From positions 1 to 64,000 of the forward strand of contig JAIEMG010000045.1 in assembly GCA_019752375.1 (NCBI GenBank): a DNA stretch of 64,000 bases, in the 5' to 3' direction. The notes under the pieces were generated by a model. That model saw only the letters and a list, made by a program, of their open reading frames with translations, was not told the origin of the DNA and did no database searches. This DNA comes from Gemmataceae bacterium. GTDB taxonomy: Bacteria; Planctomycetota; Planctomycetia; Gemmatales; Gemmataceae. Below, piece by piece: positions 1 through 64,000 of this stretch (positions are counted from its first letter, which is position 1; each line of letters starts with the position of its first letter). The position numbers and the translations under genes are program-made.

Positions 1-48
1 CGACTGTTGATCCCGGACATCGAGAAGAAGCTCAAGGCGAAAAAGTAG
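1..48 (+). CDS. C-terminal end of a helical-repeat protein (partial)
   Basis: Only the last 15 codons and the stop are in the window. They encode LLIPDIEKKLKAKK, identical to the end of the 221-residue protein at 2929-3594. The spacing to the next gene is also the same (12 bp). This is therefore the tail of a second copy of that gene, whose body lies outside the window. Function unknown; the intact paralogue is a TPR-like helical protein. Confidence 0.8.
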   Translation, partial: RLLIPDIEKKLKAKK

Positions 49-573
49 CAGGAGCCCACCATGATTCGCAACCTGACGCTCGTCCTCTGTTCACTGGCCT
101 TCTCCTCCGGCCCCGCGTGGTCGGCAGTGGGTCCACCTACCCGACCGCTTTCCGAGATTCTGCTCGACCTCGATGATGCGCCGCTCAGCACCGTCAAGAA
201 GGTGGCGGAACTCCAGGCGAAGGAGCAATTCGAGACCGACAAGGGGCCGCTGTATAAGAGCGCCCCGGCCATGCTTAACAGCGATCCGAAGAAGCTGAGC
301 GATGAAGTGTTCTTTGAAGGCTATATCACGCCCACCTCGGCCAACAGCAAGCTTGCCATCTTCTCAGACGATGGCTGCGACGTGTGGATCGATGGCGTCC
401 TCGTGTTGAACAATTTTGGCAAGGGGAAGCATCTGCCGGACTTGAAGCAGTCTTTGCATGTGCTGGAGAAATTCAAGCCGGTGGCGGGGCGCACGTACCA
501 AATCAAGATTCACTATTGCAACACGATCTATGGTGGCAAAGCGGATATCGACGGCTGCACGCTGTTTGCGTTC
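1..573 (+). repeat. Duplicated module, copy 1
   Basis: Bases 1-573 are closely similar to 3547-4119 (constant offset 3546). The block covers the end of a helical-repeat gene, the 12-bp spacer, and codons 1-171 of the PA14-like gene. Similarity stops after the residues LFAF, and the two proteins then become unrelated. Many differences inside the block are third-position changes, so the copies have diverged under protein-level constraint. Confidence 0.85.
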
Positions 574-1779
574 GGCGCGCCGATGGAGATGCCGAGAGTC
601 GAACTTACTGGGACCAAGGGCGAAGGGGCCAAAAAATGGATCATCGCCACGATCCCTCCGCCGCGCCAAGAGCCTAACAAATGGTCAGCCAAGCTAATTG
701 GCGCGCAGGAATCCGGGGCCAAGATATTATACAAACGAGGGAAAGCTGATGCGGCACCCGTGCCGGGGGACGGCGCCAAGGATATCGTGTTCACCAAGGG
801 CAAACTGAGTCACGATATTCAACTCCTCGACGGCAAAGAAAAAGTGCCGACCTTGACCGTTGCCAAAGGTATCGCGACCATCTCCGGAGTGCAGCAAGGC
901 GATTCAATCCTGATCGAGGCCGGCAAAGCCGGTAGAGACGTGGTCGCCGTGGTGAAAAATTTCACTTGGAACGATTTACAGCGAGCCGGCGGAAAAATCA
1001 CAGTCCATCCAGATTATCAGGAACTGCCACAGCCCCTTCGCGACAACATCTTGGAGACTATCAAATTCGCACTAAATCTCGACGAGAATTCGGCGCAGTC
1101 CAAGCAACGCCAAGTCTTCGAGAAAGAACTTGCAAAAAAATTCCCGGACGCCAAGCTGGCAACTTTGAAGATTCCGTCAGCTCTTGGGATAGGTCCATTA
1201 CCCTGGGACTACAATCACGGCCATGTCGCCTCTGTTGCATTACCGCCCGACTGGGCAAAACAGACTGACGTTCTAGCTCGGTTTAGCAAAATGAAACAAG
1301 ACGAGTTTGGCATCGCGACGGACCTACTTGACAAAAACCAAACTGGCTATTTGGACGCCAAGGACCGTATAAAGTATGCGAAGTTGCACAAAGCGCTTAA
1401 ATCATCGTACAATGCCCATCTGATTAATGCGGCACGAACGGAGGCTCCTCTGGTCGTGCATCACACCCTTGAGTTTTTTGACTATGGGTTTAAGTTATTG
1501 CCCGGTGAACCTATTCGCAATATTCGAACCGACTTTAGCCGTCCGCCGCAACTATTTTTGCCGCCGGACATAACGGATGCATCGTCGTGGAAAAAGGCGA
1601 TTGGACAGGAACTCACCGAGGTCGCTTTTGACGTTGATAAGAACGGGAGAGTTTTTCTGTATCCCGGAAGTTTTCAAACTCTCGCTGGGAGAACGATCTT
1701 TTCGGAGACATTCGTTGGTGAACCCCTGACCCCGGCACTGGGAGCGTCACTCCAGGTGAACGATGCGCTTGGAGACTGA
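61..1779 (+). CDS. Secreted PA14-like protein A with EF-hand-like loops
   Basis: 572 residues. Residues 1-22 form a signal peptide ending AWSA, so the product is exported. Residues about 70-171 look like a PA14/fibro-slime-type beta domain (SDDGCDVWIDGVLVLNNFG; ADIDGCTLFAF), a fold often used for carbohydrate or surface binding. Residues 424-435 (DKNQTGYLDAKD) match a calcium EF-hand loop, and FDVDKNGRV near residue 525 is a second, partial one. The C-terminal 400 residues are not recognised. The first 171 residues are nearly identical to protein B at 3607-5418, but the rest differ completely. AGGAGCCCACC precedes the ATG. The substrate is unknown. Confidence 0.75.
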   Translation: MIRNLTLVLCSLAFSSGPAWSAVGPPTRPLSEILLDLDDAPLSTVKKVAELQAKEQFETDKGPLYKSAPAMLNSDPKKLSDEVFFEGYITPTSANSKLAIFSDDGCDVWIDGVLVLNNFGKGKHLPDLKQSLHVLEKFKPVAGRTYQIKIHYCNTIYGGKADIDGCTLFAFGAPMEMPRVELTGTKGEGAKKWIIATIPPPRQEPNKWSAKLIGAQESGAKILYKRGKADAAPVPGDGAKDIVFTKGKLSHDIQLLDGKEKVPTLTVAKGIATISGVQQGDSILIEAGKAGRDVVAVVKNFTWNDLQRAGGKITVHPDYQELPQPLRDNILETIKFALNLDENSAQSKQRQVFEKELAKKFPDAKLATLKIPSALGIGPLPWDYNHGHVASVALPPDWAKQTDVLARFSKMKQDEFGIATDLLDKNQTGYLDAKDRIKYAKLHKALKSSYNAHLINAARTEAPLVVHHTLEFFDYGFKLLPGEPIRNIRTDFSRPPQLFLPPDITDASSWKKAIGQELTEVAFDVDKNGRVFLYPGSFQTLAGRTIFSETFVGEPLTPALGASLQVNDALGD

Positions 1780-2046
1780 ATTGTATCGTATTAAGATGGC
1801 AACCCCCAATTTCCTCAGCAACACTTGTGGCCGACTTCGTCAAAATTCGAATGACTAAGCCGATCCGCGAGGCCTAAATTCTGCCGACTCCAGCTTCATA
1901 GCTGATCGTACGTGCTGTTGTAGTACTAAGCGGGCATCAAATAACCTCCATATTTCCCGCATTCCAGACCGACGAAATCTGAGCATCTCTCGCTGAATCT
2001 TGGAAGTAGGTCTCTCGGTGGCCATAACTAATGAGGCTTGATTAAA

Positions 2047-2637
2047 ATGAACTGCGTACCTTGGGCGTCGGTAGTTGCCATTGCTGTCGCGTTTGCGATT
2101 CCTTCGCAGGGCGCGGATGCGGACGTTAGCCACACGGAGGTGTTGAATAAGCTCGAGAAGGATATTGGTAAAAAGAGTGTACAGGAAAAGGAGCTCTATC
2201 TGGCGCTTCTTCTGCAAACTAAACAGTTTTCCAAGGGCGTTAAGGCTTACTCCGACCTATTTCCCAATGAACAGGACGATGTCCCACTTCTTTATATTCA
2301 TTACCGCCTGCTCGCAGGCGACCTTGAATTTGACAAGTCCAATGTCGTGATGGGACGTCTAAAGAAGAAACTACCCGCGAATGCACGTCTACTTCACGAA
2401 AATGGTCGAGTCATTCAGCGGCGAGGCGAACCCAATTTGGCCGCCGCGTACTTTGAAAAGGCCATCGAGATCGACCCTCTCTTTGCTCCCCCTTATTACG
2501 AATTGGCGAAACTGTCTAAGGACCGTAAGCAAACCATCCAATACGCCGCCAAGGCGTTGTCATTGGTAGAGCCGGGTAGTGATATGGCAAAGGATGTTCT
2601 TGAATTGATCGCCAGACTTCAGGCATCCGAAAAATAG
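2047..2637 (+). CDS. Secreted TPR-repeat protein
   Basis: 196 residues from the ATG at 2047, preferred over an in-frame TTG at 2038 because GAGG at 2033-2036 is far too close to the TTG. Residues 1-22 resemble a signal peptide (hydrophobic run, then SQGADA). Residues about 110-170 contain TPR-like helices (LLHENGRVIQRRGEPNLAAA, then YFEKAIEIDPLFAPPYYELA). It is the gene following PA14 protein A and has no copy beside protein B. A partner or immunity role is only an inference from this position. Confidence 0.65.
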   Translation: MNCVPWASVVAIAVAFAIPSQGADADVSHTEVLNKLEKDIGKKSVQEKELYLALLLQTKQFSKGVKAYSDLFPNEQDDVPLLYIHYRLLAGDLEFDKSNVVMGRLKKKLPANARLLHENGRVIQRRGEPNLAAAYFEKAIEIDPLFAPPYYELAKLSKDRKQTIQYAAKALSLVEPGSDMAKDVLELIARLQASEK

Positions 2638-2762
2638 AGTAAATCGTTCGATGCGAGCATTCTGGAAACTGGTCCCATGAGCGAACCGACGACAACCCCT
2701 GACCTGCGCCTGTCGCTGCCGTTGATCGCACCCTCAACCGAGAGCGAGTCACCGGCTTGGAG

Positions 2763-2931
2763 GGGAGAAACGGGGACATCGCAGGTTAGGGAGAAACGGG
2801 GACATCGCAGGTTAGTTTAGGGGAGAAACGGGGACATCGCAGGGAGAAACGGGCAGGGAGAAACGGGGACATCGCAGGTTAGTTTGGCAAACAAACTGGG
2901 ATGTCCCCGTTCCCCTGGAGGATAGAAAGTG
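2763..2931 (+). repeat. Hairpin repeat with nested partial copies, ending in SD and GTG start
   Basis: Four to five nested tandem partial copies of a GGGAGAAACGGGGACATCGC unit lead into one complete imperfect hairpin, 2865-2908, with arms GGGGACATC and GATGTCCCC and inner arms AGTTTG/CAAACT. The element continues through CCTGGAGGATAGAAAGTG, which is the Shine-Dalgarno and start codon of the next gene. The same right end occurs at 6955-6987. It resembles the REP-type palindromes common in large bacterial genomes. Confidence 0.8.
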
Positions 2932-3594
2932 CTCGATCCGAAGGAGAAGAAAGGGCCAAACATCGCCGAGACGAAGCAGGCCATCCTGAAGCACATCGTG
3001 CAGAAGACCGGCAAGCCGGTCCTCGGCACTTCGGTCCCCAAGGGCAGCCCCTGGGTCTGGGCCATGGAGACCTACGAGGCCACCCCGAAGCAGGACCCGA
3101 AACTGCTGTACGGCTGGGTCGGCGAGCACTTGGTCGTTGCCGACAAGCGTTACCTGGCCAGCAAGCAGGTCGAAGAACGCCGCAAGGGCCTGGGATTGGT
3201 GTGCGAAGCCTGCAACTGCGCCGCCCACCGCCTGAAAGACACGAAGCTGGCAGTCCAGATTTGCGAGACCTACGTGTTGCCGAACATCGACGCGGCGGAC
3301 GAACGGCACTGGAAGTACCTGGGCAAGCAGAACATCCTGGAAGTGGCCGTGGGCGCTTATGCCGAGGCCAAGGATGCCGACAATATGGCGGAGATGTTGA
3401 AGCTCTGCATCGAAAACGCCCACAACCGCAACACCGCGGACGGTGCCCGGCTCCGGCTGGCTCGAGTCCTCGAACGCCAGGAGAAGTACGAGGAAGCCTT
3501 GAAATACCTGAAAGAAATCGACCCCAACGAGGGCGTCGGCGGCGGTCGACTGTTGATCCCGGACATCGAGAAGAAGCTCAAGGCGAAAAAGTAG
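2929..3594 (+). CDS. TPR-like helical-repeat protein (no signal peptide)
   Basis: 221 residues from a GTG start with GGAGG nine bases upstream. Both signals lie inside the hairpin repeat. The protein is alpha-helical, and a TPR is visible near residues 165-200 (RLRLARVLERQEKYEEALKY). Unlike its neighbours it begins directly with charged residues (MLDPKEKKGP), so the repeat insertion may have replaced an original N-terminal export signal. It lies 12 bp before PA14 protein B, probably in one operon. Its tail duplicates bases 1-48. Function unknown. Confidence 0.7.
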   Translation: MLDPKEKKGPNIAETKQAILKHIVQKTGKPVLGTSVPKGSPWVWAMETYEATPKQDPKLLYGWVGEHLVVADKRYLASKQVEERRKGLGLVCEACNCAAHRLKDTKLAVQICETYVLPNIDAADERHWKYLGKQNILEVAVGAYAEAKDADNMAEMLKLCIENAHNRNTADGARLRLARVLERQEKYEEALKYLKEIDPNEGVGGGRLLIPDIEKKLKAKK

Positions 3595-4119
3595 AAGGAG
3601 CCCACCATGATTCGCAACCTGACGCTCGTCCTCTGTTCGCTGGCCTTCTCCTGCGGTCCCGCGTGGTCGGCGGTCGGCCCATCTACCCGTCCCCTCTCCG
3701 AGATTCTGCTCGACCTGGATGATGCGCCGCTGAGCACCGTCAAGCGGGTCGCCGAACTGCAGGCGAAGGAGCAATTCGAGACCGACAAGGGGCCGCTGTA
3801 CAAGAGCGCCCCGGCCATGCTTAACAGCGATCCGAAGAAGCTGAGTGATGAAGTGTTCTTTGAGGGGCGGATTACGCCGACCTCGGGCAACAGCAGGCTC
3901 GCCATCTTCTCCGATGACGGGTGTGACGTCTGGATCGATGGCGTCCTCGTGTTGAACAATTTTGGCAAGGGGCAGCATCTGCCGGATTTGAAACAGTCGT
4001 TGCACGTCATTGAGAAGTTCAAGCCGGTTCCAGGGCGGACATACCAGGTTAAAGTTCATTACTGCAACACGATCTATGGTGGGAAAGCAGACATTGATGG
4101 CTGTACGTTATTCGCCTTT
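3547..4119 (+). repeat. Duplicated module, copy 2
   Basis: Counterpart of 1-573. It spans the end of the helical-repeat gene and the first 171 codons of PA14 protein B. The sharp end of similarity at the domain boundary suggests exchange of C-terminal coding sequence rather than simple drift. Confidence 0.85.
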
Positions 4120-5418
4120 AGTGGCGGCGCAGGGATGGTCGGCATCGATTTCATCGACAACGCCAATATGGCGATCAATACGACAAAAGATGCTTTGAAG
4201 CCGAGTAACTTCATCACGAGCGAACCATTGAAGGAATTTGCCAGCAAGGATTTTGCCGCCAAATCGATCGATCCCGATAATTTTCGGCTTCAAGTGGACG
4301 ACGCCACTGCCAAGGGCGCCACGGTTGACGTAACGTTGGAAGTAAAGGACTCCAGAGGAGGCCTCAAGCTTCGGGTTGCATACAAACTAGCACTCAAGCA
4401 GGGCACGACCTTTCGAAGTCAGATCATGCGTTTAGTCAGCGATGACGTGGACGACATGCAACCGCGCGAGTTTGATTTTATCAAGGATATGTTCGGCCCC
4501 CCCGACGTAAATAACCAAACCATCCTGGCAAATCTGGGAGACACGCTCACTCTCACATATAAGGGCCAATCCAAAGTGATAATGGTGGGGCGTCCGCCGA
4601 CGGAAGATCATCCCAAGGCAATCCGGACCGTTGACCTCGATTTCCGGATTGCGAGGGGATCGGGCATCTTGGTCCGGGCGGGGCGTGCCATTGTTGAATT
4701 TAACGAAGCAAATCAACGATGGGCGCAATGTGGTATTCGGTTCCGATTAGCGAACGTGAGTTTCTTCAACGTGCCAAACCGTTCTCTCAACCAAGCCGGG
4801 GAATTCGTCGCGCAGGATTTTGACAAAATGAACGGCTTCCGACTGTCTGAGCAGGCGCTCGCCGTTGTGGACAAAAAGAAGGGTGTCTCTCCCTCTGCCG
4901 CTTTGCCAACAGTTACCATCTACTATGTGCCCCCTATCGATCGCCGAAGTGCAGCAATCGCGCTTGCGTTCAATTCCCAGACTTTCGGTGTCGCCGCTGA
5001 AATCTCGAAAGTTCGCAAGATTCCAGCAACGGCGGGCGAAGATCCGGGATATGCAAACATCATCTTCGTTGGCAACACGGCTGGAGCCCGGTTTGTTCTT
5101 GCCCATGAACTAGGGCACATTCTCCTGAACACGAATGACACGCTGCCAACGCCTCTTGGGGCCACGCGGATCTTGTTTCCTGATAACACTCCCACTGCAA
5201 TGAACGGTGTGGAATCACCCAAGAGGCTGCCAAGGCCTGACAGCATACCTAATATTCCCACACATCGGCATATCACAGGAGTCGATCCCATGACGGGAAT
5301 GCTGCTCCCCGCCAAGCCGCAGTTCATGAAATTCGACGTCTGTGGAGTTGCCAGGACTACCAGACCAAAAAATGCTTCTCTTACGGCATTAGGCAACGAA
5401 GTACTCCAAAAGAAGTGA
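3607..5418 (+). CDS. Secreted PA14-like protein B with zincin motif
   Basis: 603 residues: signal peptide 1-22, PA14-like domain about 70-171 shared with protein A, then an unrelated C-terminal half. Residues 500-504 are HELGH in the context FVLAHELGHILLNTND, the zinc-binding motif of many metallopeptidases. The extended metzincin pattern (glycine then a third histidine at fixed spacing) is not matched, so this is zincin-like at best. Near the end there is HRHITGVDPMTGM. The likely role is an exported protease or a catalytically altered relative; the target is unknown. The stop overlaps a possible GTG of the next ORF. Confidence 0.7.
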   Translation: MIRNLTLVLCSLAFSCGPAWSAVGPSTRPLSEILLDLDDAPLSTVKRVAELQAKEQFETDKGPLYKSAPAMLNSDPKKLSDEVFFEGRITPTSGNSRLAIFSDDGCDVWIDGVLVLNNFGKGQHLPDLKQSLHVIEKFKPVPGRTYQVKVHYCNTIYGGKADIDGCTLFAFSGGAGMVGIDFIDNANMAINTTKDALKPSNFITSEPLKEFASKDFAAKSIDPDNFRLQVDDATAKGATVDVTLEVKDSRGGLKLRVAYKLALKQGTTFRSQIMRLVSDDVDDMQPREFDFIKDMFGPPDVNNQTILANLGDTLTLTYKGQSKVIMVGRPPTEDHPKAIRTVDLDFRIARGSGILVRAGRAIVEFNEANQRWAQCGIRFRLANVSFFNVPNRSLNQAGEFVAQDFDKMNGFRLSEQALAVVDKKKGVSPSAALPTVTIYYVPPIDRRSAAIALAFNSQTFGVAAEISKVRKIPATAGEDPGYANIIFVGNTAGARFVLAHELGHILLNTNDTLPTPLGATRILFPDNTPTAMNGVESPKRLPRPDSIPNIPTHRHITGVDPMTGMLLPAKPQFMKFDVCGVARTTRPKNASLTALGNEVLQKK

Positions 5419-5432
5419 AAGCGGGTGATCTC

Positions 5433-6386
5433 ATGCTGCACGGCACGCTACCAATGCTTCTATCGCTCGCTTCATTGCTTTTGGCACAGGACAGCGAGAA
5501 GCGCAGTATTGGCGATCTGGTCGATGAATATCTGTCCCCTTCCGGATCGTGGTTCGAACGCTACGAGAAATCGCTCAAGTTGGGGATCGCCTTTTCCAAG
5601 GACCGCAAGACAGCCATTCGGGAGGTCGGTGATGCGCTCGCCAGGATCGACGTCAAAACGGAGGACGAATATTCAAGAGCATTGCGTGCCATTGCCATGC
5701 TCAGCGGAATCATGAGCGAGGAGTCGGTCAAGGCACTTGATAAGGCCTATGTCCGTTGGAAAGGCGATAACAAATTCGAAGTGGGCCTTCGACGCAACAT
5801 CATTGTGGCGCTTCGAGTCAATGGGCTTGAGGGTAGGGAGACATTAATGGTCAAAGAGCCCCGCCGATCTCTGGCGGCGTTGGAGCAGTGGCTGAAGACC
5901 GAGCCGTCCCCGTACGTCCTTGAGTACGGCCTGCAAGTCTTGTCCTCGAATGTGTCCGAGTTAGACCCTGATGTCATGAAAAACATGGCGGGGAAAATTC
6001 CGGGGGCCGCCATTGCAGAGGCATCGCGGAAGGCGAAGGTGAATGCTCAGAAAGACTATGCCGGGCTCTTTCGCGAAGTGATGGCATGGGTCGATGAGCT
6101 TGTCAAGGATATCGAAGCTACCGGGCGCGACTGGCCGGAGAAGGATTTTTCCGATCGTGCGCTAATTGACTATTTCATAGCAGCGCTATCCCGCGATCCC
6201 GGCAGATTGTTGGACCATGTTCCGGACGTCAAGCAAAGGATCGAACAGATCGATAAATCGTTGAACGCGCTGGATAAGAAATTGAAACTGGCCGTATCGG
6301 AAAAGGAGCGGAAGCGACTTGAAGTACAACAGGATCAACTTGCCCGTGTGCGGGATGCTTTGCGATGGGTGATAAAGAAGGAATGA
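5433..6386 (+). CDS. Secreted helical protein with C-terminal coiled coil
   Basis: 317 residues from the ATG at 5433, chosen because it starts a good signal peptide (MLHGTLPMLLSLASLLLA). An in-frame GTG at 5415 overlaps the previous stop and would only add MKAGDL. The body is helical and HEAT-like without clear repeat signatures. Residues about 265-312 are a charged coiled coil (IDKSLNALDKKLKLAVSEKE). It directly follows the zincin-bearing protein and has no equivalent after protein A. Function not recognised. Confidence 0.65.
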   Translation: MLHGTLPMLLSLASLLLAQDSEKRSIGDLVDEYLSPSGSWFERYEKSLKLGIAFSKDRKTAIREVGDALARIDVKTEDEYSRALRAIAMLSGIMSEESVKALDKAYVRWKGDNKFEVGLRRNIIVALRVNGLEGRETLMVKEPRRSLAALEQWLKTEPSPYVLEYGLQVLSSNVSELDPDVMKNMAGKIPGAAIAEASRKAKVNAQKDYAGLFREVMAWVDELVKDIEATGRDWPEKDFSDRALIDYFIAALSRDPGRLLDHVPDVKQRIEQIDKSLNALDKKLKLAVSEKERKRLEVQQDQLARVRDALRWVIKKE

Positions 6387-6905
6387 TGCGCCCACACCGC
6401 TATAAAGCTGTTTAATTATTCGTAAGGGGCAAACATGAGTTTCTTATTCGTCGCGATTTTTCATTACTTGCCCTTATTAACCAGGCATGAAAGATAATCA
6501 GAGTCATATGAGAAAATGTCCTGTGTTTCTCATAGACCGTTTGGGGAACTTCCCTGCCGGGTTAATATGGCCCCCGCGGATGCCAAAGACGCAACCGACG
6601 GCGTGAGCAAGCATAGATTGACTGAGATCGCCGTCGTGGAGCGGTTGAAGGAAGAGAGTTTGTGGAAGGACAAGTAACGCGGTAGGACACTGCTCGATAA
6701 TATCGAAACGGCTAAGAAACTGCGACTGGGGTCCGCAGGTTCCATACTTGCTGGACACATCGACTACACACCGCTTGAGCTTGATTGGAGGTAGCCGTTC
6801 ACGCAGCAATACTACGATATTTCAGCGCAGACGGTTGTGTTGCGCTAGAACCGAGACAGCGGCAGCTTGAGTATGGTGCTTTTTTGAGAGTATCCTGAGG
6901 GAGAA
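6387..6905. other. Intergenic stretch without a supported gene
   Basis: About 520 bases before the second hairpin repeat. The longest frame (minus strand, 6504-6809) has no start signal or recognisable domain. The tract may be gene debris. Confidence 0.5.
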
Positions 6906-6987
6906 TCGGGGGGGAGAATCGGGGACATCGCAGGTTAGTTCGGCAAACAAACTGGGATCTCCCCGTTCCCCTGGAGGATAGAAAGTG
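6906..6987 (+). repeat. Hairpin repeat, second locus, ending in SD and GTG
   Basis: One full copy of the element seen at 2865-2931, preceded by a truncated unit (GGGAGAATCGGG). The hairpin arms are at 6921-6929 and 6956-6964, with one arm mismatch (GATCTCCCC). The CCTGGAGGATAGAAAGTG end again supplies ribosome-binding site and start codon to the downstream gene. Confidence 0.8.
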
Positions 6988-7584
6988 CTTTCCTTATATT
7001 CGGCAGTATTTCTTGCGCTTATGCTTGGGCAAGATGGCGGAAAGTGGAGTGAAGTGGGTGCGAGAGCCACTTATGCTAAAGACATTGATTCCATTCAGCA
7101 GATGGAGGCAGACGCAATCAGGGCCCTTGCTGACGACAAAGGATTAGAGAAGCGACCAAACGGCGCCTACTATTCAATCAAATTTCTGGAGTCTTTGCGA
7201 TCAACGAAGGCAATACCTGTGCTATGCGACCATCTCTTATACGAGCAGAAGGTCATGTTTTACAACAACATTGTCGTCGGCCGGGAGGCATTTCCGGCGT
7301 CTGGGGCATTGGTCGCTATCGGATTGCCGGCCGTCGATGGCTTACTCAGCAGAATCGGATCGTTCAATGTGAGTGATAAGTATAGACAAGTTGCCTTCGG
7401 GGTCATTGAGGAAATTGTGGATCGAGAAAACCTAATAATGACTCTTGATCGATTCGAGGAAAGAGTGAAGAAAATTCAGGAATTTCCAAATGATAGAAAT
7501 TATAAGAAGTACAAAGACGTGGACATCAAGAGGATAGAGTCATTTAAGGCGGAAGTCCGAAGAAAGTTGAAGCAACCGACCTAA
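6985..7584 (+). CDS. Secreted HEAT-like protein
   Basis: 199 residues from a GTG supplied by the hairpin repeat (GGAGG nine bases upstream). Residues 1-15 are a short hydrophobic export signal (MLSLYSAVFLALMLG). The rest is helical with HEAT-like pairs (FLESLRSTKAIPVLCDHLLY; ASGALVAIGLPAVDGLLSRI). No catalytic motif is visible. It is followed 62 bp later by a larger HEAT protein and may be co-transcribed with it. Confidence 0.65.
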   Translation: MLSLYSAVFLALMLGQDGGKWSEVGARATYAKDIDSIQQMEADAIRALADDKGLEKRPNGAYYSIKFLESLRSTKAIPVLCDHLLYEQKVMFYNNIVVGREAFPASGALVAIGLPAVDGLLSRIGSFNVSDKYRQVAFGVIEEIVDRENLIMTLDRFEERVKKIQEFPNDRNYKKYKDVDIKRIESFKAEVRRKLKQPT

Positions 7585-7646
7585 TTCGTTTGGCTGAGGT
7601 CGACTTGCGACTCAGTCGTTTGACAACCCAAGAGGAAACACCATCC

Positions 7647-9053
7647 ATGCGAAGACTTACGGCCCTTTGCCTCGGCATCCTGGTGCTGGCCCTGACCGTG
7701 GACCAGCCCGCCTGGGCACAAAAGAAGAAGATCGAAGACTTGCTCAAGGACCTGGACAGCAAGACCCCTCAGACGCGCATCGACGCGCTCAACGAGATTG
7801 GCAAGCTCGCCGAGATCAAGCTCTCTTATGCGCAAAAGGCGTTGCCCCAGATGCGTGAGATCCTTGGCAAGGACGGCGACGTCAAGGTCCGCATTGCCGC
7901 GCTGGGCGCCCTGGGGAAAGTCGAGTCCGAGACGAAGGAGTATGTGCCGAACATGCTCAAGTACCTCAAGGAGGACAAGGACTACGGCGTGCAGAACACG
8001 GCCCTGGGCATGCTGGCCGCCTATCAACAGGAAGCGGCTCCGGCGATCAGTCCGCTCAAGGAACGGCTGGCCGAGTTGCGCGAGGCCAACAAGGACCAGG
8101 ACCCCGGCAATATCCGCAGCGGCATCCTGAACACCCTGGCCCAGATCAACCAGAACTTGAACGTGCCGCTTTCAGTCGAGGCGATCAAGGACGACAAGGC
8201 CATCTCCGTCAAGGTGAACGCCGTCAATCGCCTCTCGCAGATCGGCCAGCAAGGCGGCGCCAAGGAAACGGCCCCGGACTTGATCGCGGCCTACGAAGAA
8301 TCGCTGAAAGCTGGCCCAAATGCAGACTTGCGTCGCGCCATCCTCGGTGCCCTCGCGTCCATTGAGCCGGATCCCAAGAAATATCTGCCGCTGCTGACCG
8401 AGACCCTGAAGAAGGACAAGGATGCCGGCTTGATCGTGGCGGTGATCGTCGCTCTGGGTCGTGGCGGCAGTGCCGCCAAGGAAGCGCTGCCGTTGGTGCT
8501 CGAAGCGCAAAAGAACGTGCTGAACACCCTGCCGAAGGACGGCGCCGATCCGAACGGCCAGCGCCGGGCGATGGTGGAGAGCATCGTCAAGCTCGAACCG
8601 GAGCCGAAGCAGCTGGTTTCGGTGCTGCTCGAAGTCCTCAAGCGCGACCCGGAGCAAGGGGTGCGTGCGGCGGCTCTGGCGGGGCTTGGCGGGATGGGCG
8701 CCATGGGCAAGGACGCGATCGCTCCGCTGGTGGCGATGCAGAAAGCGGGCACAACCGCTGGCGCCAAGGATGGCAACGACCCCGGCGACTTGCGGCGCCT
8801 GACGATGGAAGCGCTGGCCAAGCTCGGGCCTGATCCCAAGGAGATGGTGCCGCTGCTGATCGATAGCGTCCGCCGCGACAAGAGCTACGGCGTTCGCATG
8901 GCTGCGGTCCGCATCCTCGGCGAAATCGGGGCGCCTGCGAAGTCGGCAACCTCGGTGCTGACTCCGCTTCTGAAACTCGCCAAGACCGCCAATGACCAGG
9001 ACAAGGCGCTCGCCAAGGTGGCGGGTGAGGCGCTGGAGAAGATTGGCAAGTAA
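7647..9053 (+). CDS. Secreted HEAT-repeat protein
   Basis: 468 residues from the ATG at 7647 (AGAGGA upstream). The start is supported by a clean signal peptide (MRRLTALCLGILVLALTV, cut after AWA). About ten HEAT repeats fill the mature protein, each a helix pair such as VRIAALGALGKVESETKEYV or VRAAALAGLGGMGAMGKDAI. Such scaffolds bind other proteins; no enzyme signature is seen. The frame lacks the divergence seen in the duplicated genes to its left. Confidence 0.85.
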   Translation: MRRLTALCLGILVLALTVDQPAWAQKKKIEDLLKDLDSKTPQTRIDALNEIGKLAEIKLSYAQKALPQMREILGKDGDVKVRIAALGALGKVESETKEYVPNMLKYLKEDKDYGVQNTALGMLAAYQQEAAPAISPLKERLAELREANKDQDPGNIRSGILNTLAQINQNLNVPLSVEAIKDDKAISVKVNAVNRLSQIGQQGGAKETAPDLIAAYEESLKAGPNADLRRAILGALASIEPDPKKYLPLLTETLKKDKDAGLIVAVIVALGRGGSAAKEALPLVLEAQKNVLNTLPKDGADPNGQRRAMVESIVKLEPEPKQLVSVLLEVLKRDPEQGVRAAALAGLGGMGAMGKDAIAPLVAMQKAGTTAGAKDGNDPGDLRRLTMEALAKLGPDPKEMVPLLIDSVRRDKSYGVRMAAVRILGEIGAPAKSATSVLTPLLKLAKTANDQDKALAKVAGEALEKIGK

Positions 9054-9131
9054 CTCGGCTAGAAAGCAAAATCGGCCGTGGCGTGCGCTCCACTGCAAGC
9101 ACACGCCGCGGCCGATTCCATTTTCAGGCTC

Positions 9132-10256
9132 TCATCGCTTCTGCCACGCTTCGCGGAAGAAGCGCACCCAGTTGCCGAACATGATGCCTTCGACAGCCTT
9201 TTCGTCGTAGCCGCGCCGGAGGAGCAATTCGGGCAAGCGCTGTAGGTCCGCGATCGTGTCGAGGTCCATCGGCGACTGTTCCCGGCCAAAGCCGCCATCG
9301 AGATCGGTGCCGATGGCTGCGTGGCGAGCGTTACCGGAGAGCTGACAGATGTGGTCAATGTGATCGACCATCGCTTCCAGCCGGACGCCCGCCTTTTCCG
9401 GCGTGGTCTCGCCGCGGACCCAGCCGGGATAGAGCATCCACGCATCGAGGGCGGTGCCGATCACGGCGCCGCGGGCAATCAATCGCTTGATTTGGTCGTC
9501 CGTGAGTTGCCGGGGGTCGGGAACGAGCGCTCGGCAGTTGTGATGGCTGGCAAGGACGGGCCCGCCATAGATGTCGAGCGATTCGTAGAAGCACTGATCG
9601 GAGAGATGCGTCACGTCAAGGATGATGCCGACGCGTTCCATCTCGCGCAGCAGCGCCGGCCCTTGTTCGTACAGGCCGCCTTCCATGTTGTGACCGCGTG
9701 CGTACGGGCTGGGACCGTAGTGGGCCGGTCCGATGATGCGCAGGCCCGCATCGTACCATTCCTGGACCCGGGCTGGCGACAGGATTGGGTCGGCGCCCTC
9801 CATGCTCAGAATGAAGCCGAGTGGTTCGCGGCTGGTGTCTCCACCGCTCTGCCACGCGTCGAGATGGGCCGACAGGCTTGGCCAGTCCTTGATCCAGCGC
9901 ACGTGGCCCTGCTGCTCCATCGCGCGATAGTAGGCAAGCTGCCCGTAGCCCGCCGCGTAGGCCGCCTCCATCGAAGCGTAGCGATTGACGGCAACCAGCC
10001 CGGGTCCGGACCGGAGTTGGCGGGCGAGCAGAGTCGCAATGAAGATCGCCACGTTGCCGCGGCGGAGGTCAGCGAAGGAAACCGTGTTGACGCAGCGGCC
10101 CTTGCCCTCCGCTCCCTGTTCCCGCTCCTGCTTGCGAATTTCCGCCACGGGCAGGCGCAGGTCGCGGTTCCAGTCGATGGCATTCCACGCCAGGTCCAGA
10201 TGTGAATCCCAGATCAGGTGCCGTCCGTTTTGCATGGTGAAACTCAATGGGCCCAT
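9132..10256 (-). CDS. Membrane dipeptidase, peptidase family M19
   Basis: 374 residues. The M19 zinc-binding and catalytic signatures are in order: SHLDL near the N-terminus, SMEGAD, DVTHLSD, ASHHNCRAL and GTDLDGGFG. The family hydrolyses dipeptides with a binuclear zinc centre. No signal peptide is evident, so it is probably cytoplasmic. A start at 10235 (MQNGRHLIWDSH) would fit the usual family N-terminus better; neither start has a strong ribosome-binding site. It is divergent from the ilvC-like gene, and the 160 bp between them must hold both promoters. Confidence 0.88.
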   Translation of the reverse strand: MGPLSFTMQNGRHLIWDSHLDLAWNAIDWNRDLRLPVAEIRKQEREQGAEGKGRCVNTVSFADLRRGNVAIFIATLLARQLRSGPGLVAVNRYASMEAAYAAGYGQLAYYRAMEQQGHVRWIKDWPSLSAHLDAWQSGGDTSREPLGFILSMEGADPILSPARVQEWYDAGLRIIGPAHYGPSPYARGHNMEGGLYEQGPALLREMERVGIILDVTHLSDQCFYESLDIYGGPVLASHHNCRALVPDPRQLTDDQIKRLIARGAVIGTALDAWMLYPGWVRGETTPEKAGVRLEAMVDHIDHICQLSGNARHAAIGTDLDGGFGREQSPMDLDTIADLQRLPELLLRRGYDEKAVEGIMFGNWVRFFREAWQKR

Positions 10257-10416
10257 GGGCGTTCAACGGTGGTGGATTGCAGGCCGATGCATCGATCCAC
10301 GCTTTCCCCGACCGTTCTAACAAGCGATGCCAGCAAACACCAAGCATTTTTCAATGGCCGGTGAGTTCATACAATCGCCCTGTCAACATTTGCGGCAACT
10401 ACCGAGGGATAGCAAT

Positions 10417-11478
10417 ATGCGCCAGATTCAAGTCGGGGACATGACGGAAACCGTGGTGGAGCGCGCGGATTATCCGCCGGAGCGCCTCAAGGCGATCCTG
10501 GGCAATGAAACGGTGGCGGTCCTCGGCTACGGCGTGCAGGGGCGCGGTCAGTCGCTGAACATGAAGGATAACGGCGTCAAGGTCATCATCGGGCTGCGCG
10601 ACAAGGGCCGCGGCTGGGACCTGGCACTGCAGGACGGGTGGGTGCCCGGTGAGACACTGTTCTCGCTGGAAGAAGCGGTCCAGCGCGGCACGATCGTACA
10701 GTACCTGCTTTCCGATGCCGGCCAGAAAGAACAGTGGCCAACCATCAAGCCGCTGCTGGTCAAGGGCAAGGCGCTCTATTTCTCCCATGGATTCAGCATT
10801 GTCTACAGCGACCAGACCGGAGTGATCCCTCCGAAGGATATCGACGTGATCCTGGTGGCACCGAAAGGCTCCGGCACCACGGTGCGTCGCCTCTTCCTGG
10901 AAGGCAAGGGCATCAACGCCAGCTATGCCATTCATCAGGACGCAACAGGCCGCGCCCTGGACCGCTGCCTGGCGACGGGCATTGCCATCGGCTCTGGTTA
11001 CCTCTTCCAGACGACCTTCCAGAAGGAAGTCTTCAGCGATTTGACCGGCGAACGCGGCGTGCTGATGGGGGCCATCTACGGACTCTGGCTGGCGCAATAC
11101 GAAGTGCTGCGCGAACACGGCCACTCGCCGTCCGAGGCGTTCAATGAAACGGTCGAGGAAGCGACGCAGAGCTTGTACCCGCTGATCGCCGAGAACGGCA
11201 TGGACTGGATGTACGCCAACTGCTCCGCAACGGCACAGCGCGGCGCGCTGGACTGGTTCAAGCGCTTCCGCGACGCGGCCCGCCCGGTTTTCGAAGACTT
11301 GTATCAGAAAGTGGAGACCGGCGAAGAGACGCGTCGCGTCCTGGAGTCGAACGGCCGCAAGGACTATCGCCAGCAGCTGGAAAAGGAACTCAAGGAAATC
11401 GCCGACAGCGAAATGTGGAAAGCCGGCACTGTCGTCCGGTCGCTGCGCCCGGAACGTGCCGCAAAGTCCAAGGGATAA
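10417..11478 (+). CDS. ilvC: Ketol-acid reductoisomerase
   Basis: 353 residues from the ATG at 10417, chosen because GAGGGA lies eight bases upstream and the upstream frame is not conserved-looking. It is the second enzyme of branched-chain amino acid synthesis and acts on 2-acetolactate with NADPH. The N-terminal Rossmann motif is GYGVQGRGQSLNM, followed by PKGSGTTVRRLF and SDLTGERGVLMG. The C-terminus (MYANCSATAQRGALDW, ending EMWKAGTVVRSLRPE) resembles the fungal mitochondrial Ilv5 type more than the E. coli type. It stands alone here, without ilvBN. Confidence 0.93.
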   Translation: MRQIQVGDMTETVVERADYPPERLKAILGNETVAVLGYGVQGRGQSLNMKDNGVKVIIGLRDKGRGWDLALQDGWVPGETLFSLEEAVQRGTIVQYLLSDAGQKEQWPTIKPLLVKGKALYFSHGFSIVYSDQTGVIPPKDIDVILVAPKGSGTTVRRLFLEGKGINASYAIHQDATGRALDRCLATGIAIGSGYLFQTTFQKEVFSDLTGERGVLMGAIYGLWLAQYEVLREHGHSPSEAFNETVEEATQSLYPLIAENGMDWMYANCSATAQRGALDWFKRFRDAARPVFEDLYQKVETGEETRRVLESNGRKDYRQQLEKELKEIADSEMWKAGTVVRSLRPERAAKSKG

Positions 11479-11481
11479 CCG

Positions 11482-12495
11482 TCAAAGCTTGGTGTTGTCG
11501 CCGCCCGCGCTCGGCGGCGGCAACATCAGTCGGCGCAACAATGAACGCAGCCCGTCGGCAATGGCGCAGACTGCCAGCAGCACGATCAGGGCGCTGAGCG
11601 TCAACGGAATGGCCTCGGGCGGCCGCAACGGCCAGATGAACACAGCAGGAACAACGAGCGCAACGAAGAACGGCAGCAGCCAGAACGTCGGTGGCTCCGA
11701 TCCTTTCCACTGACTCCAGCCACGGCGACTGCTGCGCCACAGAGCCCACCCCATCATCGGTCCCGTGATCCAGATAGTAGGCCAGAACCAGCGGTTTAGC
11801 TGGGCCCAAGAGGGGCTGGCTGCGGGCACCTCCAGTGCGGTTTGGCGTGCGGAAAGCAAGGGCGCCCAGAATTGCTCCTCCGCACTGGCCGACGCATCGA
11901 TGAGGCGCAGAATGAACACGCCCAGCGCCGGCGCGAGCAGCGCCACGGTGGCTGCGGCAAACATATTCAGTAAGCCGGGCACGGTTTCCGGCTTGCCCGC
12001 TCGTATGCCGCGGACCAGCAGGCTTACCGTCAACAGCGCTGTCGCGGCGAGCGCGGCTGCAAATACCCCGGCACGCACTTCTCCCGCCCAGGCGAGGCCA
12101 ATCAACACCCCCAATCCGACGAGCACGAACGGCCACACACGCCACGCCAGGCGCGGCAGGAACGCGAGCTGCCAGCCGATGGCGATGAGTCCGAGCGTCG
12201 CTCCGACCGCGGCTTCGGAAAGAAACGCGCTCCAATCATTGCCGTTTGCGTGCCGCAGGCTGGGATGGAGCGCCATTGCGCCCGCTGCGACGACTCCCCA
12301 GAAGAACCCTTGAATACGCCGCTCTGTCGCAAAAATGGAAATCGCCATGACTGCTGCCGCCGCCGTGGCGGCCCAAGGAAGCGGTTCCGTCCCGAACATC
12401 CGGCTGCGGACCAGCACAACGACCAGGATGGCAAGCACGACGCTGACAAGTACCGAAAGGCAGGAAACCCTTGGCGTCGGCATGGAGTCGGACAT
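11482..12495 (-). CDS. Polytopic membrane protein of unknown function
   Basis: 337 residues from the ATG at 12495 (MSDSMPTPRVSC); another ATG lies at 12483. Roughly nine or ten hydrophobic helices are visible, starting SVLVSVVLAILVVVLV. There are no charged catalytic motifs. It converges on ilvC with only 3 bp between stops. I do not recognise the family. Confidence 0.65.
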   Translation of the reverse strand: MSDSMPTPRVSCLSVLVSVVLAILVVVLVRSRMFGTEPLPWAATAAAAVMAISIFATERRIQGFFWGVVAAGAMALHPSLRHANGNDWSAFLSEAAVGATLGLIAIGWQLAFLPRLAWRVWPFVLVGLGVLIGLAWAGEVRAGVFAAALAATALLTVSLLVRGIRAGKPETVPGLLNMFAAATVALLAPALGVFILRLIDASASAEEQFWAPLLSARQTALEVPAASPSWAQLNRWFWPTIWITGPMMGWALWRSSRRGWSQWKGSEPPTFWLLPFFVALVVPAVFIWPLRPPEAIPLTLSALIVLLAVCAIADGLRSLLRRLMLPPPSAGGDNTKL

Positions 12496-12632
12496 GAAAG
12501 GACTCGCGAAACGGCACGGCAAGAACGACGGTGCTATTGTAAGCCAAGCGATCGTTCCGTACTTCGCGAATCGCTGAGTGGACGGTTGTCCAAGGACCGT
12601 CGCGGGACTGTGGGGAAATTCCGAAAAACCCA

Positions 12633-12731
12633 TTGACAGGGTAGGACTGGCAGGTTAACTTCCAACCCTGTAATCGGCCTCTTCTCTGTTCCGGCCCCGC
12701 CGCTTCGCACCTGCGAACGGCGGGGTTTTTT
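12633..12731 (+). ncRNA. Candidate small RNA with own promoter and terminator
   Basis: TTGACA at 12633-12638 and TTAACT at 12655-12660 are spaced 16 bp like a sigma-70 promoter. About 70 bases later comes a strong hairpin and T-tract (12695-12731). No start codon or ORF fits in between. This is an inference from signals only. Confidence 0.3.
12695..12731 (+). terminator. Rho-independent terminator
   Basis: Stem CCCCGCCG / CGGCGGGG, with an additional inner pairing TTCGCA/TGCGAA and a two-base loop, is followed by TTTTTT. It points in the plus direction although the annotated plus gene upstream (ilvC) ends 1.2 kb away, which is why a small RNA is suspected. Confidence 0.75.
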
Positions 12732-12990
12732 GCCCTCTGCACCGCCATTCAGCCGAAATTCTTCGCTTTCGTTGCCCGGTCGGACCTTCCGATCAAGCGA
12801 CGTTATAACCTCTTCGCTTCAAATACCTTGAGGATTCCTTTGGATGCAGCGATGCGCGGCACGCGTGCAACGGACGGGGCCAAAAGGCTGTCAGCTGGCG
12901 TCGGCGCGGTATAATGTCGGGGACTCCCGCAGGAGGATTGGCCCGGCGGCCTTCCCGCGGCGCGATGTGTCCCCCGAAGGAGTTTAATCC
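12732..12990. other. Intergenic stretch
   Basis: About 260 bases leading to the gene at 12991. Only its ribosome-binding site (AAGGAG, nine bases before the ATG) is recognisable. Confidence 0.5.
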
Positions 12991-13389
12991 ATGCTTACCT
13001 CCGAGTGCCTGCAAGAGCTCCAGACAGCGTGGCTGCCTCATATCACGGACGCAGGGCTTGTTCGGCTGGTGGTTTTGCTCGAGAAGGGCAGCCCCTTGTT
13101 GATCCACGGTTGCTTCAGCCGCGCGGTTCCGATGGGATGCCTGGCGACCCATGCCGCCTGGCACCACCCGCGCACGGCGCACCTGACCGTGGAAGCCGGC
13201 ATTAACTGGCTGCATCAGGTCGCTGGGCTGAATCCCGCGACGTCGCTGGTGATCCGCGAATGGGATCGCCGCGGCGCTCACGACTGGGAAATGCGAGCCG
13301 ACTTGCTCGAAGTCCTGCACACCGAGCAAACCGCCAGGCAGCAACCAGGCGCCTGCCGGTCACGCGTGCCGCAAGTGGCCCACGTGTAG
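12991..13389 (+). CDS. Hypothetical protein
   Basis: 132 residues, ATG preceded by GAAGGAGTTTAATCC. Probably soluble and mixed alpha/beta. It contains SPLLIHGCFSRAVPMGCLAT and WEMRADLLEVLH. The C-terminal 20 residues look poorly structured. No family recognised. It lies 8 bp before the methyltransferase gene, so they are probably one operon. Confidence 0.6.
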   Translation: MLTSECLQELQTAWLPHITDAGLVRLVVLLEKGSPLLIHGCFSRAVPMGCLATHAAWHHPRTAHLTVEAGINWLHQVAGLNPATSLVIREWDRRGAHDWEMRADLLEVLHTEQTARQQPGACRSRVPQVAHV

Positions 13390-13397
13390 GACCCCCG

Positions 13398-14060
13398 ATG
13401 TTGCCACGCGTTCTCGAACCGGAGGTCATGGATTCGGCCGAGGAAGCGCACAACTACGACGCGATGGACCATAGCACGGTCAATCGCCTCTTTGTCGCGG
13501 ATTTCCTCGCGGTCTGGAATGGGAAGGGTCCGATCCTCGACGTTGGCACCGGGACGGCACAGATTCCGATCGAGCTATGCCGGTGCCATGCCGACGCCCA
13601 CGTCTTCGCCATCGACCTTGCGGAACACATGCTGAGTATGGGCCGGCGCAACGTCGAAGCAGCCGGCTTCCAAACGCGGCTTCGACTGGAACTGCGTGAC
13701 GCCAAGAAACTGTCGGAAGCGACCGGCACCTTCGGCGCCATCATCTCCAACAGCATCGTTCATCACATTCCCGAGCCTGGACATGTCATTGCCGAGATGG
13801 TGCGTGTGCTTCGGCCTGACGGCACTCTGCTGGTGCGCGACTTGTTGCGACCGGACGACATGGCCACGTTGCAGCACTTGGTGCATACCTATGCCGGCGA
13901 TGCGAACGCCCATCAGCAGAAGATGTTTGCCGAGTCTCTGCATGCCGCTCTGACGCTGGTCGAGATTCGCGATCTCGTCGCCAGCCATGGCGGCGACCGG
14001 GGCGACGTCGCCCAGACTTCCGACCGGCACTGGACCTGGTGCATCAAGCCCGCGAAGTAG
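13398..14060 (+). CDS. Class I SAM-dependent methyltransferase
   Basis: 220 residues from the ATG at 13398. Motif I is ILDVGTGTAQIPIEL, followed by the acidic residue of motif II in AIDLAEHML and the motif IV region FGAIISNSIVHHI. It is similar to UbiE/COQ5-type small-molecule methyltransferases; the substrate cannot be told. The stop codon lies inside the 19-bp direct repeat at 14056-14074. Confidence 0.85.
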   Translation: MLPRVLEPEVMDSAEEAHNYDAMDHSTVNRLFVADFLAVWNGKGPILDVGTGTAQIPIELCRCHADAHVFAIDLAEHMLSMGRRNVEAAGFQTRLRLELRDAKKLSEATGTFGAIISNSIVHHIPEPGHVIAEMVRVLRPDGTLLVRDLLRPDDMATLQHLVHTYAGDANAHQQKMFAESLHAALTLVEIRDLVASHGGDRGDVAQTSDRHWTWCIKPAK

Positions 14061-14343
14061 CATCCCTGTTTCAAATGCCATTAACTTAGTACAGCCCCGC
14101 AGTGAAAGGGGTCTAAATTCGTGGGGCAGGTTTGCAACCTGCCTTATGGTATGGCGTATGGCGGATGGCAGGTTACAAACCTGCCCCACGAATTCAGACC
14201 CCTTTTTGTGCGGGGCGGTACTGAGGTGAGAACCCGGTGGCACGGACATTTCTGTCCGTGCGGTTTCACGATTGCACGGACAGAAATGTCCGTGCCACAG
14301 CGAATGCAGTTGCTCGTGAAAGTTAGTAGCATCCCTGTTTCAA
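14056..14343. mobile_element. Palindromic insertion bounded by 19-bp direct repeats
   Basis: AGTAGCATCCCTGTTTCAA occurs at 14056-14074 and again at 14325-14343. Between them are two perfect-looking palindromes. One, about 14100-14213, has arms containing GGGGTCTAAATTCGTGGGG and GGCAGGTT. The other, 14238-14298, has arms containing GGCACGGACA and TGTCCGTGCC. This looks like a non-autonomous palindromic element (MITE/REP-like, possibly two nested) that duplicated 19 bp of target. No ORF inside. Confidence 0.55.
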
Positions 14344-14423
14344 TTCACGCGCTCAAAGGTCGCTCCGGCGCCGGCGAAGAACTTATCGGACACGGAAATC
14401 CGTTTCTCACTTGCAGCGATCGC

Positions 14424-15176
14424 ATGTCATTGGTCTCCTGCCTCGAAAACATGGGCCAATTTGCTTACTTCGCCCTCCGTGCCCTGTGGGCGACAGTGCT
14501 GGCAGTCAGTCGGCCGCGCGAGGTGCTGCGTCAGCTTCACGGCGTCCTGATGGGAGGGCTTCCTCTCGCCGCGGTCGCCGGTTTGGCGCTGGGGATCGTC
14601 GTCTGGCTGCACTTGCACCAGGTGCTCAAACGCTTCGGGGCGACAGAGGTGTTGCCCCAGGCGTTGGCCCTGGCCGTGGTTCTCGAATTTGCACCCACGG
14701 GCGCGGCATTGATCACAGCGGGGCGATCGGGCGCCAGCCTTGGGGCCGAGATGGGGTCCATGCGCCTGACGGAGCAAATCGACGCGCTGGAGATGCTTGG
14801 GCTGTCGCCCCTGCGTCACCTGGTTGGACCACGCGTCCTGGCCTGCATTGTCGCTTTGCCGTTTTTGACGGTGTTCATTGCCGCAGTGGCGCTGATGGGA
14901 GCGCTTGGCACCGAGGCAATCGGCGGCACGATGTCGTGGCGAGAGTACCTGAATGGCTGTCTCAAGGAACTGCGGCTCGCCGACGTCATTCCGGCAATGC
15001 TAAAGACTTTGGTGTTCGGCTACCTGATTGGTGTGACCGGCTGCTACTTCGGCATGGTGGCGGAAGGGGGCACGGAGGGCGTCGGCCGTGCCGCGACACG
15101 GGGGGTCGTCGTTTCCACGCTGCTTGTGATGGCTTCCAATGTGTTGCTGGTCCGTGCAATCCAGATGCTGAGCTGA
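14424..15176 (+). CDS. MlaE-type ABC transporter permease
   Basis: 250 residues from the ATG at 14424; another ATG at 14451 gives MGQFAYFALRALW and is also possible. Five or so membrane segments carry the MlaE family pattern: AGRSGASLGAEMGSMRLTEQ, then DALEMLGLSPLRHLVGPRVL, and RAATRGVVVSTLLVM at the end. In E. coli MlaE is the membrane component of the MlaFEDB lipid transporter. No ATPase or MCE-domain gene lies alongside, so its partners must be elsewhere. Confidence 0.85.
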   Translation: MSLVSCLENMGQFAYFALRALWATVLAVSRPREVLRQLHGVLMGGLPLAAVAGLALGIVVWLHLHQVLKRFGATEVLPQALALAVVLEFAPTGAALITAGRSGASLGAEMGSMRLTEQIDALEMLGLSPLRHLVGPRVLACIVALPFLTVFIAAVALMGALGTEAIGGTMSWREYLNGCLKELRLADVIPAMLKTLVFGYLIGVTGCYFGMVAEGGTEGVGRAATRGVVVSTLLVMASNVLLVRAIQMLS

Positions 15177-15218
15177 CCCCGAGCCCACGGGCAAGCGCCC
15201 GTGGGCCTGCAAGCAGGT

Positions 15219-15824
15219 TCAACACTTGCGAACTACCCCCACCAGCACGCCAAGGATCTTTGCATCCTCGGTCGGGTTTACGACGATCGGCTCCATCGCC
15301 TCGTTTGCGGGCTGGAGCACGACATGGTCTTTCTTACGCTGGAATCGCTTCAGTGTGACCTCGTTGTCGATCATCGCCACCACTCGTTCACCGTTTTCCG
15401 CGGTCTCTTGCTTGCGAATGATGACGTAATCGCCGTCCTGAATGTTGTCTTCAATCATCGACTGGCCACGCACCCGCAGCGCGAAATTGTTCGGTCCACC
15501 AAACATGTCTCCAATCTCCAGGCGTTCATCCTGTTGCACCGCCTGAGTCGGCGTGCCCGCGGCGACAGCGCCGAGAAAAGGCAGGCCTTGCGATGGCGGC
15601 CGATGGTCGACCAGCATAATCGCTCGGGCCGAGAACCCCTCGCGTTTGATCAGTCCCTTCTTTTCCAGTGCCTTGAGATGGCACATCACCCCGTTGGGAG
15701 AGCGAATGTCGAACCCAAGGCCAATCTCGCGCACGGTCGGACCGTAGCCGCGGCTCTCGATCTTGTGTTTGATGAAGTCGTAGATTTCCCGTTGGCGTTC
15801 CGTCAATTGACTGAAATCCGGCAT
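15219..15824 (-). CDS. lexA: LexA repressor
   Basis: 201 residues, ATG with AAGGAG eight bases upstream. N-terminal winged helix (LTERQREIYDFIKHKIESRG; REIGLGFDIRSPNGVMCHLK), then the S24 self-cleavage domain. The scissile Ala89-Gly90 lies in GAVAAGTPT; the nucleophile is Ser122 in RGQSMIEDN, and the general base is Lys159 in NEVTLKRF. All catalytic elements are intact, so it should be a functional SOS repressor cleaved on RecA activation. Confidence 0.95.
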   Translation of the reverse strand: MPDFSQLTERQREIYDFIKHKIESRGYGPTVREIGLGFDIRSPNGVMCHLKALEKKGLIKREGFSARAIMLVDHRPPSQGLPFLGAVAAGTPTQAVQQDERLEIGDMFGGPNNFALRVRGQSMIEDNIQDGDYVIIRKQETAENGERVVAMIDNEVTLKRFQRKKDHVVLQPANEAMEPIVVNPTEDAKILGVLVGVVRKC

Positions 15825-15941
15825 GACTCACTCCTTGGTTGAGGTCTCAGGCTCTCAATGATTGCCCAGAATCCCGGGATTGCCGCGCCCGCATGAAGCT
15901 TCGGAACCGATGGGTTCCACGGCTTACAGCCTCGCCTCAAA

Positions 15942-15970
15942 TGTACCTTAGTATATTAGACGTTCGTACA
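15942..15970 (-). promoter_or_regulatory. Candidate lexA promoter with overlapping inverted repeat
   Basis: Read on the minus strand, TATACT (15950-15955) lies at a suitable place for a -10 box, with a T-rich -35 region 16-17 bases upstream. TGTAC and GTACA (15942-15946, 15966-15970) form an inverted repeat around it. GAACGT is inside. LexA autoregulation is usual in bacteria, but the planctomycete operator is not known to me, so this is a position-based guess. Confidence 0.3.
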
Positions 15971-16108
15971 CAAAAAAAGAGAAAATCTGGTACATGTCCT
16001 GCGTTCGAGTATCTTCAGGGTGTGCGTCTTTTACTTGGGTGACTTTTCGAGTCGGGTCCGTGACGGAAGCCGCCGTGTAACGTAAGCGACCAAACGACCA
16101 AACGAGCT

Positions 16109-16224
16109 CCCCTCGCCCCCGTACTCGGGGGAGAGGGGATGGGGGTGAGGGGGTGAAGCTTGCACCGACGGCCTGAAAACCCCCTCACCCCCATCCCCTC
16201 TCCCCTGAGTACAGGGGCGAGGGG
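16109..16224. repeat. Long GC-rich inverted repeat
   Basis: Two arms of about 45 bp (16109-16153 and 16180-16224) are inverted copies with few mismatches; each holds GAGGGGATGGGGGTGAGGGG or its complement. The loop is about 26 bp. Elements of this CCCTCACCCCCATCCCCTC type are frequent in planctomycete intergenic DNA. The 577 bases between lexA and trpD contain no gene besides this. Confidence 0.8.
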
Positions 16225-16401
16225 GGCCGGTTTTCTCGTGCCGCTCGCGTTTGCGAACGGCACAGGCGCCAAGCACGGCAACGCATTTGCCACTGCTTCG
16301 CTCGCCTGCGCCCCGCAGACGAATTTCCCACCCAAGTACCAGCTGCACACCCGTATCTTCAAAGAACCTGCTCCGATCCTTGACTTAAAGGGTTCCACGA
16401 C

Positions 16402-17436
16402 GTGGATGCAGTCCCTGCCTGTACCTTCGTTGAGTTGCTCTCCACGCTGGTGGAACGGCGCGATCTGTCGGCATCACAAATGCGTGATCTGTTGGAGGCG
16501 ATGATCGTCGGGCGCTGTGATGAGACAGAAGCCGCAGCTCTGCTGGTTGCCCTGCGTATGAAGGGCGAAACCGCCGCGGAACTCGGTGCGGCCGCGAGCG
16601 CATTGCGCGAACACATGGTTCGCCTGAACACTAATGGCATGGACGTGCTCGACACGAGCGGTACGGGTGGCGATGGCTCAGGCACCTTCAACATCAGCAC
16701 GGTCGCCGCCCTGGTCGCGGCGGCGGCGGGCGTGGCGGTCGTGAAGCATGGCAATCGAGCCGTCTCCAGTCGCAGCGGCAGCGCCGACGTGCTGGCGGAC
16801 CTGGGCGTTGCCGTCGAAGCGGGGCCTGCATGGTCGCAACGCTGTCTGGAGCAAGCGGGCTTTGCCTTTTGTTTCGCACCCCATTTCCATCCCGCGCTCA
16901 AGCACGTGGCGGTCCTCCGACGTCGACTGGGAGTGCGAACGCTGTTCAACAGTCTTGGACCGTTGGTCAACCCCGCGTCCGCTCCGTTTCATCTGATGGG
17001 AGTGGGACGCCCTGAACTGCTCGACCTGATGGCGGGCGCACTGACGCACATTGGGTGCAGGCACGCACTGCTGGTCTGGGGATGCGACGGACTTGATGAG
17101 GTGACCTTGTCGGGCCCGACAATGGTGCGAGAAGTGCGCGGAACCACGGTGACAAGCCACGAATGGACACCCGTCGACTTCGGGTTGGAGCCTTGCACCC
17201 TTGACGATTTGCGCGCTGACGGACCGACCGCGAGTGCGATGCGCATCCATGCCATTCTCGAAGGCGAAAGCGGACCGGCGCAGCGCATCGTCCTGGCCAA
17301 TGCAGCGGCGGCACTTCTGGCGGCGGAACGTGTTCGTACACTAAGAGAGGGTGTCGAACTGGCACGACAGGCCATCGAAAGCGGGCGAGCAAGGCAGGTC
17401 CTGGAACGTCTGCGAGCCTGCACACCTGACACGTGA
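16402..17436 (+). CDS. trpD: Anthranilate phosphoribosyltransferase
   Basis: 344 residues. It transfers phosphoribosyl from PRPP to anthranilate in tryptophan synthesis. Motif DTSGTGGDGSGTFNIST gives the PRPP-binding glycine loop, KHGNRAVSSRSGSADVL follows, and GLDEVTL carries the acidic metal ligands. Full length for the family. The ATG at 16402 has no strong Shine-Dalgarno. It stands apart from other trp genes; the nucleoside hydrolase follows after 19 bp and may be co-transcribed. Confidence 0.93.
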   Translation: MDAVPACTFVELLSTLVERRDLSASQMRDLLEAMIVGRCDETEAAALLVALRMKGETAAELGAAASALREHMVRLNTNGMDVLDTSGTGGDGSGTFNISTVAALVAAAAGVAVVKHGNRAVSSRSGSADVLADLGVAVEAGPAWSQRCLEQAGFAFCFAPHFHPALKHVAVLRRRLGVRTLFNSLGPLVNPASAPFHLMGVGRPELLDLMAGALTHIGCRHALLVWGCDGLDEVTLSGPTMVREVRGTTVTSHEWTPVDFGLEPCTLDDLRADGPTASAMRIHAILEGESGPAQRIVLANAAAALLAAERVRTLREGVELARQAIESGRARQVLERLRACTPDT

Positions 17437-17455
17437 CCACGGAGAGGATGCGAGC

Positions 17456-18382
17456 ATGGCGCAAAAAGTCATCCTGGTGGCAGACCCGGGCATCGATGGC
17501 GCATTCGCCGCCGCCCTGGCCCTGAACGATCCCGATCTCGAAGTCATTGGGCTGGCCGCCACCGCGGGCAACGTGGACGCTGAACAGGCGACGAAGAATG
17601 TCCACATCGTTGTTGAACACATCGATCCGCCGCGCTGGCCGCGGATCGGTGCGGCCCTGCCCGGTGAATCCGATATTGATGGCAAGGTGCTGCACGGACC
17701 CGGTGGGCTTGGTGGCGTCGATTTTCCCGTCGCGAAGTTGCACCATCCTCACAACAGCGACAAATTGATCGTCGATCTCGTCCGACAGAATCCCAAGGAA
17801 GTGACCATCGTCGTCCTCGGCCCGCTAACGGCGCTGGCGCGTGCCCTGGAACGCGACGTGGAGCTTCCACATCTCCTGCACCGCATCGTGTGCCTCGGCG
17901 GCAGCTGGCATGAGCCCGGCAATGCCAATGCCGTGTCGGAATTTCACTTCTACTGCGATCCGCTCAGTGCGCGCAAAGTGCTCCAGTGCGGCGCCCCCGT
18001 GACGCTGATTCCCTTGGATGCCTCGCGCAAGGTCCTGTTCTCGCCGACCGATTTGCTGGAACTGCCCAACCCCGACTCGCGGACCTGCAAATTCCTCCGC
18101 CAGATCGTACCGTTCGGCATTCGTGCCACCAGCAATTTGTACGGGATCGAGGGCTTCCATCTCAAGGACGTCCTCGGCATTGTTTCCGTATCGCTGCCCA
18201 CCACCCTGACGACCAAGGCGATGGTGGTAGACGTGGAGACACGCGGGGAATTGACGCGCGGGATGAGCGTGGTCGATGCCCGGCCCCAAACCCGCGCCAA
18301 GCCGAATGTCGACCTGGTCGTGGGCGTGGACGTGGCCGGCGTGCGCGACTACATCAAGCAACTGCTCCGCGCCACGGACTGA
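17456..18382 (+). CDS. Nucleoside hydrolase-family protein with altered metal site
   Basis: 308 residues from the ATG at 17456 (GGAGAGG upstream). The fold is that of IUNH-type nucleoside hydrolases: N-terminal DPGID loop, VVLGPLTALARAL, GGSWHEPGNANAVSEFHFYCDP. However the family's calcium-binding DxDPGxDDA reads VADPGIDGA, so Asp8 and Asp15 are Val and Gly. The usual HDP near the C-terminus reads LKDV. It may act on other ribosides or be non-catalytic. It lies next to trpD but has no obvious role in that pathway. Confidence 0.8.
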   Translation: MAQKVILVADPGIDGAFAAALALNDPDLEVIGLAATAGNVDAEQATKNVHIVVEHIDPPRWPRIGAALPGESDIDGKVLHGPGGLGGVDFPVAKLHHPHNSDKLIVDLVRQNPKEVTIVVLGPLTALARALERDVELPHLLHRIVCLGGSWHEPGNANAVSEFHFYCDPLSARKVLQCGAPVTLIPLDASRKVLFSPTDLLELPNPDSRTCKFLRQIVPFGIRATSNLYGIEGFHLKDVLGIVSVSLPTTLTTKAMVVDVETRGELTRGMSVVDARPQTRAKPNVDLVVGVDVAGVRDYIKQLLRATD

Positions 18383-18388
18383 GGCGTT

Positions 18389-19642
18389 TCAGGCCACCCA
18401 GTGACTGTTTGCAAAAACACTGACATACCACGTTTGCAACAGCAAACTCGCTCCATTGAATAGCCGCAGGCCGCCCAGTGCGATGGCCGCCGACCGTCCG
18501 GTCATCACCGTGACCTGGCAAAGGAGATGAACAAAGCCGAGGACCACCACGACGTACGCACAAAAGGAATAGCGAATGACGCTCTGGAGCGGTTCATCGG
18601 GATGGCAGATCATCCCTGCAACGCCAAAGTAGAACAGGAACGCGCCGCAGAGATAGTAGCCTAGCCGTTGGCGAACTTCGGCGCCGGTCGAATGTCGGCG
18701 ACAGCAGATCTCCACCGTTGCCACGCCGGCAAACATGCACACCATCAGCGGGACCGTAACGCGACTCGCCCAATTGCCGGTCAGGAATGGCGGGTGATTG
18801 GTCGGAAAGTACAGATGCCAGTAGTCGGGGTTCACAATCCAGAGATAATCGGGCTTCACTCCGACGGCGGCCTGGGCCATCAGGTAAGCATTCCACGCGC
18901 CAAACCGCGCCTGACAGTAAGCAAAAAAAAGTAAGCCGCCCAGGCTGGCGGTAATGGCAAGCAACATCCTCGTCAGGACGCGAATGAACCGACCAGGGAT
19001 GGGGCCGTCCCAGCTTTGCAACACGGGAACGCCCACCAATGGTAGACCGACGATTCGTGTTGCGGTCATCGCGATGCCATACAGTGCTGCCAGCGGCCAT
19101 GCCCATCGTTCGTGCCGCTTGCTCCAGTAGAAAAAGCCAAGGACCCCGAGGAGGAATAGCGATTCGGAGTATCCGGCAATCAGAAAAAACGCGGCGGGAT
19201 GGGCGAGCAGGGTGATGGTCGCGCCCTCGATCAGGCGTGGCGAAGCTTTCCAGTGATCCATGAAGCGGAACCAGTAGGTCCAGAATCCCCAACAGCTCAG
19301 CTGTGAGACGAGCAACACCGATGTTTGCACGCTCACGCCAAGAACCGTCTGCAAGGCCCGGATCACCAGTGGATAGCCCGGGAAAAAACCGACATTGCAG
19401 GCATCCTTGTCATCGGTAGAGGGGGCCGGCGGGTGGTTGGTGCGGTAACCGCGTGCGGCGACGTGGGCGTACCACACCCCATCCCACTGGTAGAGGCTCG
19501 AGTATGCTTGCAGCGGATTGACGCGTTGTGCCAGCATCACCACCAAGCAAGCAAATCCGATCTGACCCAGGGTGATCGCCAAGCCCCGGATAGAACAGCG
19601 AAACCAGATATGATGGGGCAATCGATTGCTCGGTTCAGTCAC
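18389..19642 (-). CDS. PIG-V-like GT-C membrane protein (paralogue 1)
   Basis: 417 residues with about ten membrane helices. The lumenal pattern of PIG-V/Gpi18-type mannosyltransferases is present: YQWDGVWYAHVAARGY (the acidic residue after W is the usual catalytic position), then VGFFPGYPLVIRAL and FFLIAGYSESLFLLG. It is probably a lipid-linked sugar transferase of the cytoplasmic membrane; substrate unknown. About 35-40% identical by eye to the product of 19817-21091. Confidence 0.75.
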   Translation of the reverse strand: MTEPSNRLPHHIWFRCSIRGLAITLGQIGFACLVVMLAQRVNPLQAYSSLYQWDGVWYAHVAARGYRTNHPPAPSTDDKDACNVGFFPGYPLVIRALQTVLGVSVQTSVLLVSQLSCWGFWTYWFRFMDHWKASPRLIEGATITLLAHPAAFFLIAGYSESLFLLGVLGFFYWSKRHERWAWPLAALYGIAMTATRIVGLPLVGVPVLQSWDGPIPGRFIRVLTRMLLAITASLGGLLFFAYCQARFGAWNAYLMAQAAVGVKPDYLWIVNPDYWHLYFPTNHPPFLTGNWASRVTVPLMVCMFAGVATVEICCRRHSTGAEVRQRLGYYLCGAFLFYFGVAGMICHPDEPLQSVIRYSFCAYVVVVLGFVHLLCQVTVMTGRSAAIALGGLRLFNGASLLLQTWYVSVFANSHWVA

Positions 19643-19816
19643 GACCGGACCACCTCGTATTTGTGAGAAGCGACGGTCGTGAGCACCTGGCGCAATCCAG
19701 CGGCGGCAGATTGCTGGCCAGCAGCGCCCGTCTCCGTCAAATTTCCTGGACGAAGCAGCGTTGTAGCATCAGTATACGTCACGGCGAACGCGGGTACGGC
19801 TGTGATCCGCGTTCCT

Positions 19817-21091
19817 TCATCCGACCCAGGATCCGCGCGTGAAGAGGCTGATCAGCCATGTTTCCAGCGCAAGCGCGATCAGGTTGTAGGTCATCAGCGC
19901 CGCCAGCATGACCGTGCGTCGTCCAGGGGCAATGGGTACCCGACAGGCCAGGTGAGTCAGACCGAGGGCCAGCATGACGTGGACGGGAAACATGTAACGA
20001 ACAAGACTGCGAAGCTCCTGAGGCGTTTCCACGTGCAGCTGGCTCGTGTAGCACATGTAGAACATGATGAGCGCGGACAGGTAAAACCCCATGCGTTCGC
20101 CGAGGCCACTGTCCGACATGCGTCGTCTCACGCTCCATTCCAGGACGATCACGATGCAGAATACGGACAGCATGACCGGCACCGAAAACCGGCTCAGCCC
20201 GTGGGCGCCCCAGTCATCAAGCTGAACGTACGGTGTGTAGAGCCGTGCATTGGTCAGATCGAAGAGGCCAAGATAGTCGGGATTCACGTCCCAGCCGATA
20301 CGCTGCGTCTCCATGTACAAGTTCCACTGTCCCCAGCGCCACTGACAGTAGGCGAAGAAGCTCAATACGCCCAGCCCCGCGACAACCATCAGGAGGAGCG
20401 CGGGGATCAGGGCAAGCAGTCGCTGGGGCAATGGTTTTGCCGCGCTATGCCTCCAGGCAACGAACATCGGATACCAGCTCAGCGGCACTCCGACAATGCG
20501 TGTCGCGGTCATCACGAATCCGTGGAGCGCAGCCAATGGCCATGCCCAATGTTCGCCGCGCTCAGACCAGTAAAAGTAGCCGAGCAGCGCCATCAGGAAG
20601 AGCGATTCGGAGTAACCAGCGACCAGGAAAAACGCGCACGGGTGTGAATACACCGTGCCGACGGCAATCAGGACGACCGCGGTCGGTACCCGCCAGCGCT
20701 GGAAGAACCGTAGAAGATACGTCCAGAATGCCCAGCAGCAGAGCTGCGCGGTCACCAGCAATGCAGATTTCGCATCGAGACCGAAGAATCGGCCCAGGCC
20801 ACGAGCCAGGCACGGGTAACCGGGCAAGAAGGCGACGTTGGAGTCCTCTTTGTCCTGCGGCTTGGGCGGCAATGAACTGCGGTAGCCGTGTTCGACAATG
20901 TGCGCGTACCAGTTGGAATCCCACTGAGCGAGGGCGAAATATGCATCCGCCGGCCCCTTCGCTTCGCCGACGCCAACGACGGCAACAACGAACAAGAGTT
21001 GACCGAACATCAAGAACCACCCGCCCGCAACCGCCTGCCAAAGGTGGCGAAAGGGCGGCTCCGGTGTACGATCCAGCGGGAGCTGAGACAT
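19817..21091 (-). CDS. PIG-V-like GT-C membrane protein (paralogue 2)
   Basis: 424 residues from MSQLPLDRTPEPPF at 21091; an upstream extension to 21211 is open but looks non-coding. Same layout as the neighbour: AQWDSNWYAHIVEHGY, VAFLPGYPCLARGL, FFLVAGYSESLFLMALLG. The two genes are a tandem duplication on the minus strand separated by 174 bp. Confidence 0.75.
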   Translation of the reverse strand: MSQLPLDRTPEPPFRHLWQAVAGGWFLMFGQLLFVVAVVGVGEAKGPADAYFALAQWDSNWYAHIVEHGYRSSLPPKPQDKEDSNVAFLPGYPCLARGLGRFFGLDAKSALLVTAQLCCWAFWTYLLRFFQRWRVPTAVVLIAVGTVYSHPCAFFLVAGYSESLFLMALLGYFYWSERGEHWAWPLAALHGFVMTATRIVGVPLSWYPMFVAWRHSAAKPLPQRLLALIPALLLMVVAGLGVLSFFAYCQWRWGQWNLYMETQRIGWDVNPDYLGLFDLTNARLYTPYVQLDDWGAHGLSRFSVPVMLSVFCIVIVLEWSVRRRMSDSGLGERMGFYLSALIMFYMCYTSQLHVETPQELRSLVRYMFPVHVMLALGLTHLACRVPIAPGRRTVMLAALMTYNLIALALETWLISLFTRGSWVG

Positions 21092-21223
21092 CGCCGCGGA
21101 CTTACTCCTATCACCGTGCGAAAGCGATTCAGAGTGATGCAAGCCCCACTCGGTAAGCAGCAAGGGGCTACGAAAGGCGTTGGGGCATGGCGCTGGGCCA
21201 TTTTGCAGCATCCGGGGCCCGAC

Positions 21224-22333
21224 CTATGGCTTCTCGGCGGGCTGCGCCGCGCTGCTCTTCGCCTTGTTCACTTCTTCCTGTAGGAAGTCCTTGATGACCG
21301 TGCGCTCCAGCGCGCCGCCGCCGATGAACGCGCCCAGGACCAGGACCAGCAGCACGATCTTGCCCTTCTTGTCGTACATGTCGAACAGGCTGTAAAGGAT
21401 CTGCACAACCAACACGCCCGCCGTGATCGCGCCGAATGCAGCGGTGGCGCCCGCCGGACACGGATCGAGACGGCCGGCCCACCAGCCGACGCCGATCTCC
21501 GTGATGCTGGTTACGATGGCTGCCGGCGCCACGATGGTCTTCACCCACGGCCAGCAGTTGGTGAAGCTGAAGATCAGGCCAGTGAGGCAGTACATCATGG
21601 CGAAGCCGAACATGTGCACATGCGTCGTCTGAGCCAGTTTGCTCAGTTCCATGGCGCTGGCGGTTTTCACTTCGAGGTATTTCGACATCTTCGGATAGGA
21701 ATCGAGCTCGAACTTCGCGGCATTGCGGTCGCGGCCGCCGTCTTGCGAGTGGCAGCAGGCACAGCGCTCGTTGATGAGCAGCTTGATCTTCACATGCGGT
21801 TGGCCTTCTTCTTCGACGAAGAAGTCCTTGGTCAACTTCCAGCCGCCGGCGCGTTCCGGAAGAGCGAAATCATCCTTATCATACGCCTTCTCGTCGGCGC
21901 CGGCGCGCAGCCAGGCGAGCACGGCGTCAATCTCGCCTTCGCGCTCGTCGTGCAGCTTCTTGAGCGCCGCTTCACGTGCCTTGGGTTCCTCGATATTCTC
22001 AATCTTGCGAATTTCCTTGTTCCAGCCGCTGGACTTGTCCTTGAAGGCACGGCGCATGCTGCCCTGCCCGGTGAAAGGCTCTGTCTCAGGCGTGACGACC
22101 AGCCGCTCGAAGCGGTTCATCGGCTTGGCGCCGGTGTGGCCGTAGTAGGTGGTCACGGCCTCTTCGGGGCCGGGAATATACTGGCCTGCCCTGGCGCCGC
22201 CGTTGAAGTGCAATTGCACCAGCGCCGAAAGGTAGCCGAGGCCGATGGCCGCCAGGAAGCACGTGAGCACCAGTCGCGAGGGAAGCGGCAGGTCACGGAG
22301 CACGAAACGGCGATCGAGAGCGGTATTGGCCAC
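21224..22333 (-). CDS. Membrane protein with CxxCH haem-binding motif
   Basis: 369 residues. One N-terminal membrane helix (about 20-40), a soluble segment with a single c-type haem motif CACCH at 191-195, then four to five further helices from about 235 on and a charged C-terminus. HVHMFGFAMMYCLTG places histidines in the first helix of the second half. It is probably a planctomycete electron-transfer or sensor protein; I cannot name it. It is followed closely by the DHH gene upstream in the same direction (39 bp). Confidence 0.7.
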   Translation of the reverse strand: MANTALDRRFVLRDLPLPSRLVLTCFLAAIGLGYLSALVQLHFNGGARAGQYIPGPEEAVTTYYGHTGAKPMNRFERLVVTPETEPFTGQGSMRRAFKDKSSGWNKEIRKIENIEEPKAREAALKKLHDEREGEIDAVLAWLRAGADEKAYDKDDFALPERAGGWKLTKDFFVEEEGQPHVKIKLLINERCACCHSQDGGRDRNAAKFELDSYPKMSKYLEVKTASAMELSKLAQTTHVHMFGFAMMYCLTGLIFSFTNCWPWVKTIVAPAAIVTSITEIGVGWWAGRLDPCPAGATAAFGAITAGVLVVQILYSLFDMYDKKGKIVLLVLVLGAFIGGGALERTVIKDFLQEEVNKAKSSAAQPAEKP

Positions 22334-22372
22334 GATGGCTCACTCCAGGCAGGGGAAAACAATGCAGAAAAC

Positions 22373-23356
22373 TCAACCAGCAGGCAGGACGGCGCGGACC
22401 GCTTCCAGGACACGGCTGCGGGCTTCTTCCAAAGGTGCTTCAATCGTGGCGCCCGACGCCAGCCGATGACCGCCGCCGCCGAACTGCTCGGCCAGGCGGC
22501 TGACGTCCACGCGCTCGCGCGAGCGGAAGCTGACCTTGATACCGCTGCGTACCTGCTCGACGAAGAACAAACCGACTTCCACTCCGGCCACGCTGCGAGT
22601 GAAGTTCACCAGGTCCTCGGTGTCCTGTGGCAAGGCGCCCGTGGCGGCGTAATCCGTCCGATGGATCGCCGTCCAGCAGACCTTGCCGTCGAATTCCATC
22701 TGCAGCCGTTCCAGGGCCATGCCCATCAGCTTCAACCGGCCCAGCGTATTGCGCTCGAATAGCAGCTCGTAGAGGATTTCCGGCCGGGCGCCGAGCTTGA
22801 CCAGCTGCGACGCCAGGGCAAACGTCTGCGGCGTGGCATTGCTGTGGCGGAACCAGCCGGTGTCCATGGCCAGGGCGGCGAACATGGCATCGGCCATGCT
22901 TGGCGTGACCTGGCCGCCCAGCGCGGTGATCGCTTCAAACGCGAGCCGGCCCGTCGCCTCGGCACTGGTATCCACCAGACGCAGTGCCTTCAGGTCATCC
23001 TGTGTACGGTGATGGTCGATGACGACCTTCGGGCAATCGAGCTTCATCATGAACGGCGCGAAGTCGCCAAGCTGGTTCCAGGTGCCGGTGTCGAGGACGA
23101 TCACCGCATCCGTATTCTTCCAGTCATCGCCCGGCGGCTGGAAGCGATCGATCTTGCCGTCCGTGTTGAGAAAGTCGTAGCGGGCGGGCAGCACGCTGAG
23201 CGTCAACTGATGGACCTGCTTGCCCTGCTGCTCGAGGGCTGCGCCGAGGGCACGCATCGAACCGAGGCCGTCGGCATCGGGTCGCACGTGGGTCGTGAGC
23301 ACAAAGCGCTGATGGCGCCCGACAAAATCCACAAAGGGCTGCCAGTCGATCGGCAT
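22373..23356 (-). CDS. DHH-family phosphoesterase (NrnA/PAP phosphatase-like)
   Basis: 327 residues. DHH superfamily motifs in order: HVRPDADGLGS, VIVLDTGTWNQ, VVIDHHRTQDD, and the DHHA1 substrate motif EQFGGGGHRLASGA near the C-terminus. NrnA-type members degrade oligoribonucleotides of 2-5 nt and/or dephosphorylate pAp. Cytoplasmic. Probably in an operon with the CxxCH membrane gene downstream of it. Confidence 0.9.
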   Translation of the reverse strand: MPIDWQPFVDFVGRHQRFVLTTHVRPDADGLGSMRALGAALEQQGKQVHQLTLSVLPARYDFLNTDGKIDRFQPPGDDWKNTDAVIVLDTGTWNQLGDFAPFMMKLDCPKVVIDHHRTQDDLKALRLVDTSAEATGRLAFEAITALGGQVTPSMADAMFAALAMDTGWFRHSNATPQTFALASQLVKLGARPEILYELLFERNTLGRLKLMGMALERLQMEFDGKVCWTAIHRTDYAATGALPQDTEDLVNFTRSVAGVEVGLFFVEQVRSGIKVSFRSRERVDVSRLAEQFGGGGHRLASGATIEAPLEEARSRVLEAVRAVLPAG

Positions 23357-23484
23357 GTTCGGCCGTTCCTCCGCGCGGGTCCGTGGCTGGAACTGATTAT
23401 AACCCGCTCGCCGCCGAGGGAAAGGCGAGGGCGTATGTTATCCTTGCTTGCCACGTCGTGAAGTGCGGACCCAACGAGGTGGGG

Positions 23485-25110
23485 ATGGATGCGGGGCGAC
23501 GATTCTGGCGCGCCGAGACGGGGGTCTTCCTCGGTCTCTGGCTGTTCTTGATGGTTGTCGGCCGCGCACGGCTGTTCCAGGATCCGGGCACCTTCTGGCA
23601 CGTCGCCACGGGCGAACGGGTGCTTCGTCGCGGCGAGCTGGTTCGGTGGGACCCCTTCAGCTTCACCGCCGACCAGCCGTGGGTCCCCTTTCAATGGCTG
23701 GGCGAAATCCTGATGGCGCTGGCCTATCGCCTGGGCGGGCTCGATGCGCTCCTGACACTTGCCGTGACGATCCTCGCCGGCCTCTATACCTGGATCGCCC
23801 ATCGCCTCTTACGCGCTGGACTGCACTGGATACTGACGGCGGTGCTCGTGGTCCTCGTGCTGGGAGGCAGCGCGATTCACTTCCACATTCGGCCGCACCT
23901 GGCCACGATGGTCTTCATCGGAGCGACCTGGGCGGTGCTGGCCGACTTCGAAGCGGGGCGCATTGGACTGTGCCGGGTCGCGCTGCTGGTGCCGATCTAC
24001 CTGGCGTGGACCAGCCTGCACGGCGGCATGCTCGGCGGCCTGGGTACGTTGGTGCTGGCCTGGATTGGCTGGGCTGCGTGGCGGGTTGTTGGCTGGGAGA
24101 GTCCGTTGACCGACCTGCGTCGAACGGCAGCCGTCGCGGCCATCATCGGCGCGTGCACTTTGACGGCGTTGGTCAATCCGTACGGCGCCGACCTGCCGAA
24201 AACGTGGTTGATCATCCTCCGTTCACCATTGCTGCCCGTCGTCGTCAGCGAACATGCGTCGCTTGGCTGGTTCGCGCCGGAGGCATGGCTGCTCTACGCG
24301 TTATTGCTGGTTTACAGCGGCGTGCTGCTGACACTGACATGCCGCCCCCGCGTGACCTGGCTGCTCCCGCTCGTATGGTTCTACCTAGCCACGGCGCGAG
24401 TGCGACAGGCACCGCTTTTTGCCATTATCACCGGTCTGGCGCTGGCGGAGATGTTGCCGAGGACCTCCTGGGGCACACAACAACGGCACCTGGGCGCCGG
24501 GTGGCTGCACGCATCATCGACAGAGCCGCCTGGCTGGCGCTGGCTGCTCTTGCCCGCGCTCGTTGTCGGCACTTCCCTCTTGTTTCAGACCCTGCACGTC
24601 TCGGCGCCCGTGATCGGCCATGGCTGGGCCCAGCCGGATCCGGCCCAGTGGCCGTTCGAGCTGCTGCCGGAGCTGGAACGCTTGCAGGATCGCCAGCCGG
24701 GCGGAACGCCGATCTTCAACGAGGTCGGGCACGGCGGCTTCCTCATCCTGTACACTCCCGGATTCCGCGTCTTCATCGACGACCGCTACGAACTCTATGG
24801 CGATAACCGGTTGCGCGAGTACGTGTTCGGCCGACCCGAAGGAATGGCTGCACAGATTCAGGAGTGGGAACGCCGCTGGCTCTTCGACCTGGCGTTGACG
24901 ACCACGGGATCGGTTTACGATCGGTATTTCAGCACGTCTCCCGACTGGTCCGTCATCCAGCGCACGGCAACGGCGACGTTGTATCAAAAGGTCAGGAAGG
25001 CTCCGAAGACGCTGGCCGAAAAATCGCAAAATAGCGATTGCAAGCGGCACGCGCGACCGTTACGATCTTCTTTGATTGAGGGGGATTCGGTACGGATCTT
25101 GCTGTCTTGA
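23485..25110 (+). CDS. GT-C-like polytopic membrane protein
   Basis: 541 residues from the ATG at 23485 (GAGG six bases before). About ten membrane helices are followed by a soluble C-terminal domain (about 400-540). The N-terminal stretch DPGTFWHVATGERVL, then WDPFSFTADQPWVPFQWLGE, is typical of a bacterial family with the GT-C glycosyltransferase architecture. FIDDRYELYGDN lies in the soluble part. The specific reaction is unknown. The final 35 residues (after LYQKVRKA) look unstructured. Confidence 0.65.
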   Translation: MDAGRRFWRAETGVFLGLWLFLMVVGRARLFQDPGTFWHVATGERVLRRGELVRWDPFSFTADQPWVPFQWLGEILMALAYRLGGLDALLTLAVTILAGLYTWIAHRLLRAGLHWILTAVLVVLVLGGSAIHFHIRPHLATMVFIGATWAVLADFEAGRIGLCRVALLVPIYLAWTSLHGGMLGGLGTLVLAWIGWAAWRVVGWESPLTDLRRTAAVAAIIGACTLTALVNPYGADLPKTWLIILRSPLLPVVVSEHASLGWFAPEAWLLYALLLVYSGVLLTLTCRPRVTWLLPLVWFYLATARVRQAPLFAIITGLALAEMLPRTSWGTQQRHLGAGWLHASSTEPPGWRWLLLPALVVGTSLLFQTLHVSAPVIGHGWAQPDPAQWPFELLPELERLQDRQPGGTPIFNEVGHGGFLILYTPGFRVFIDDRYELYGDNRLREYVFGRPEGMAAQIQEWERRWLFDLALTTTGSVYDRYFSTSPDWSVIQRTATATLYQKVRKAPKTLAEKSQNSDCKRHARPLRSSLIEGDSVRILLS

Positions 25111-25244
25111 TCTGCCAGGTACGCTCGCCCGAAGACTGCGACTCTTGCATCCAACCGCAACGGCGTTTTCGTCTCACCAACCGGCGCTTCTCTCACACTC
25201 TCACCAAATTGAGAGGCGCCAGCCGAAGCACACAAGGGGGTATC

Positions 25245-26528
25245 ATGCTCACGATCTGGGGTGCCAAGCAACGCTTCTGCGACGGCATGAATCGTCGCAA
25301 CTTCCTGAAAATCGGCGCGTTCGGCGCGGGCCTGTCGCTCGCCGACATGATGCGCCTCAACGCGACCGCCGGCAACACGCAGCCGACGTCGACCAAGTCC
25401 GCCATCATGATCTACCTGCCGGGCGGACCGTCGCACATTGACATGTATGACCTCAAGCCCGAAGCACCGGTCGAGTTCCGCGGCGAATTCAAGCCGATCG
25501 CGACCAACGTGCCAGGCGTGCAGATTTCCGAACACTTCCCGCTTCAGGCGAAGATGTGGGACAAGTTGGCGGTCATCCGCTCGCTCGTCGCTGCTCCGGA
25601 GCACTCCGACCACGAGACCAGCACGGGCTACAGCGAGGCCGTCAACCGCCTGGCCCATCACCCATCGTTCGGTTCGGTCATCTCGAAGCTGCGCGGCGGC
25701 AGCAACGGCGACGTGCCTCCGTATGTCAGCCTCCGCGGCCTGTCGGGCGGCCTGGAACCCGGCTTCCTGGGTGTTGCCAACCGCGCTTTCTCGCCGAGCG
25801 GTCCTGGCATCGAAAACCTGCGCCTGGGCAACGGCATGACGATGAACCGGCTCGAAGACCGCAAGCAATTGCTGGAGAGTTTTGACACCGTTCGCCGCGA
25901 CATCGACGCCAGCGGCACCATGAAGGGCCTGGACGGCTTCAACGTCCGCGCCTTTGAGATGGTCGCATCCGGCACCGTGCGCAAGGCACTCGACCTGACG
26001 AAGGAAGAGCCCCGCGCTCGCGACCGCTACAAGGGCGTCGAGCAGTTCCTGATGGCCCGCCGCCTGGTGGAAGCGGGCGTCGGCTGCGTCACTCTGTCCA
26101 TCGGCGGCTGGGACACCCACAGCGAGAACTTCAAGAGCTTGCGCCGCCAATTGCCCGAAGTGGATCGCGGCGTTGCCAACCTCATCCAGGACCTGCACGA
26201 CCGCGGCATGGAAAAGGACGTGGTCACAGTCATGTGGGGCGAATTCGGCCGCACCCCGAAGATCGGCGATTCGACCGCGGACGGCTGCGGCCACTGGCCA
26301 CCAGTCATGTCGGCATTGATCGCGGGCGGCGGTCTGAAGATGGGCCAGGCGATCGGCACTTCCAGCGCTCGTGGCGAGTATCCCAAGGATCGGCCGTACC
26401 GCGTCTCCCAGGTGCTGTCCACCATGTACCAGGCGCTCGGCATCGACCCATCGCAGACGTTCCCCAACGGCACTGGCCGCCCGATGTACATCCTCGACGA
26501 CCGTGACCCGGTCACCGAGCTGGTCTAA
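25245..26528 (+). CDS. DUF1501 protein, Tat-exported
   Basis: 427 residues from the ATG at 25245 (AAGGGGG upstream). Residues 17-35 are a twin-arginine signal (NRRNFLKIGAFGAGLSL). The rest is the sulfatase-like DUF1501 fold, with YLPGGPSHIDMYDLKP, EHSDHETSTGYSEA, GGWDTHSENF and WGEFGRTPKIG. These proteins are numerous in planctomycetes, typically paired with a DUF1549/DUF1553 protein; no such partner is adjacent. Confidence 0.92.
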   Translation: MLTIWGAKQRFCDGMNRRNFLKIGAFGAGLSLADMMRLNATAGNTQPTSTKSAIMIYLPGGPSHIDMYDLKPEAPVEFRGEFKPIATNVPGVQISEHFPLQAKMWDKLAVIRSLVAAPEHSDHETSTGYSEAVNRLAHHPSFGSVISKLRGGSNGDVPPYVSLRGLSGGLEPGFLGVANRAFSPSGPGIENLRLGNGMTMNRLEDRKQLLESFDTVRRDIDASGTMKGLDGFNVRAFEMVASGTVRKALDLTKEEPRARDRYKGVEQFLMARRLVEAGVGCVTLSIGGWDTHSENFKSLRRQLPEVDRGVANLIQDLHDRGMEKDVVTVMWGEFGRTPKIGDSTADGCGHWPPVMSALIAGGGLKMGQAIGTSSARGEYPKDRPYRVSQVLSTMYQALGIDPSQTFPNGTGRPMYILDDRDPVTELV

Positions 26529-26550
26529 GGCAAAGCGAAGCAACAGCAAC

Positions 26551-26580
26551 GAGGGAAGCGCGGCATGCCGCGCTTCCCTC
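26551..26580. terminator. Perfect 30-bp palindrome after DUF1501
   Basis: Each 15-base arm reads GAGGGAAGCGCGGCA on its own strand, giving a perfect stem. There is no T-tract, so it may be a factor-assisted or bidirectional terminator, or a REP element. It lies 23 bp after the stop codon. Confidence 0.5.
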
Positions 26581-26724
26581 GCAACATGAACGGCCTTCAT
26601 GGTTGCTTCCCGTTTGAGAAACGGATGACATTTGCATGCCGGCCGGGGGCACTAGCCTGGGTGAGCTGTCGTCCGCCGGCTGAATCTTACGCTTCTCCTA
26701 CGATGTAAGTTACCACTTTCTCGG

Positions 26725-27465
26725 TCAATGGGCCTGATCGGATCTGGGTGATGCCGTCACCCGCTGGATCGCCTCGGCCAGCAGTGGAGCGGCGACTGCC
26801 CCGGAGAACGACATCTGTCGGTTGAAGAAAAACGAGGGCACGCCGCTCACTCCAAGCGACTTGTACCTTGCCTCCTCAAGGAGCACGTCGGCCCGACCAC
26901 CGTCACCAGTAAGCAGGTGCTCGGCTTCTGCGGCTGGTAATCCGCTCTCAGCGGCCAGTCGAACCAGCATTGGCTGGTCATTCAGGTCTACCCCCTCTTC
27001 GAAGTAGCCCTTGAACAGTCGTTCCACAACCGCATCCTGCATTCCCTTGGTCCCGGCCAACCAGATCAATCGATGGGCTTCCAGCGTGTTCGGCGTCCGG
27101 GTCATTTTCTCGAAGGCGAAGGTGATGCCTTCCTCCGCCCCGGCGGCAGCGACCTGGGCGTCGAGAGCCTGGGAACGCTCCCAGCTACCGAACTTGGTGG
27201 TGCGGTAGGCCCGCCGCTCGATGCCCTGCGGTGGCATCTGTGGGTTTAACTGAAAGGGCTTCCAATTCACCTTCAGCCCGAGTGTATGGCCCAGCAGCTT
27301 CAACGCTTTCTCCAGCCGCCGCTTGCCGATCCAGCACCAAGGGCAGATCACGTCGGACACGATGTCGATGGTCAAGGTGCCCGTGGAAGACGCAGAACTG
27401 GGCGAACCCGGTTCCCCGGCAGTAGAACAAGCGTTGTCCGTGCAGGCTCGGCTCAGGTCAGTCAT
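26725..27465 (-). CDS. DsbA-family oxidoreductase, FrnE-like
   Basis: 246 residues. The thioredoxin-fold active site is DVICPWCWIGKRR (CPWC). The family pattern includes FQLNPQMPPQGIERR, TRTPNTLEAHRLIWLA and the cis-proline loop GVSGVPSFFFN near the C-terminus. It belongs with the FrnE / 2-hydroxychromene-2-carboxylate isomerase-like group, cytoplasmic disulfide handlers. The first 25 residues (MTDLSRACTDNACSTAG) precede the fold and may be a start-site artefact. Confidence 0.88.
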   Translation of the reverse strand: MTDLSRACTDNACSTAGEPGSPSSASSTGTLTIDIVSDVICPWCWIGKRRLEKALKLLGHTLGLKVNWKPFQLNPQMPPQGIERRAYRTTKFGSWERSQALDAQVAAAGAEEGITFAFEKMTRTPNTLEAHRLIWLAGTKGMQDAVVERLFKGYFEEGVDLNDQPMLVRLAAESGLPAAEAEHLLTGDGGRADVLLEEARYKSLGVSGVPSFFFNRQMSFSGAVAAPLLAEAIQRVTASPRSDQAH

Positions 27466-27479
27466 GGTCGTCCTCCTGC

Positions 27480-28095
27480 CGTCCGTTTACGATGTCAGGC
27501 CGCCCTCGTCGGCACGGCCTCCATGGAGACGGGCGATGCTGATCGTTGTCAGCCACGTTGTCGAACACGGGATGGTGACGTACAAAGGCCTGCCGGCCCC
27601 GCTGATCTGCGACTTCCGTCTGATGTCCCATCCAGGTGTCGATCAACCGTTGATCGACGCTTTTCGCTGCGCAGTTGCTGGCAAACGAGTGACGCAACAA
27701 ATGCCAGCCAAGCAGCACCTTCCACTTCGAGTCATCGACCGCCGTCCGAAAGCCCTTCGCCACCATCTGGACATTTACTGGCTTGCCCGTGCATGCGCCG
27801 ACGGTATGCTGGCCGCCCGGACATGAGGCTATCCACTCCTGCATGACCGCCTTGAGCGGCACCGCCATCGGCACGGACCGAAACGTCAACCCCATGGACC
27901 GGTCCCGCTTTTTTTCCGGGTCGTCACGCATCCGACTGCGAAGTCAAAGTCTTCAATACGCGAACGCAGCATCTCCGACCGACGGGCGCCGGTGTTCGCT
28001 GCCGTGCAGAACATGATGTAGATGTACCGAGCATGTGCATGGACACGGACGTGGTCGAGAAGTTCCTCGATTTCCGCCAGGTTCAGGAAGAGAGA
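27480..28095 (-). pseudogene. Tyrosine recombinase fragment, frameshifted
   Basis: The minus strand encodes LAEIEELLDHVRVHAHARYI, then FCTAANTGARRSEMLRSRIE (catalytic Arg region) in one frame. It continues in another frame with LTFRSVPMAVPLKAVMQEWI and GWHLLRHSFASNCAAKSVDQ (HxxR) and WMGHQT. The two frames meet at a T7 run near 27910, so a homopolymer indel broke the gene. The N-terminal half is missing and is replaced by IS630 sequence. Confidence 0.75.
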
Positions 28096-28370
28096 ACCAT
28101 CCCAGCTCACCAGCAACTTCTTCCCCGTTTGCACCAGCAAGTGTTTCAGGAAGACCACGCTTTCCGAACTCGACAGCCCTTCCCGACGGACCAAGGTATA
28201 CAGATTTCCCGCCGGCGTGACTCCCGCCATCATCGACAGGTGGTCGCGTGTCAACCGTTTGTCAATGACCGGGGTCTGCCCCTTCGGTCCATACGTCCGG
28301 ACCACGCCCGGCAACAAGTAAAGGCCCGGTTCGTCCGCGGAGTTGCTCCGGGGTGAATTGGCGTCGTGGC
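28096..28370 (-). mobile_element. IS630-family transposase fragment
   Basis: LLPGVVRTYGPKGQTPVIDK, then LTRDHLSMMAGVTPAGNLYT and KKLLVSWDG are the middle of an IS630/DDE_3 transposase. The fragment begins without a start and fuses in frame with the recombinase remnant after WDG (about 28097). No terminal repeats were found. Confidence 0.7.
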
Positions 28371-28467
28371 ATGGTGCATCCTGCGCTGGAGGGAGCGGGA
28401 AACGGCCTGTCGAACTTCTCCGGCGGACTCTAGCAAATCAACTTGGCATTACAAAGCAGTTCATGAC

Positions 28468-29742
28468 CTCATTGACCAGGGCTATTCGGTTATTGAGACT
28501 GCGGGAGATCGAGAAGATCAACGGCCTCGGCGGGGTGTGCGTTGAGCCGGCGTATGGCGGCCGCGTGGCTGGGAGCGTCCACGCCCGCCAACCGATGGAT
28601 GACGGTGTTGCGCATGGCGGCGAACACCTGAGGGGCCGAACCCTTGCGCACCCCGCAGGCGTCCTCCCCCAGCGTTACGTCGCGCACATAATGCAGCCCG
28701 TTCTCGATCCCCCAGTGTCCGCGCACCAGTCCCGCCAGACATTCCGCGTCGGCCTCTTCCGGTGTCAGGCTGGTCATCCCGTAGACCACCTCCACCGTCG
28801 TCTCCCTCTTCACGGTTCGCTCCCGCGTGATCTCCAACCCCTGCGCCAGCCCCGGCCACTTCTGGTGCACCGTCAGGATCGCGGTCGTCCGTACCGTCCG
28901 CTTCTCCACCCGCCCGTGCCCCTTCTCCACACGGGTATGGACCCGCTCGGACGAAGGCGGTGGAACGTCAGGGGGAAAAAGCCGCCGCCATATTCTGGGC
29001 GGCGGCCTCAAAGCCGAAGCCGGCGGCGATGTCTCTCTCCAGACCCAACTGGTTGCCCTTGACGGTGAACAGGTAGTCGCCGCCTTGCTCGACAATCTTC
29101 GCGCACAGGTCACGCTGGCAGAACATCGCGTCGCCGAGGATGACCTTCCCCTGGAGCGGCAGGATGCCCAGCAGCTCCAGGGCGGCCTTGTGCTCGTTGG
29201 TCTTGGCATCGACCTTGATCTGGGCGAGGACGGCGTGGTGCTGGTGGGCATAGGCGGCGACCAGGTGTTGCCCGGGCATCTCACCATCACGGCTACCGCA
29301 CAACGTCTTGCCATCGAGAGAAACCGGCTGCAGGTCGGCTGCCGCGGCAGGGGGCAGGCGGGAGGCGACCCAGCAGGATAGCGCGGTCTCGAACGCGGGA
29401 GCGTCGAGGCGGCCGAACAGGTCGCACAAGCAAGAGGGGGCGGGCGTCTTGCCGCGCAGGAATCCCAGCGCATGGGCCAACTCGACGCCATGGTCGCGGC
29501 CGAATTGGGCGATGGGTCCCTTGCAGCCGCGGAGCATGGCGAGGACGGTCAAAGCGAGGATTGCCAGCAACGGGTGCCGCCGGCCGTGCCGGCTGCGGGG
29601 ATCAGGCACTTCGGCGAGCACATCCAACAGGGAAAGCGGGGCCATCGAGGGAACCTCCGGTCAGGGTGGGCGCGGCTGCCTCCTCTACTCAATCCCTCCT
29701 TCCCTGCCAATCTCAATCAGCGAATAGCCCTGCCTCATTGAC
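28468..29742. mobile_element. Complete ISAs1-family insertion sequence with target duplication
   Basis: The element spans 28478-29732 (1255 bp). Terminal inverted repeats of 22 bp begin CAGGGCTATTCG at both ends (28478-28499 and 29711-29732, two mismatches). CCTCATTGAC is present at 28468-28477 and 29733-29742, a perfect 10-bp target duplication. It is thus a recent, intact insertion. It separates mobile debris from the tRNA-Pro gene. Confidence 0.92.
28490..29645 (-). CDS. ISAs1-family transposase in two frames
   Basis: The first frame (29645-28968, 225 residues) holds the first two catalytic acids in SLDGKTLCGS and ILGDAMFCQRDL. It ends at TGA in the context TTT TCC CCC TGA C. The second frame, shifted +1, carries GRVEKRTVRTTAIL, GHWGIENGLHYVRD (third acid) and LGEDACGVRKG to the stop at 28490. 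Together they give about 385 residues, normal for the family. The shift may be programmed at CCC-TGA-C, or it may be a mutation. Confidence 0.85.
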
Positions 29743-29799
29743 GATTCGCCCTGGGGTTGCGATTGACATTTTGGGACGCGACTCTACGATTATGCAGGA

Positions 29800-29880
<81 letters not shown>

Positions 29881-30063
29881 TTACGACAAGTCGGTTGGGA
29901 ATTGTCAGGTTTCCCGTCAGGATTCACAGCGCTAGACGGACGAATCCTGACGTTCATCCCGAAGAGAAAAGTGCGGGCGAGGGGCTGGCAGATGCCACTC
30001 CAACACAGCCCCCCGCCTCGCGGTGCATCTCGGCAAGATTCTTTCTTGACTGGAGGTGCATCC

Positions 30064-31161
30064 GTGCCACGATCCCCCAAACCCTTCCCCTGGCGCGACG
30101 GCTGGTACACCGACGCAGGCGGCACGCGCACGTTCCTGCTGCCCCGAACCGCCAGCCGCAGGGACGCCGAAGCCGAACTCCGCAAGCTGCTTGACGAGCG
30201 GGAACAGAGCGGCTCCATCATCAATCCGAACCTGACTGTGGCCGAGTTGTCGGCCCTCTTTCTGGAGATGGTCCAAGCCGAGAAAGCCCCGACCACCTAC
30301 CTCACTTACCAGCGGTGGCTCACCGAGTTCAGCAAGGAACACGGTGCGAAGTTGGTGCGGCGCGTCACCCGCCACGACGCCCAGCGGTTCAAGGCCAAGG
30401 TGATGAAGGCCATCAACCCTCGCACGGACAAGCCCTACAAGCCGAAGACCGTCAACCACGCCCTGATCGCCCTGAAGCGCTGCTGGAATTGGGCCAAGGA
30501 CGCCGAACTCATCACCTGCCGAAACCCGTTCGCGGGCATCCCCATGCTTCCTGCCGATGGACGGCAGCGGATCGCCACGGACGACGAGTTTCGGGCGCTG
30601 CTGCGGCACAGTGACGCCCTGTTCCGCCAGGTGTTGCTGTGCTTCCGCTACCTGCCGATCCGCCCGCAAGACTTGCGAACGCTCCAGTGGGAAGGCCAGA
30701 ACTACGTCGATTTCACCAACCACTGCTGGGTGATCCGCAGGCACAAGACCTACCTAACCAGCAAGCAGAAGAAAGCACGAATTATCCTGATGCCGCCGCC
30801 TGTCGAGAACCTGCTGTTGTGGCGGAAAAAGAACTACCCCGACAGCACCCACGTCTTCTTGAACGAGGACGGCAACCCCTGGAAGAAGGACGCCCTGTGC
30901 CTCCGAATGCGGCGGTTGCGCGAACGGGCGGGCATCAAGGCCGACGCCAACGGCGAGGAGTTCGTCCTGTACACCAACCGCCACACCTACTGCACACGGT
31001 CGGCGGCGGTGATGAGCGGCCCCGAACTCCAGGCGCTCGCGGGGCACTCCGAGTACCGCACGACCGAACGCTACGTTCACCTGGCCCAGCAGAAGAAGTT
31101 GCTCGCGGACGCCGCAGGCAAGGCAGCCGAGGCGATGCGGCTTCACAGCCCAGGCAAGTGA
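30064..31161 (+). CDS. Tyrosine-type site-specific integrase
   Basis: 365 residues from a GTG at 30064 preceded by GGAGGTGCATCC. An N-terminal SAM-like domain (about 60-160) is followed by the catalytic domain: YLPIRPQDLRTLQW (Arg), HKTYLTSKQKKAR (Lys), then TNRHTYCTRSA, AGHSEYRTTERYVHL (His and nucleophile Tyr). The usual HxLRH reads as a diverged TNRHTYCTR. Located beside tRNA-Pro and followed by a convergent excisionase-like gene overlapping its end by 19 bp. Confidence 0.9.
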   Translation: MPRSPKPFPWRDGWYTDAGGTRTFLLPRTASRRDAEAELRKLLDEREQSGSIINPNLTVAELSALFLEMVQAEKAPTTYLTYQRWLTEFSKEHGAKLVRRVTRHDAQRFKAKVMKAINPRTDKPYKPKTVNHALIALKRCWNWAKDAELITCRNPFAGIPMLPADGRQRIATDDEFRALLRHSDALFRQVLLCFRYLPIRPQDLRTLQWEGQNYVDFTNHCWVIRRHKTYLTSKQKKARIILMPPPVENLLLWRKKNYPDSTHVFLNEDGNPWKKDALCLRMRRLRERAGIKADANGEEFVLYTNRHTYCTRSAAVMSGPELQALAGHSEYRTTERYVHLAQQKKLLADAAGKAAEAMRLHSPGK

Positions 31162-32018
31162 CGCTGGATCAAATCGCGCAGTTGCGACTTGGGCGGGATG
31201 CTAGGCGTCCCGCCCTTTCTCGCTTCCAGCCAGGCCACCAGGTCTTTCCGCTGAATCCGCCAGACAGGACGGGCCTCACTGCCGATGTTGGCGGCTGGGA
31301 GTTCCCTGGCGTAAATCTTGCGGCGCAGATAGGACTCGGACAGGGACGTAAGGATCGCCACATCTTTCACGGTCAGGTACTCGGCCCGTTGGAGGTCGTG
31401 GCAAGCGCCGTCATGCCCAGCAGGGGCCACTGGCAACTTCGCCGTCGAACGCCCCCTGCCGACATGCCGTTGCCCCTGGTTTAGTTCTGCGGCCAGATCA
31501 TCACCAGTGGGATCGTCCGCAGCCTGGTACGGAACTTTGATTTCAACGGTGACGATGGTATCGGCGTGGTCGCCGCCGTGCCGAACGTCGAGAACATGAA
31601 TCAGTTCAAAGCCCCGCTCCGTGCCCAGGCCGCTTGAGTTCCGCCCGCAGCAAATGGCCAAACCGCCTGGCACGATCTTCTTAACCGCCACGGCCTTGAC
31701 CTGCCAAGTGTCGGCAGTGGTGCTGTCCGCGCCCCTGCCGTCGTCGTTGATCGAGCGAAGTCTGCTGGTCTGGTCGAGAATGATCCCCTGCAACGACTCG
31801 TCGGCAAATCTGCCAAGGAAGTCGGCGGCTTCGCCGTGGTGCCGAGGCTTCAGGTCGTTGCGATGCTCGGCAGGACTCCTCTGACCTGCAAACGGGTCGG
31901 CCCAGCCCTGGCCTTTGCCCACGAACAGGCGCAGCAGTTCGGCAATCGGCAGTATCCGAAGAGTATCAGCGTTGGGCACGGCCCAAGCGCAGTGAAGGAC
32001 AGGTGGAGACACGGCCAA
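31143..32018 (-). CDS. Methyltransferase-like domain fused to excisionase-type HTH
   Basis: 291 residues. Residues about 14-165 align by memory with phage adenine-methylase-like proteins: PNADTLRILPIAELLRLFVG, GWADPFAG, VPGGLAICCGRNSSG, DTIVTVEIKV. The catalytic DPPY position reads LDQTSR, so methyl transfer is unlikely. Residues about 218-275 are an excisionase/AlpA-like helix-turn-helix (YLTVKDVAILTSLSESYLRR, then VWRIQRKDLVAWLEAR). Being next to the integrase, it is probably its recombination directionality factor. The middle segment is low in structure. Confidence 0.65.
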   Translation of the reverse strand: MAVSPPVLHCAWAVPNADTLRILPIAELLRLFVGKGQGWADPFAGQRSPAEHRNDLKPRHHGEAADFLGRFADESLQGIILDQTSRLRSINDDGRGADSTTADTWQVKAVAVKKIVPGGLAICCGRNSSGLGTERGFELIHVLDVRHGGDHADTIVTVEIKVPYQAADDPTGDDLAAELNQGQRHVGRGRSTAKLPVAPAGHDGACHDLQRAEYLTVKDVAILTSLSESYLRRKIYARELPAANIGSEARPVWRIQRKDLVAWLEARKGGTPSIPPKSQLRDLIQRHLPGL

Positions 32019-32552
32019 CCTCGCAGCTTGTTGCGTTCATCCCTGCATCTACGGTACTACGGGTTGAGACTTTGGTAAGCGGATTCCACGTCCTGCTCTA
32101 CTTGGGCAAGAAGAACCGCGTTATCTTGTCCAAACTGAAGTCCTGGTACAGTTCCCACAAGCTACGGCCACCGCCTTCGCCTCGCCTGGTACAATGGAAT
32201 CCGTTGATCCCGTTCGGGGTTGGGCCTATCGGTTCGACCAGGGCGTAGCAGGCGGTTCAATCTCAAGGGAGTCGCCGTTAGCAACCGAAAAGAAAAAGCC
32301 CCTCCGAAACGATCAGAGGGGCGATATAAGACCCACTCTTATATAGCGGGGCTGCTCCCTTACGCTTCCCCCGTCACTATCTCCTCGAATGGAGGATTCT
32401 TGCCAACGCAACCTTCGGCAGTCTCGACACCGCACTCGCTCCACTCAGAAGTCGCTGGGTCGAACACCTGTATCTCGGCGTACACCGAAGGCGGGGATGC
32501 TTCTTTGACCAGTCGCGGTATTCTTTAGTGGCAGCCGACTCTTGTTGGATGG
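32019..32552. other. Intergenic tract with remnants
   Basis: No convincing gene. A minus-strand open stretch ending at 32360 encodes VYAEIQVFDPATSEWSECGV with a possible GTG start at 32485 (41 codons) and may be a broken small gene. GGTACAATGGAATCC at 32188-32202 is a minus-strand match to the island's recurrent CATTGTACC motif. GTTCGACCAGGGCGTAGCAG (32232-32251) recurs at 32931-32950. Confidence 0.4.
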
Positions 32553-32747
32553 TCATTCTTCAACCTCTTCATTGCCATGTTCATTCAGACTCTCCAGTTT
32601 GTCCGTCCACCATTCGTTAGCGGCTTCCCGCGACTCTTCTTTCGTCGCACTAACTTCCAGAGCCTTGCAGGAAACGCTGTAGGTTTTGCCCTTATAGCGT
32701 TTCCGCCACCGATGGCCAGCTTGATCCCATGTCATCAAATAGTTCAT
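32553..32747 (-). CDS. Stand-alone integrase-arm-like small protein
   Basis: 64 residues from MNYLMTWDQAGHRW at 32747 (AAAGGAAA upstream; an ATG at 32768 is also possible). RWRKRYKGKTYSVSCKALEV, then TKEESREAANEWWTDKLESL matches the N-terminal arm/AP2-like DNA-binding part of planctomycete integrases, but no catalytic domain follows. It is either a truncated integrase or a free DNA-binding protein. Confidence 0.55.
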   Translation of the reverse strand: MNYLMTWDQAGHRWRKRYKGKTYSVSCKALEVSATKEESREAANEWWTDKLESLNEHGNEEVEE

Positions 32748-33057
32748 TTGGGTTTCCTTTTCGATCATCTGCCCTTATATTACTTCGGATTTTCAGTTTG
32801 GTAAAAGCCAAGGTCGGAAAACTGGTCGATCAGTCGGCGCAAACAACGGCACCTGCCCTGGCTGCCCTCGCCTTTTACAACAGAATCCGCCGTTCCCGTT
32901 CGACGTTGCGTAGTGGCCACTGGTCGTCGCGTTCGACCAGGGCGTAGCAGAAGGGCATAGGCGAGCGGGTTTTGCCTTCCGTGGCCTTCCGCAGGCGCAG
33001 CACTTGTGGGTTCTCATGGTTTAAGTCGGATACACTGCCCTGCTCTGGACGCAAGCT

Positions 33058-33387
33058 TCATTTCCTTTTCGCTATCGCCGTTTCGCTGAACTTACCTGCT
33101 AACTCACGGCGCGCAGCCACGCAATGGTTGTAAAAGGCGACGAGAAACCGATGGTCATAAGCTACGCATTGCTGTACACCAGCCACGTCTTCCACATCGA
33201 CGGGTGTAGCGCACTGGCAAGGCTTGCAGACCACATAGGGCTGCTGGAACACCGTTCGGTAATCGACTTGAACATCAGCCTTCTGGTTGCAGGTCGGGCA
33301 TATCGCAACCGCGTGCAGGTGATACTTTGCCTGGCAATAATCACAAAGCCCCTTTTTGCCGCACACACATTGAAAGTCAACACGCAT
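33058..33387 (-). CDS. Cysteine-rich zinc-ribbon-like protein
   Basis: 109 residues, ATG with GAGGTG upstream. Cysteine pairs CVCGKKGLCDYC, CPTCNQK and CKPCQC are spaced like zinc ribbons. The C-terminus is basic. No family recognised. Part of a minus-strand run of small genes. Confidence 0.6.
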   Translation of the reverse strand: MRVDFQCVCGKKGLCDYCQAKYHLHAVAICPTCNQKADVQVDYRTVFQQPYVVCKPCQCATPVDVEDVAGVQQCVAYDHRFLVAFYNHCVAARRELAGKFSETAIAKRK

Positions 33388-33402
33388 TCTTCACCTCGTT
33401 TC

Positions 33403-33669
33403 CTATTCTGGCTGTAACAAAGTAGCGTCGGCGCTGAACCTAATGCGATTACGGGACCATTTGAAGACAGCAAGGACACCATCGACATTCCGCAAGATTA
33501 CCGTGCTGACTGGTCCACCTTTCCGCACCGCGTAGTTATGTCGAATTATCTCGCTTCGCGTCCTATACGGCACATCAGCATTGGCACCGAATCGTTGAAA
33601 ATAGAGACGACACGCTTCGTTATAAACGTCGTCGTCATCACCCCAGCAGACTTGATCTGGCTTATTCAT
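33403..33669 (-). CDS. Hypothetical small protein
   Basis: 88 residues from MNKPDQVCWGDDDDVYNEAC at 33669, with AAGGGGA upstream. Acidic N-terminus; the second half has predicted strands (TVILRNVDGVLAVFKWSRNR). Its start is 42 bp downstream of the stop of the disrupted Dam gene. Not recognised. Confidence 0.55.
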   Translation of the reverse strand: MNKPDQVCWGDDDDVYNEACRLYFQRFGANADVPYRTRSEIIRHNYAVRKGGPVSTVILRNVDGVLAVFKWSRNRIRFSADATLLQPE

Positions 33670-33710
33670 TGGAGTCCCCTTCGTTGATGACAAACTGTGC
33701 GCTCTAAGCA

Positions 33711-34553
33711 TCAAGAGTTACACCAGACGCATTCCGTCATTTTCCTCTTGCTCTCGCCGCTGGCGGCATTGTTAGGCAACTCGAAGGCGTGGCGGTTCCA
33801 ACCAGCCAGCTTCTCTTGGTAGAGCGACGAGTCGTAGCCGCTGAGCATGACCTTGCCCTTGACCGCCTTCACCACGTCCAGTAGCTCCGCGTGCTGGTCC
33901 CTGGTCATTTCGTGGCTGTAGACCTGGGGCGCGGTTCGGGTTTCATTCAGGTAGGGCGGATCGAGGTAGAAGCAGGTGTTCGGCCCGTCCTGCTGCTGGA
34001 TGACTTCCTTGGCGTCCTTCGGGCCGACGATCACTACCCGCTTTAGCCGTTCGTGGACGGCGGGCAGACCTTCCACCGCCGTCAACCAGGCCGACGCCTG
34101 TTCGTTCATGCCACGGCGGGTCGGTTGCGGGTGATCGGGGCGAAGCTGTCCATTCGGCCCGCAAGGGACTGGCGGCAACGGATGAAGAAGCAAACCGCCC
34201 GATCCACTGGACAGGCCAGGTCTTCGCCATTCTGCGCTTCGTGCCAATGGGCCTCGGAGAACGGCGCGGCCTGGACCCGCCTGTGGAACTTCCTGAAGGC
34301 GGCTTCGTCGGCCATGACCTTCCAGAAGTTCAGCAAGTCGCCGTCCAGGTCGTTGACGACCTCGGACACGCCCTCTCGATTCTTCGCCAGTAGGACGGCC
34401 AGCCCACCCGAACGGCTCGACATAGTGCAGGTGCGGCGGCATGAGCGATACGATCCAACGGGCGAGCTTGCCGTTGAAAGCGCCTTTGCCGCCGTGCCAT
34501 TTCAGGGGGCCGTTCAGAGGCTTCCTGGCCTTTGTCCGTGTTGACGTCTTCAT
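33711..34553 (-). pseudogene. Dam-type (D12 class) adenine methylase with two compensating frameshifts
   Basis: N-terminal PLKWHGGKGAFNGKLARWIV (SAM-binding GGK) and C-terminal CFYLDPPYLNETRTAPQVYS (catalytic DPPY) are in one frame. The middle third reads as family-like protein only in another frame (GGLAVLLAKNREGVSEVVND, WHEAQNGEDLACP). The breaks lie near 34415 (G-rich run) and 34125. The two shifts cancel, so a full-length 280-residue product would be made with a scrambled centre. The start overlaps the stop of the upstream gene (ATGA). Confidence 0.75.
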
Positions 34554-35233
34554 TCGTGCCCCGCTCCTTCCAGGCCGCGATCCACTGTGCCGTCATCACG
34601 CGCGAAGTCGTAGTAACGAGAAGTGTGCTGCTCGTCTTCATAGCGGAGGGCATCGCCCCTCATTTCAGCGAACACACCGCTCTCCAGGATCATCGTGGCA
34701 ACCCATCGCTCATTCTTTGGATAAACTGCCTGCAACCACTTGATCGTCTCCTCGATGATCTGCCTTGGCGTCTTGGGTATATCCTTCAGCGGATCATCCT
34801 GCTCCGTCATGCTGGTCGGCTTCGGGAAGCCCCAGGCAACCGCCTGGGCGTCAGCGGCAGCTTCGGCTTCGTCGCCGCCCCTCGCACCGTCCAGACCATG
34901 CCCCAGCCAACTATGGCCGATTTCGTGAGCGATGACGAAGACCGCGTTGCCCCTGGGCATGTCCATCAGTTGCTCGGACAGGAAAACGACCCGCAGGCAA
35001 GCGAAGCCTTCCTTGAATTCGGTGGGGTGAACCCACACATCAAAGAACTCTCCCCACTGGCCGCTGCCGCCGACGAGGACGTGATTGGTGTCGTCCAGCA
35101 GCCAATCGCGGACTTCATCGGGCAGGCGATGGACAACCTCTGCGGCCAGGGCACGCAGATCGTGCTGCCCTTCCTTCGGTCGAGCCACATCGCCGTGGTA
35201 GTTCAGGGCTTCATAAACTGATGAAAGTGTCAT
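34550..35233 (-). CDS. HExxH zinc metallopeptidase-like protein
   Basis: 227 residues, ATG with AAAGGAAT upstream. VFVIAHEIGHSWLGHG gives HEIGH, and EAEAAADAQAVAWG supplies the downstream glutamate, as in ImmA/IrrE-type peptidases. Such proteins often cleave repressors of mobile elements; no repressor is adjacent. Translationally coupled to the Dam remnant. Confidence 0.65.
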   Translation of the reverse strand: MTLSSVYEALNYHGDVARPKEGQHDLRALAAEVVHRLPDEVRDWLLDDTNHVLVGGSGQWGEFFDVWVHPTEFKEGFACLRVVFLSEQLMDMPRGNAVFVIAHEIGHSWLGHGLDGARGGDEAEAAADAQAVAWGFPKPTSMTEQDDPLKDIPKTPRQIIEETIKWLQAVYPKNERWVATMILESGVFAEMRGDALRYEDEQHTSRYYDFARDDGTVDRGLEGAGHE

Positions 35234-35293
35234 AACAGCCCATTCCTTTCAAACACAACATCCTGCCGCCACAGCACGCCTTCGGTCGAACCC

Positions 35294-35998
35294 CTACGCC
35301 GACCGTGACGGTGGGCGCTCGCATCGCTCATCACCCGACGGGGCGTCGGAGTTCTCCCTGATGCGTTCGTTCAGGCTCGTTTCGCTAATCGTTGTTATCC
35401 GTTGATAGAAGTCGCGCAACGCGGCTACCACCGTCTCTTCTTCAATACGGTAATACCGTAATACGTCATCGAACGTTGCCCATGCCCGCAAACGAGGACA
35501 TGATTGACCGCCCGCAACACTGCCTTCTATCCACTCCGAGAACGGTAGCTTGAGGTAGGAAGCACGCTTTCCCCGCTTGATGCCAGCACAACATATCCTT
35601 AGTTGGTTTTCCGCATGGTATTGCAGCGTGAGAGTGTCTCGGATAACCTCGCTACTTGCCGCGTCTCTTATCCATGCCTCGCTCACAACTACATACTCCT
35701 TCACTCCTCCTACAATCCGCAAACGCTGCAACGCAAACCACTGGCTAAGCTCAGCCATCGGATTCCCTATATGCTCTCGCACATCAGGGCACCAGAAATC
35801 AACCCCGCTATGTTGCGGTTGCGGTGAGACAACACAGGGCACAACTCTTTTCTCTTCCATCCATATTACCTTCGCAGCTTCCTGCACCCGTACAATCTCA
35901 GCCCAGAGACCATTTGTCAGAATATCTGTACAGAGGCTCTTGCCGAAGATGGCAGAGTACCGTTCACCCATTGCGACTCGCTGTTTGTGTGACAACAT
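35294..35998 (-). CDS. Hypothetical protein
   Basis: 234 residues. Contains EEKRVVPCVVSPQPQHSGVD, then FWCPDVREHIGNPMAELSQW and a C-terminal charged tail (DAPSGDERCERPPS). Probably soluble. I do not recognise the family. Confidence 0.6.
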   Translation of the reverse strand: MLSHKQRVAMGERYSAIFGKSLCTDILTNGLWAEIVRVQEAAKVIWMEEKRVVPCVVSPQPQHSGVDFWCPDVREHIGNPMAELSQWFALQRLRIVGGVKEYVVVSEAWIRDAASSEVIRDTLTLQYHAENQLRICCAGIKRGKRASYLKLPFSEWIEGSVAGGQSCPRLRAWATFDDVLRYYRIEEETVVAALRDFYQRITTISETSLNERIRENSDAPSGDERCERPPSRSA

Positions 35999-36288
35999 TA
36001 CTTCTAAGTTCCTGTTCTTGTGTAGCGGTTCGACTCACCCATTCTGAATTGGCGTAACTCTATTACCTCTGTGGGGGATCGAACCCCGCAAGCCAACGTG
36101 GTCGGAACGGCATTAACCCCGATTACAGGTGCAGGACCACACGGGACGGGAATACAAATGGGGAGTGCAACCCACCTACACTTTCCCGCGAGTGCCAAAT
36201 CTCCAAGACGGAGCAAAAACACTCGATGCCGCTCGGCACACCGACCACGCCAGCCGCCGCTCCAGTCAGCGACAGAGGCCGCTGCCTT
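35999..36288. other. Intergenic stretch
   Basis: No supported gene. GGGGGATCGAACCCC at 36073-36087 resembles a tRNA T arm read from the minus strand, but no matching D or acceptor arms fit. Confidence 0.4.
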
Positions 36289-36525
36289 CTATTGCGAATG
36301 TCTGGCATTGCGGTCGATAAGCTGGAAGAACGTTCTGAAGTCCTGGGCTTGTGCGATGCAAGCAGCAAGCACCTCATCATCGACCATGCGCTCCTGACAT
36401 CGATTACAGGTTATGTAAGCCTCGATGATAAGATCATCTGGCATCAGGTCGATGAAGTGAGTAGGCGCGGCACCATGTTGCCGATGACATTCCCGTAACT
36501 GCTCTGCAAGTTCATGTTTGTTCAT
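36289..36525 (-). CDS. Hypothetical small protein with CxxC
   Basis: 78 residues from MNKHELAEQLRECHRQHGAA at 36525, with AAGGAGAAA upstream. CNRCQERMVDDEVLAACIAQ contains a single CxxC. Acidic and helical. Function unknown. Confidence 0.6.
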   Translation of the reverse strand: MNKHELAEQLRECHRQHGAAPTHFIDLMPDDLIIEAYITCNRCQERMVDDEVLAACIAQAQDFRTFFQLIDRNARHSQ

Positions 36526-36647
36526 TGGTACTTTCTCCTTGGCGATTCCGTGCGGCAGGTGCGCTGCCGCTTTCACTTGTCTGGCGTCTATTGGTCGGTA
36601 GGAACACCACCAGAAACCCGATTCCTGGCAGGGTGTCATTCGGCCAC

Positions 36648-36998
36648 TCACTCTTCCTCGGTGCCACCTGCCGCAACCCGAACCTTCTTGATGAACTTTT
36701 GGCAGATGCGGCAGTAGACTTTCACAAACCCAGCCTCGTACTTCGCCCACAACGGCGCTTTGCGGTGGCATTTCTTCTCAAAGCTGGCCGCAGCCGCTTC
36801 GGTGGCAACCTCGCCCACCACGCGGCCACAGACACAAGCCAAGGTCATTACCTGTGACTGCCGAAACTCAATCGCCAGCCCCGCGCTACTGTGGCAGTGA
36901 GGGTGGAACCACAACATACTGCCAAGTGTCTTTCCACATCCGCATGAGCAGGGCCGCTTCAGCCGTGCATCCAGCATTTGTCTCGTCAACATGCGCAT
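36648..36998 (-). CDS. Cysteine-rich putative zinc-binding protein
   Basis: 116 residues; AAGGAAAATGCGC precedes the start. Metal-ligand-like clusters: CSCGCGKTLG, HPHCH, CVCGRVVG, CHRK, CRICQKFIKK. Possibly a small nucleic-acid-binding protein. Not recognised. Confidence 0.55.
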   Translation of the reverse strand: MRMLTRQMLDARLKRPCSCGCGKTLGSMLWFHPHCHSSAGLAIEFRQSQVMTLACVCGRVVGEVATEAAAASFEKKCHRKAPLWAKYEAGFVKVYCRICQKFIKKVRVAAGGTEEE

Positions 36999-37710
36999 TT
37001 TCCTTGTAGCGTTTGTTTTGTTTCAATGCGCAGGCGGATCGCTCGGTGAAGCAACGGGCTTCGCCGAGGTGGAACACGCCCGACCTACGGTTCTATTGGA
37101 TTGCTTGCGGCAGATTGGGCCGCTATGGATGTGCTATTGCGTCCGTGAGTCTATTCCGCGTCCATGCGTGCGGTATTTGTGGTAGGCGAGTCCCATCCTA
37201 ACTCCAAACCGAAATCTGTCAACGTTGTTTTCAGGATTCTCCATGAGGACTTGGACTGTGCATCGCAGGGAGGTAGTAGCGGAATGAGAAAGTGAAATGC
37301 TGCTTCCAGATCAATCGGGAAAAGTGGAAAAGCGAAATGCGCGAACGACGGTTCTTCAAGGTTAGCGATGCCGCTAAAGCGTTAGTATAAGGCTATAAGA
37401 GTCTCGCTATAAGAACTAAAGCTACGGCGCGAAAAGCACTTTTCAGCAGCCGCCGATTCATTGCATCATTGTCTCACTTGTGTTATCATGCTGACAACAA
37501 GCAGCAACTCCCTGCCTACTTCCATCTGACTTCCTCTTCACTTCTACGCCACTGCCTTTCCAGGCCACCGCTGCTGGGTCGCCCTAGCCTTGGTCTTGGT
37601 CGAGTCAACTCATTGCCCAGTGCCAGCCTTCGCCGTGGCTTCCTGGAAAACTGCTTTTCTCGGAAAAAATATAGAAGGCACGCTCCTATATAAGCGTAGG
37701 AACGCAAACC
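36999..37710. other. Long intergenic region before divergent HTH genes
   Basis: About 700 bases without a supported gene. A CTATAAGA(G/A) direct repeat lies near 37390-37415. The region separates the minus-strand left part of the island from the plus-strand genes, so it probably holds divergent promoters and control sites. Confidence 0.4.
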
Positions 37711-37917
37711 ATGAAAACGGATTTATTACTTTTGCAGGACGTGGCCGAACAACTCGGCGTTCGCTACTACCGTGTCGTTTATGCGATTAAGAGCGGCCAG
37801 GTGCCCGACGTGAAGCTGCGGGTCGGCAATCGCCGCGTCTTCCAGCAGGACGAACTGCGTCGGCTGGCGGACTTCTTCGGCGTCAAACTGAAGGAACAGG
37901 AGGCCCATGCCAAATGA
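37711..37917 (+). CDS. Small HTH protein, MerR/excisionase-like
   Basis: 68 residues, ATG with AGGA upstream. LLLQDVAEQLGVRYYRVVYA, then NRRVFQQDELRRLADFFGV is a helix_turn_helix_17-type DNA-binding fold. Overlaps the next gene by 11 bp. Probably a transcriptional regulator or recombination accessory factor of the island. Confidence 0.75.
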   Translation: MKTDLLLLQDVAEQLGVRYYRVVYAIKSGQVPDVKLRVGNRRVFQQDELRRLADFFGVKLKEQEAHAK

Positions 37918-38164
37918 GTTCGCCACCATGCGGGAGATTGGCAGGCTGTTCGGCGTGACCAATCACACCATCGGCAGGAAGCTCAAGGAGTTGGGCCTGC
38001 GGACGCCTGACGGAAAGCCCAGCAGCGAGGCGTTTTCCCGTGGTCTTGTCGAGCAGAAATGGACCGACGATCACAAGCACTACTGCTGGGTCTGGCACAT
38101 TGCGAAGACGGTGCCGCTCTTGGAGAAGGCAGGGCTGGTGAGACAACAGCCCGAAGTCCCATGA
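37907..38164 (+). CDS. Small HTH protein
   Basis: 85 residues, ATG with AGGAGG upstream inside the preceding gene. TMREIGRLFGVTNHTIGRKL is a helix-turn-helix. Translationally coupled with the regulator at 37711 and upstream of the primase, so it is plausibly involved in replication control. Confidence 0.7.
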   Translation: MPNEFATMREIGRLFGVTNHTIGRKLKELGLRTPDGKPSSEAFSRGLVEQKWTDDHKHYCWVWHIAKTVPLLEKAGLVRQQPEVP

Positions 38165-38167
38165 AAC

Positions 38168-38200
38168 AGCAAGGCCCGCCATTGGTTGACGGGCCTTGCT
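38168..38200 (+). terminator. Hairpin after the HTH pair
   Basis: Perfect 11-bp stem AGCAAGGCCCG / CGGGCCTTGCT with an 11-base loop, starting four bases after the stop codon. No T-tract directly follows. It could act as terminator or attenuator before the primase gene. Confidence 0.55.
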
Positions 38201-38242
38201 GATTGCACAAAAAAACTCTCGACTCAAGTATATAGGAGTAGG

Positions 38243-40225
38243 ATGCACAGAAAAATATCACAAAATCTCGACCAGTCTTTGCCAGCATTCACTGCGGCAA
38301 CCCGTCCCGATCATCTGAGAACCAGAATCCAGTGGAAACGTGCCCGCCGCAAGGTGCGGAAGGGCGTACAGCCCGTCGCCCGCCTAACCTGGAAAACGAC
38401 CGAATGGCAGGATGGCGACTGCCATGCCACCGATGGCACGGTGGAGGAAATTAAAGAACGAGTGACCGTCACCTGTGAATGCGGTTTGTTCGGTGTCGAA
38501 CAAACGGCTCCCTACCGTGGCACCTGCCGCACTTGGGCCGTCGAGATTTTCAGGCGGTACTTCGTGGAGTTCACCAGCCCCGAATACCACATCTATTGGG
38601 CCGATCCAGCCGATCCCCGATGGTTGAAGTACGGATGGCCGTTCCCTGGCGAGAAAAAAGCTGGCTGGAAGTACGGCAACGGCCCGCTCACCGATGAACT
38701 CCTGAAAGTACATCTGCGCGGGAAAGGGCGATACGGTGTTCGCGGCGGCAAGTGGACGCGGTTCCTCGCCCTGGACCTGGACCTGCACGACGGCGATCCT
38801 GCCGTCTTCCTCGACATGCTTCGGGTGCTGCTGGCCGAATTCCACGGCAAGGACGGCTGGCACTTCCAGGTGGCCGAGAAGGGGGCACGGGGCATTCACC
38901 TCATCAGGTGCTTCAGCAAGCCTCGGCTGGTCGCAGAGGTTCGGGCGGAACTGGAGCGGAAACTTCAAGACCTGGACCGCCGCCACCCCGACCTGGCCGC
39001 AAGGGCGCTGGCGGCTGGCATGAACCCCTTCACGAAGGTCGAAATCTTCCCTCATGAGCGCAAAGGCTTCCGTCTGCCCCTTTGCTCAGGCCGCACGATG
39101 CTGCTCGACAGGCCGCTGCCCCTGGTCTTCAACCAGAGGATGAAGCGGGAAGTGCAGGACGTGGAGGGCTACGTCTCCTGGCTGTCCAGGGACGAGAAGA
39201 CCTACATGCCCGCCGAGGAGGTCATCACCTACGTCAAGGATCGCCTGGCCCCGCCCAAGCCCAAGGTGCAACCGAAAACCGAGCGGCAGGCCGTTGGCGA
39301 TTCCAAGAACGGCGCAGCGGCAGACGGCCTGGCCGACCTGGGGCCGATGAAGGGACAATTTGCGCAGAAGTTAGTTGCATTCTGGACAGGTGCCGACACG
39401 CCGCCCGACAGCCTGAACCCGTGGATCGGCATGACGGCCCGCGTCCTGCCCTTCTACCTGGATGACCAGGAAGACGCCGTTGCCCTGATCGAACGCTACA
39501 TCGACGAACTGCCCGACGTGAGCTTTTCCGACCGCTTGAGCGGCGGTAGGCGTGCCGAAGTCAGCAGGGTGATCCGCGCCACGGTGAAGACAGTCTACCG
39601 CAGCAACGGTTATCAAGACGATCCAGCAACGTCCACCGAGAAGCTCCAGGCCACGGTCGCCGCCTGGAAGAAACGCGGCTTCGACCCGACCGACAAGACG
39701 ACCTGGGATCGAGCCGCCGTTAATAACCTGCCCGACGTGAGCGTTAATAACTTCTTCTGGAAGGCCGAGGACGTTATTAAGCTCGGCTTGCTCCAGAACG
39801 CACTGCACGCCAGCCTGGAAACTGTATCCAGCGCCATGAAGTACCTGCTGAATCTGGTCAAAAAGCACGATGGCGAAATCGCCATCAATCTTGTGAAAAA
39901 GGTGCTGGAGAAGTTCGGCATTGCCTGTGGTCATCACGGCAAAGCAAACAAGGTGATGAAGCTGCTCTGCCAGTGGAAATGGGTCTATATTCGTGCTTTT
40001 GAGCGGTGGTATCCGCAAGAAGAAGATGGGGAGAAGAAGCAAGGTAGAGCCAGGAGCTATGGTGTTGGTGCGGAGATGGCTGACAAGTTCGAGGCGAAGT
40101 GTGGTGGTAATAACACAACACACACAACGTATCTATATATTGTGTCCCATCACAACGAGTCACCTGAACCCGTCTTGGCAACTTTCGAGCCTCAAGGCGA
40201 TGAAATCTCCCTTGGCTGGCCCTGA
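38243..40225 (+). CDS. Archaeo-eukaryotic-type primase / replication protein
   Basis: About 660 residues from the ATG at 38243 (GGAGTAGG upstream). AEP catalytic pattern: FLALDLDLHDG with Asp178 and Asp180, ARGIHLIRCF with His219, and EIFPHERKGFRLPL at 268-280. The first 150 residues include cysteines and a TOTE-like preface. The C-terminal 270 residues are helical with a possible winged helix near 590-640. Likely initiator/primase of an integrated plasmid. Three GTTAATAAC/GTTATTAA sites lie inside its 3' half. Confidence 0.75.
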   Translation: MHRKISQNLDQSLPAFTAATRPDHLRTRIQWKRARRKVRKGVQPVARLTWKTTEWQDGDCHATDGTVEEIKERVTVTCECGLFGVEQTAPYRGTCRTWAVEIFRRYFVEFTSPEYHIYWADPADPRWLKYGWPFPGEKKAGWKYGNGPLTDELLKVHLRGKGRYGVRGGKWTRFLALDLDLHDGDPAVFLDMLRVLLAEFHGKDGWHFQVAEKGARGIHLIRCFSKPRLVAEVRAELERKLQDLDRRHPDLAARALAAGMNPFTKVEIFPHERKGFRLPLCSGRTMLLDRPLPLVFNQRMKREVQDVEGYVSWLSRDEKTYMPAEEVITYVKDRLAPPKPKVQPKTERQAVGDSKNGAAADGLADLGPMKGQFAQKLVAFWTGADTPPDSLNPWIGMTARVLPFYLDDQEDAVALIERYIDELPDVSFSDRLSGGRRAEVSRVIRATVKTVYRSNGYQDDPATSTEKLQATVAAWKKRGFDPTDKTTWDRAAVNNLPDVSVNNFFWKAEDVIKLGLLQNALHASLETVSSAMKYLLNLVKKHDGEIAINLVKKVLEKFGIACGHHGKANKVMKLLCQWKWVYIRAFERWYPQEEDGEKKQGRARSYGVGAEMADKFEAKCGGNNTTHTTYLYIVSHHNESPEPVLATFEPQGDEISLGWP

Positions 40226-40407
40226 TGAGCGTTATTAACGACCAAGAACAGGCTGACATACGGTTATTACCCGAAGACGGTGCGTACAGGCTGCGCACTG
40301 GAGTCATGTTGTTGCTATCGTGTTGGGCAGTAAGACGTTATTAGCGGCTGCGCATGGCAGCGTGCCGTTATTGGCCGTGTAGGGTCAGAGCCGTTTGTTA
40401 TTAAACG
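39718..40407. repeat. GTTATTAAC-type repeat array (candidate iterons)
   Basis: Copies in the primase gene at 39718, 39742 and 39772. After the stop, CGTTATTAACG at 40230, GGTTATTACC at 40262, CGTTATTAGC at 40336, CGTTATTGGCC at 40366 and TGTTATTAAACG at 40396. Several intervals are close to 30 bp (32, 29, 30), about three helical turns. The arrangement resembles iterons of a replication origin. Confidence 0.5.
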
Positions 40408-40411
40408 CCGC

Positions 40412-40427
40412 CAATTGCCATTGTACC
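40412..40427 (+). promoter_or_regulatory. Recurrent motif copy 1
   Basis: CAATTGCCATTGTACC, whose end lies 45 bases before the ATG at 40472. See the recurrent-motif finding. Confidence 0.45.
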
Positions 40428-40471
40428 TGTTCCCCCTGGACGAGTTTGCTCTCACTCCAAAGGGGAAACCG

Positions 40472-40627
40472 ATGTATCAATGCTCGACCTGCGGCGCTCC
40501 CATATCACCCAACGCGCCGATCTGCTTCAACTGCGGCGAGACGACGATGAACGCCGAGGGCGGGTGTATGCTCCTGACCGCCGTGCTGGTCGTGCTGATG
40601 ATGGCGCTGTGCGCTGGGGCGCTATAG
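40472..40627 (+). CDS. Small zinc-ribbon membrane protein
   Basis: 51 residues from MYQCSTCGAPISPN at 40472 (AAGGGGA upstream). One zinc ribbon (CSTCG...CFNCGE) is followed by a single membrane helix (LLTAVLVVLMMALCAGAL). Function unknown. Confidence 0.65.
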   Translation: MYQCSTCGAPISPNAPICFNCGETTMNAEGGCMLLTAVLVVLMMALCAGAL

Positions 40628-40699
40628 ACCGCCAACGCAAGCCCTGGCGTTCTATGACGGGTTTCTTTTTGTCCAAGAAGAGAGTTTCACCGATGAAAC

Positions 40700-41857
40700 C
40701 TATCCTTCCTGCCCCACCAGTGCAGGCTGGCGGTACTTATTGAAGTTCGGGCCTGGCGAGTAAACAAACGCCCCCTGGCTGGTCCTGGTGGCCTTGAGGA
40801 CGCCCTCCTCGGCCATCAGCGCCAGCACTTCTTCAAGGCGGTTGCGGTAGCCCGATGACGGGTCGCGGGGCGGGTAATCGAGCCATCTGCGGCGGTACTT
40901 GCCAAGGTCGCTGGAGCCGACGAACTGCTTTCCCAGGCGGTCGATCACGGCGATGATGCTGGCGTAATCCTTCTCTTTCCCCACTGGCAGCCGTGGCACG
41001 GCTGGTTTCGGCGCTTGACGGGTCGGGCTGACTAACTGGCCTGCCTGGAACCGCTGGACCAACCGCAGCAGGGCGTGGTTTTCAGTGGATCGGGCGAACT
41101 CCTCGATGGCCTGGATCACGACCTGGCGGGCGGTCCTGGCCTGTCGGTCGCCGTAAGTCTGCCTCAGCGCGTCTGATTTCTGGCCCGCGAGCATCGCCTG
41201 GAAGACGGCGACCAGGGGCAGGCCGTAAGCGGTTTCCTTCTGGCGCAAGTTGGACACAAGATCGCCAACAATTTCACCAAACGCCGTGTCGGTCGAAGAT
41301 CGGGCTGGGAGTTGGTCTGGGGGCAGACCGTGGCTGGGATCGCCTTCCTTGGTCCTGCCGACGCCGATGGAGACGGTGCCCGCAGGCCGAGCTTCGGCCC
41401 GTCGCAGACGGACAATCTTGCCCTTACGAATGTTGCGGACGGCGAACTCCAAGAACTTCATAAACCTGGCCTGGAGAGGGTTTTCACCGAGCTTGAAGGG
41501 GCGGCTTTCATCGAATCCGCCGAAGACCGTGGCTCTCGGCCCGCCCGCGTCGGTGCTGGGCATCATCATCTTCTCGAAGACGTAGCCCAGCGCCGCTTCC
41601 ATGTCGTACTGCTGGTGGATGCCGTTCTTGAGGAGGGCGTCCACGATGTAGGTGGAAAACGAACGGCAGTTGCCACGGCGGTCCTGAATGGGGCAACTCA
41701 GCATCTTCTCGAAGGTGGCGCGTAAGTTCGGGTCTGTGGTTCGTTCGATGACGGCCCGCAGCGCCGCCTTGAATGCCTGCTCGTAGCCCTGCAAGATTCC
41801 AGGCGAAACGAACCGATCACGGTCTTCCGCAAGTAGCCAGCACCAGAATGTGTCCAC
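40700..41857 (-). CDS. Hypothetical protein with C-terminal winged-helix-like region
   Basis: 385 residues from a GTG at 41857. N-terminal helical part contains SCPIQDRRGNCRSFSTYIVD and DMEAALGYVFEKMMM. The C-terminal 80 residues (YRRRWLDYPPRDPS, EVLALMAEEGVLKATRTSQG) look like a winged helix. Its start is 7 bp after the previous stop, so it is translated with 41865-42101. Not recognised. Confidence 0.55.
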   Translation of the reverse strand: MDTFWCWLLAEDRDRFVSPGILQGYEQAFKAALRAVIERTTDPNLRATFEKMLSCPIQDRRGNCRSFSTYIVDALLKNGIHQQYDMEAALGYVFEKMMMPSTDAGGPRATVFGGFDESRPFKLGENPLQARFMKFLEFAVRNIRKGKIVRLRRAEARPAGTVSIGVGRTKEGDPSHGLPPDQLPARSSTDTAFGEIVGDLVSNLRQKETAYGLPLVAVFQAMLAGQKSDALRQTYGDRQARTARQVVIQAIEEFARSTENHALLRLVQRFQAGQLVSPTRQAPKPAVPRLPVGKEKDYASIIAVIDRLGKQFVGSSDLGKYRRRWLDYPPRDPSSGYRNRLEEVLALMAEEGVLKATRTSQGAFVYSPGPNFNKYRQPALVGQEG

Positions 41858-41864
41858 ACGGTAT

Positions 41865-42101
41865 CTAGCCGCCGACCAGCGATTTTTCGGGAGACGGGAT
41901 CACGACGACTTCCAGGTGGTCGTTCATTTTCTGAACACCGACCCGAACAACGGCTCCTTCCAGGCAGAAGTCGATCAGCAGCGGATTGACGGCTTCCTGG
42001 CGGAACTTGGCGGTCGCCGTGTCCACCATGCGCTGGAGTTGTTCCTGGCCGATGCCGTGGGTTTGGATCAGGGCGGGATCGACGTGGATGTTGCGTTTCA
42101 T
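41865..42101 (-). CDS. Hypothetical small protein
   Basis: 78 residues. Reads MKRNIHVDPALIQTHGIGQE, then LIDFCLEGAVVRVGVQKMND; alpha/beta. First gene of a two-gene unit with 40700-41857. No clear ribosome-binding site. Confidence 0.5.
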   Translation of the reverse strand: MKRNIHVDPALIQTHGIGQEQLQRMVDTATAKFRQEAVNPLLIDFCLEGAVVRVGVQKMNDHLEVVVIPSPEKSLVGG

Positions 42102-42169
42102 GCGGGTATCTATGCGGCTGGAGGCGGGGTTTGCGCTACCGAGTCGCTGATCTGATGCCGTAGATTTCG

Positions 42170-42976
42170 CTATTCATCTTCCAGGTCGCGCAGCACCTTG
42201 CGAAACGTCGGTCGAGAGATTCCCTCGCGACGGCAAAACGACGTGATCGTTTCCCGCTTCGTACTGTCTTCCCGCTGCCAGGCCATTATCTTGTACCGAA
42301 TTACCTCCGTGACCTTCGCGGGTCGCCTTGATCCCTTCTTTGCGCGATGCAGGTCAACTATCCGCATCATCAGCGTGGGAATCTTCAGTTGGATCAACTC
42401 CAGTTCGGAGATGGGATTGCCCACTTGGACGCTGAATTGGTAGAACCTGTCCACCTTTTCCGTCATACTTCCAATTACGGCGCGGCAGCGGTCCATGATT
42501 GGGCGGTGAAGGTCTTTGTCCCAATCGTCCACGGTCGTCAGCAAGCGATAGAACGTGGGGCGGGAGATACGGAGCCGCTTGCAAAGGGCGACGACCGTTT
42601 CACGGTTCTTGCGGTCCTGACGCTTCCAGTTCCAGACCTCCTCGAAGACTCTGTGGGCTTTCAACGTAGTCCGATCCCCCCTCTTGGACCGTTTCAATTC
42701 CTCGATCAGTTCCCGCAGCCTGGTTGCGTCGTGCTTCACGCCAGCCAGCACGCCTTTGAAGCCTTCTTCCCTCAGACGGACGACCTGCACTTCAATTTCA
42801 CCAAGCACACGCTCGCAGGCATCAGCCGCCGCCGTGCGAGGTGACTGCTGCGGTTGTCGTGCTGGGCGTGCCTTAGATTGGGACTCATCAGGATCGAAGG
42901 CCAACTGCACGACCTTCCGCCGTGACTTGCCCCGCCGCCCTTTCCGTGTTCTCGCCTTTCGCGCTTCCTGATCCAT
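42170..42976 (-). CDS. DNA-binding protein with two homologous HTH units
   Basis: 268 residues, ATG with GGGAGGG upstream. The N-terminus is strongly basic (RKARTRKGRRGKSRRK). Two internally similar units end in HTHs: TVVALCKRLRISRPTFYRLL at about 130-150 and TITSFCRREGISRPTFRKVL at about 243-262. Each unit is preceded by a WxWKRQD / MAWQRED segment, so the protein arose by duplication. Probable regulator or partition/replication factor. Confidence 0.65.
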   Translation of the reverse strand: MDQEARKARTRKGRRGKSRRKVVQLAFDPDESQSKARPARQPQQSPRTAAADACERVLGEIEVQVVRLREEGFKGVLAGVKHDATRLRELIEELKRSKRGDRTTLKAHRVFEEVWNWKRQDRKNRETVVALCKRLRISRPTFYRLLTTVDDWDKDLHRPIMDRCRAVIGSMTEKVDRFYQFSVQVGNPISELELIQLKIPTLMMRIVDLHRAKKGSRRPAKVTEVIRYKIMAWQREDSTKRETITSFCRREGISRPTFRKVLRDLEDE

Positions 42977-42991
42977 CGTTCACCCTCCCAG

Positions 42992-43010
42992 CCAACTGCA
43001 ATTGTAAGCC
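42992..43010 (+). promoter_or_regulatory. Recurrent motif copy 2
   Basis: CCAACTGCAATTGTAAGCC. The ATG at 43044 lies 37 bases after TTGTA. Confidence 0.35.
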
Positions 43011-43043
43011 AATGTAAACGATAAAGCTTTCCACAGCCCGCTC

Positions 43044-43196
43044 ATGCCACACAAATCCCATATCGTATTTCTGCTAAAGGCTTTGCGCGCGTGTTGCGGC
43101 CGAGCCAAAAACGCTTTTCGGGCCAGCGCGCGGAAGAGTAGGGAACGAGTCACTGATCCCAAGAAGAAAGGACAACGACATGAAAGCGTCAAATGA
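43044..43196 (+). CDS. Possible small basic protein
   Basis: 50 codons (MPHKSHIVFLLKALRACC, then a lysine/arginine-rich tail) ending inside the start of the next gene. No ribosome-binding site is visible. Listed because the recurrent upstream motif sits at its usual distance. Confidence 0.22.
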   Translation: MPHKSHIVFLLKALRACCGRAKNAFRASARKSRERVTDPKKKGQRHESVK

Positions 43197-43581
43197 CGGC
43201 GAGAAGGTCGTGGAGGTGCAGGCGTCGGACCTGTTCATGGAAGATGGCCTGTACTACCTGTGGGCACGGAGCAAACGACGACCGTGCATCATGCCCTGCG
43301 GGCACGACGGCCCTGACGGAATCCTGATGTTCAACACGGCAGCGGCAGCCCGCCGCTACTTGGAGTCGCTGGCCGAGTGCCATCCGACGATGCGCGTCGA
43401 AGACTGGCCGATCAGGTTCGTCGATGTGACCAATCTGCCGTTCTTCTTCAAGAAGTGGAAGAAGTCCCGCAAGGTGATTTTCCCCCGTGTCACCGATCTT
43501 GGCCACCAGGTCTTCCAGACGCGGGCCGTGATCGAAATGAGCCGAGCGGTGAGCGCACCGCCTGTGGAAAGCGCGGCCTAG
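43180..43581 (+). CDS. Hypothetical protein
   Basis: 133 residues, ATG with AAAGGA upstream. Contains FMEDGLYYLWARSKRRPCIM and FFFKKWKKSRKVIFPRV. Soluble, mixed fold. No family recognised. Confidence 0.6.
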   Translation: MKASNDGEKVVEVQASDLFMEDGLYYLWARSKRRPCIMPCGHDGPDGILMFNTAAAARRYLESLAECHPTMRVEDWPIRFVDVTNLPFFFKKWKKSRKVIFPRVTDLGHQVFQTRAVIEMSRAVSAPPVESAA

Positions 43582-43612
43582 TTTCCAATGCTGAGTCGGG
43601 CACGGTGTCCGA

Positions 43613-43626
43613 CCCTTTTGTACCTG
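43613..43626 (+). promoter_or_regulatory. Recurrent motif, weak copy
   Basis: CCCTTTTGTACCTG; TTGTACC ends 37 bases before the ATG at 43660. Only the right half of the consensus is conserved. Confidence 0.3.
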
Positions 43627-43659
43627 AACATGAACCCGAAAATAATGAGGTAGTCACCA

Positions 43660-43974
43660 ATGAAGAAGGCACTGAAGAGCAAAGCGGTTATGAAGTCTGT
43701 GAAAACGGCGATCACGACAACACCGAAAGCCATCGAGCCATTCGAGATTCGCGGGGTTCCCGATGACGGCGAAATCGTCATGGAAATCACCAGATGTGAT
43801 TCGCCGTGGACCGAGGAATCCATCGTTCAAGGAATTAACGACGGAACCCTCAATCCTTATTTCCGCCTGGACGGTGGGGTGGAGATTTTCCTCGATTCGG
43901 ACGGGCAAATTGGGGAACAGGTCGCAAGCGGTCGATGGACTTTCGATTTCTGCGGCTTAGCCGAGTGTTACTAA
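43660..43974 (+). CDS. Hypothetical protein
   Basis: 104 residues. Lysine-rich start (MKKALKSKAVMKSVK) followed by acidic alpha/beta sequence (PDDGEIVMEITRCDSPWTEE; GGVEIFLDSDGQIGEQVASG). GAGG precedes the start. Not recognised. Confidence 0.55.
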   Translation: MKKALKSKAVMKSVKTAITTTPKAIEPFEIRGVPDDGEIVMEITRCDSPWTEESIVQGINDGTLNPYFRLDGGVEIFLDSDGQIGEQVASGRWTFDFCGLAECY

Positions 43975-44158
43975 CCAATTAGCCGTCTCGCGGTGACGCT
44001 GAAAGCCCGTATCTTCAATTTGCCCACGATGAAGCACTGCGGGCTTCACTTTGCCCTAAACAACAATCTTGGCTCACCTTTTTTACATTGGCTGTTTTTG
44101 TAGTACCGTAAGGGTGCTGCTTCACCTTGACCATCAACAACACAACAAGGACTAACCC
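43975..44158. other. Intergenic stretch
   Basis: Contains TTTTTGTAGTACCG at 44095-44108, a loose variant of the recurrent motif about 50 bases before the next start. Nothing else seen. Confidence 0.35.
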
Positions 44159-44881
44159 ATGTTCACAACTGAGCAACTCGACTCCGAACCCGAAGTGAAT
44201 GGCGACGGCGCGGCACTGGTGCCCAGCACCGCTGCCGAAGACCTGGCCGTTCTCATCGAGCCGCCGAAGTTGGCCATCATGCCTGGCACCGAGAACGCGG
44301 TCGTTCGGCCCAAAGTTCCTGATGCCGAATGGCCACTGACCGACCTTGGTGGTTACGCCAAAGAGCGGCTCACCAGCGCCACGACGAGCATCTTCCAGGC
44401 TGGCCGTGCGTTGAAACTGGCGCGGGATCAGTTCTTAGAAACGCGAGAGTGGACCAAATGGCTGAAAGCGCAGGGAATTCCACGCACGTCGGCCTGGGAA
44501 GCCATCGAACTCTTCGAGAAGGCCAGAGTCGAAGACGCCGTAGCCAATTTGACCCGTAGCGAAGCGCTGAGAAAGTTTGGAGTCCGAAAGGACAGGCAGG
44601 CCAAGAATAGCGAGAATGGGCGAGCGAACGGCGGGCGAATCGAAGCGCTCGCATCTGCTGGGACGACCCCTTCGGGACAGAAGCCACCCAAGGAAGACAC
44701 GCTCCTACGCTACCTAACAATGGTCAGGGATGGCTTAGCAAACCGCTGCGCCGAACGGAAATCCGTTGACTGCCCCAAGAAGGCCAAGAATGCCTGCAAG
44801 AAGATGGCAGATGAAATCGTTTCCCTTTGTCAACAACTAATCAATGAGGTAGACAGCCATGATCTCCAACAAGCGTCTTAA
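44159..44881 (+). CDS. DUF3102-like DNA-transaction protein
   Basis: 240 residues, ATG with AAGGA upstream. Residues about 68-125 (TSIFQAGRALKLARDQFLET, REWTKWLKAQGIPRTSAWEA) resemble the DUF3102-type helical domain found in phages and plasmids. A linker and lysine-rich C-terminus follow. Overlaps the DNA methyltransferase gene by 23 bp, so the two are translated together. Confidence 0.6.
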   Translation: MFTTEQLDSEPEVNGDGAALVPSTAAEDLAVLIEPPKLAIMPGTENAVVRPKVPDAEWPLTDLGGYAKERLTSATTSIFQAGRALKLARDQFLETREWTKWLKAQGIPRTSAWEAIELFEKARVEDAVANLTRSEALRKFGVRKDRQAKNSENGRANGGRIEALASAGTTPSGQKPPKEDTLLRYLTMVRDGLANRCAERKSVDCPKKAKNACKKMADEIVSLCQQLINEVDSHDLQQAS

Positions 44882-45698
44882 CCAGATTGTCCACTGCGAC
44901 TGCATCGAAGGAATTGGGGCCTTGCCCGACGCCTGTATCCCGCTCACCGTCACCAGTCCACCATACGACGCAATGCGAGACTATGGCGGCACCAAGTTCC
45001 AGTTCGAGCCGATTGCGACGGAGTTGGCCCGCGTCACGATGCCAGGCGGCGTGATCGTCTGGGTCGTGCAGGACCAAATCGTGGACGGCTTTGAGTCGGG
45101 CACTTCGGCTCGCCAGCGGCTCTTCTTTGAAACGGTCGGCATGAACGTCCACGGCACAGTCATCATGGCGATGAAGGGATGCCGTTACCCCCGCAAGCAG
45201 CGGTACGGGCAACAATTCCACTACGCCTTCGTGCTGAGCAAGGGCAAGCCCCGCGTCGTGAAGGTGCTTCAGGACAAGCCCAACAGCGCCGTGGGGGCTG
45301 TGGTGGCCAACAGTCGGCGTTTTCGGAACGGCGACTTGACGACCACGATGAAGCCGAAGCGCATCGGTCCTTACGGACTCCGTGGCAACGTCTGGCTCAT
45401 CGACGCTGGCAACGGCAGGACCACCAAGGATCGGTTCGCGTATGAGCATCCCGCCCTGATGCCCGAAGGCATGGCTGAAGATCACATCCTGTCATGGAGT
45501 CAGCCTGGCGATCTCGTTTTCGACCCGATGTGCGGAGCGGCCACCACCTGCAAGATGGCGCTGCTCAATCATCGCAAGTACCTGGGCATGGAAGTTCACC
45601 AGCCGTATTGGGAACTGGCCTGCAAGCGGATGGAACTGGCCAAGGAAGCACATCAACGGCAAGTGCTGGCCATCCTGCGACAGAAAGCCGCAGGATGA
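44859..45698 (+). CDS. DNA methyltransferase (N4-cytosine or N6-adenine, beta type)
   Basis: 279 residues. Catalytic motif IV TSPPYDAMRDYGG at about residue 31 precedes the SAM motif I region LVFDPMCGAATTCKMAL at about 225-241, the order of beta-class amino-methyltransferases. YLGMEVHQPYWELACKRM follows motif I as usual. It probably modifies DNA in the element; no restriction enzyme gene adjoins it. Confidence 0.85.
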   Translation: MISNKRLNQIVHCDCIEGIGALPDACIPLTVTSPPYDAMRDYGGTKFQFEPIATELARVTMPGGVIVWVVQDQIVDGFESGTSARQRLFFETVGMNVHGTVIMAMKGCRYPRKQRYGQQFHYAFVLSKGKPRVVKVLQDKPNSAVGAVVANSRRFRNGDLTTTMKPKRIGPYGLRGNVWLIDAGNGRTTKDRFAYEHPALMPEGMAEDHILSWSQPGDLVFDPMCGAATTCKMALLNHRKYLGMEVHQPYWELACKRMELAKEAHQRQVLAILRQKAAG

Positions 45699-45773
45699 AG
45701 CGTTCGGAGCGCCGAACGAATCGCCCGCACCTCTGAAAACGCCCCCGCTCATTCCAACCGCCCTGAAGTAATC

Positions 45774-45806
45774 GGCCCGATGGTCGGGCCACGGGGATGC
45801 TCCGCG
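45774..45806 (+). repeat. Intergenic hairpin element, copy 1
   Basis: GGCCCGATGGTCGGGCC hairpin followed by ACGGGGATGCTCCGC. An almost identical block is at 46357-46387. Both lie between small hypothetical genes. Confidence 0.6.
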
Positions 45807-45886
45807 CCGTCAGCCCACAACGCACTCGTTGGCACGACGGCTCCTGATTGTTGTTACGGCAAAACACTACCAAAGGAGAAACGCAA

Positions 45887-46264
45887 ATGAAGACCGCGAA
45901 GACCAAGACCGCCAAGCCCAAGAAACTCAAGACTGCCAAGGCCAAGAAGCAGTCGCCTAAACTGCATATTCAGTTCGCGCCAGAAGGGGGCTACACGTCC
46001 ACCTTCCACCACAGCGACGGCAGGAAGACAGTGAAGGTATGCCCGCCGCAAGGAGCGCCAGCGAAGGCCAAGCCGAACTTTGAAAGAAACTACAACCAGC
46101 AGTGCAACAACCTTGGCTGGTTTCTGCGGACGGTCGCCCAGGTAGACCCCGACGCGGAACTTTCCGACATTCTGATGGACGTTGAGTGCTGGCCCGCCAT
46201 TCTCGAAGCCATGCTGGAAGATCACGGCGAGAACGCCACACTGGCGGACTTCGACCTGGAGTAG
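45887..46264 (+). CDS. Lysine-rich hypothetical protein
   Basis: 125 residues, ATG with AAAGGAG upstream. The N-terminal 25 residues are histone-tail-like (MKTAKTKTAKPKKLKTAKAK). The rest is neutral to acidic (AELSDILMDVECWPAILEAM). Possibly nucleic-acid binding. No family recognised. Confidence 0.6.
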   Translation: MKTAKTKTAKPKKLKTAKAKKQSPKLHIQFAPEGGYTSTFHHSDGRKTVKVCPPQGAPAKAKPNFERNYNQQCNNLGWFLRTVAQVDPDAELSDILMDVECWPAILEAMLEDHGENATLADFDLE

Positions 46265-46356
46265 AGCGCCCATCAACGGCTGATTCGTCCACCGCCCAGG
46301 CGAATCAGCCGCGCATCTGAAACCACTTCGCACTTCCCCGACTCCGAGACAACAAT

Positions 46357-46387
46357 CGCCCGATAATCGGGCCACGGGGATGCTCCG
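46357..46387 (+). repeat. Intergenic hairpin element, copy 2
   Basis: CGCCCGATAATCGGGC hairpin followed by CACGGGGATGCTCCGC, ending 36 bases before the start at 46423. Copy 1 is at 45774-45806. Confidence 0.6.
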
Positions 46388-46422
46388 CACTTTGACAGAA
46401 CACAAACTGGGAGAACGACCTG

Positions 46423-47532
46423 ATGAACAGCACGATGATTGCCGAGAAACGGCAGAAGCGACAGCAGAAGGTAAACGCCAAGCGAAAACACCAGGAACAG
46501 GTCCGCAAGGCGGCCCGCTACCCCTTGTTCGCGTTCGAGCCGAACGACGCGCCGCCCGCTTTCGTCGCGGCGGTGCGGGAAGCCGTGGCCACGATCAACT
46601 TCGATGACCGAGCCGTGTTCGCTGCGTGGGAGCGGTCGGTCTACCAGGAAGTCAGGCGGGCAGGCTGGCACTCGGCTTCACGCTTTTTCGCCGCGCTGGA
46701 AAAGGCGGAGCATCCGCAGGCCACCGTCGCCCTGGTCGCCTTCTACGGGCACCTGGGCCAAGAAGTCTTCCGTCGCATCCCCGAAGCCGTGCTGCTCCAG
46801 TACATCCCGATCAACGACGTGCAGTTCTTGCCTGACGGCCAGGTAATTCGGGCCATCTTCCGCTCGCTGCGGCGGGCCAAGGGGCCGCACGGCACGGTGT
46901 ACTACTCGCGGCACCAGCCGACCGTCCTGGTGGATGGCGAAAAGAAAGTCGTCGCCTTCTCGATCCACGCCATCCAGCGCATTTGTGATCGGGTCTACCC
47001 CCGTTGGCGGAACTACCTGGCCTTGGGGGACGCCTTCGGCCTGTTTGACGAGTGCCAGGAGTTCGAGACGTGCGACCTCCACGGCGGTCAGGTCGGCTTC
47101 ACCTTCTTCGAGAACTGTGCCAAAGGCTTTTGGAACGAAGCGGTAGCCCAGGAAATCCTGGGGTCCGACTTCCGCGAAGACCAAAACTACGCGGTGCGGG
47201 TCGGCTACTGCCCCGCCGAGGTGGAAGGGAATTTCATCAAGGCCAAGACGTTTCTCTGCCCTGGCTATGGGAACACGCCCGAATTCACCGCCATCCTGCG
47301 GTCGGGGCTTCCCTACGCCGAGAAGCAGGCGCTCATCGAGCAATCCAGGTCGCTCGACGCACAAACCATATGGACCAACCACGATTGTTCGCTGCTCAAG
47401 TGGTTCCACGACCACGGCGTACCCCAGGTGGTTGGCCCCATACTTCACTCGGATGCCGTGACAGTGATGTTCCTGCCTGGGAATGCCGCTAATATGTCGC
47501 TTATTGCTTCAGCAGTTCGCGTTCCCCACTGA
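46423..47532 (+). CDS. Hypothetical protein of 369 residues
   Basis: Start preceded by GGGAG. Basic N-terminus (EKRQKRQQKVNAKRKHQEQV), then a well-ordered domain with HSASRFFAALEKAEHPQATV, YYSRHQPTVLVDGEKKVVAF and LGDAFGLFDECQEFETCDLH. The C-terminal 30 residues overlap the convergent nuclease gene by 88 bp. Function not recognised. Confidence 0.6.
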   Translation: MNSTMIAEKRQKRQQKVNAKRKHQEQVRKAARYPLFAFEPNDAPPAFVAAVREAVATINFDDRAVFAAWERSVYQEVRRAGWHSASRFFAALEKAEHPQATVALVAFYGHLGQEVFRRIPEAVLLQYIPINDVQFLPDGQVIRAIFRSLRRAKGPHGTVYYSRHQPTVLVDGEKKVVAFSIHAIQRICDRVYPRWRNYLALGDAFGLFDECQEFETCDLHGGQVGFTFFENCAKGFWNEAVAQEILGSDFREDQNYAVRVGYCPAEVEGNFIKAKTFLCPGYGNTPEFTAILRSGLPYAEKQALIEQSRSLDAQTIWTNHDCSLLKWFHDHGVPQVVGPILHSDAVTVMFLPGNAANMSLIASAVRVPH

Positions 47533-48494
47533 TTTGAAAGGGCGTAGGTGTTTTCAGCGGTCTTTATCAGGTCTTCGTCGGCCAAGAACCAGCGAGTCTC
47601 GTCAAGCCCATCGTCGGTCTGCTGGAGTCGCTCCACGAACTGTTGACCAGTAAGGAGTCCATTAGCCATGCGAAATAACCGTTGGTTCGGTCGCCAGGAA
47701 ATAGCCTCGGCGATCTGCTGCGGCGTTACACCTGAGCCGCACAAGTGCTTCACTATCAACAGCATCGCGTTACGTTTGTATTGACGCTCGTAAGTCTTTC
47801 CAGCAATGGAAACATCGAATCTTGTCAAATCCTTGGAGGAAGTACGGGCTTCCCTTTCTCGCTGCTGCTTTTCTTTGATCTGCACCTGGAACTCCTGGGC
47901 CTCTGGGAGTGGAATGATCGACTGAATATCGACCAGAACCCTCCCGTTGTCCTTGTAGGGCTTGATGCGGACGCAACGTATGTCCAACCCGTGATCGTTG
48001 AGCCAGAGTACCGCTGTCGTCAGTTCCTTGGAAAACTCTGCGGAGGCCAGCACGATCCGAACGTCCTGGGCAAAGCTGTCTTCGTTCGGGTCATCCCGCC
48101 CAAGGAATTGCAGGATAGAACTTCGCGGATCAAGGTTGCTGTTAATTTTCTTGAGGTACGCCCCGTAGACTTCAATGACCTTCTCGAAGGTCATCGTTGA
48201 AACCATCGCAGCGTAGCGAATGGCCTGCAAGTCCATGTGCCCGCCATCTTCTGTCCTTTTAAGTTCGATGACTACCAAGTTGGCGTCTTTGTCCAGCCCC
48301 AGCAGGTCGATGCGGCGCTTGGCGTCTTCCCACTCACCGAATTCTTCTGCAATGACTAGCGTTTCGGGGGAGATAATCTCGATCTGGCTGCGAAGGAGGC
48401 GTTGAAGGTCGGCGCGTTCCTTGATGCCTGCCTCGCTGAATGACGTTTCGGCAATCTTGCGAATCTGATCGGTAGCGATTTCGTAGATGGGCAT
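47445..48494 (-). CDS. NucS-like / PD-(D/E)XK nuclease-fold protein
   Basis: 349 residues from MPIYEIATDQIRKIAETSFS at 48494 (AAGGGA upstream). Nuclease core: LVIAEEFGEWEDAKRRIDLL followed by LVVIELKRTEDGGHMDLQAI, that is D-x(n)-ExK, then the helix AIRYAAMVSTMTF. The C-terminal part ends TYALSNQWGTRTAEAISDIL. Likely DNA nuclease, perhaps for repair or defence. Convergent overlap of 88 bp with its neighbour. Confidence 0.65.
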   Translation of the reverse strand: MPIYEIATDQIRKIAETSFSEAGIKERADLQRLLRSQIEIISPETLVIAEEFGEWEDAKRRIDLLGLDKDANLVVIELKRTEDGGHMDLQAIRYAAMVSTMTFEKVIEVYGAYLKKINSNLDPRSSILQFLGRDDPNEDSFAQDVRIVLASAEFSKELTTAVLWLNDHGLDIRCVRIKPYKDNGRVLVDIQSIIPLPEAQEFQVQIKEKQQREREARTSSKDLTRFDVSIAGKTYERQYKRNAMLLIVKHLCGSGVTPQQIAEAISWRPNQRLFRMANGLLTGQQFVERLQQTDDGLDETRWFLADEDLIKTAENTYALSNQWGTRTAEAISDILAAFPGRNITVTASE

Positions 48495-48696
48495 GATCGT
48501 TCCCTTGCTGCGATGACTGCCACTCTCTCCAGTCGAACCATCGTGGCAGTCTACCTTTGCGGCAACTGGTCCGTCAAGGACGGCAGCGGGGAACGGGCTT
48601 GTGATGAGGCGTGGGAACGAAATAGCCCCGCCCAACCAGGACGGCCAGGCGGGGCTTCACGTCATTCCCTGAAAGTAGTGCCCGCGATTCCCGCCG

Positions 48697-48864
48697 TCAA
48701 AAGCAGCCCGTGTTGCGGCAGCACTTCTTGAACCGCCTGCCCGAACCGCATGGGCACAGGTCATCGCGGCCCAGCTTTTCGGTCAGTTCCTTGGTGCCGT
48801 GGACGAGGCGCACGCCTCGTTTCACCCGCGTCTCGCTGGGGAACCCGCGTCGGCGCTTGCTCAT
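48697..48864 (-). CDS. SEC-C motif small protein
   Basis: 55 residues. C-terminal [15 protein letters not shown] is the SEC-C zinc motif, as at the end of SecA and in many small proteins. The N-terminus is basic ([17 protein letters not shown]). No SecA context; a stand-alone metal-binding protein. Confidence 0.7.
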
Positions 48865-48980
48865 CGTCTCGAAAAAAACGGCTGGTCGGCCTGGTCCTGG
48901 TGATCCATGATCCACCGCCTTTCTGGATTCGGGGCGAGTCCTGGGGTGGGACACTACGGGGGTGGGAGGGGTTCGTGGCG

Positions 48981-50888
48981 TCACGCGCGAGTTTCGATAT
49001 TCTTCTGGCCTGGACGATAAACAGACAGTCCTGCGCTCGATGCCGTCAATCTCGTCAGCCGCGATTTGAGAAGGGGCCGTCGAGCCGTTTCGCAGGCGAG
49101 CATTGCCTTTTCCACGAATCGTTGCCTTACTTGCGCACTTCGGCACTTCGCCAACACTTCTAGTTCGTAAAGCCGATCAATCATCACCTCGTCGGTGATA
49201 TTATCGAAGAGGTTGTTAAGATGCTCAATGGCTCGCGCCTCTTCAAATAACAGGCTGTGGAGGAAACGCCCGATCCTGTTCAACCGTGGATCGGAGGCGA
49301 ACACAAGTCCTCGCACCACAGGCTCAAGCGAGTCTCGGTTCAGTTGAGATAACGGATGGACCAAAGCACGTTTTACTTCGGTGCCTCGTTCCTTGTTGTA
49401 GAGTCGCAAAAGCCAAGCAAGTTCCCGATTACCAAGCGGTTTAAGGGCCAACAACAGAGCCGCTTGCTGGCGCACATACCAATGCGCGGTCTTGCTCTTC
49501 AGCCGCGACTTCGCCTGCTCCCATCCTTGCGAGGGGATGTTACGCATGTAGCGCAATGTCATCAAAAGATGTGCCTCTTGATAGGGGAATAGCTCATCGG
49601 GTCGTGATAACAGGCGACCCAACCGCGTGCTTATGCGTGAACGGTTGCCGTCCTGAACCCGTAAATAGCGAACGGCACTATTCAGGAGGCGGGAATCGGG
49701 ATTGCGGTCTAACTGGTCGAGTACAGGGGAGACGATAGTGGAACTCCGCAGCGTCGTGAACGCCGTAATCAAACGCCGAAACAGACGAAGCTCCTTGTCG
49801 CGGATCACTCCTTTGCGACCTCGCAGTTGACGGTACACTTCCTTCAGGGAGTCAATGAATTCTGCACGCTTCCCAGCGGTCACGTTCTTGTTCTTCTGGA
49901 TGGCCTTGATGAGGTTATTCGTGCGGTCAAGCCGCTCGTCAAATAGCTCCGCATGGATTTCGCCTTCCTCAAAGATGCGGGTCTTCGATCCCTGAATGTT
50001 GAGTCGCAGTCCGCGCAAGTGGTCATTCATCAGGAACAGAGCTTCGCGGGCGGTCGCCCGATCCTTTGCAAGCACCTTCACGTCATCCATGTAGCGAAGG
50101 TACTTAACGTCCTTGCGCCGAGCAAACGCCGCAAATGCCTGATCGAGTGGAAGCAGGTAGATGTTGCCAAGGAAGCTGCTCATCCCATTTCCCTGCGGAA
50201 TGCCTCGCGGCGCGGGGGAACCGTGCAGCGTGGGCCAAGTCCAATACTCCAAGAGGCCAATGAGGAAATTCACCAGGCGTGGCTGGCGCGGTAGATGTTG
50301 AAGAAGAAGGTCACGGAGCAAGCCGAGATCAACGTTTTCAAAGTAGGCGACAATATCCGAGGAAACAAGAAAACGGTAGCCTTCCTTTTCGTAAGCGGTT
50401 TCAAGGCTAGCAAGAAACTCAGGCCAAAGTGCGTACCACGGTTCCACAAGTTCCAGTTCACGTTGGATCGTCTTCCGCTTTAGAAACGGAAATGAAAGCA
50501 GTTCGTGATCGTGGAACAAATCGTCCCGTTTAGCCTGGGGCTTGACACGCCAGGAGTAAACTGCTTCGGGAAGCTTTTTGTCGAGCGGTGGGGCAATGAG
50601 GCAAGCGATTGCAAACAGTACGATCTTATCTTCTATCGACACGACCGTTCCAGGCCGTACTGACAGCGTGGACTTCGGTACGTCGATCAGCAAGAGCGGA
50701 TTGGGGTGGTAGCTTCCACGGGCCAGGCTCTCAGAGAGATGCGATAGATGCTCCTCAAGACGGAAGGCGAAGTCGGAGAAACGAAAGGGATCGAACATGA
50801 AATCGGTGCGCGAGTCATTGCGTGCGAGATGCCATGCCCGCCGCAGCAGGTTCGGATGGGACAATTTCTGGTAGAGGTCGGCGGTCAC
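48981..50888 (-). CDS. Reverse transcriptase with long helical C-terminus (Abi/UG-like)
   Basis: 635 residues from a GTG at 50888. RT palm motifs: [12 protein letters not shown] with Asp178, [11 protein letters not shown] at 228-238, YLRYMDDV with YMDD at 266-269, and [11 protein letters not shown] after it. No group II maturase or HNH domain is seen, and the intergenic DNA carries no intron-like flanks that I can recognise. Residues about 320-620 are repeated helices ([39 protein letters not shown]), HEAT-like. This matches the unknown-group/abortive-infection RTs that act in phage defence; the subtype cannot be assigned. Confidence 0.75.
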
Positions 50889-51084
50889 GAATCACCTTAG
50901 AGGTGCTGCTCTCGGCGTCTGTACTGACCGTGAGGTAGTAGAGCGTGCGGCAGGTGACATCGACCGTTCTGCTGCTGCATTCCTGCCCACACTCGGCCCA
51001 GGTGAGGCGGTCGTAATCGGAGTCGATATTCCCATACCCCTTTCCATCCAGATTCGCCAACCGTTTCACAAGCCCGACTCTCAA
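50815..51084 (-). CDS. Possible small ORF upstream of and overlapping the RT
   Basis: 89 codons from a TTG, containing TWAECGQECSSRTVDVTCRT with three cysteines, overlapping the RT start by 74 bp. No convincing start signal. If it is not coding, this region would be the RT's 5' leader or a non-coding RNA. Confidence 0.25.
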   Translation of the reverse strand: MRVGLVKRLANLDGKGYGNIDSDYDRLTWAECGQECSSRTVDVTCRTLYYLTVSTDAESSTSKVIRDRRPLPEIVPSEPAAAGMASRTQ

Positions 51085-51111
51085 GGCCCCAATTATCAGA
51101 CGTACTGGTCA

Positions 51112-51363
51112 TTGCCGAAGTCACTCACCAAGAGTCAGCCTTGCTCTTTGGCGGATGTCGTGGTGACACTGATTGAGTGTGGTGACGGAAAGTACCGCCT
51201 CCCAAACGGCGAAGAGAAAACTGGCCCGACAGCACGAATTCAGTTGGACGGTGAGAGTCGCACTGTAGGACAGGCGAGTGTCGTTACCGTTGGTGACTCG
51301 GAGTGGGAAATCCAAGACATCAATGTCAAGCAATGCATTGTCACCTGGAAACGAGTCTCGTAA
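51112..51363 (+). CDS. Hypothetical small beta-rich protein
   Basis: 83 codons from a TTG. VVVTLIECGDGKYRLPNGEE, then SEWEIQDINVKQCIVTWKRV reads as strands. No ribosome-binding site; 16 bp before the next gene. Moderate doubt. Confidence 0.4.
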   Translation: MPKSLTKSQPCSLADVVVTLIECGDGKYRLPNGEEKTGPTARIQLDGESRTVGQASVVTVGDSEWEIQDINVKQCIVTWKRVS

Positions 51364-51379
51364 TGGTGTAAGAAGCAAT

Positions 51380-52282
51380 ATGAGCGCGGCTGGTTGGAGA
51401 ATCAACCGAATGCGCAAGCTCGAATTCATTGGAAAAGTGCGAGTCGGTTTGGGCAAGTTCGGCAAGGAACTGACCGTTCCTGGCCGCGACAGTCTGCTTG
51501 TTGCTCCCGAAGACTGGCCGAAGACGCTTGCTCCAGGCACGCTGAACGTTCTCATCAGCCATGAAGGGTTTCCAAGAGACTTCGATAGTCTCGGTGCAGG
51601 GGATCGTCTGAAAAAGTTCGATGAGGGGAAGTTCAGGCCCGCCTTCGTGATACCCCAGCGGTTGATCGCGGGGAACACGCTGAAGCCCAGGCCAGACCAG
51701 CCCACACGGGGATTCGCCCAGGTATGGCGGGCAGAACTTCAGGTGGTTTCCACCTGTGCTAAGGCGAAGTGCTGGATGCTGCGGCGGATCGGCTCAAGCA
51801 TTGCAGCGCAGATCGAACTTGTGGCCGAGGACCATCTGCGAAGCCGTTTGAACCTCTTCGATGGCGCGGAGGTCAAGGTGACGGTGTTCGAGGCTGAACC
51901 CGCGAAACTGCCGACGCCCGACGCCATCCTCACCAACCAGTGTGAAGCCGCCCGTGGCATTCTGGATGAGTTCGGCACCGAAAAGGCGCTGGGCTACCTG
52001 ATCGGGGAGAAGTTCCTGAACTTCTTGGAAGTGGCCGAAACCGATCAGGACTTCCGAGCAGCCATTCCCGCCTTCGTAGCCGAGATCAAGGACATTTTCG
52101 ACTCCTACCAGCTTGCCGACTTCTTCGGCACTCCCCGCCGCCTGGGTGCCTTGGGACATGCTTCCAGCGAAGAGGGCCACAAGTTGCTCCGCGACCAGCT
52201 TGACGATGACATGCGACTGCGGGAAGATGCCCGCAACTTGACTCTGTTCGAGTGGGCCAGGGAATTGCTGCTGGACGAATAA
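51380..52282 (+). CDS. CTP-dependent riboflavin-kinase-like protein with helical extension
   Basis: 300 residues from the ATG at 51380 (another ATG at 51410). Residues about 12-170 follow the archaeal RibK pattern: LEFIGKVRVGLGKFGKEL, LAPGTLNVLIS (the GTLN nucleotide motif), FVIPQRLI, AQIELVAEDHLRSRLNLFDG. In archaea this cradle-loop barrel phosphorylates riboflavin with CTP. A 130-residue helical domain follows (EAARGILDEFGTEKALGYLI). Such a domain is unusual in bacteria, and its ligand here may differ. Confidence 0.5.
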   Translation: MSAAGWRINRMRKLEFIGKVRVGLGKFGKELTVPGRDSLLVAPEDWPKTLAPGTLNVLISHEGFPRDFDSLGAGDRLKKFDEGKFRPAFVIPQRLIAGNTLKPRPDQPTRGFAQVWRAELQVVSTCAKAKCWMLRRIGSSIAAQIELVAEDHLRSRLNLFDGAEVKVTVFEAEPAKLPTPDAILTNQCEAARGILDEFGTEKALGYLIGEKFLNFLEVAETDQDFRAAIPAFVAEIKDIFDSYQLADFFGTPRRLGALGHASSEEGHKLLRDQLDDDMRLREDARNLTLFEWARELLLDE

Positions 52283-52293
52283 AGGAACGGCCA

Positions 52294-52533
52294 ATGGACC
52301 CCGACACCTTCAACACGGTCGATCCCAACCTGGATGGGCTGGCTGAGCTTGCCGACAAGCACCTGGCCGACCCAGAGTTTCGTCGGCTGCTGGGTGAACT
52401 CAGCTAGGTCGTGGGAGAACGATTCGGTGTGACCATCAACCTGACCGTCGAAGTCTGTGACACCACGGGCGAGCGGTCCTTGCCGTGGCTCACCACGGGG
52501 TGTACAAGTGGGACAATGCCTCCACCTTTCTAG
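52294..52533 (+). pseudogene. Small gene interrupted by an in-frame TAG
   Basis: AAAGGAACGGCCA precedes the ATG. 37 codons (MDPDTFNTVDPNLDGLAELA) end in TAG at 52405. The same frame then continues with GERFGVTINLTVEVCDTTGE to a stop at 52531. The sequence after TAG reads like protein, so a CAG-to-TAG change is likely. Function unknown. Confidence 0.45.
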
Positions 52534-52550
52534 GTTGAGCGGAGCTACGA

Positions 52551-53054
52551 ATGGAAACCACCTGGTACGTCTTGCTGGGCCTTGCCGCGTCCTCATTCGT
52601 GTTAGGTACTATCCTTTGGATCACGAATAAGCGTGCCAGCGACAGAATGCACTACCAAGCTTCAAGCATGGCTGGGGGAAGCATTGGCTCCAGATTGTCG
52701 AATCCGTTCGACAATGGCGGCTGTTGCTGCCTCATGTTCTCATTCCATGTCGGCACGGTGGCGCTCCTCTGCTATCTATTCTTGTGGCTGGAGTCGCCCT
52801 TGGGTTTCTACATATCGTTAGCGGCGGGATACTGTGTGGGAATGATCTTGCTTTGGATTGCTGCTGGGGCTGATAGTATCGGGGCGACAATATGTGGCAT
52901 ATGCAATGCCGTCGTGCTTATCGTGGCACTTCCCATGCTCGTATTTGGCGGCTTCACGCTTCGTGTTATCGGGGCAATCATACTTACTGCGGGAGTTGTC
53001 TTTATTGCCGTCATAATGTTCATGTGTGCAAGCAATACCCAATATCGCACCTAA
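52551..53054 (+). CDS. Small polytopic membrane protein
   Basis: 167 residues with about five membrane helices (WYVLLGLAASSFVLGTILWI; YISLAAGYCVGMILLWIAAG; VIGAIILTAGVVFIAVIMFM) and a GGCCCLMF segment. GGAG precedes the start. No family recognised. Confidence 0.6.
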   Translation: METTWYVLLGLAASSFVLGTILWITNKRASDRMHYQASSMAGGSIGSRLSNPFDNGGCCCLMFSFHVGTVALLCYLFLWLESPLGFYISLAAGYCVGMILLWIAAGADSIGATICGICNAVVLIVALPMLVFGGFTLRVIGAIILTAGVVFIAVIMFMCASNTQYRT

Positions 53055-53156
53055 CTTACGCCACCGTAAACGTCGGTCTGTGAAGGACTCGCATTCTTGG
53101 CTGATAAGACGCAGGAACAGGGCGTTCCCGCCCGTGATCCCGAATTCTGTGACGCC

Positions 53157-53465
53157 TTAATCCGCCAGCAGGTCCACGAACTCTTTGAGATTCCGAATCC
53201 CGCCTGCCCGCGCCGCCAAGTCCTTGATCCCACGCAGTAGCTCCACAGGGTCGCCGTTGACCGACCGCCCTGCCGCCATGACCTTCTCCCGCTTCTGCTT
53301 CCGCTTCTTCGCCTTGCCCTGCGCTTTGACCCCGTAGACGAGCGTGGTGGACACCTTGATGCCCTTCTCGGCCAAGAGCTTGACGATTTCGCTGGACTTC
53401 GCCTTGGGGTTGGCGGCGATCATGTCGCGGATTGCTTGTGACTTGTTGGTTTTCTTTCGCGCCAT
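53157..53465 (-). CDS. Small basic HTH-like protein
   Basis: 102 residues, ATG with GGAGA upstream. NKSQAIRDMIAANPKAKSSE, then IVKLLAEKGIKVSTTLVYGV looks like a winged-helix/HTH found in many planctomycete small proteins. A lysine-rich linker and helical tail follow. Probable DNA-binding protein. Confidence 0.65.
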   Translation of the reverse strand: MARKKTNKSQAIRDMIAANPKAKSSEIVKLLAEKGIKVSTTLVYGVKAQGKAKKRKQKREKVMAAGRSVNGDPVELLRGIKDLAARAGGIRNLKEFVDLLAD

Positions 53466-53971
53466 TGTCGTGTCTCCAGCAGGTGATGGTTGCCGTCAAT
53501 GGTACACGGGCCAGCACAGGTTTCAAGCGAGCAAACAAATAGTTGAAAGAAAGCGAACAATTCTTCGATGAGAATGATAAATAGTTACTCTGTTAGAGAA
53601 ATAGGTCGGAAGCCTAGATGCCGTGGCGATGTTCACAGGTCGCCACGGTGTCGAATCCTTCCGCAGACGGTTCAACGGCTGATATACCGTGCCATATGCT
53701 GTGAAAAGCGGCGAAAGTATCAGCGAACAAAGTGGCTTCCGCCTTTGACTGGCGCGGGTTGTGGTGCTACCCCTTACCGTGTCGGGAGCGTTGATCGAAG
53801 ATCAGCCAGGTGCGGCTTGAAATCTCCCTGCATTGATGATTGTGGGTGAGTAGACAGAAAGTTGGAACCGTAAAATCGGCCTCACCTGCCCGAAGTCAAG
53901 GGGGTAGTCTATACAGGGGAAGGCCGTTTCATGTCTAGTTTCCATCCAGTTCACTTCAACCGTACTGCTAA

Positions 53972-54069
53972 CTGTGATCGAATCTCACTCACGGCTCGCT
54001 GTTCAGCGTTGATCGACCCCGATGACGACTGGCTGCAAGTGTGATCGAAGCTCAGTGCTGGCTCGCTGC
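53972..54069 (+). repeat. Direct repeats TGTGATCGAA...GGCTCGCTG
   Basis: Two copies of a 29-bp block, 53973-54001 and 54041-54069, share TGTGATCGAA, CTCA and GGCTCGCTG at the same spacing. Shorter related copies are at 53789 and 54008 (CGTTGATCGA). Confidence 0.55.
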
Positions 54070-54434
54070 GCTCGCCTCGGAGCGTGCTGCGCACACTCCG
54101 TCACCTAGCTGTGATTGTGTTCTTGTGGATTGTGAAGCAGAGAAGGTTATTGGCGCAAGAAAAAAGCTGGACGCGGAGCGGCCAGCTTTGATGGGGCGCA
54201 GCGAAGCGAAGCCCCATCCACCAAGCTTACCTCACGCAATGTCTGACGCTGTTGGGCATTTCAGGGGAAGGTAGGTTTATCGGGCCGTCGCGCCTTTCTC
54301 ACTTGGGCGGTGATGACGCTGGCCGACACTTCCGCCTCGCTCTCTTTCCCAAATCCAGCCTCAAACTCGTCCCCCGTCTTGACATGCCGCCGCGCACGCT
54401 CAGCGTGCTGGACTGCGTGTTCGTGCCTGTTTCC

Positions 54435-54454
54435 GCCAACTGCAATTGTACCTG
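54435..54454 (+). promoter_or_regulatory. Recurrent motif copy 3
   Basis: GCCAACTGCAATTGTACCTG; TTGTACC ends 38 bases before the ardC-like ATG. Confidence 0.5.
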
Positions 54455-54489
54455 TCCTGGTTGCCCAACCCCCAACCACAGGTAGCAAC

Positions 54490-55401
54490 ATGGCCAGCCA
54501 GAGCGAAATCCGCGAGCGTGTGACGACCGAAATTATCGAGGCGCTGAAAAAGGGCGTCGTCCCCTGGCGCAAGCCGTGGTCGCCTGCTGGGAACACGGGC
54601 TTCCCGAAAAACGTCGTAAGCCAAAAGAACTACTCTGGCGTCAATCGGCTGCTGCTCACCTGCGCCGCCATGAAGAAGGGCTACCAGAGCCAGTGGTGGG
54701 GTACGTTCCGACAGTGGCAGCAGCGAGGCTGTCGGGTGCGCCAAAGGCCGCACGACGTTGATCCTGGGCATTGGGGCAGCCGCATCATCTTTTACCAGAA
54801 CTTGACCACGACCGTTACCAACCAGGACGGCGACGAGGTGGAACGCACCTTCCCGCTGCTCAAGGAATTCTGCGTCTTCAACGCCGAGCAGGTCGATGGA
54901 GCCGAGGCGTTCCACGCCGAAGCCAAGGGTGAAGCATCAGCGACTCCTGACTTCGAGCCAGCAGAGAAGGCCATCGCCGCCACGGGCGCGGACCTTCGGA
55001 TCATCGCAGGCGACAAGGCTTGCTACTACCGCCCACCGCTCGACTACATCCAGATACCGCCCAAGGCACAGTTCGAGGAAGGGGCTGGCGGTCTGGCCGA
55101 GTGGTACTCCACGGCACTGCATGAACTTGCTCACTGGTCCGAGGTCCGACTGAACTGGAAGGGCAGCTATGGCCTGGGGGAACTGCGGGCAGAAATGGCG
55201 GCGTGCTTCATGTGCGCAGAACTTGCCATCCCAAATCACAACCCGACCGAGAACCACGCCGCCTACCTCGACAACTGGATCAAGACGATCAGCGAGGACT
55301 ATCGGGCCATCTTTAAGATTTCCAGCAGCGCCAACGCTGCCGCCGACTACATCCTGGCGTTCAGCCGTGAAGTGAAGGTGGAAGGGGACGAGGCCGCATG
55401 A
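54490..55401 (+). CDS. ArdC-like antirestriction / zincin protein
   Basis: 303 residues from the ATG at 54490. N-terminal ArdC ssDNA-binding domain (EIIEALKKGVVPWRKPWSPA; YSGVNRLLLT; WWGTFRQWQQRGCRVRQ), then a zincin domain with STALHELAHWS (HExxH) and LRAEMAACFMCAEL. ArdC proteins protect incoming plasmid DNA from restriction during conjugation. First gene of a plus-strand run, each preceded by the recurrent motif. Confidence 0.88.
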   Translation: MASQSEIRERVTTEIIEALKKGVVPWRKPWSPAGNTGFPKNVVSQKNYSGVNRLLLTCAAMKKGYQSQWWGTFRQWQQRGCRVRQRPHDVDPGHWGSRIIFYQNLTTTVTNQDGDEVERTFPLLKEFCVFNAEQVDGAEAFHAEAKGEASATPDFEPAEKAIAATGADLRIIAGDKACYYRPPLDYIQIPPKAQFEEGAGGLAEWYSTALHELAHWSEVRLNWKGSYGLGELRAEMAACFMCAELAIPNHNPTENHAAYLDNWIKTISEDYRAIFKISSSANAAADYILAFSREVKVEGDEAA

Positions 55402-55415
55402 TGCGGGCAATCGCT

Positions 55416-55435
55416 TAACTGCCATTGTACCTACC
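55416..55435 (+). promoter_or_regulatory. Recurrent motif copy 4
   Basis: TAACTGCCATTGTACCTACC; TTGTACC ends 40 bases before the ATG at 55472. ACCAGAGCAGAG follows, as in copy 5. Confidence 0.5.
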
Positions 55436-55471
55436 AGAGCAGAGACCCGAAACCAATCAGGAGCAACCGCG

Positions 55472-56056
55472 ATGGGCAACCGAGCCTACGTCATCTTCGA
55501 GGACAAAGACAGCCAGACCTTCTCGCCCGCGATCTACCTGCACTGGAACGGTGGGCCTGAGTCGGTCTACGCCTTCCTCGATGAACTGGACCGACGCGGG
55601 GTGCGGGCGGATCAGGAGTACGAGGCGGCGCGGTTCTTGCAGATCGTGGGCGAGTATTTCATGCCCGACCAGCTTTCCCTCGGCATCGTGTCGGGGCCGT
55701 CGTCCGCTGCCGACTTGGGCCGTTGGGCCAGAGAGGACAACGGGCTGTATCTGGTCTGCCGTGCGCAACCTCGTCGCGTGCGTCGGCTCTGGTGGGATTG
55801 GAAAACGGACGTACTGACCGAATGGACCAGCCGCAAGGTCAACGCGGAGCGGAAAGCAGCCTACCAGACCATCGCGGACGCCAGCCAGTCTTACGGGAAG
55901 ATCGGCCCGCAACTCCAGATGTGCGCCAAGCTGCTTACCGCCCTGAACAACCAGAACGGCCCGCCCTTGGCTGACCTGCTGGCCGCGCTGCGACAAGGCG
56001 ATGAATCAGCCCGCGACCCCGCGATTGACGCGCTGCTGGAAATGGTGGCCGCATGA
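55472..56056 (+). CDS. Plasmid-type hypothetical protein
   Basis: 194 residues, ATG with CAGGAG upstream. Begins MGNRAYVIFEDKDSQTFSPA, then IYLHWNGGPESVYAFL, a pattern I recall from plasmid and integrative-element proteins. The C-terminus is helical. Function unknown. Confidence 0.7.
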   Translation: MGNRAYVIFEDKDSQTFSPAIYLHWNGGPESVYAFLDELDRRGVRADQEYEAARFLQIVGEYFMPDQLSLGIVSGPSSAADLGRWAREDNGLYLVCRAQPRRVRRLWWDWKTDVLTEWTSRKVNAERKAAYQTIADASQSYGKIGPQLQMCAKLLTALNNQNGPPLADLLAALRQGDESARDPAIDALLEMVAA

Positions 56057-56065
56057 GGCGGCCCG

Positions 56066-56086
56066 TTCAACTGCCATTGTACCCAC
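56066..56086 (+). promoter_or_regulatory. Recurrent motif copy 5
   Basis: TCAACTGCCATTGTACCCAC; TTGTACC ends 39 bases before the ATG at 56122. Confidence 0.5.
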
Positions 56087-56121
56087 CAGGGCAGAGCAAC
56101 ACGGCCTGGGAGGGATCAGCG

Positions 56122-56355
56122 ATGTACTTCGACCGCTTCGACGTGGCGGAAGCCTACTACCTGTTCTTCTGCCACTACCACGAAGGCCAAGCCAGCGACA
56201 AGTATCGGCGGCTGTCGAGGATGACCCGCTACTTCAAGCCCAGCCCGATGCTGTCGGTCGAATCCCTGACCGAGAACGGGCGGGAAATCTACGAGGCGCT
56301 GGTCCAGAAGGAAGAGTCCGTGCTGCACCGAACCACGAACAGGAGCGAGCCATGA
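56122..56355 (+). CDS. Plasmid-type small hypothetical protein
   Basis: 77 residues from MYFDRFDVAEAYYLFFCHYH (GAGGG upstream), then FKPSPMLSVESLTENGREIY. Closely resembles a small protein family of plasmids and ICEs with unknown role. The stop overlaps the next start (ATGA). Confidence 0.75.
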   Translation: MYFDRFDVAEAYYLFFCHYHEGQASDKYRRLSRMTRYFKPSPMLSVESLTENGREIYEALVQKEESVLHRTTNRSEP

Positions 56356-56630
56356 AGAGTCGAAGCGTCCTACTGGCGGAAGATGATCTGGAAGTCGGCC
56401 AGCACATCTGCGTCTACGGCCTGAAGCGGTCCCCGCACGAGGGCGCGCCGATCATGGGCCAGGCGTTGGAAGTGAAGGCCATTTGCCTGCCGTACTTCGT
56501 GGGGCAACTCCTCTCCGACCCCGCCAAACCGACCCTGACCCTGGACTGCCGCTTCCTGCGGCTGATGAGGGTGACGCAGGAATTCGTCGCGGCGCAGGAG
56601 GCAGGGGCGGCTCCGATGCCGCACCCGTAA
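56352..56630 (+). CDS. Hypothetical small protein
   Basis: 92 residues from MKSRSVLLAEDDLEVGQHIC; coupled to the previous gene by an ATGA overlap. Contains ALEVKAICLPYFVGQLLSDP, compact alpha/beta. Not recognised. Confidence 0.65.
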   Translation: MKSRSVLLAEDDLEVGQHICVYGLKRSPHEGAPIMGQALEVKAICLPYFVGQLLSDPAKPTLTLDCRFLRLMRVTQEFVAAQEAGAAPMPHP

Positions 56631-56648
56631 CTGCTGGCCTTGCAACTT

Positions 56649-56669
56649 CGGCTGCAATTGTACCAATGG
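56649..56669 (+). promoter_or_regulatory. Recurrent motif copy 6
   Basis: CGGCTGCAATTGTACCAATGG; TTGTACC ends 38 bases before the ATG at 56701, which supports that start for the ATPase. Confidence 0.5.
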
Positions 56670-56700
56670 AGGCGCGTGGATCATGCCAGAAGGGGAAGTC

Positions 56701-57654
56701 ATGGCCGAACATCATGAAATCAACGCCGTTGCACCGTCCAGCCTGAAACACATCGTCGGCCAGGCGTCCGTGAAGGCCCAGGTGGAAGTCGCCCTGGACG
56801 CCGCCCACCAGGACGCCAAGAAGTTCGATTCGGCCTTGCTGGTCGGCGGTCCTGGGCTGGGCAAGAGCGCGATGGCCAAAGTCATCGCGGACGAAATGGC
56901 GACGGGATACCACGAAGTCATCGGGCAAAGCATCAAGTTCAGCAGCGATCTGAACGCGCTGCTCCTGGGTGCCAAGGACCGCGACGTGTGCCACATTGAC
57001 GAGTGCCACGAAATGCCGAAGCAACTGCAAACGGCGCTCTACCTGGCACTCGATCAGCGGAAGCTGTTCGTGCCTGGTCCGAAGGGCAAGCCGCAGAGCA
57101 TACCGATTGCCGACTTCAGCTTGTTGCTCAGCACGACGGACGAATACTGCTTGCTCCAGCCGCTCAGGGACCGCATGAAGCTCGTCCTCCGCTTCGACTT
57201 CTACACGGACGAAGAACTGACCACGGTGTTGCACCAGCGAAGTCAGGCGCTCGGCTGGGCAGTCGAAGCCGAAGTGCAGCCGCTTATTGCACAGCGGGCA
57301 CGGGGAACGCCACGACTGGCGCTGCGACTTCTCCAGTCGTGTCGTCGTGTCTGTCGCGCTGAAGGCAGCAAGACCATCAGGCTTGAACATTTGGAAAAAG
57401 CCTGCGGCCTGGAAACCATCGACGCCCTCGGCCTGGGGCCAACTGAGCAGCAGTACCTTCGTATCCTCGGTGAAGGGCCGACCCGCCTGAACGTCATCGC
57501 GTCGATGATGGGCCTGCCAGCGAGGACGGTCAGCCAGGTCACGGAGCCGTTCCTGATTCGGGTCGGGCTGCTGGTGAAGGACGATCAGGGCAAGCGCTGC
57601 CTGACCGCCAAGGGTCGGGATCACCTGTCAAAGAGCGGTCCACAACGCGACTAA
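56701..57654 (+). CDS. RuvB-like AAA+ ATPase
   Basis: 317 residues from the ATG at 56701 (AAGGGGAAG at the right distance, preferred over ATG 56683). Walker A GGPGLGKSA, Walker B VCHIDECHEM, sensor LLLSTTDEY, arginine finger region PLRDRMKLVLRFDFY, then a C-terminal winged helix (TRLNVIASMMGLPARTVSQV). Matches the RuvB branch-migration helicase layout, but with DECH instead of DEIH; chromosomal RuvB is expected elsewhere. Likely serves recombination of the element. Confidence 0.85.
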   Translation: MAEHHEINAVAPSSLKHIVGQASVKAQVEVALDAAHQDAKKFDSALLVGGPGLGKSAMAKVIADEMATGYHEVIGQSIKFSSDLNALLLGAKDRDVCHIDECHEMPKQLQTALYLALDQRKLFVPGPKGKPQSIPIADFSLLLSTTDEYCLLQPLRDRMKLVLRFDFYTDEELTTVLHQRSQALGWAVEAEVQPLIAQRARGTPRLALRLLQSCRRVCRAEGSKTIRLEHLEKACGLETIDALGLGPTEQQYLRILGEGPTRLNVIASMMGLPARTVSQVTEPFLIRVGLLVKDDQGKRCLTAKGRDHLSKSGPQRD

Positions 57655-57675
57655 TTCTTGTCGAGGGTTTGTCCG

Positions 57676-58146
57676 ATGAGTGACGACATTCCGCTGAAAA
57701 TGGCGGTGACGGTGGCGGAAATGGCCCGCATGGTTGGGCTGAGCCGCGCTCGCTTTTACCAGTTGCAGAAGGCGGGCGTCTTCCCGCCGCCCCAGGTGAA
57801 CCCGTCCACGATGCGCCCATTTTACGACCAGGAAGCGCAAAAAGTCTGTCTGGAAGTGCGGCGAAAAAACTGCGGCGTCAACGGCCAGGTCGTCCTTTTC
57901 TATGCCCGCCGTCAGGTGATCGCGCCGAGCAAGGCCCGACCGAAGAAGGCCGAGCCGAAGAAGCATCCACAGGCCGAACTGGTTGAGGCATTGAAGGCGC
58001 TGGGCCTGACCGCCACCGCCGCCGAGGTGGGCGAAGCTGTGGCCGATTTGTTCGGGGGCCGAACAGATGGCAAGGACGAAGGCGAGGTGATCCGCGCCGT
58101 CTTCCTGCATCTGAAGCGCCGCAACCAGGCGGATAGTGTCGGGTGA
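57676..58146 (+). CDS. MerR/excisionase-like HTH protein
   Basis: 156 residues from the ATG at 57676. VTVAEMARMVGLSRARFYQL, then FPPPQVNPSTMRPFYDQEAQ is a MerR/AlpA-like DNA-binding domain. Basic linker, then a helical tail. It stands just before the recombinase gene and could be its directionality factor or regulator. Confidence 0.7.
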   Translation: MSDDIPLKMAVTVAEMARMVGLSRARFYQLQKAGVFPPPQVNPSTMRPFYDQEAQKVCLEVRRKNCGVNGQVVLFYARRQVIAPSKARPKKAEPKKHPQAELVEALKALGLTATAAEVGEAVADLFGGRTDGKDEGEVIRAVFLHLKRRNQADSVG

Positions 58147-58215
58147 TAATAGGCATTATCCGCCGAGTAAGCCCCTTTCGCTGTTCACTTTCCGTCTACT
58201 TTCTGTGGGTAAGCC

Positions 58216-59127
58216 ATGAAGAATTCGGGCGATAAGGTTTTCCAGGGCATCCCTGTCGGAGAGCGGGAGCCGTCCTTGTTCGCTGACTTCCTTTCGGCGC
58301 ACGACTTCGCGCCGCCCACCCGCAAGGCGCTGAGGAGCGACCTGCGGAAGTTCGCCAAGTGGTTCAGCGCCGCCAACAAGGAACTGTTCAGGGTCGAGCG
58401 GGTCACGTTGCGGGACGTGGCCGATTTTCGGGATCACCTGCGCCGCGACCAAGGCCAGGCCGTCGCCAGCGTGAATCGCGCTCTGGTCAGCCTGCGGCGT
58501 TTCTTCGGCTGGCTTGCCGATCAGGGCCACGTCGCCGCCAACCCCGCCGACGCCGTGAAGGAGCTTCGCCGCGTTCCACTTGCCCCAAAAGGGATGGAAC
58601 GGTCCCAGGTTCGCCGTCTGCTGCGAGAACTGGAACTGCGGCAGGACGTGCGGGCGAACGCCATCTTCCATGTGCTGCTCTACACGGGATGCCGCGTCAG
58701 CGATCTGGTAAACTTGGAGCTTGCAGACCTGCTCCTGGCCGAGCGGAGCGCCACTGTGGTCTTCAGATTCGGGAAGGGGAACAAACAGCGGTCGGTGCCA
58801 CTGCCGCTGCCTGCTCGACGCGCCCTGCAAGCCTACCTGGACACTCGCCCGCCACTGGAGAGCAAGAGGGTCTTTGTCGGAGAAAGGGGCGCACTGACTG
58901 ACCGTGGCGTGCGGGCGCTTTGCGATAAATATGCTGCGATCCTGGGGATCAAGTTGTATCCCCACCTGCTTCGGCACACGATGGCGCACCAGTACCTTGC
59001 GGATAACGGCAACGATCTGGTGGGCCTGGCGCAAGTCCTGGGGCATGAGAACTTGAACACGACGGCACGCTATACCAGAAGAACCAGCGAGCAGTTGGCT
59101 GAGTCCATCGGTAAAGTGAACTACTGA
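58216..59127 (+). CDS. XerC/D-like tyrosine recombinase
   Basis: 303 residues. N-terminal SAM-like domain ([20 protein letters not shown]). Catalytic residues all present: [11 protein letters not shown] (Arg), [11 protein letters not shown] (Lys), [12 protein letters not shown] (His, Arg), [15 protein letters not shown] (His and Tyr). Intact second recombinase in the island; could resolve dimers of an excised circle or mobilise this right-hand part. Confidence 0.92.
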
Positions 59128-59139
59128 CGGAAGTGGGCC

Positions 59140-60006
59140 ATGACTGAGGCCGAGTGGCTAACGTGCGACGATCCGACGCCGATGCTGGAGGTCGTGCGGA
59201 GTAACCCCAGGCAGCGCAGGCCACGATTGTTTTGCTGCGCGTGCATTCGACACACGCCACTTGGGGATGGCCGAAAAGTATGGGACTTGCTCACGGACCC
59301 GCGCAGCCGACGCGCCGTTGAGCTAGCGGAACTCTATGCAGACGACCTTGCGACCGAGGACGAAATGGACGCCGCCCGACACCTCGCTCACCGACTTGCC
59401 GACGAACTTCGGGACGTGGCCCTTCACGCCGCCGCATCGCCTGGACGAACCGACGTTGCCTTCACCGCGTTCAGTATCCGCAATGCCGTGGTTACGGTGG
59501 TGAATCGTGGGGCACCGACCACAAAGTACGACGATGGGTATGCAGCACAGCGGAAGATTTGCGAGTTCTTTCGGGACGTATACGGCCCCTTGCCATTCCG
59601 CTCTCTTCCATTCGATTTCGGGTGGGCTTCTTCGACGGTCATGAGCCTTGCCGAAGGGATTTACCAGGAACGAGCCTTCGACCGTTTGCCCATCCTGGCT
59701 GACGCGCTGGAGGACGTGGGTTGTTCCAACCAGGAACTCTTGGCGCACTGTCGGGGGCCTGGAGAGCATGTTCGTGGTTGCTGGTTACTTGACCTGGTGC
59801 TGGGGAGGGAACTACAACCGCACGATCTGCAAATCGACCTCGTTCGCCTGGCTGACGGCAGGCGATTGATGCGGGCGGTCCACTGCCCCACGGGAATCTT
59901 CACGGAGGGTATTCGCACCCACGAAGAACGGCTCTGGTTCTTGAAGGAGCGGCTGATAAAAGACCTTGCTCGAAAGGTCTGGTCCGAAATGCGCGGAGCA
60001 GGGTAG
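59140..60006 (+). CDS. WL-x-DDP-family protein, paralogue 1
   Basis: 288 residues. MTEAEWLTCDDPTPMLEVVR start, RRAVELAELYADDLATEDEM, then IYQERAFDRLPILADALEDV, and HCRGPGEHVRGCWLLDLVLG. A C-terminal 65-residue extension is absent from its two neighbours. Family reminiscent of very numerous Gemmata proteins; function unknown. Confidence 0.8.
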   Translation: MTEAEWLTCDDPTPMLEVVRSNPRQRRPRLFCCACIRHTPLGDGRKVWDLLTDPRSRRAVELAELYADDLATEDEMDAARHLAHRLADELRDVALHAAASPGRTDVAFTAFSIRNAVVTVVNRGAPTTKYDDGYAAQRKICEFFRDVYGPLPFRSLPFDFGWASSTVMSLAEGIYQERAFDRLPILADALEDVGCSNQELLAHCRGPGEHVRGCWLLDLVLGRELQPHDLQIDLVRLADGRRLMRAVHCPTGIFTEGIRTHEERLWFLKERLIKDLARKVWSEMRGAG

Positions 60007-60038
60007 GTCACTGCTCAGAACCTCAATGGAGTACGCCC

Positions 60039-60692
60039 ATGACCGAGGAAAAGTGGCTGGCATCCAACGATCCAGAGCAGATGCTTTGCTACTTCCGCGT
60101 GAAAGACCGTCGCCCAAGCCGAAAGCTGCGGCTCTACGCTGTCGCGTGTTGTTGCTACATCTGGCAATTAGTTCCCGACATGCGAAGCCGAGCCGTGGTC
60201 GAAGTTGCAGAGCGATACGCGGACGGGCTGGCGACTGATGAAGAACTACGAAGGGCCGCCGAAGCCGCCGAGGTTGTCCACAGGCAGGCATTTGAGGCCA
60301 AAGGAAAAGTAGGCTCCACGGCAGAGTGGTGTGTCGTTTTCAGCGGGGCTGAATCGCCCTTTCACGCCGCAAGGACGGTGAACTGGATGGCAGCGCACGC
60401 TGCTTTTCATCACTCGAATAAGACAGACGAGATACCCAGGATCGCCTTGCTTCAGGACATTTTCAGCTATGCCTTTCACCCCATCGACGTTGTTGCCGCC
60501 TGCCGCACTAGCAGTGTTGTCGGGTTGGCCCAATCCATCTACCAGGAGCGGGCCTTCGACCGTCTGCCGATTCTGGCCGACGCACTGGAAGACGCGGGTT
60601 GTACCAACCAGGCAATGCTGGCGCATTGTCGCGGTCCTGGCCTCCACGTTCGCGGCTGCTGGGTTGTAGACCTACTGCTGAAGAAGGAGTAG
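60039..60692 (+). CDS. WL-x-DDP-family protein, paralogue 2
   Basis: 217 residues. Same frame of motifs (MTEEKWLASNDPEQML; KLRLYAVACCCYIW; IYQERAFDRLPILADALEDA; HCRGPGLHVRGCWVVDLLL). GGAG before the start. Only three bases separate it from paralogue 3. Confidence 0.8.
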   Translation: MTEEKWLASNDPEQMLCYFRVKDRRPSRKLRLYAVACCCYIWQLVPDMRSRAVVEVAERYADGLATDEELRRAAEAAEVVHRQAFEAKGKVGSTAEWCVVFSGAESPFHAARTVNWMAAHAAFHHSNKTDEIPRIALLQDIFSYAFHPIDVVAACRTSSVVGLAQSIYQERAFDRLPILADALEDAGCTNQAMLAHCRGPGLHVRGCWVVDLLLKKE

Positions 60693-60695
60693 GCA

Positions 60696-61379
60696 ATGAC
60701 GGAGCGGGGGTGGCTGGACTGCGATGACCCACAGAAGATGCTGGACTTCTTGCGTGGAAAGACAAGCGACCGAAAATTGCGGCTGTTCGCGGTCGGCTGC
60801 TATCGTCACATCCTTCACCTCATCAGCGATCAGCGGAGCATTCATGCCGTTCTAGTGGCTGAGCGCTTTGTCGAAGGAGCAGCTTCACTCGAAGAACTGC
60901 GTGATGCAACAAGGGAAGCTCGGCAAGCCTACGATGAAGGGGTTCCCCGTGAGGGCGGCACTTACCACACAAACGCGGCCCTTGGAGCTACCTACTTCGC
61001 ATCTGAAGCGCGCCACGCGGCTGAGTTTGCAGCGGCCTACGCAGCGTATGCCGTTGGCGATGACGCCGTAGGGAACATTACCGCCTGCCCCGAAGCGTAC
61101 CACAGGCAAAGCGGGGGACAGGCCAGGGAGCGACAGTATCAAGTTGGTCTGCTGCGGCACATCATCGGTGATCCCTTCCAGCCCTATCCCGCGCCTGCTT
61201 CCTGGCCGTCAGCGGTGATCCAGCTTGCGGATGCCTTCGCCAACGGCCAGGACTGCGGATTCGCACTGCATGACGCCCTGCTGGACGCTGGCCACCCCGA
61301 TCTGGCCGACCACTTCCGCCAGGAGCAGGCCCACCCCAAGGGCTGCTGGGTTCTCGATCTGATCCTCGGCAAGTCCTGA
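60696..61379 (+). CDS. WL-x-DDP-family protein, paralogue 3
   Basis: 227 residues. MTERGWLDCDDPQKMLDFLR, DRKLRLFAVGCYRHILHLIS, AAEFAAAYAAYAVGDDAVGN in the variable middle, and KGCWVLDLILGKS at the end. The middle is the least conserved part among the three copies. Confidence 0.8.
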   Translation: MTERGWLDCDDPQKMLDFLRGKTSDRKLRLFAVGCYRHILHLISDQRSIHAVLVAERFVEGAASLEELRDATREARQAYDEGVPREGGTYHTNAALGATYFASEARHAAEFAAAYAAYAVGDDAVGNITACPEAYHRQSGGQARERQYQVGLLRHIIGDPFQPYPAPASWPSAVIQLADAFANGQDCGFALHDALLDAGHPDLADHFRQEQAHPKGCWVLDLILGKS

Positions 61380-61403
61380 TCGCTACCGCTCCTTCAACTC
61401 AGC

Positions 61404-61423
61404 GCAACTGCAATTGTACCCAT
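61404..61423 (+). promoter_or_regulatory. Recurrent motif copy 7
   Basis: GCAACTGCAATTGTACCCAT, with TCAGGGCG after it as in copy 5; TTGTACC ends 42 bases before the ATG at 61462. Confidence 0.5.
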
Positions 61424-61461
61424 CAGGGCGTGGTCAACGTCACCTTTCAAGGAGACTTCCC

Positions 61462-61716
61462 ATGTCCGACGAAACTGAAGGTCTGCGCCGCCAGCGCCTT
61501 GCCGAAATTAACGCCGAGCCAGGCAGCCGTGAAGCTCTCGAAGCCCAATACGGCCAGGTCTGGACCACCCAGGAGCTTGCCCAGGACTTCGAGGTGATCG
61601 GCTTCATGGCACCCTACGTCGTCGTTCGCCGCAAGGCCGACGGCGTGAAGGGCAGCCTGGAGTTCCAGCATCAACCTCGGCTGTACTTCAACTTCGCCCC
61701 GCACACGGAGGGATGA
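61462..61716 (+). CDS. Plasmid-type small hypothetical protein
   Basis: 84 residues, ATG with AAGGAG upstream. REALEAQYGQVWTTQELAQD, then FEVIGFMAPYVVVRRKADGV, a pattern I recall from plasmid-borne small proteins. First of a four-gene unit with gaps of 3 bp or overlaps. Confidence 0.7.
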   Translation: MSDETEGLRRQRLAEINAEPGSREALEAQYGQVWTTQELAQDFEVIGFMAPYVVVRRKADGVKGSLEFQHQPRLYFNFAPHTEG

Positions 61717-61719
61717 CCG

Positions 61720-61941
61720 ATGATCGTCCGCAAGATCACCACGGGGTTCGTGGTGCAGGAGTTCGACGCCGAGACGGGCCGCTGCGTATCGCAGGAGTTC
61801 GTCGCTGGCGAGCACGTCGATTGGGAAGACCGTCAGGGCAACGCCATCAGCGACGGCGACTTCGGCATCGACCTGGAAGGGCTGTATCACCCACTGGAAA
61901 TGAAGCAGCCAGAGGAGGCGAACGGTGGAGATTCCGAGTAA
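61720..61941 (+). CDS. Hypothetical small acidic protein
   Basis: 73 residues, GGAGGG upstream. TGRCVSQEFVAGEHVDWEDR, beta-rich. Overlaps the next gene by 17 bp. Unknown function. Confidence 0.65.
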   Translation: MIVRKITTGFVVQEFDAETGRCVSQEFVAGEHVDWEDRQGNAISDGDFGIDLEGLYHPLEMKQPEEANGGDSE

Positions 61942-62212
61942 GCCGCTATTCAAGCTTGGGCAACTGCTCGTCACGCCTGGGGCGCTGGAAGCGCTCCAGG
62001 CGAGCAGGCAAAGCCCGTGGGTATTCCTGACCCGCCACATACAGGGCGATTACGGCGACCTCGACGCCGAGGACAAGGCGCTCAATGCTCTGGCCGTGCA
62101 GGACGGCAGCCGCCTCCTGTCGGCCTACACCACGTCGAAGGGAACGAAGCTGTGGCTCATCACCGAGGCCGACCGCAGTGCAACCACGATCTTGCTTCCC
62201 GATGAATACTGA
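61925..62212 (+). CDS. Plasmid-type conserved protein
   Basis: 95 residues from a GTG with AGGAGG upstream. FLTRHIQGDYGDLDAEDKAL, then LWLITEADRSATTILLPDEY is a well-conserved plasmid/ICE family of unknown function. Overlaps the hydrolase gene by 11 bp. Confidence 0.78.
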   Translation: MEIPSKPLFKLGQLLVTPGALEALQASRQSPWVFLTRHIQGDYGDLDAEDKALNALAVQDGSRLLSAYTTSKGTKLWLITEADRSATTILLPDEY

Positions 62213-62696
62213 GCGCACCCGCATCCTGTTCCTGCACGGCTGGTTCTCGACGGGCGATACGAAGACCGAGTTCATGCGGTCCTTGGGCTACGCCGTGCTG
62301 ACGCCCAGGCTGAGCAACTGGTCGTTCTGGTGGGCAGTCAGGGCCGCTCAGCGAGCATTCAATCACTTCCGCCCTGCCGTCGTGGTCGGATCATCACGGG
62401 GCGGCGCGGTGGCTATGAACATCGACACGGGCGGGACGCCGCTGGTGTTGCTAGCCCCCGCCTGGCGACGGTTTGGGCGGGTTGATCGGGTGCGCGGCCC
62501 GACCTGCATCATCCACAGTCCCCACGACGACACGATCCCGTTCAACGACAGCGCTCGGCTTTGCCAGCGGACTCCAGACGCAGTGTTGATCGCCGCAGGC
62601 CAGGACCACAGGCTTAACTGCGCCGATGGCCGAAGGGCGCTGGCCTGGGCACTTAACGCGCTAAATTGGACTTCCAGAATTCGAGCAGGCGTCTAA
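62202..62696 (+). CDS. Small alpha/beta hydrolase
   Basis: 164 residues. ILFLHGWFST oxyanion region, VVVGSSRGGAVAM nucleophile elbow (GSSRG), IIHSPHDDTIPF (Asp) and AGQDHRLNCAD (His). Resembles short RBBP9/YcfP-like serine hydrolases. Last gene of the plus-strand unit; substrate unknown. Confidence 0.8.
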   Translation: MNTERTRILFLHGWFSTGDTKTEFMRSLGYAVLTPRLSNWSFWWAVRAAQRAFNHFRPAVVVGSSRGGAVAMNIDTGGTPLVLLAPAWRRFGRVDRVRGPTCIIHSPHDDTIPFNDSARLCQRTPDAVLIAAGQDHRLNCADGRRALAWALNALNWTSRIRAGV

Positions 62697-62738
62697 CCAC
62701 TACCGCAGCAGTGAAATGCTCGCGTCCGCTTTCACCTC

Positions 62739-64000
62739 TCACTCGCTTACAGGCTCGATCTTCCACACCACACTCTTCACTTTGGGGTCGGGCCACTGAC
62801 CAACCCCATCGCCAGCTTTCGTGGATGCGCCTGTCACGTCCAGGTACATGTTGCTGTGCAGGTTCAGTATTCTGCATGACCCGTCGTTCGCAGGCTCGAT
62901 CTTCCACACCACACTTTTCACTTTCGGGTCGGGCCACTGGCCCACCCCTGCGCCCGCCTTCGTGGATGCGCCTGTCACGTCCAGGTACATGTTGCTGTGC
63001 AGGTTCAGTATTCTGCATGACCCGTCGTTCGCAGGTTCGATCTTCCACACCACTCCCCTGACCTTTGTTTCTGGCCACTGGCCAACGCCGTCACCCGCTT
63101 TCGTGGATGAACCCAAGACGTACAAGTACATGCCGCTGTGCAGATTGCGAATCAGGCAGGTCGTTGCCTGTTTAATAGGGGTTGGGCTTGGAGCGGCAGT
63201 TTTGGTTGCAGTCCAGTACCACACTGCTCCGTTGCCGTGCTTATGCTGGCCTGTCAAAGTGTCTTCATCCTTGAACGCCAACTCTGCCTTGCCCCACTGA
63301 GGGTCGTTGTAAGTGACACTAACTGTGCTGCCTGCAACTGCCCACATGCCTTTTTCGGCACCGTTTTCAATCATCTTGCGGTCGTCATCGAACCTGATGG
63401 TTGACGAATTGCTCTCCGTACCTCTGCTGTACTTTAATCTGTAGGTTCCAACTACCCGACGAGCCAGGCGTTCCCCTGTCAATTCCTTCTTCAACACCCA
63501 AGACCATATCGCTCCATTGCCATGCTTGTGCTGACCCGTCACGGTGTCTTCATCCTTGAACGCCAACTCTGCCTTACCCCACTGAGGATCGTTGTAAGTG
63601 ACAATGATCGTGCTGCCTGCAACTGCCCAAGTGCCTTTTTCGGCACTGTTTTCAAACATCTTGTGATCGTCGGTGAACCTGATGGTTGATGAATTGCTCT
63701 CCGTGCCTCTGCTGTAATTCAATCTGTAAGTTCCAACTACCTTGCCGTCAAGCGTCCCAAGCGGCGTTGTTTGCGGGACAAATGCTTTTGTTGAAGGCAC
63801 TGCCGCGCCGCGTTTGGAGTCATTGACGGCCAGGGACGAAGAGGGCGGCGGCGGGCCTTGCATCAAGAGATACGCGCCAACTGCAACTCCCGCCATCACC
63901 AGGCAGCCGATCAGGACCGCTGCTAGGACTCCCTTCCCGCCCTGCTTTTTCCGTGGCCGCGCTGGAGTGTCAGGAGGGACAAACGGATTCGGTTCAGCGG
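62739..64000 (-). CDS. Membrane-anchored ricin-lectin protein (5' end outside window)
   Basis: At least 420 codons, open to the right edge. Order from the N-terminal side: proline-rich segment and basic stop (ARPRKKQGGKG), one membrane helix (VLAAVLIGCLVMAGVAVGAY), two near-identical 80-residue beta units (VGTYRLNYSRGTESNSSTIR... GQHKHGNGAIW), then three 47-residue ricin B-type repeats (CRILNLHSNMYLDVTGASTK, GVVWKIEPAND). Extracytoplasmic carbohydrate binding is likely. The missing N-terminus could be a kinase or other cytoplasmic domain. Confidence 0.75.
   Translation of the reverse strand, partial: AEPNPFVPPDTPARPRKKQGGKGVLAAVLIGCLVMAGVAVGAYLLMQGPPPPSSSLAVNDSKRGAAVPSTKAFVPQTTPLGTLDGKVVGTYRLNYSRGTESNSSTIRFTDDHKMFENSAEKGTWAVAGSTIIVTYNDPQWGKAELAFKDEDTVTGQHKHGNGAIWSWVLKKELTGERLARRVVGTYRLKYSRGTESNSSTIRFDDDRKMIENGAEKGMWAVAGSTVSVTYNDPQWGKAELAFKDEDTLTGQHKHGNGAVWYWTATKTAAPSPTPIKQATTCLIRNLHSGMYLYVLGSSTKAGDGVGQWPETKVRGVVWKIEPANDGSCRILNLHSNMYLDVTGASTKAGAGVGQWPDPKVKSVVWKIEPANDGSCRILNLHSNMYLDVTGASTKAGDGVGQWPDPKVKSVVWKIEPVSE
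62751..63170 (-). repeat. Three 141-bp tandem repeats in the lectin gene
   Basis: Period 141 bp (47 codons). Units near 62751 and 62892 are almost identical at DNA level and the third (from about 63033) is more diverged, indicating a recent unit duplication. Confidence 0.75.

Follow-up and report, generated by a model that had tools for sequence, protein, structure and literature searches.

The stretch analysed here, the window, comprises the first 64,000 nucleotides of a contig from a Gemmataceae bacterium (JAIEMG010000045.1). Its reverse strand carries a gene for a reverse transcriptase (RT) whose catalytic core is followed by a long, predicted helical domain. The gene and its landmarks, its neighbours, and the boundaries of the element on which it lies are listed below.

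29800-29875: tRNA-Pro, followed by a tyrosine recombinase
29832..29877 (+): attL, the 3' end of tRNA-Pro plus two bases beyond it; an exact 46-bp repeat
30064..31161 (+): tyrosine recombinase (integrase) adjoining attL; Pfam Phage_integrase, 1.8e-12
47445..48494 (-): PDC-S11, a NucS-like PD-(D/E)xK protein; PADLOC PDC-S11, 458 bits
48697..48864 (-): SEC-C zinc-motif protein of 55 aa, downstream of the RT; Pfam SEC-C, 6.6e-8
48981..50888 (-): UG21-group RT, 635 aa, GTG start; ORF call, RT_UG21 profile at 452 bits, Pfam, and tree
49029..49940 (-): predicted C-terminal alpha-solenoid (HEAT-like/alphaRep), residues 317-620; AlphaFold2 pLDDT about 70-94, Foldseek matches to alphaRep/ARM proteins
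50082..50093 (-): palm motif C, YMDD, residues 266-269; direct reading, D268 and D269 invariant across 13 related RTs
50187..50207 (-): RGIPQGN motif, residues 228-234; alignment of relatives, G233 invariant across 13 related RTs
50355..50357 (-): palm motif A, catalytic Asp178; alignment, invariant across 13 related RTs
50889..51111 (-): RT leader, 223 bp, intergenic to a divergent ORF at 51112-51363 (+)
Contig positions 77984-78029, beyond the 64-kb window: attR, an exact 46-bp copy of attL

The RT is intact: the ORF is full-length, the three catalytic aspartates and the YMDD box are in place, and the GTG start aligns with the start positions of relatives. A Pfam search of the protein returns RVT_1 at residues 163-306 (E=2e-13) and a sub-threshold HEAT_2 at 467-518, and no nitrilase, phosphohydrolase, HEPN, or maturase (GIIM) domain. 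An AlphaFold2 model, built from two sequences, predicts an all-helical solenoid over residues 317-620; its RT half (residues 1-316) has pLDDT below 50 and is unreliable. In Foldseek, the model resembles artificial alphaRep/HEAT proteins and ARM proteins, though weakly: the best E-value is 2.5e-3, and no match has E<=0.001. The original prediction had described intact palm motifs, about 300 residues of HEAT-like helices, and the lack of a maturase domain, and the ORF call, Pfam, the alignment, and the model bear out each element of that description. Compared with the RT of L012, a Desulfobacterales locus whose protein is 57% identical, the gene differs at the 3 codon positions by 0.40/0.25/0.68. 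These values fit a gene kept under selection, and on this comparison the gene is under constraint.

Profile and tree together assign the protein to UG21, a catalogued family, in place of the unknown class proposed earlier. The PADLOC profile RT_UG21 (PDLC03759) covers residues 13-522 and profile positions 5-479 of 503, and the next family, UG19, scores 194 bits. In a small maximum-likelihood tree of 16 rows, with UG19, DRT8, UG20, and group II among them, the Gemmataceae RT forms a clade of 4 rows with L012, L033, and L034 (support 95/95). Two further RTs, L010 and L041, were left out despite their scores against the UG21 profile; the L010 protein lacks YxDD and has a long branch. On the same profile, L012 scores 466 bits and L033 525 bits. 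The 57% overall identity to L012 rises to 66% over the RT domain; split in two, the protein is 68% identical over its RT half and 44% over its solenoid half. UG21 is listed by myRT as a class with few representatives, and in the literature we found no experimentally tested member.

The succession of an RT and a predicted alphaRep/HEAT-like solenoid would place the protein among the Class 1 (Abi-like) enzymes, and the placing of UG21 in UG/Abi Class 1 is one of architecture. The profile, the clade, and the predicted solenoid all speak for the earlier proposal of a UG/Abi-group RT whose C-terminus is helical. The fused nitrilase or phosphohydrolase of UG/Abi Class 3 (DRT1/DRT5) is absent, Pfam finding RVT_1 and the weak HEAT_2 only. 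Matches to NCBIfam models for group II, Drt2, Drt3a, Drt4, retron, and AbiA RTs are all below cutoff. A group II intron RT was rejected on the missing GIIM domain, a TIGR04416 score of 99.6 bits against a 300-bit cutoff, and separate placement in the tree; nearby, Rfam shows no intron family, and so no domains V/VI, at gathering threshold or at E<=1. A retron was likewise rejected, with retron_St85_RT at 30.8 bits against a cutoff of 235 and no Rfam match for an msr/msd RNA. The UG/DRT phylogeny that the original prediction had proposed as a check thus groups the RT with UG21 members, apart from the group II rows, and NCBIfam and Rfam separate it from the intron and retron enzymes that had been named as the outcomes contrary to a defence-type label.

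The RT is cargo of a 48.2-kb integrative element at tRNA-Pro that ends beyond the 64-kb window, because that length is bounded by two exact copies, 46 bp each, of the tRNA-Pro 3' end; the island suspected earlier is in this way delimited. At 0.61-0.62, the GC3 of the RT gene ranks with the lowest values of the element, whose mean is 0.725 (sd 0.065). The element also carries an ArdC-like anti-restriction protein (54490-55401; ArdcN and metallopeptidase domain, Pfam), a RuvB-like AAA ATPase (56683-57654), and a second tyrosine recombinase (58216-59127). Past the window but still on this element, kinase, PP2C phosphatase, and VWA genes stand in a row (L039 5-2558; contig 64005-66558), resembling a TerY-phosphorylation triad.

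Among 102 genomes of the same order, the Gemmataceae genome alone has a UG21 RT. Across the phylum, the UG21 profile matched at E<=1e-40 in 5 genomes out of 392; the other four score below the Gemmataceae RT, and UG20 or DRT8 is the better label for two of them. The RT was probably acquired horizontally, since it is carried on the tRNA-Pro element; this is also the simple reading of its solitary presence in the order while its relatives belong to Thermodesulfobacteriota. Searches of plasmids found distant RTs only, and searches of phages none; scans of viral contigs returned other RT classes (group II, DGR-like) or matches that were not RTs.

We consider the RT to be an AbiK/AbiA-like, template-independent, protein-primed UG21 polymerase acting in phage defence and carried on the tRNA-Pro element, a reading to which we give a probability of about 0.62. 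The chemistry is inferred from likeness: an RT with a solenoid, encoded by one gene with no ncRNA found, matches AbiK, Abi-P2, and AbiA. These enzymes make DNA without a template, and AbiK primes from its own tyrosine; the solved Abi RTs combine an RT with a helical domain, have no thumb, and are protein-primed and template-free (PMC9508834, PMC11077055). For Class 1 UG RTs, the published description agrees (PMC13174585). Sequence similarity to AbiK, Abi-P2, and AbiA is nevertheless low, and the C-terminal HEPN domain of AbiA was not found in the Gemmataceae protein. The defence settings in which its relatives sit lend the Abi-like reading further support.

In mechanistic terms, a palm/fingers core would be joined to an alpha-solenoid that probably replaces the thumb, and the protein would most likely form a homo-oligomer. 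During phage infection, it would make DNA without a nucleic-acid template, primed by one of its own residues, and the synthesis would block phage growth or kill the cell. The trigger may be tied to failed restriction, as for PrrC (PMC2610378, PMC12707154). As to the priming residue, the conserved Tyr and Ser positions of the UG21 clade fall in general RT motifs, and none is singled out.

The link to restriction comes from the relatives. We read the immediate neighbours at 12 loci of UG21, UG21-like, and UG19 RTs, the Gemmataceae locus included, a sample that is small and drawn by the searches and so describes a pattern, not a rate. Restriction-modification (R-M) genes touch the RT at 6 of the 12, arranged as follows.

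L012 (Desulfobacterales): YhcG nuclease, hsdS, RT; 2 bp between hsdS and RT
L033: RT, overlapping type III mod, later a res fragment
L038: SNF2 helicase, RT, Schlafen/AlbA_2, mod, res
L042, 2-3731: UG19 RT, hsdR; 13 bp
L057, 238-3604: hsdS, UG19 RT; 10 bp
L059, 310-3798: hsdS, UG19 RT; 6 bp

At all of these except L038, the RT and the R-M gene overlap or lie within 13 bp of each other. The L034 RT lies beside a GmrSD/DUF262 gene, and the Gemmataceae RT, L035, L036, L037, and L058 have no abutting R-M genes. An association with R-M genes was already on record for AbiA and AbiK (PMC8934634); new here is the repeated presence of UG21 and sister UG19 RTs inside R-M operons. The UG19 proteins of L042, L057, and L059 are sister-like, with a C-terminus of solenoid length. 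Compared with UG21 proteins they have about 60 extra residues, and at their C-terminal end stands a conserved R-x6-H stretch, in most of them RNxxPGSHPY, that recalls the HEPN of AbiA and is missing from the UG21 alignment rows; Pfam calls no HEPN domain in these three. Elsewhere, a UG20 RT (L008, G237:C122; 742 bits) lies beside a gene resembling a PglZ-type phosphatase, a neighbour read by eye.

This embedding suggests a back-up role like that of PrrC. A stronger version would make the UG21 and UG19 RTs guards of restriction: silent beside a type I or III R-M enzyme, they would act when a phage blocks it, the Gemmataceae copy working with an R-M system in trans or having lost its partner. 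The six abutting loci favour such a guard, as do the precedents of PrrC and RloC, the latter also found beside ArdC (PMC2610378, PMC12707154), the previous association of AbiA and AbiK with R-M genes, and the ArdC-like gene on the element of the Gemmataceae RT itself. PrrC and RloC, like the relatives of the Gemmataceae RT, are accessory genes in type I/III R-M loci, but they are anticodon nucleases and unrelated enzymes. Against the guard, PADLOC and Pfam place no R-M operon around the Gemmataceae RT within the 64-kb window; L012 and L033 lie within R-M operons whereas the planctomycete copy stands alone on its element. Half of the 12 loci lie outside R-M operons, and defence genes cluster generally. 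We regard the guard as a tentative possibility, on the unlikely side. The fuller proposal, of R-M back-up polymerases that stay silent until a phage inhibits R-M, with the Gemmataceae copy as a mobile version freed from the operon on an ardC-bearing element, is more doubtful still.

The RT might instead serve no function today and ride on the mobile element as a passenger that is silent or in decay. The copy is single and isolated, its relatives are few, and its GC3 departs from the element mean; against this, the full-length ORF, the intact catalytic residues, and the constrained codon-position differences make a passenger improbable.

The original prediction also raised an adjacent ncRNA template, which would make the RT Class 2-like: RTs such as DRT2, DRT9, and DRT10 share the YxDD palm of a defence-type enzyme and use ncRNAs encoded in cis (PMC12632851, PMC13174585). 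The 223-bp leader between divergent genes does offer room for one, and either it or the downstream gap, 48865-48980, could be the sequence copied. Against shuffled sequences, however, neither the leader (z -0.28 and +1.11) nor the gap (z +1.47) folds any better; Rfam gives no credible match over the RT locus, a mir-4856 match within the RT gene, well under the gathering threshold, being taken as chance; and BLAST finds no similarity between the flanks of the RT and those of L012, L033, and L034. The relatives' operons are also packed. In L012, the closest relative, the hsdS stop is at 2165 and the RT ATG at 2168, and the next ORF begins within the RT 3' end, which leaves the RT without intergenic space before or after it; in L033, the RT stop codon and the first codon of the type III mod gene overlap (TAATG), which leaves none downstream. 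The ORF that follows the RT in L012 (49 aa up to the contig end) matched nothing. Because of these null results and the packed operons, an adjacent conserved ncRNA is unlikely for the UG21 group, and the suggested search for conserved RNA structure in the leader and the gap yielded nothing beyond shuffles or common to relatives. With no conserved structured ncRNA found beside the RT, Class 2 (DRT2/9/10) was rejected as its class, and a Class 2-like mechanism for the Gemmataceae enzyme is quite improbable. The leader described earlier is present; the doubtful Cys-containing ORF reported with it (50815-51084) lies across the RT start in another reading frame, and Pfam assigns it to no family.

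The genes beside the RT had been proposed as its partners. SEC-C, NucS-like, and RibK-like neighbours are real ORFs, and the family names of two of them fall short in Pfam: NucS_C scores 21.1 against a cutoff of 24 on the NucS-like protein, and RibK/CTP-dep_RFKase 21.1 against 25 on the RibK-like gene, which is on the opposite strand. None of the three adjoins a relative's RT. The SEC-C motif is absent from the relatives' loci, and its linkage to the RT is not conserved. PDC-S11 is an independent neighbour: it also occurs in four further genomes of the same order, and those four yielded no UG21 RT and, in the flanks covered, no SEC-C. Upstream of its gene, 48495-48656 folds strongly (z -2.89) and a terminator-like stem spans 48656-48624; such sites are no commoner than chance. 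It is very improbable that the RT acts jointly with the SEC-C and NucS-like (PDC-S11) proteins as an undescribed cassette, for although the three ORFs follow one another on the same strand (48981-50888, 48697-48864, 47445-48494), they are separated by 116 and 202 bp with the terminator-like stem in the second gap, SEC-C is missing from the relatives' loci, PDC-S11 occurs elsewhere in the order without either partner in the sequence searched, and L012 (within the sequence covered) and L033 have the RT without both neighbours.

UG21 was a catalogued and sparsely sampled family, and the Gemmataceae copy adds to it a planctomycete protein that is complete and rides on a mobile element of known bounds. 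Together with the three UG21 relatives from another phylum, it shows a spread across phyla. The R-M embedding of the relatives sharpens the vague label of "defence RT," and their context merits a test at the bench. Their presence in type I and III R-M operons raises a testable question: whether template-free DNA synthesis may be wired to the failure of restriction.
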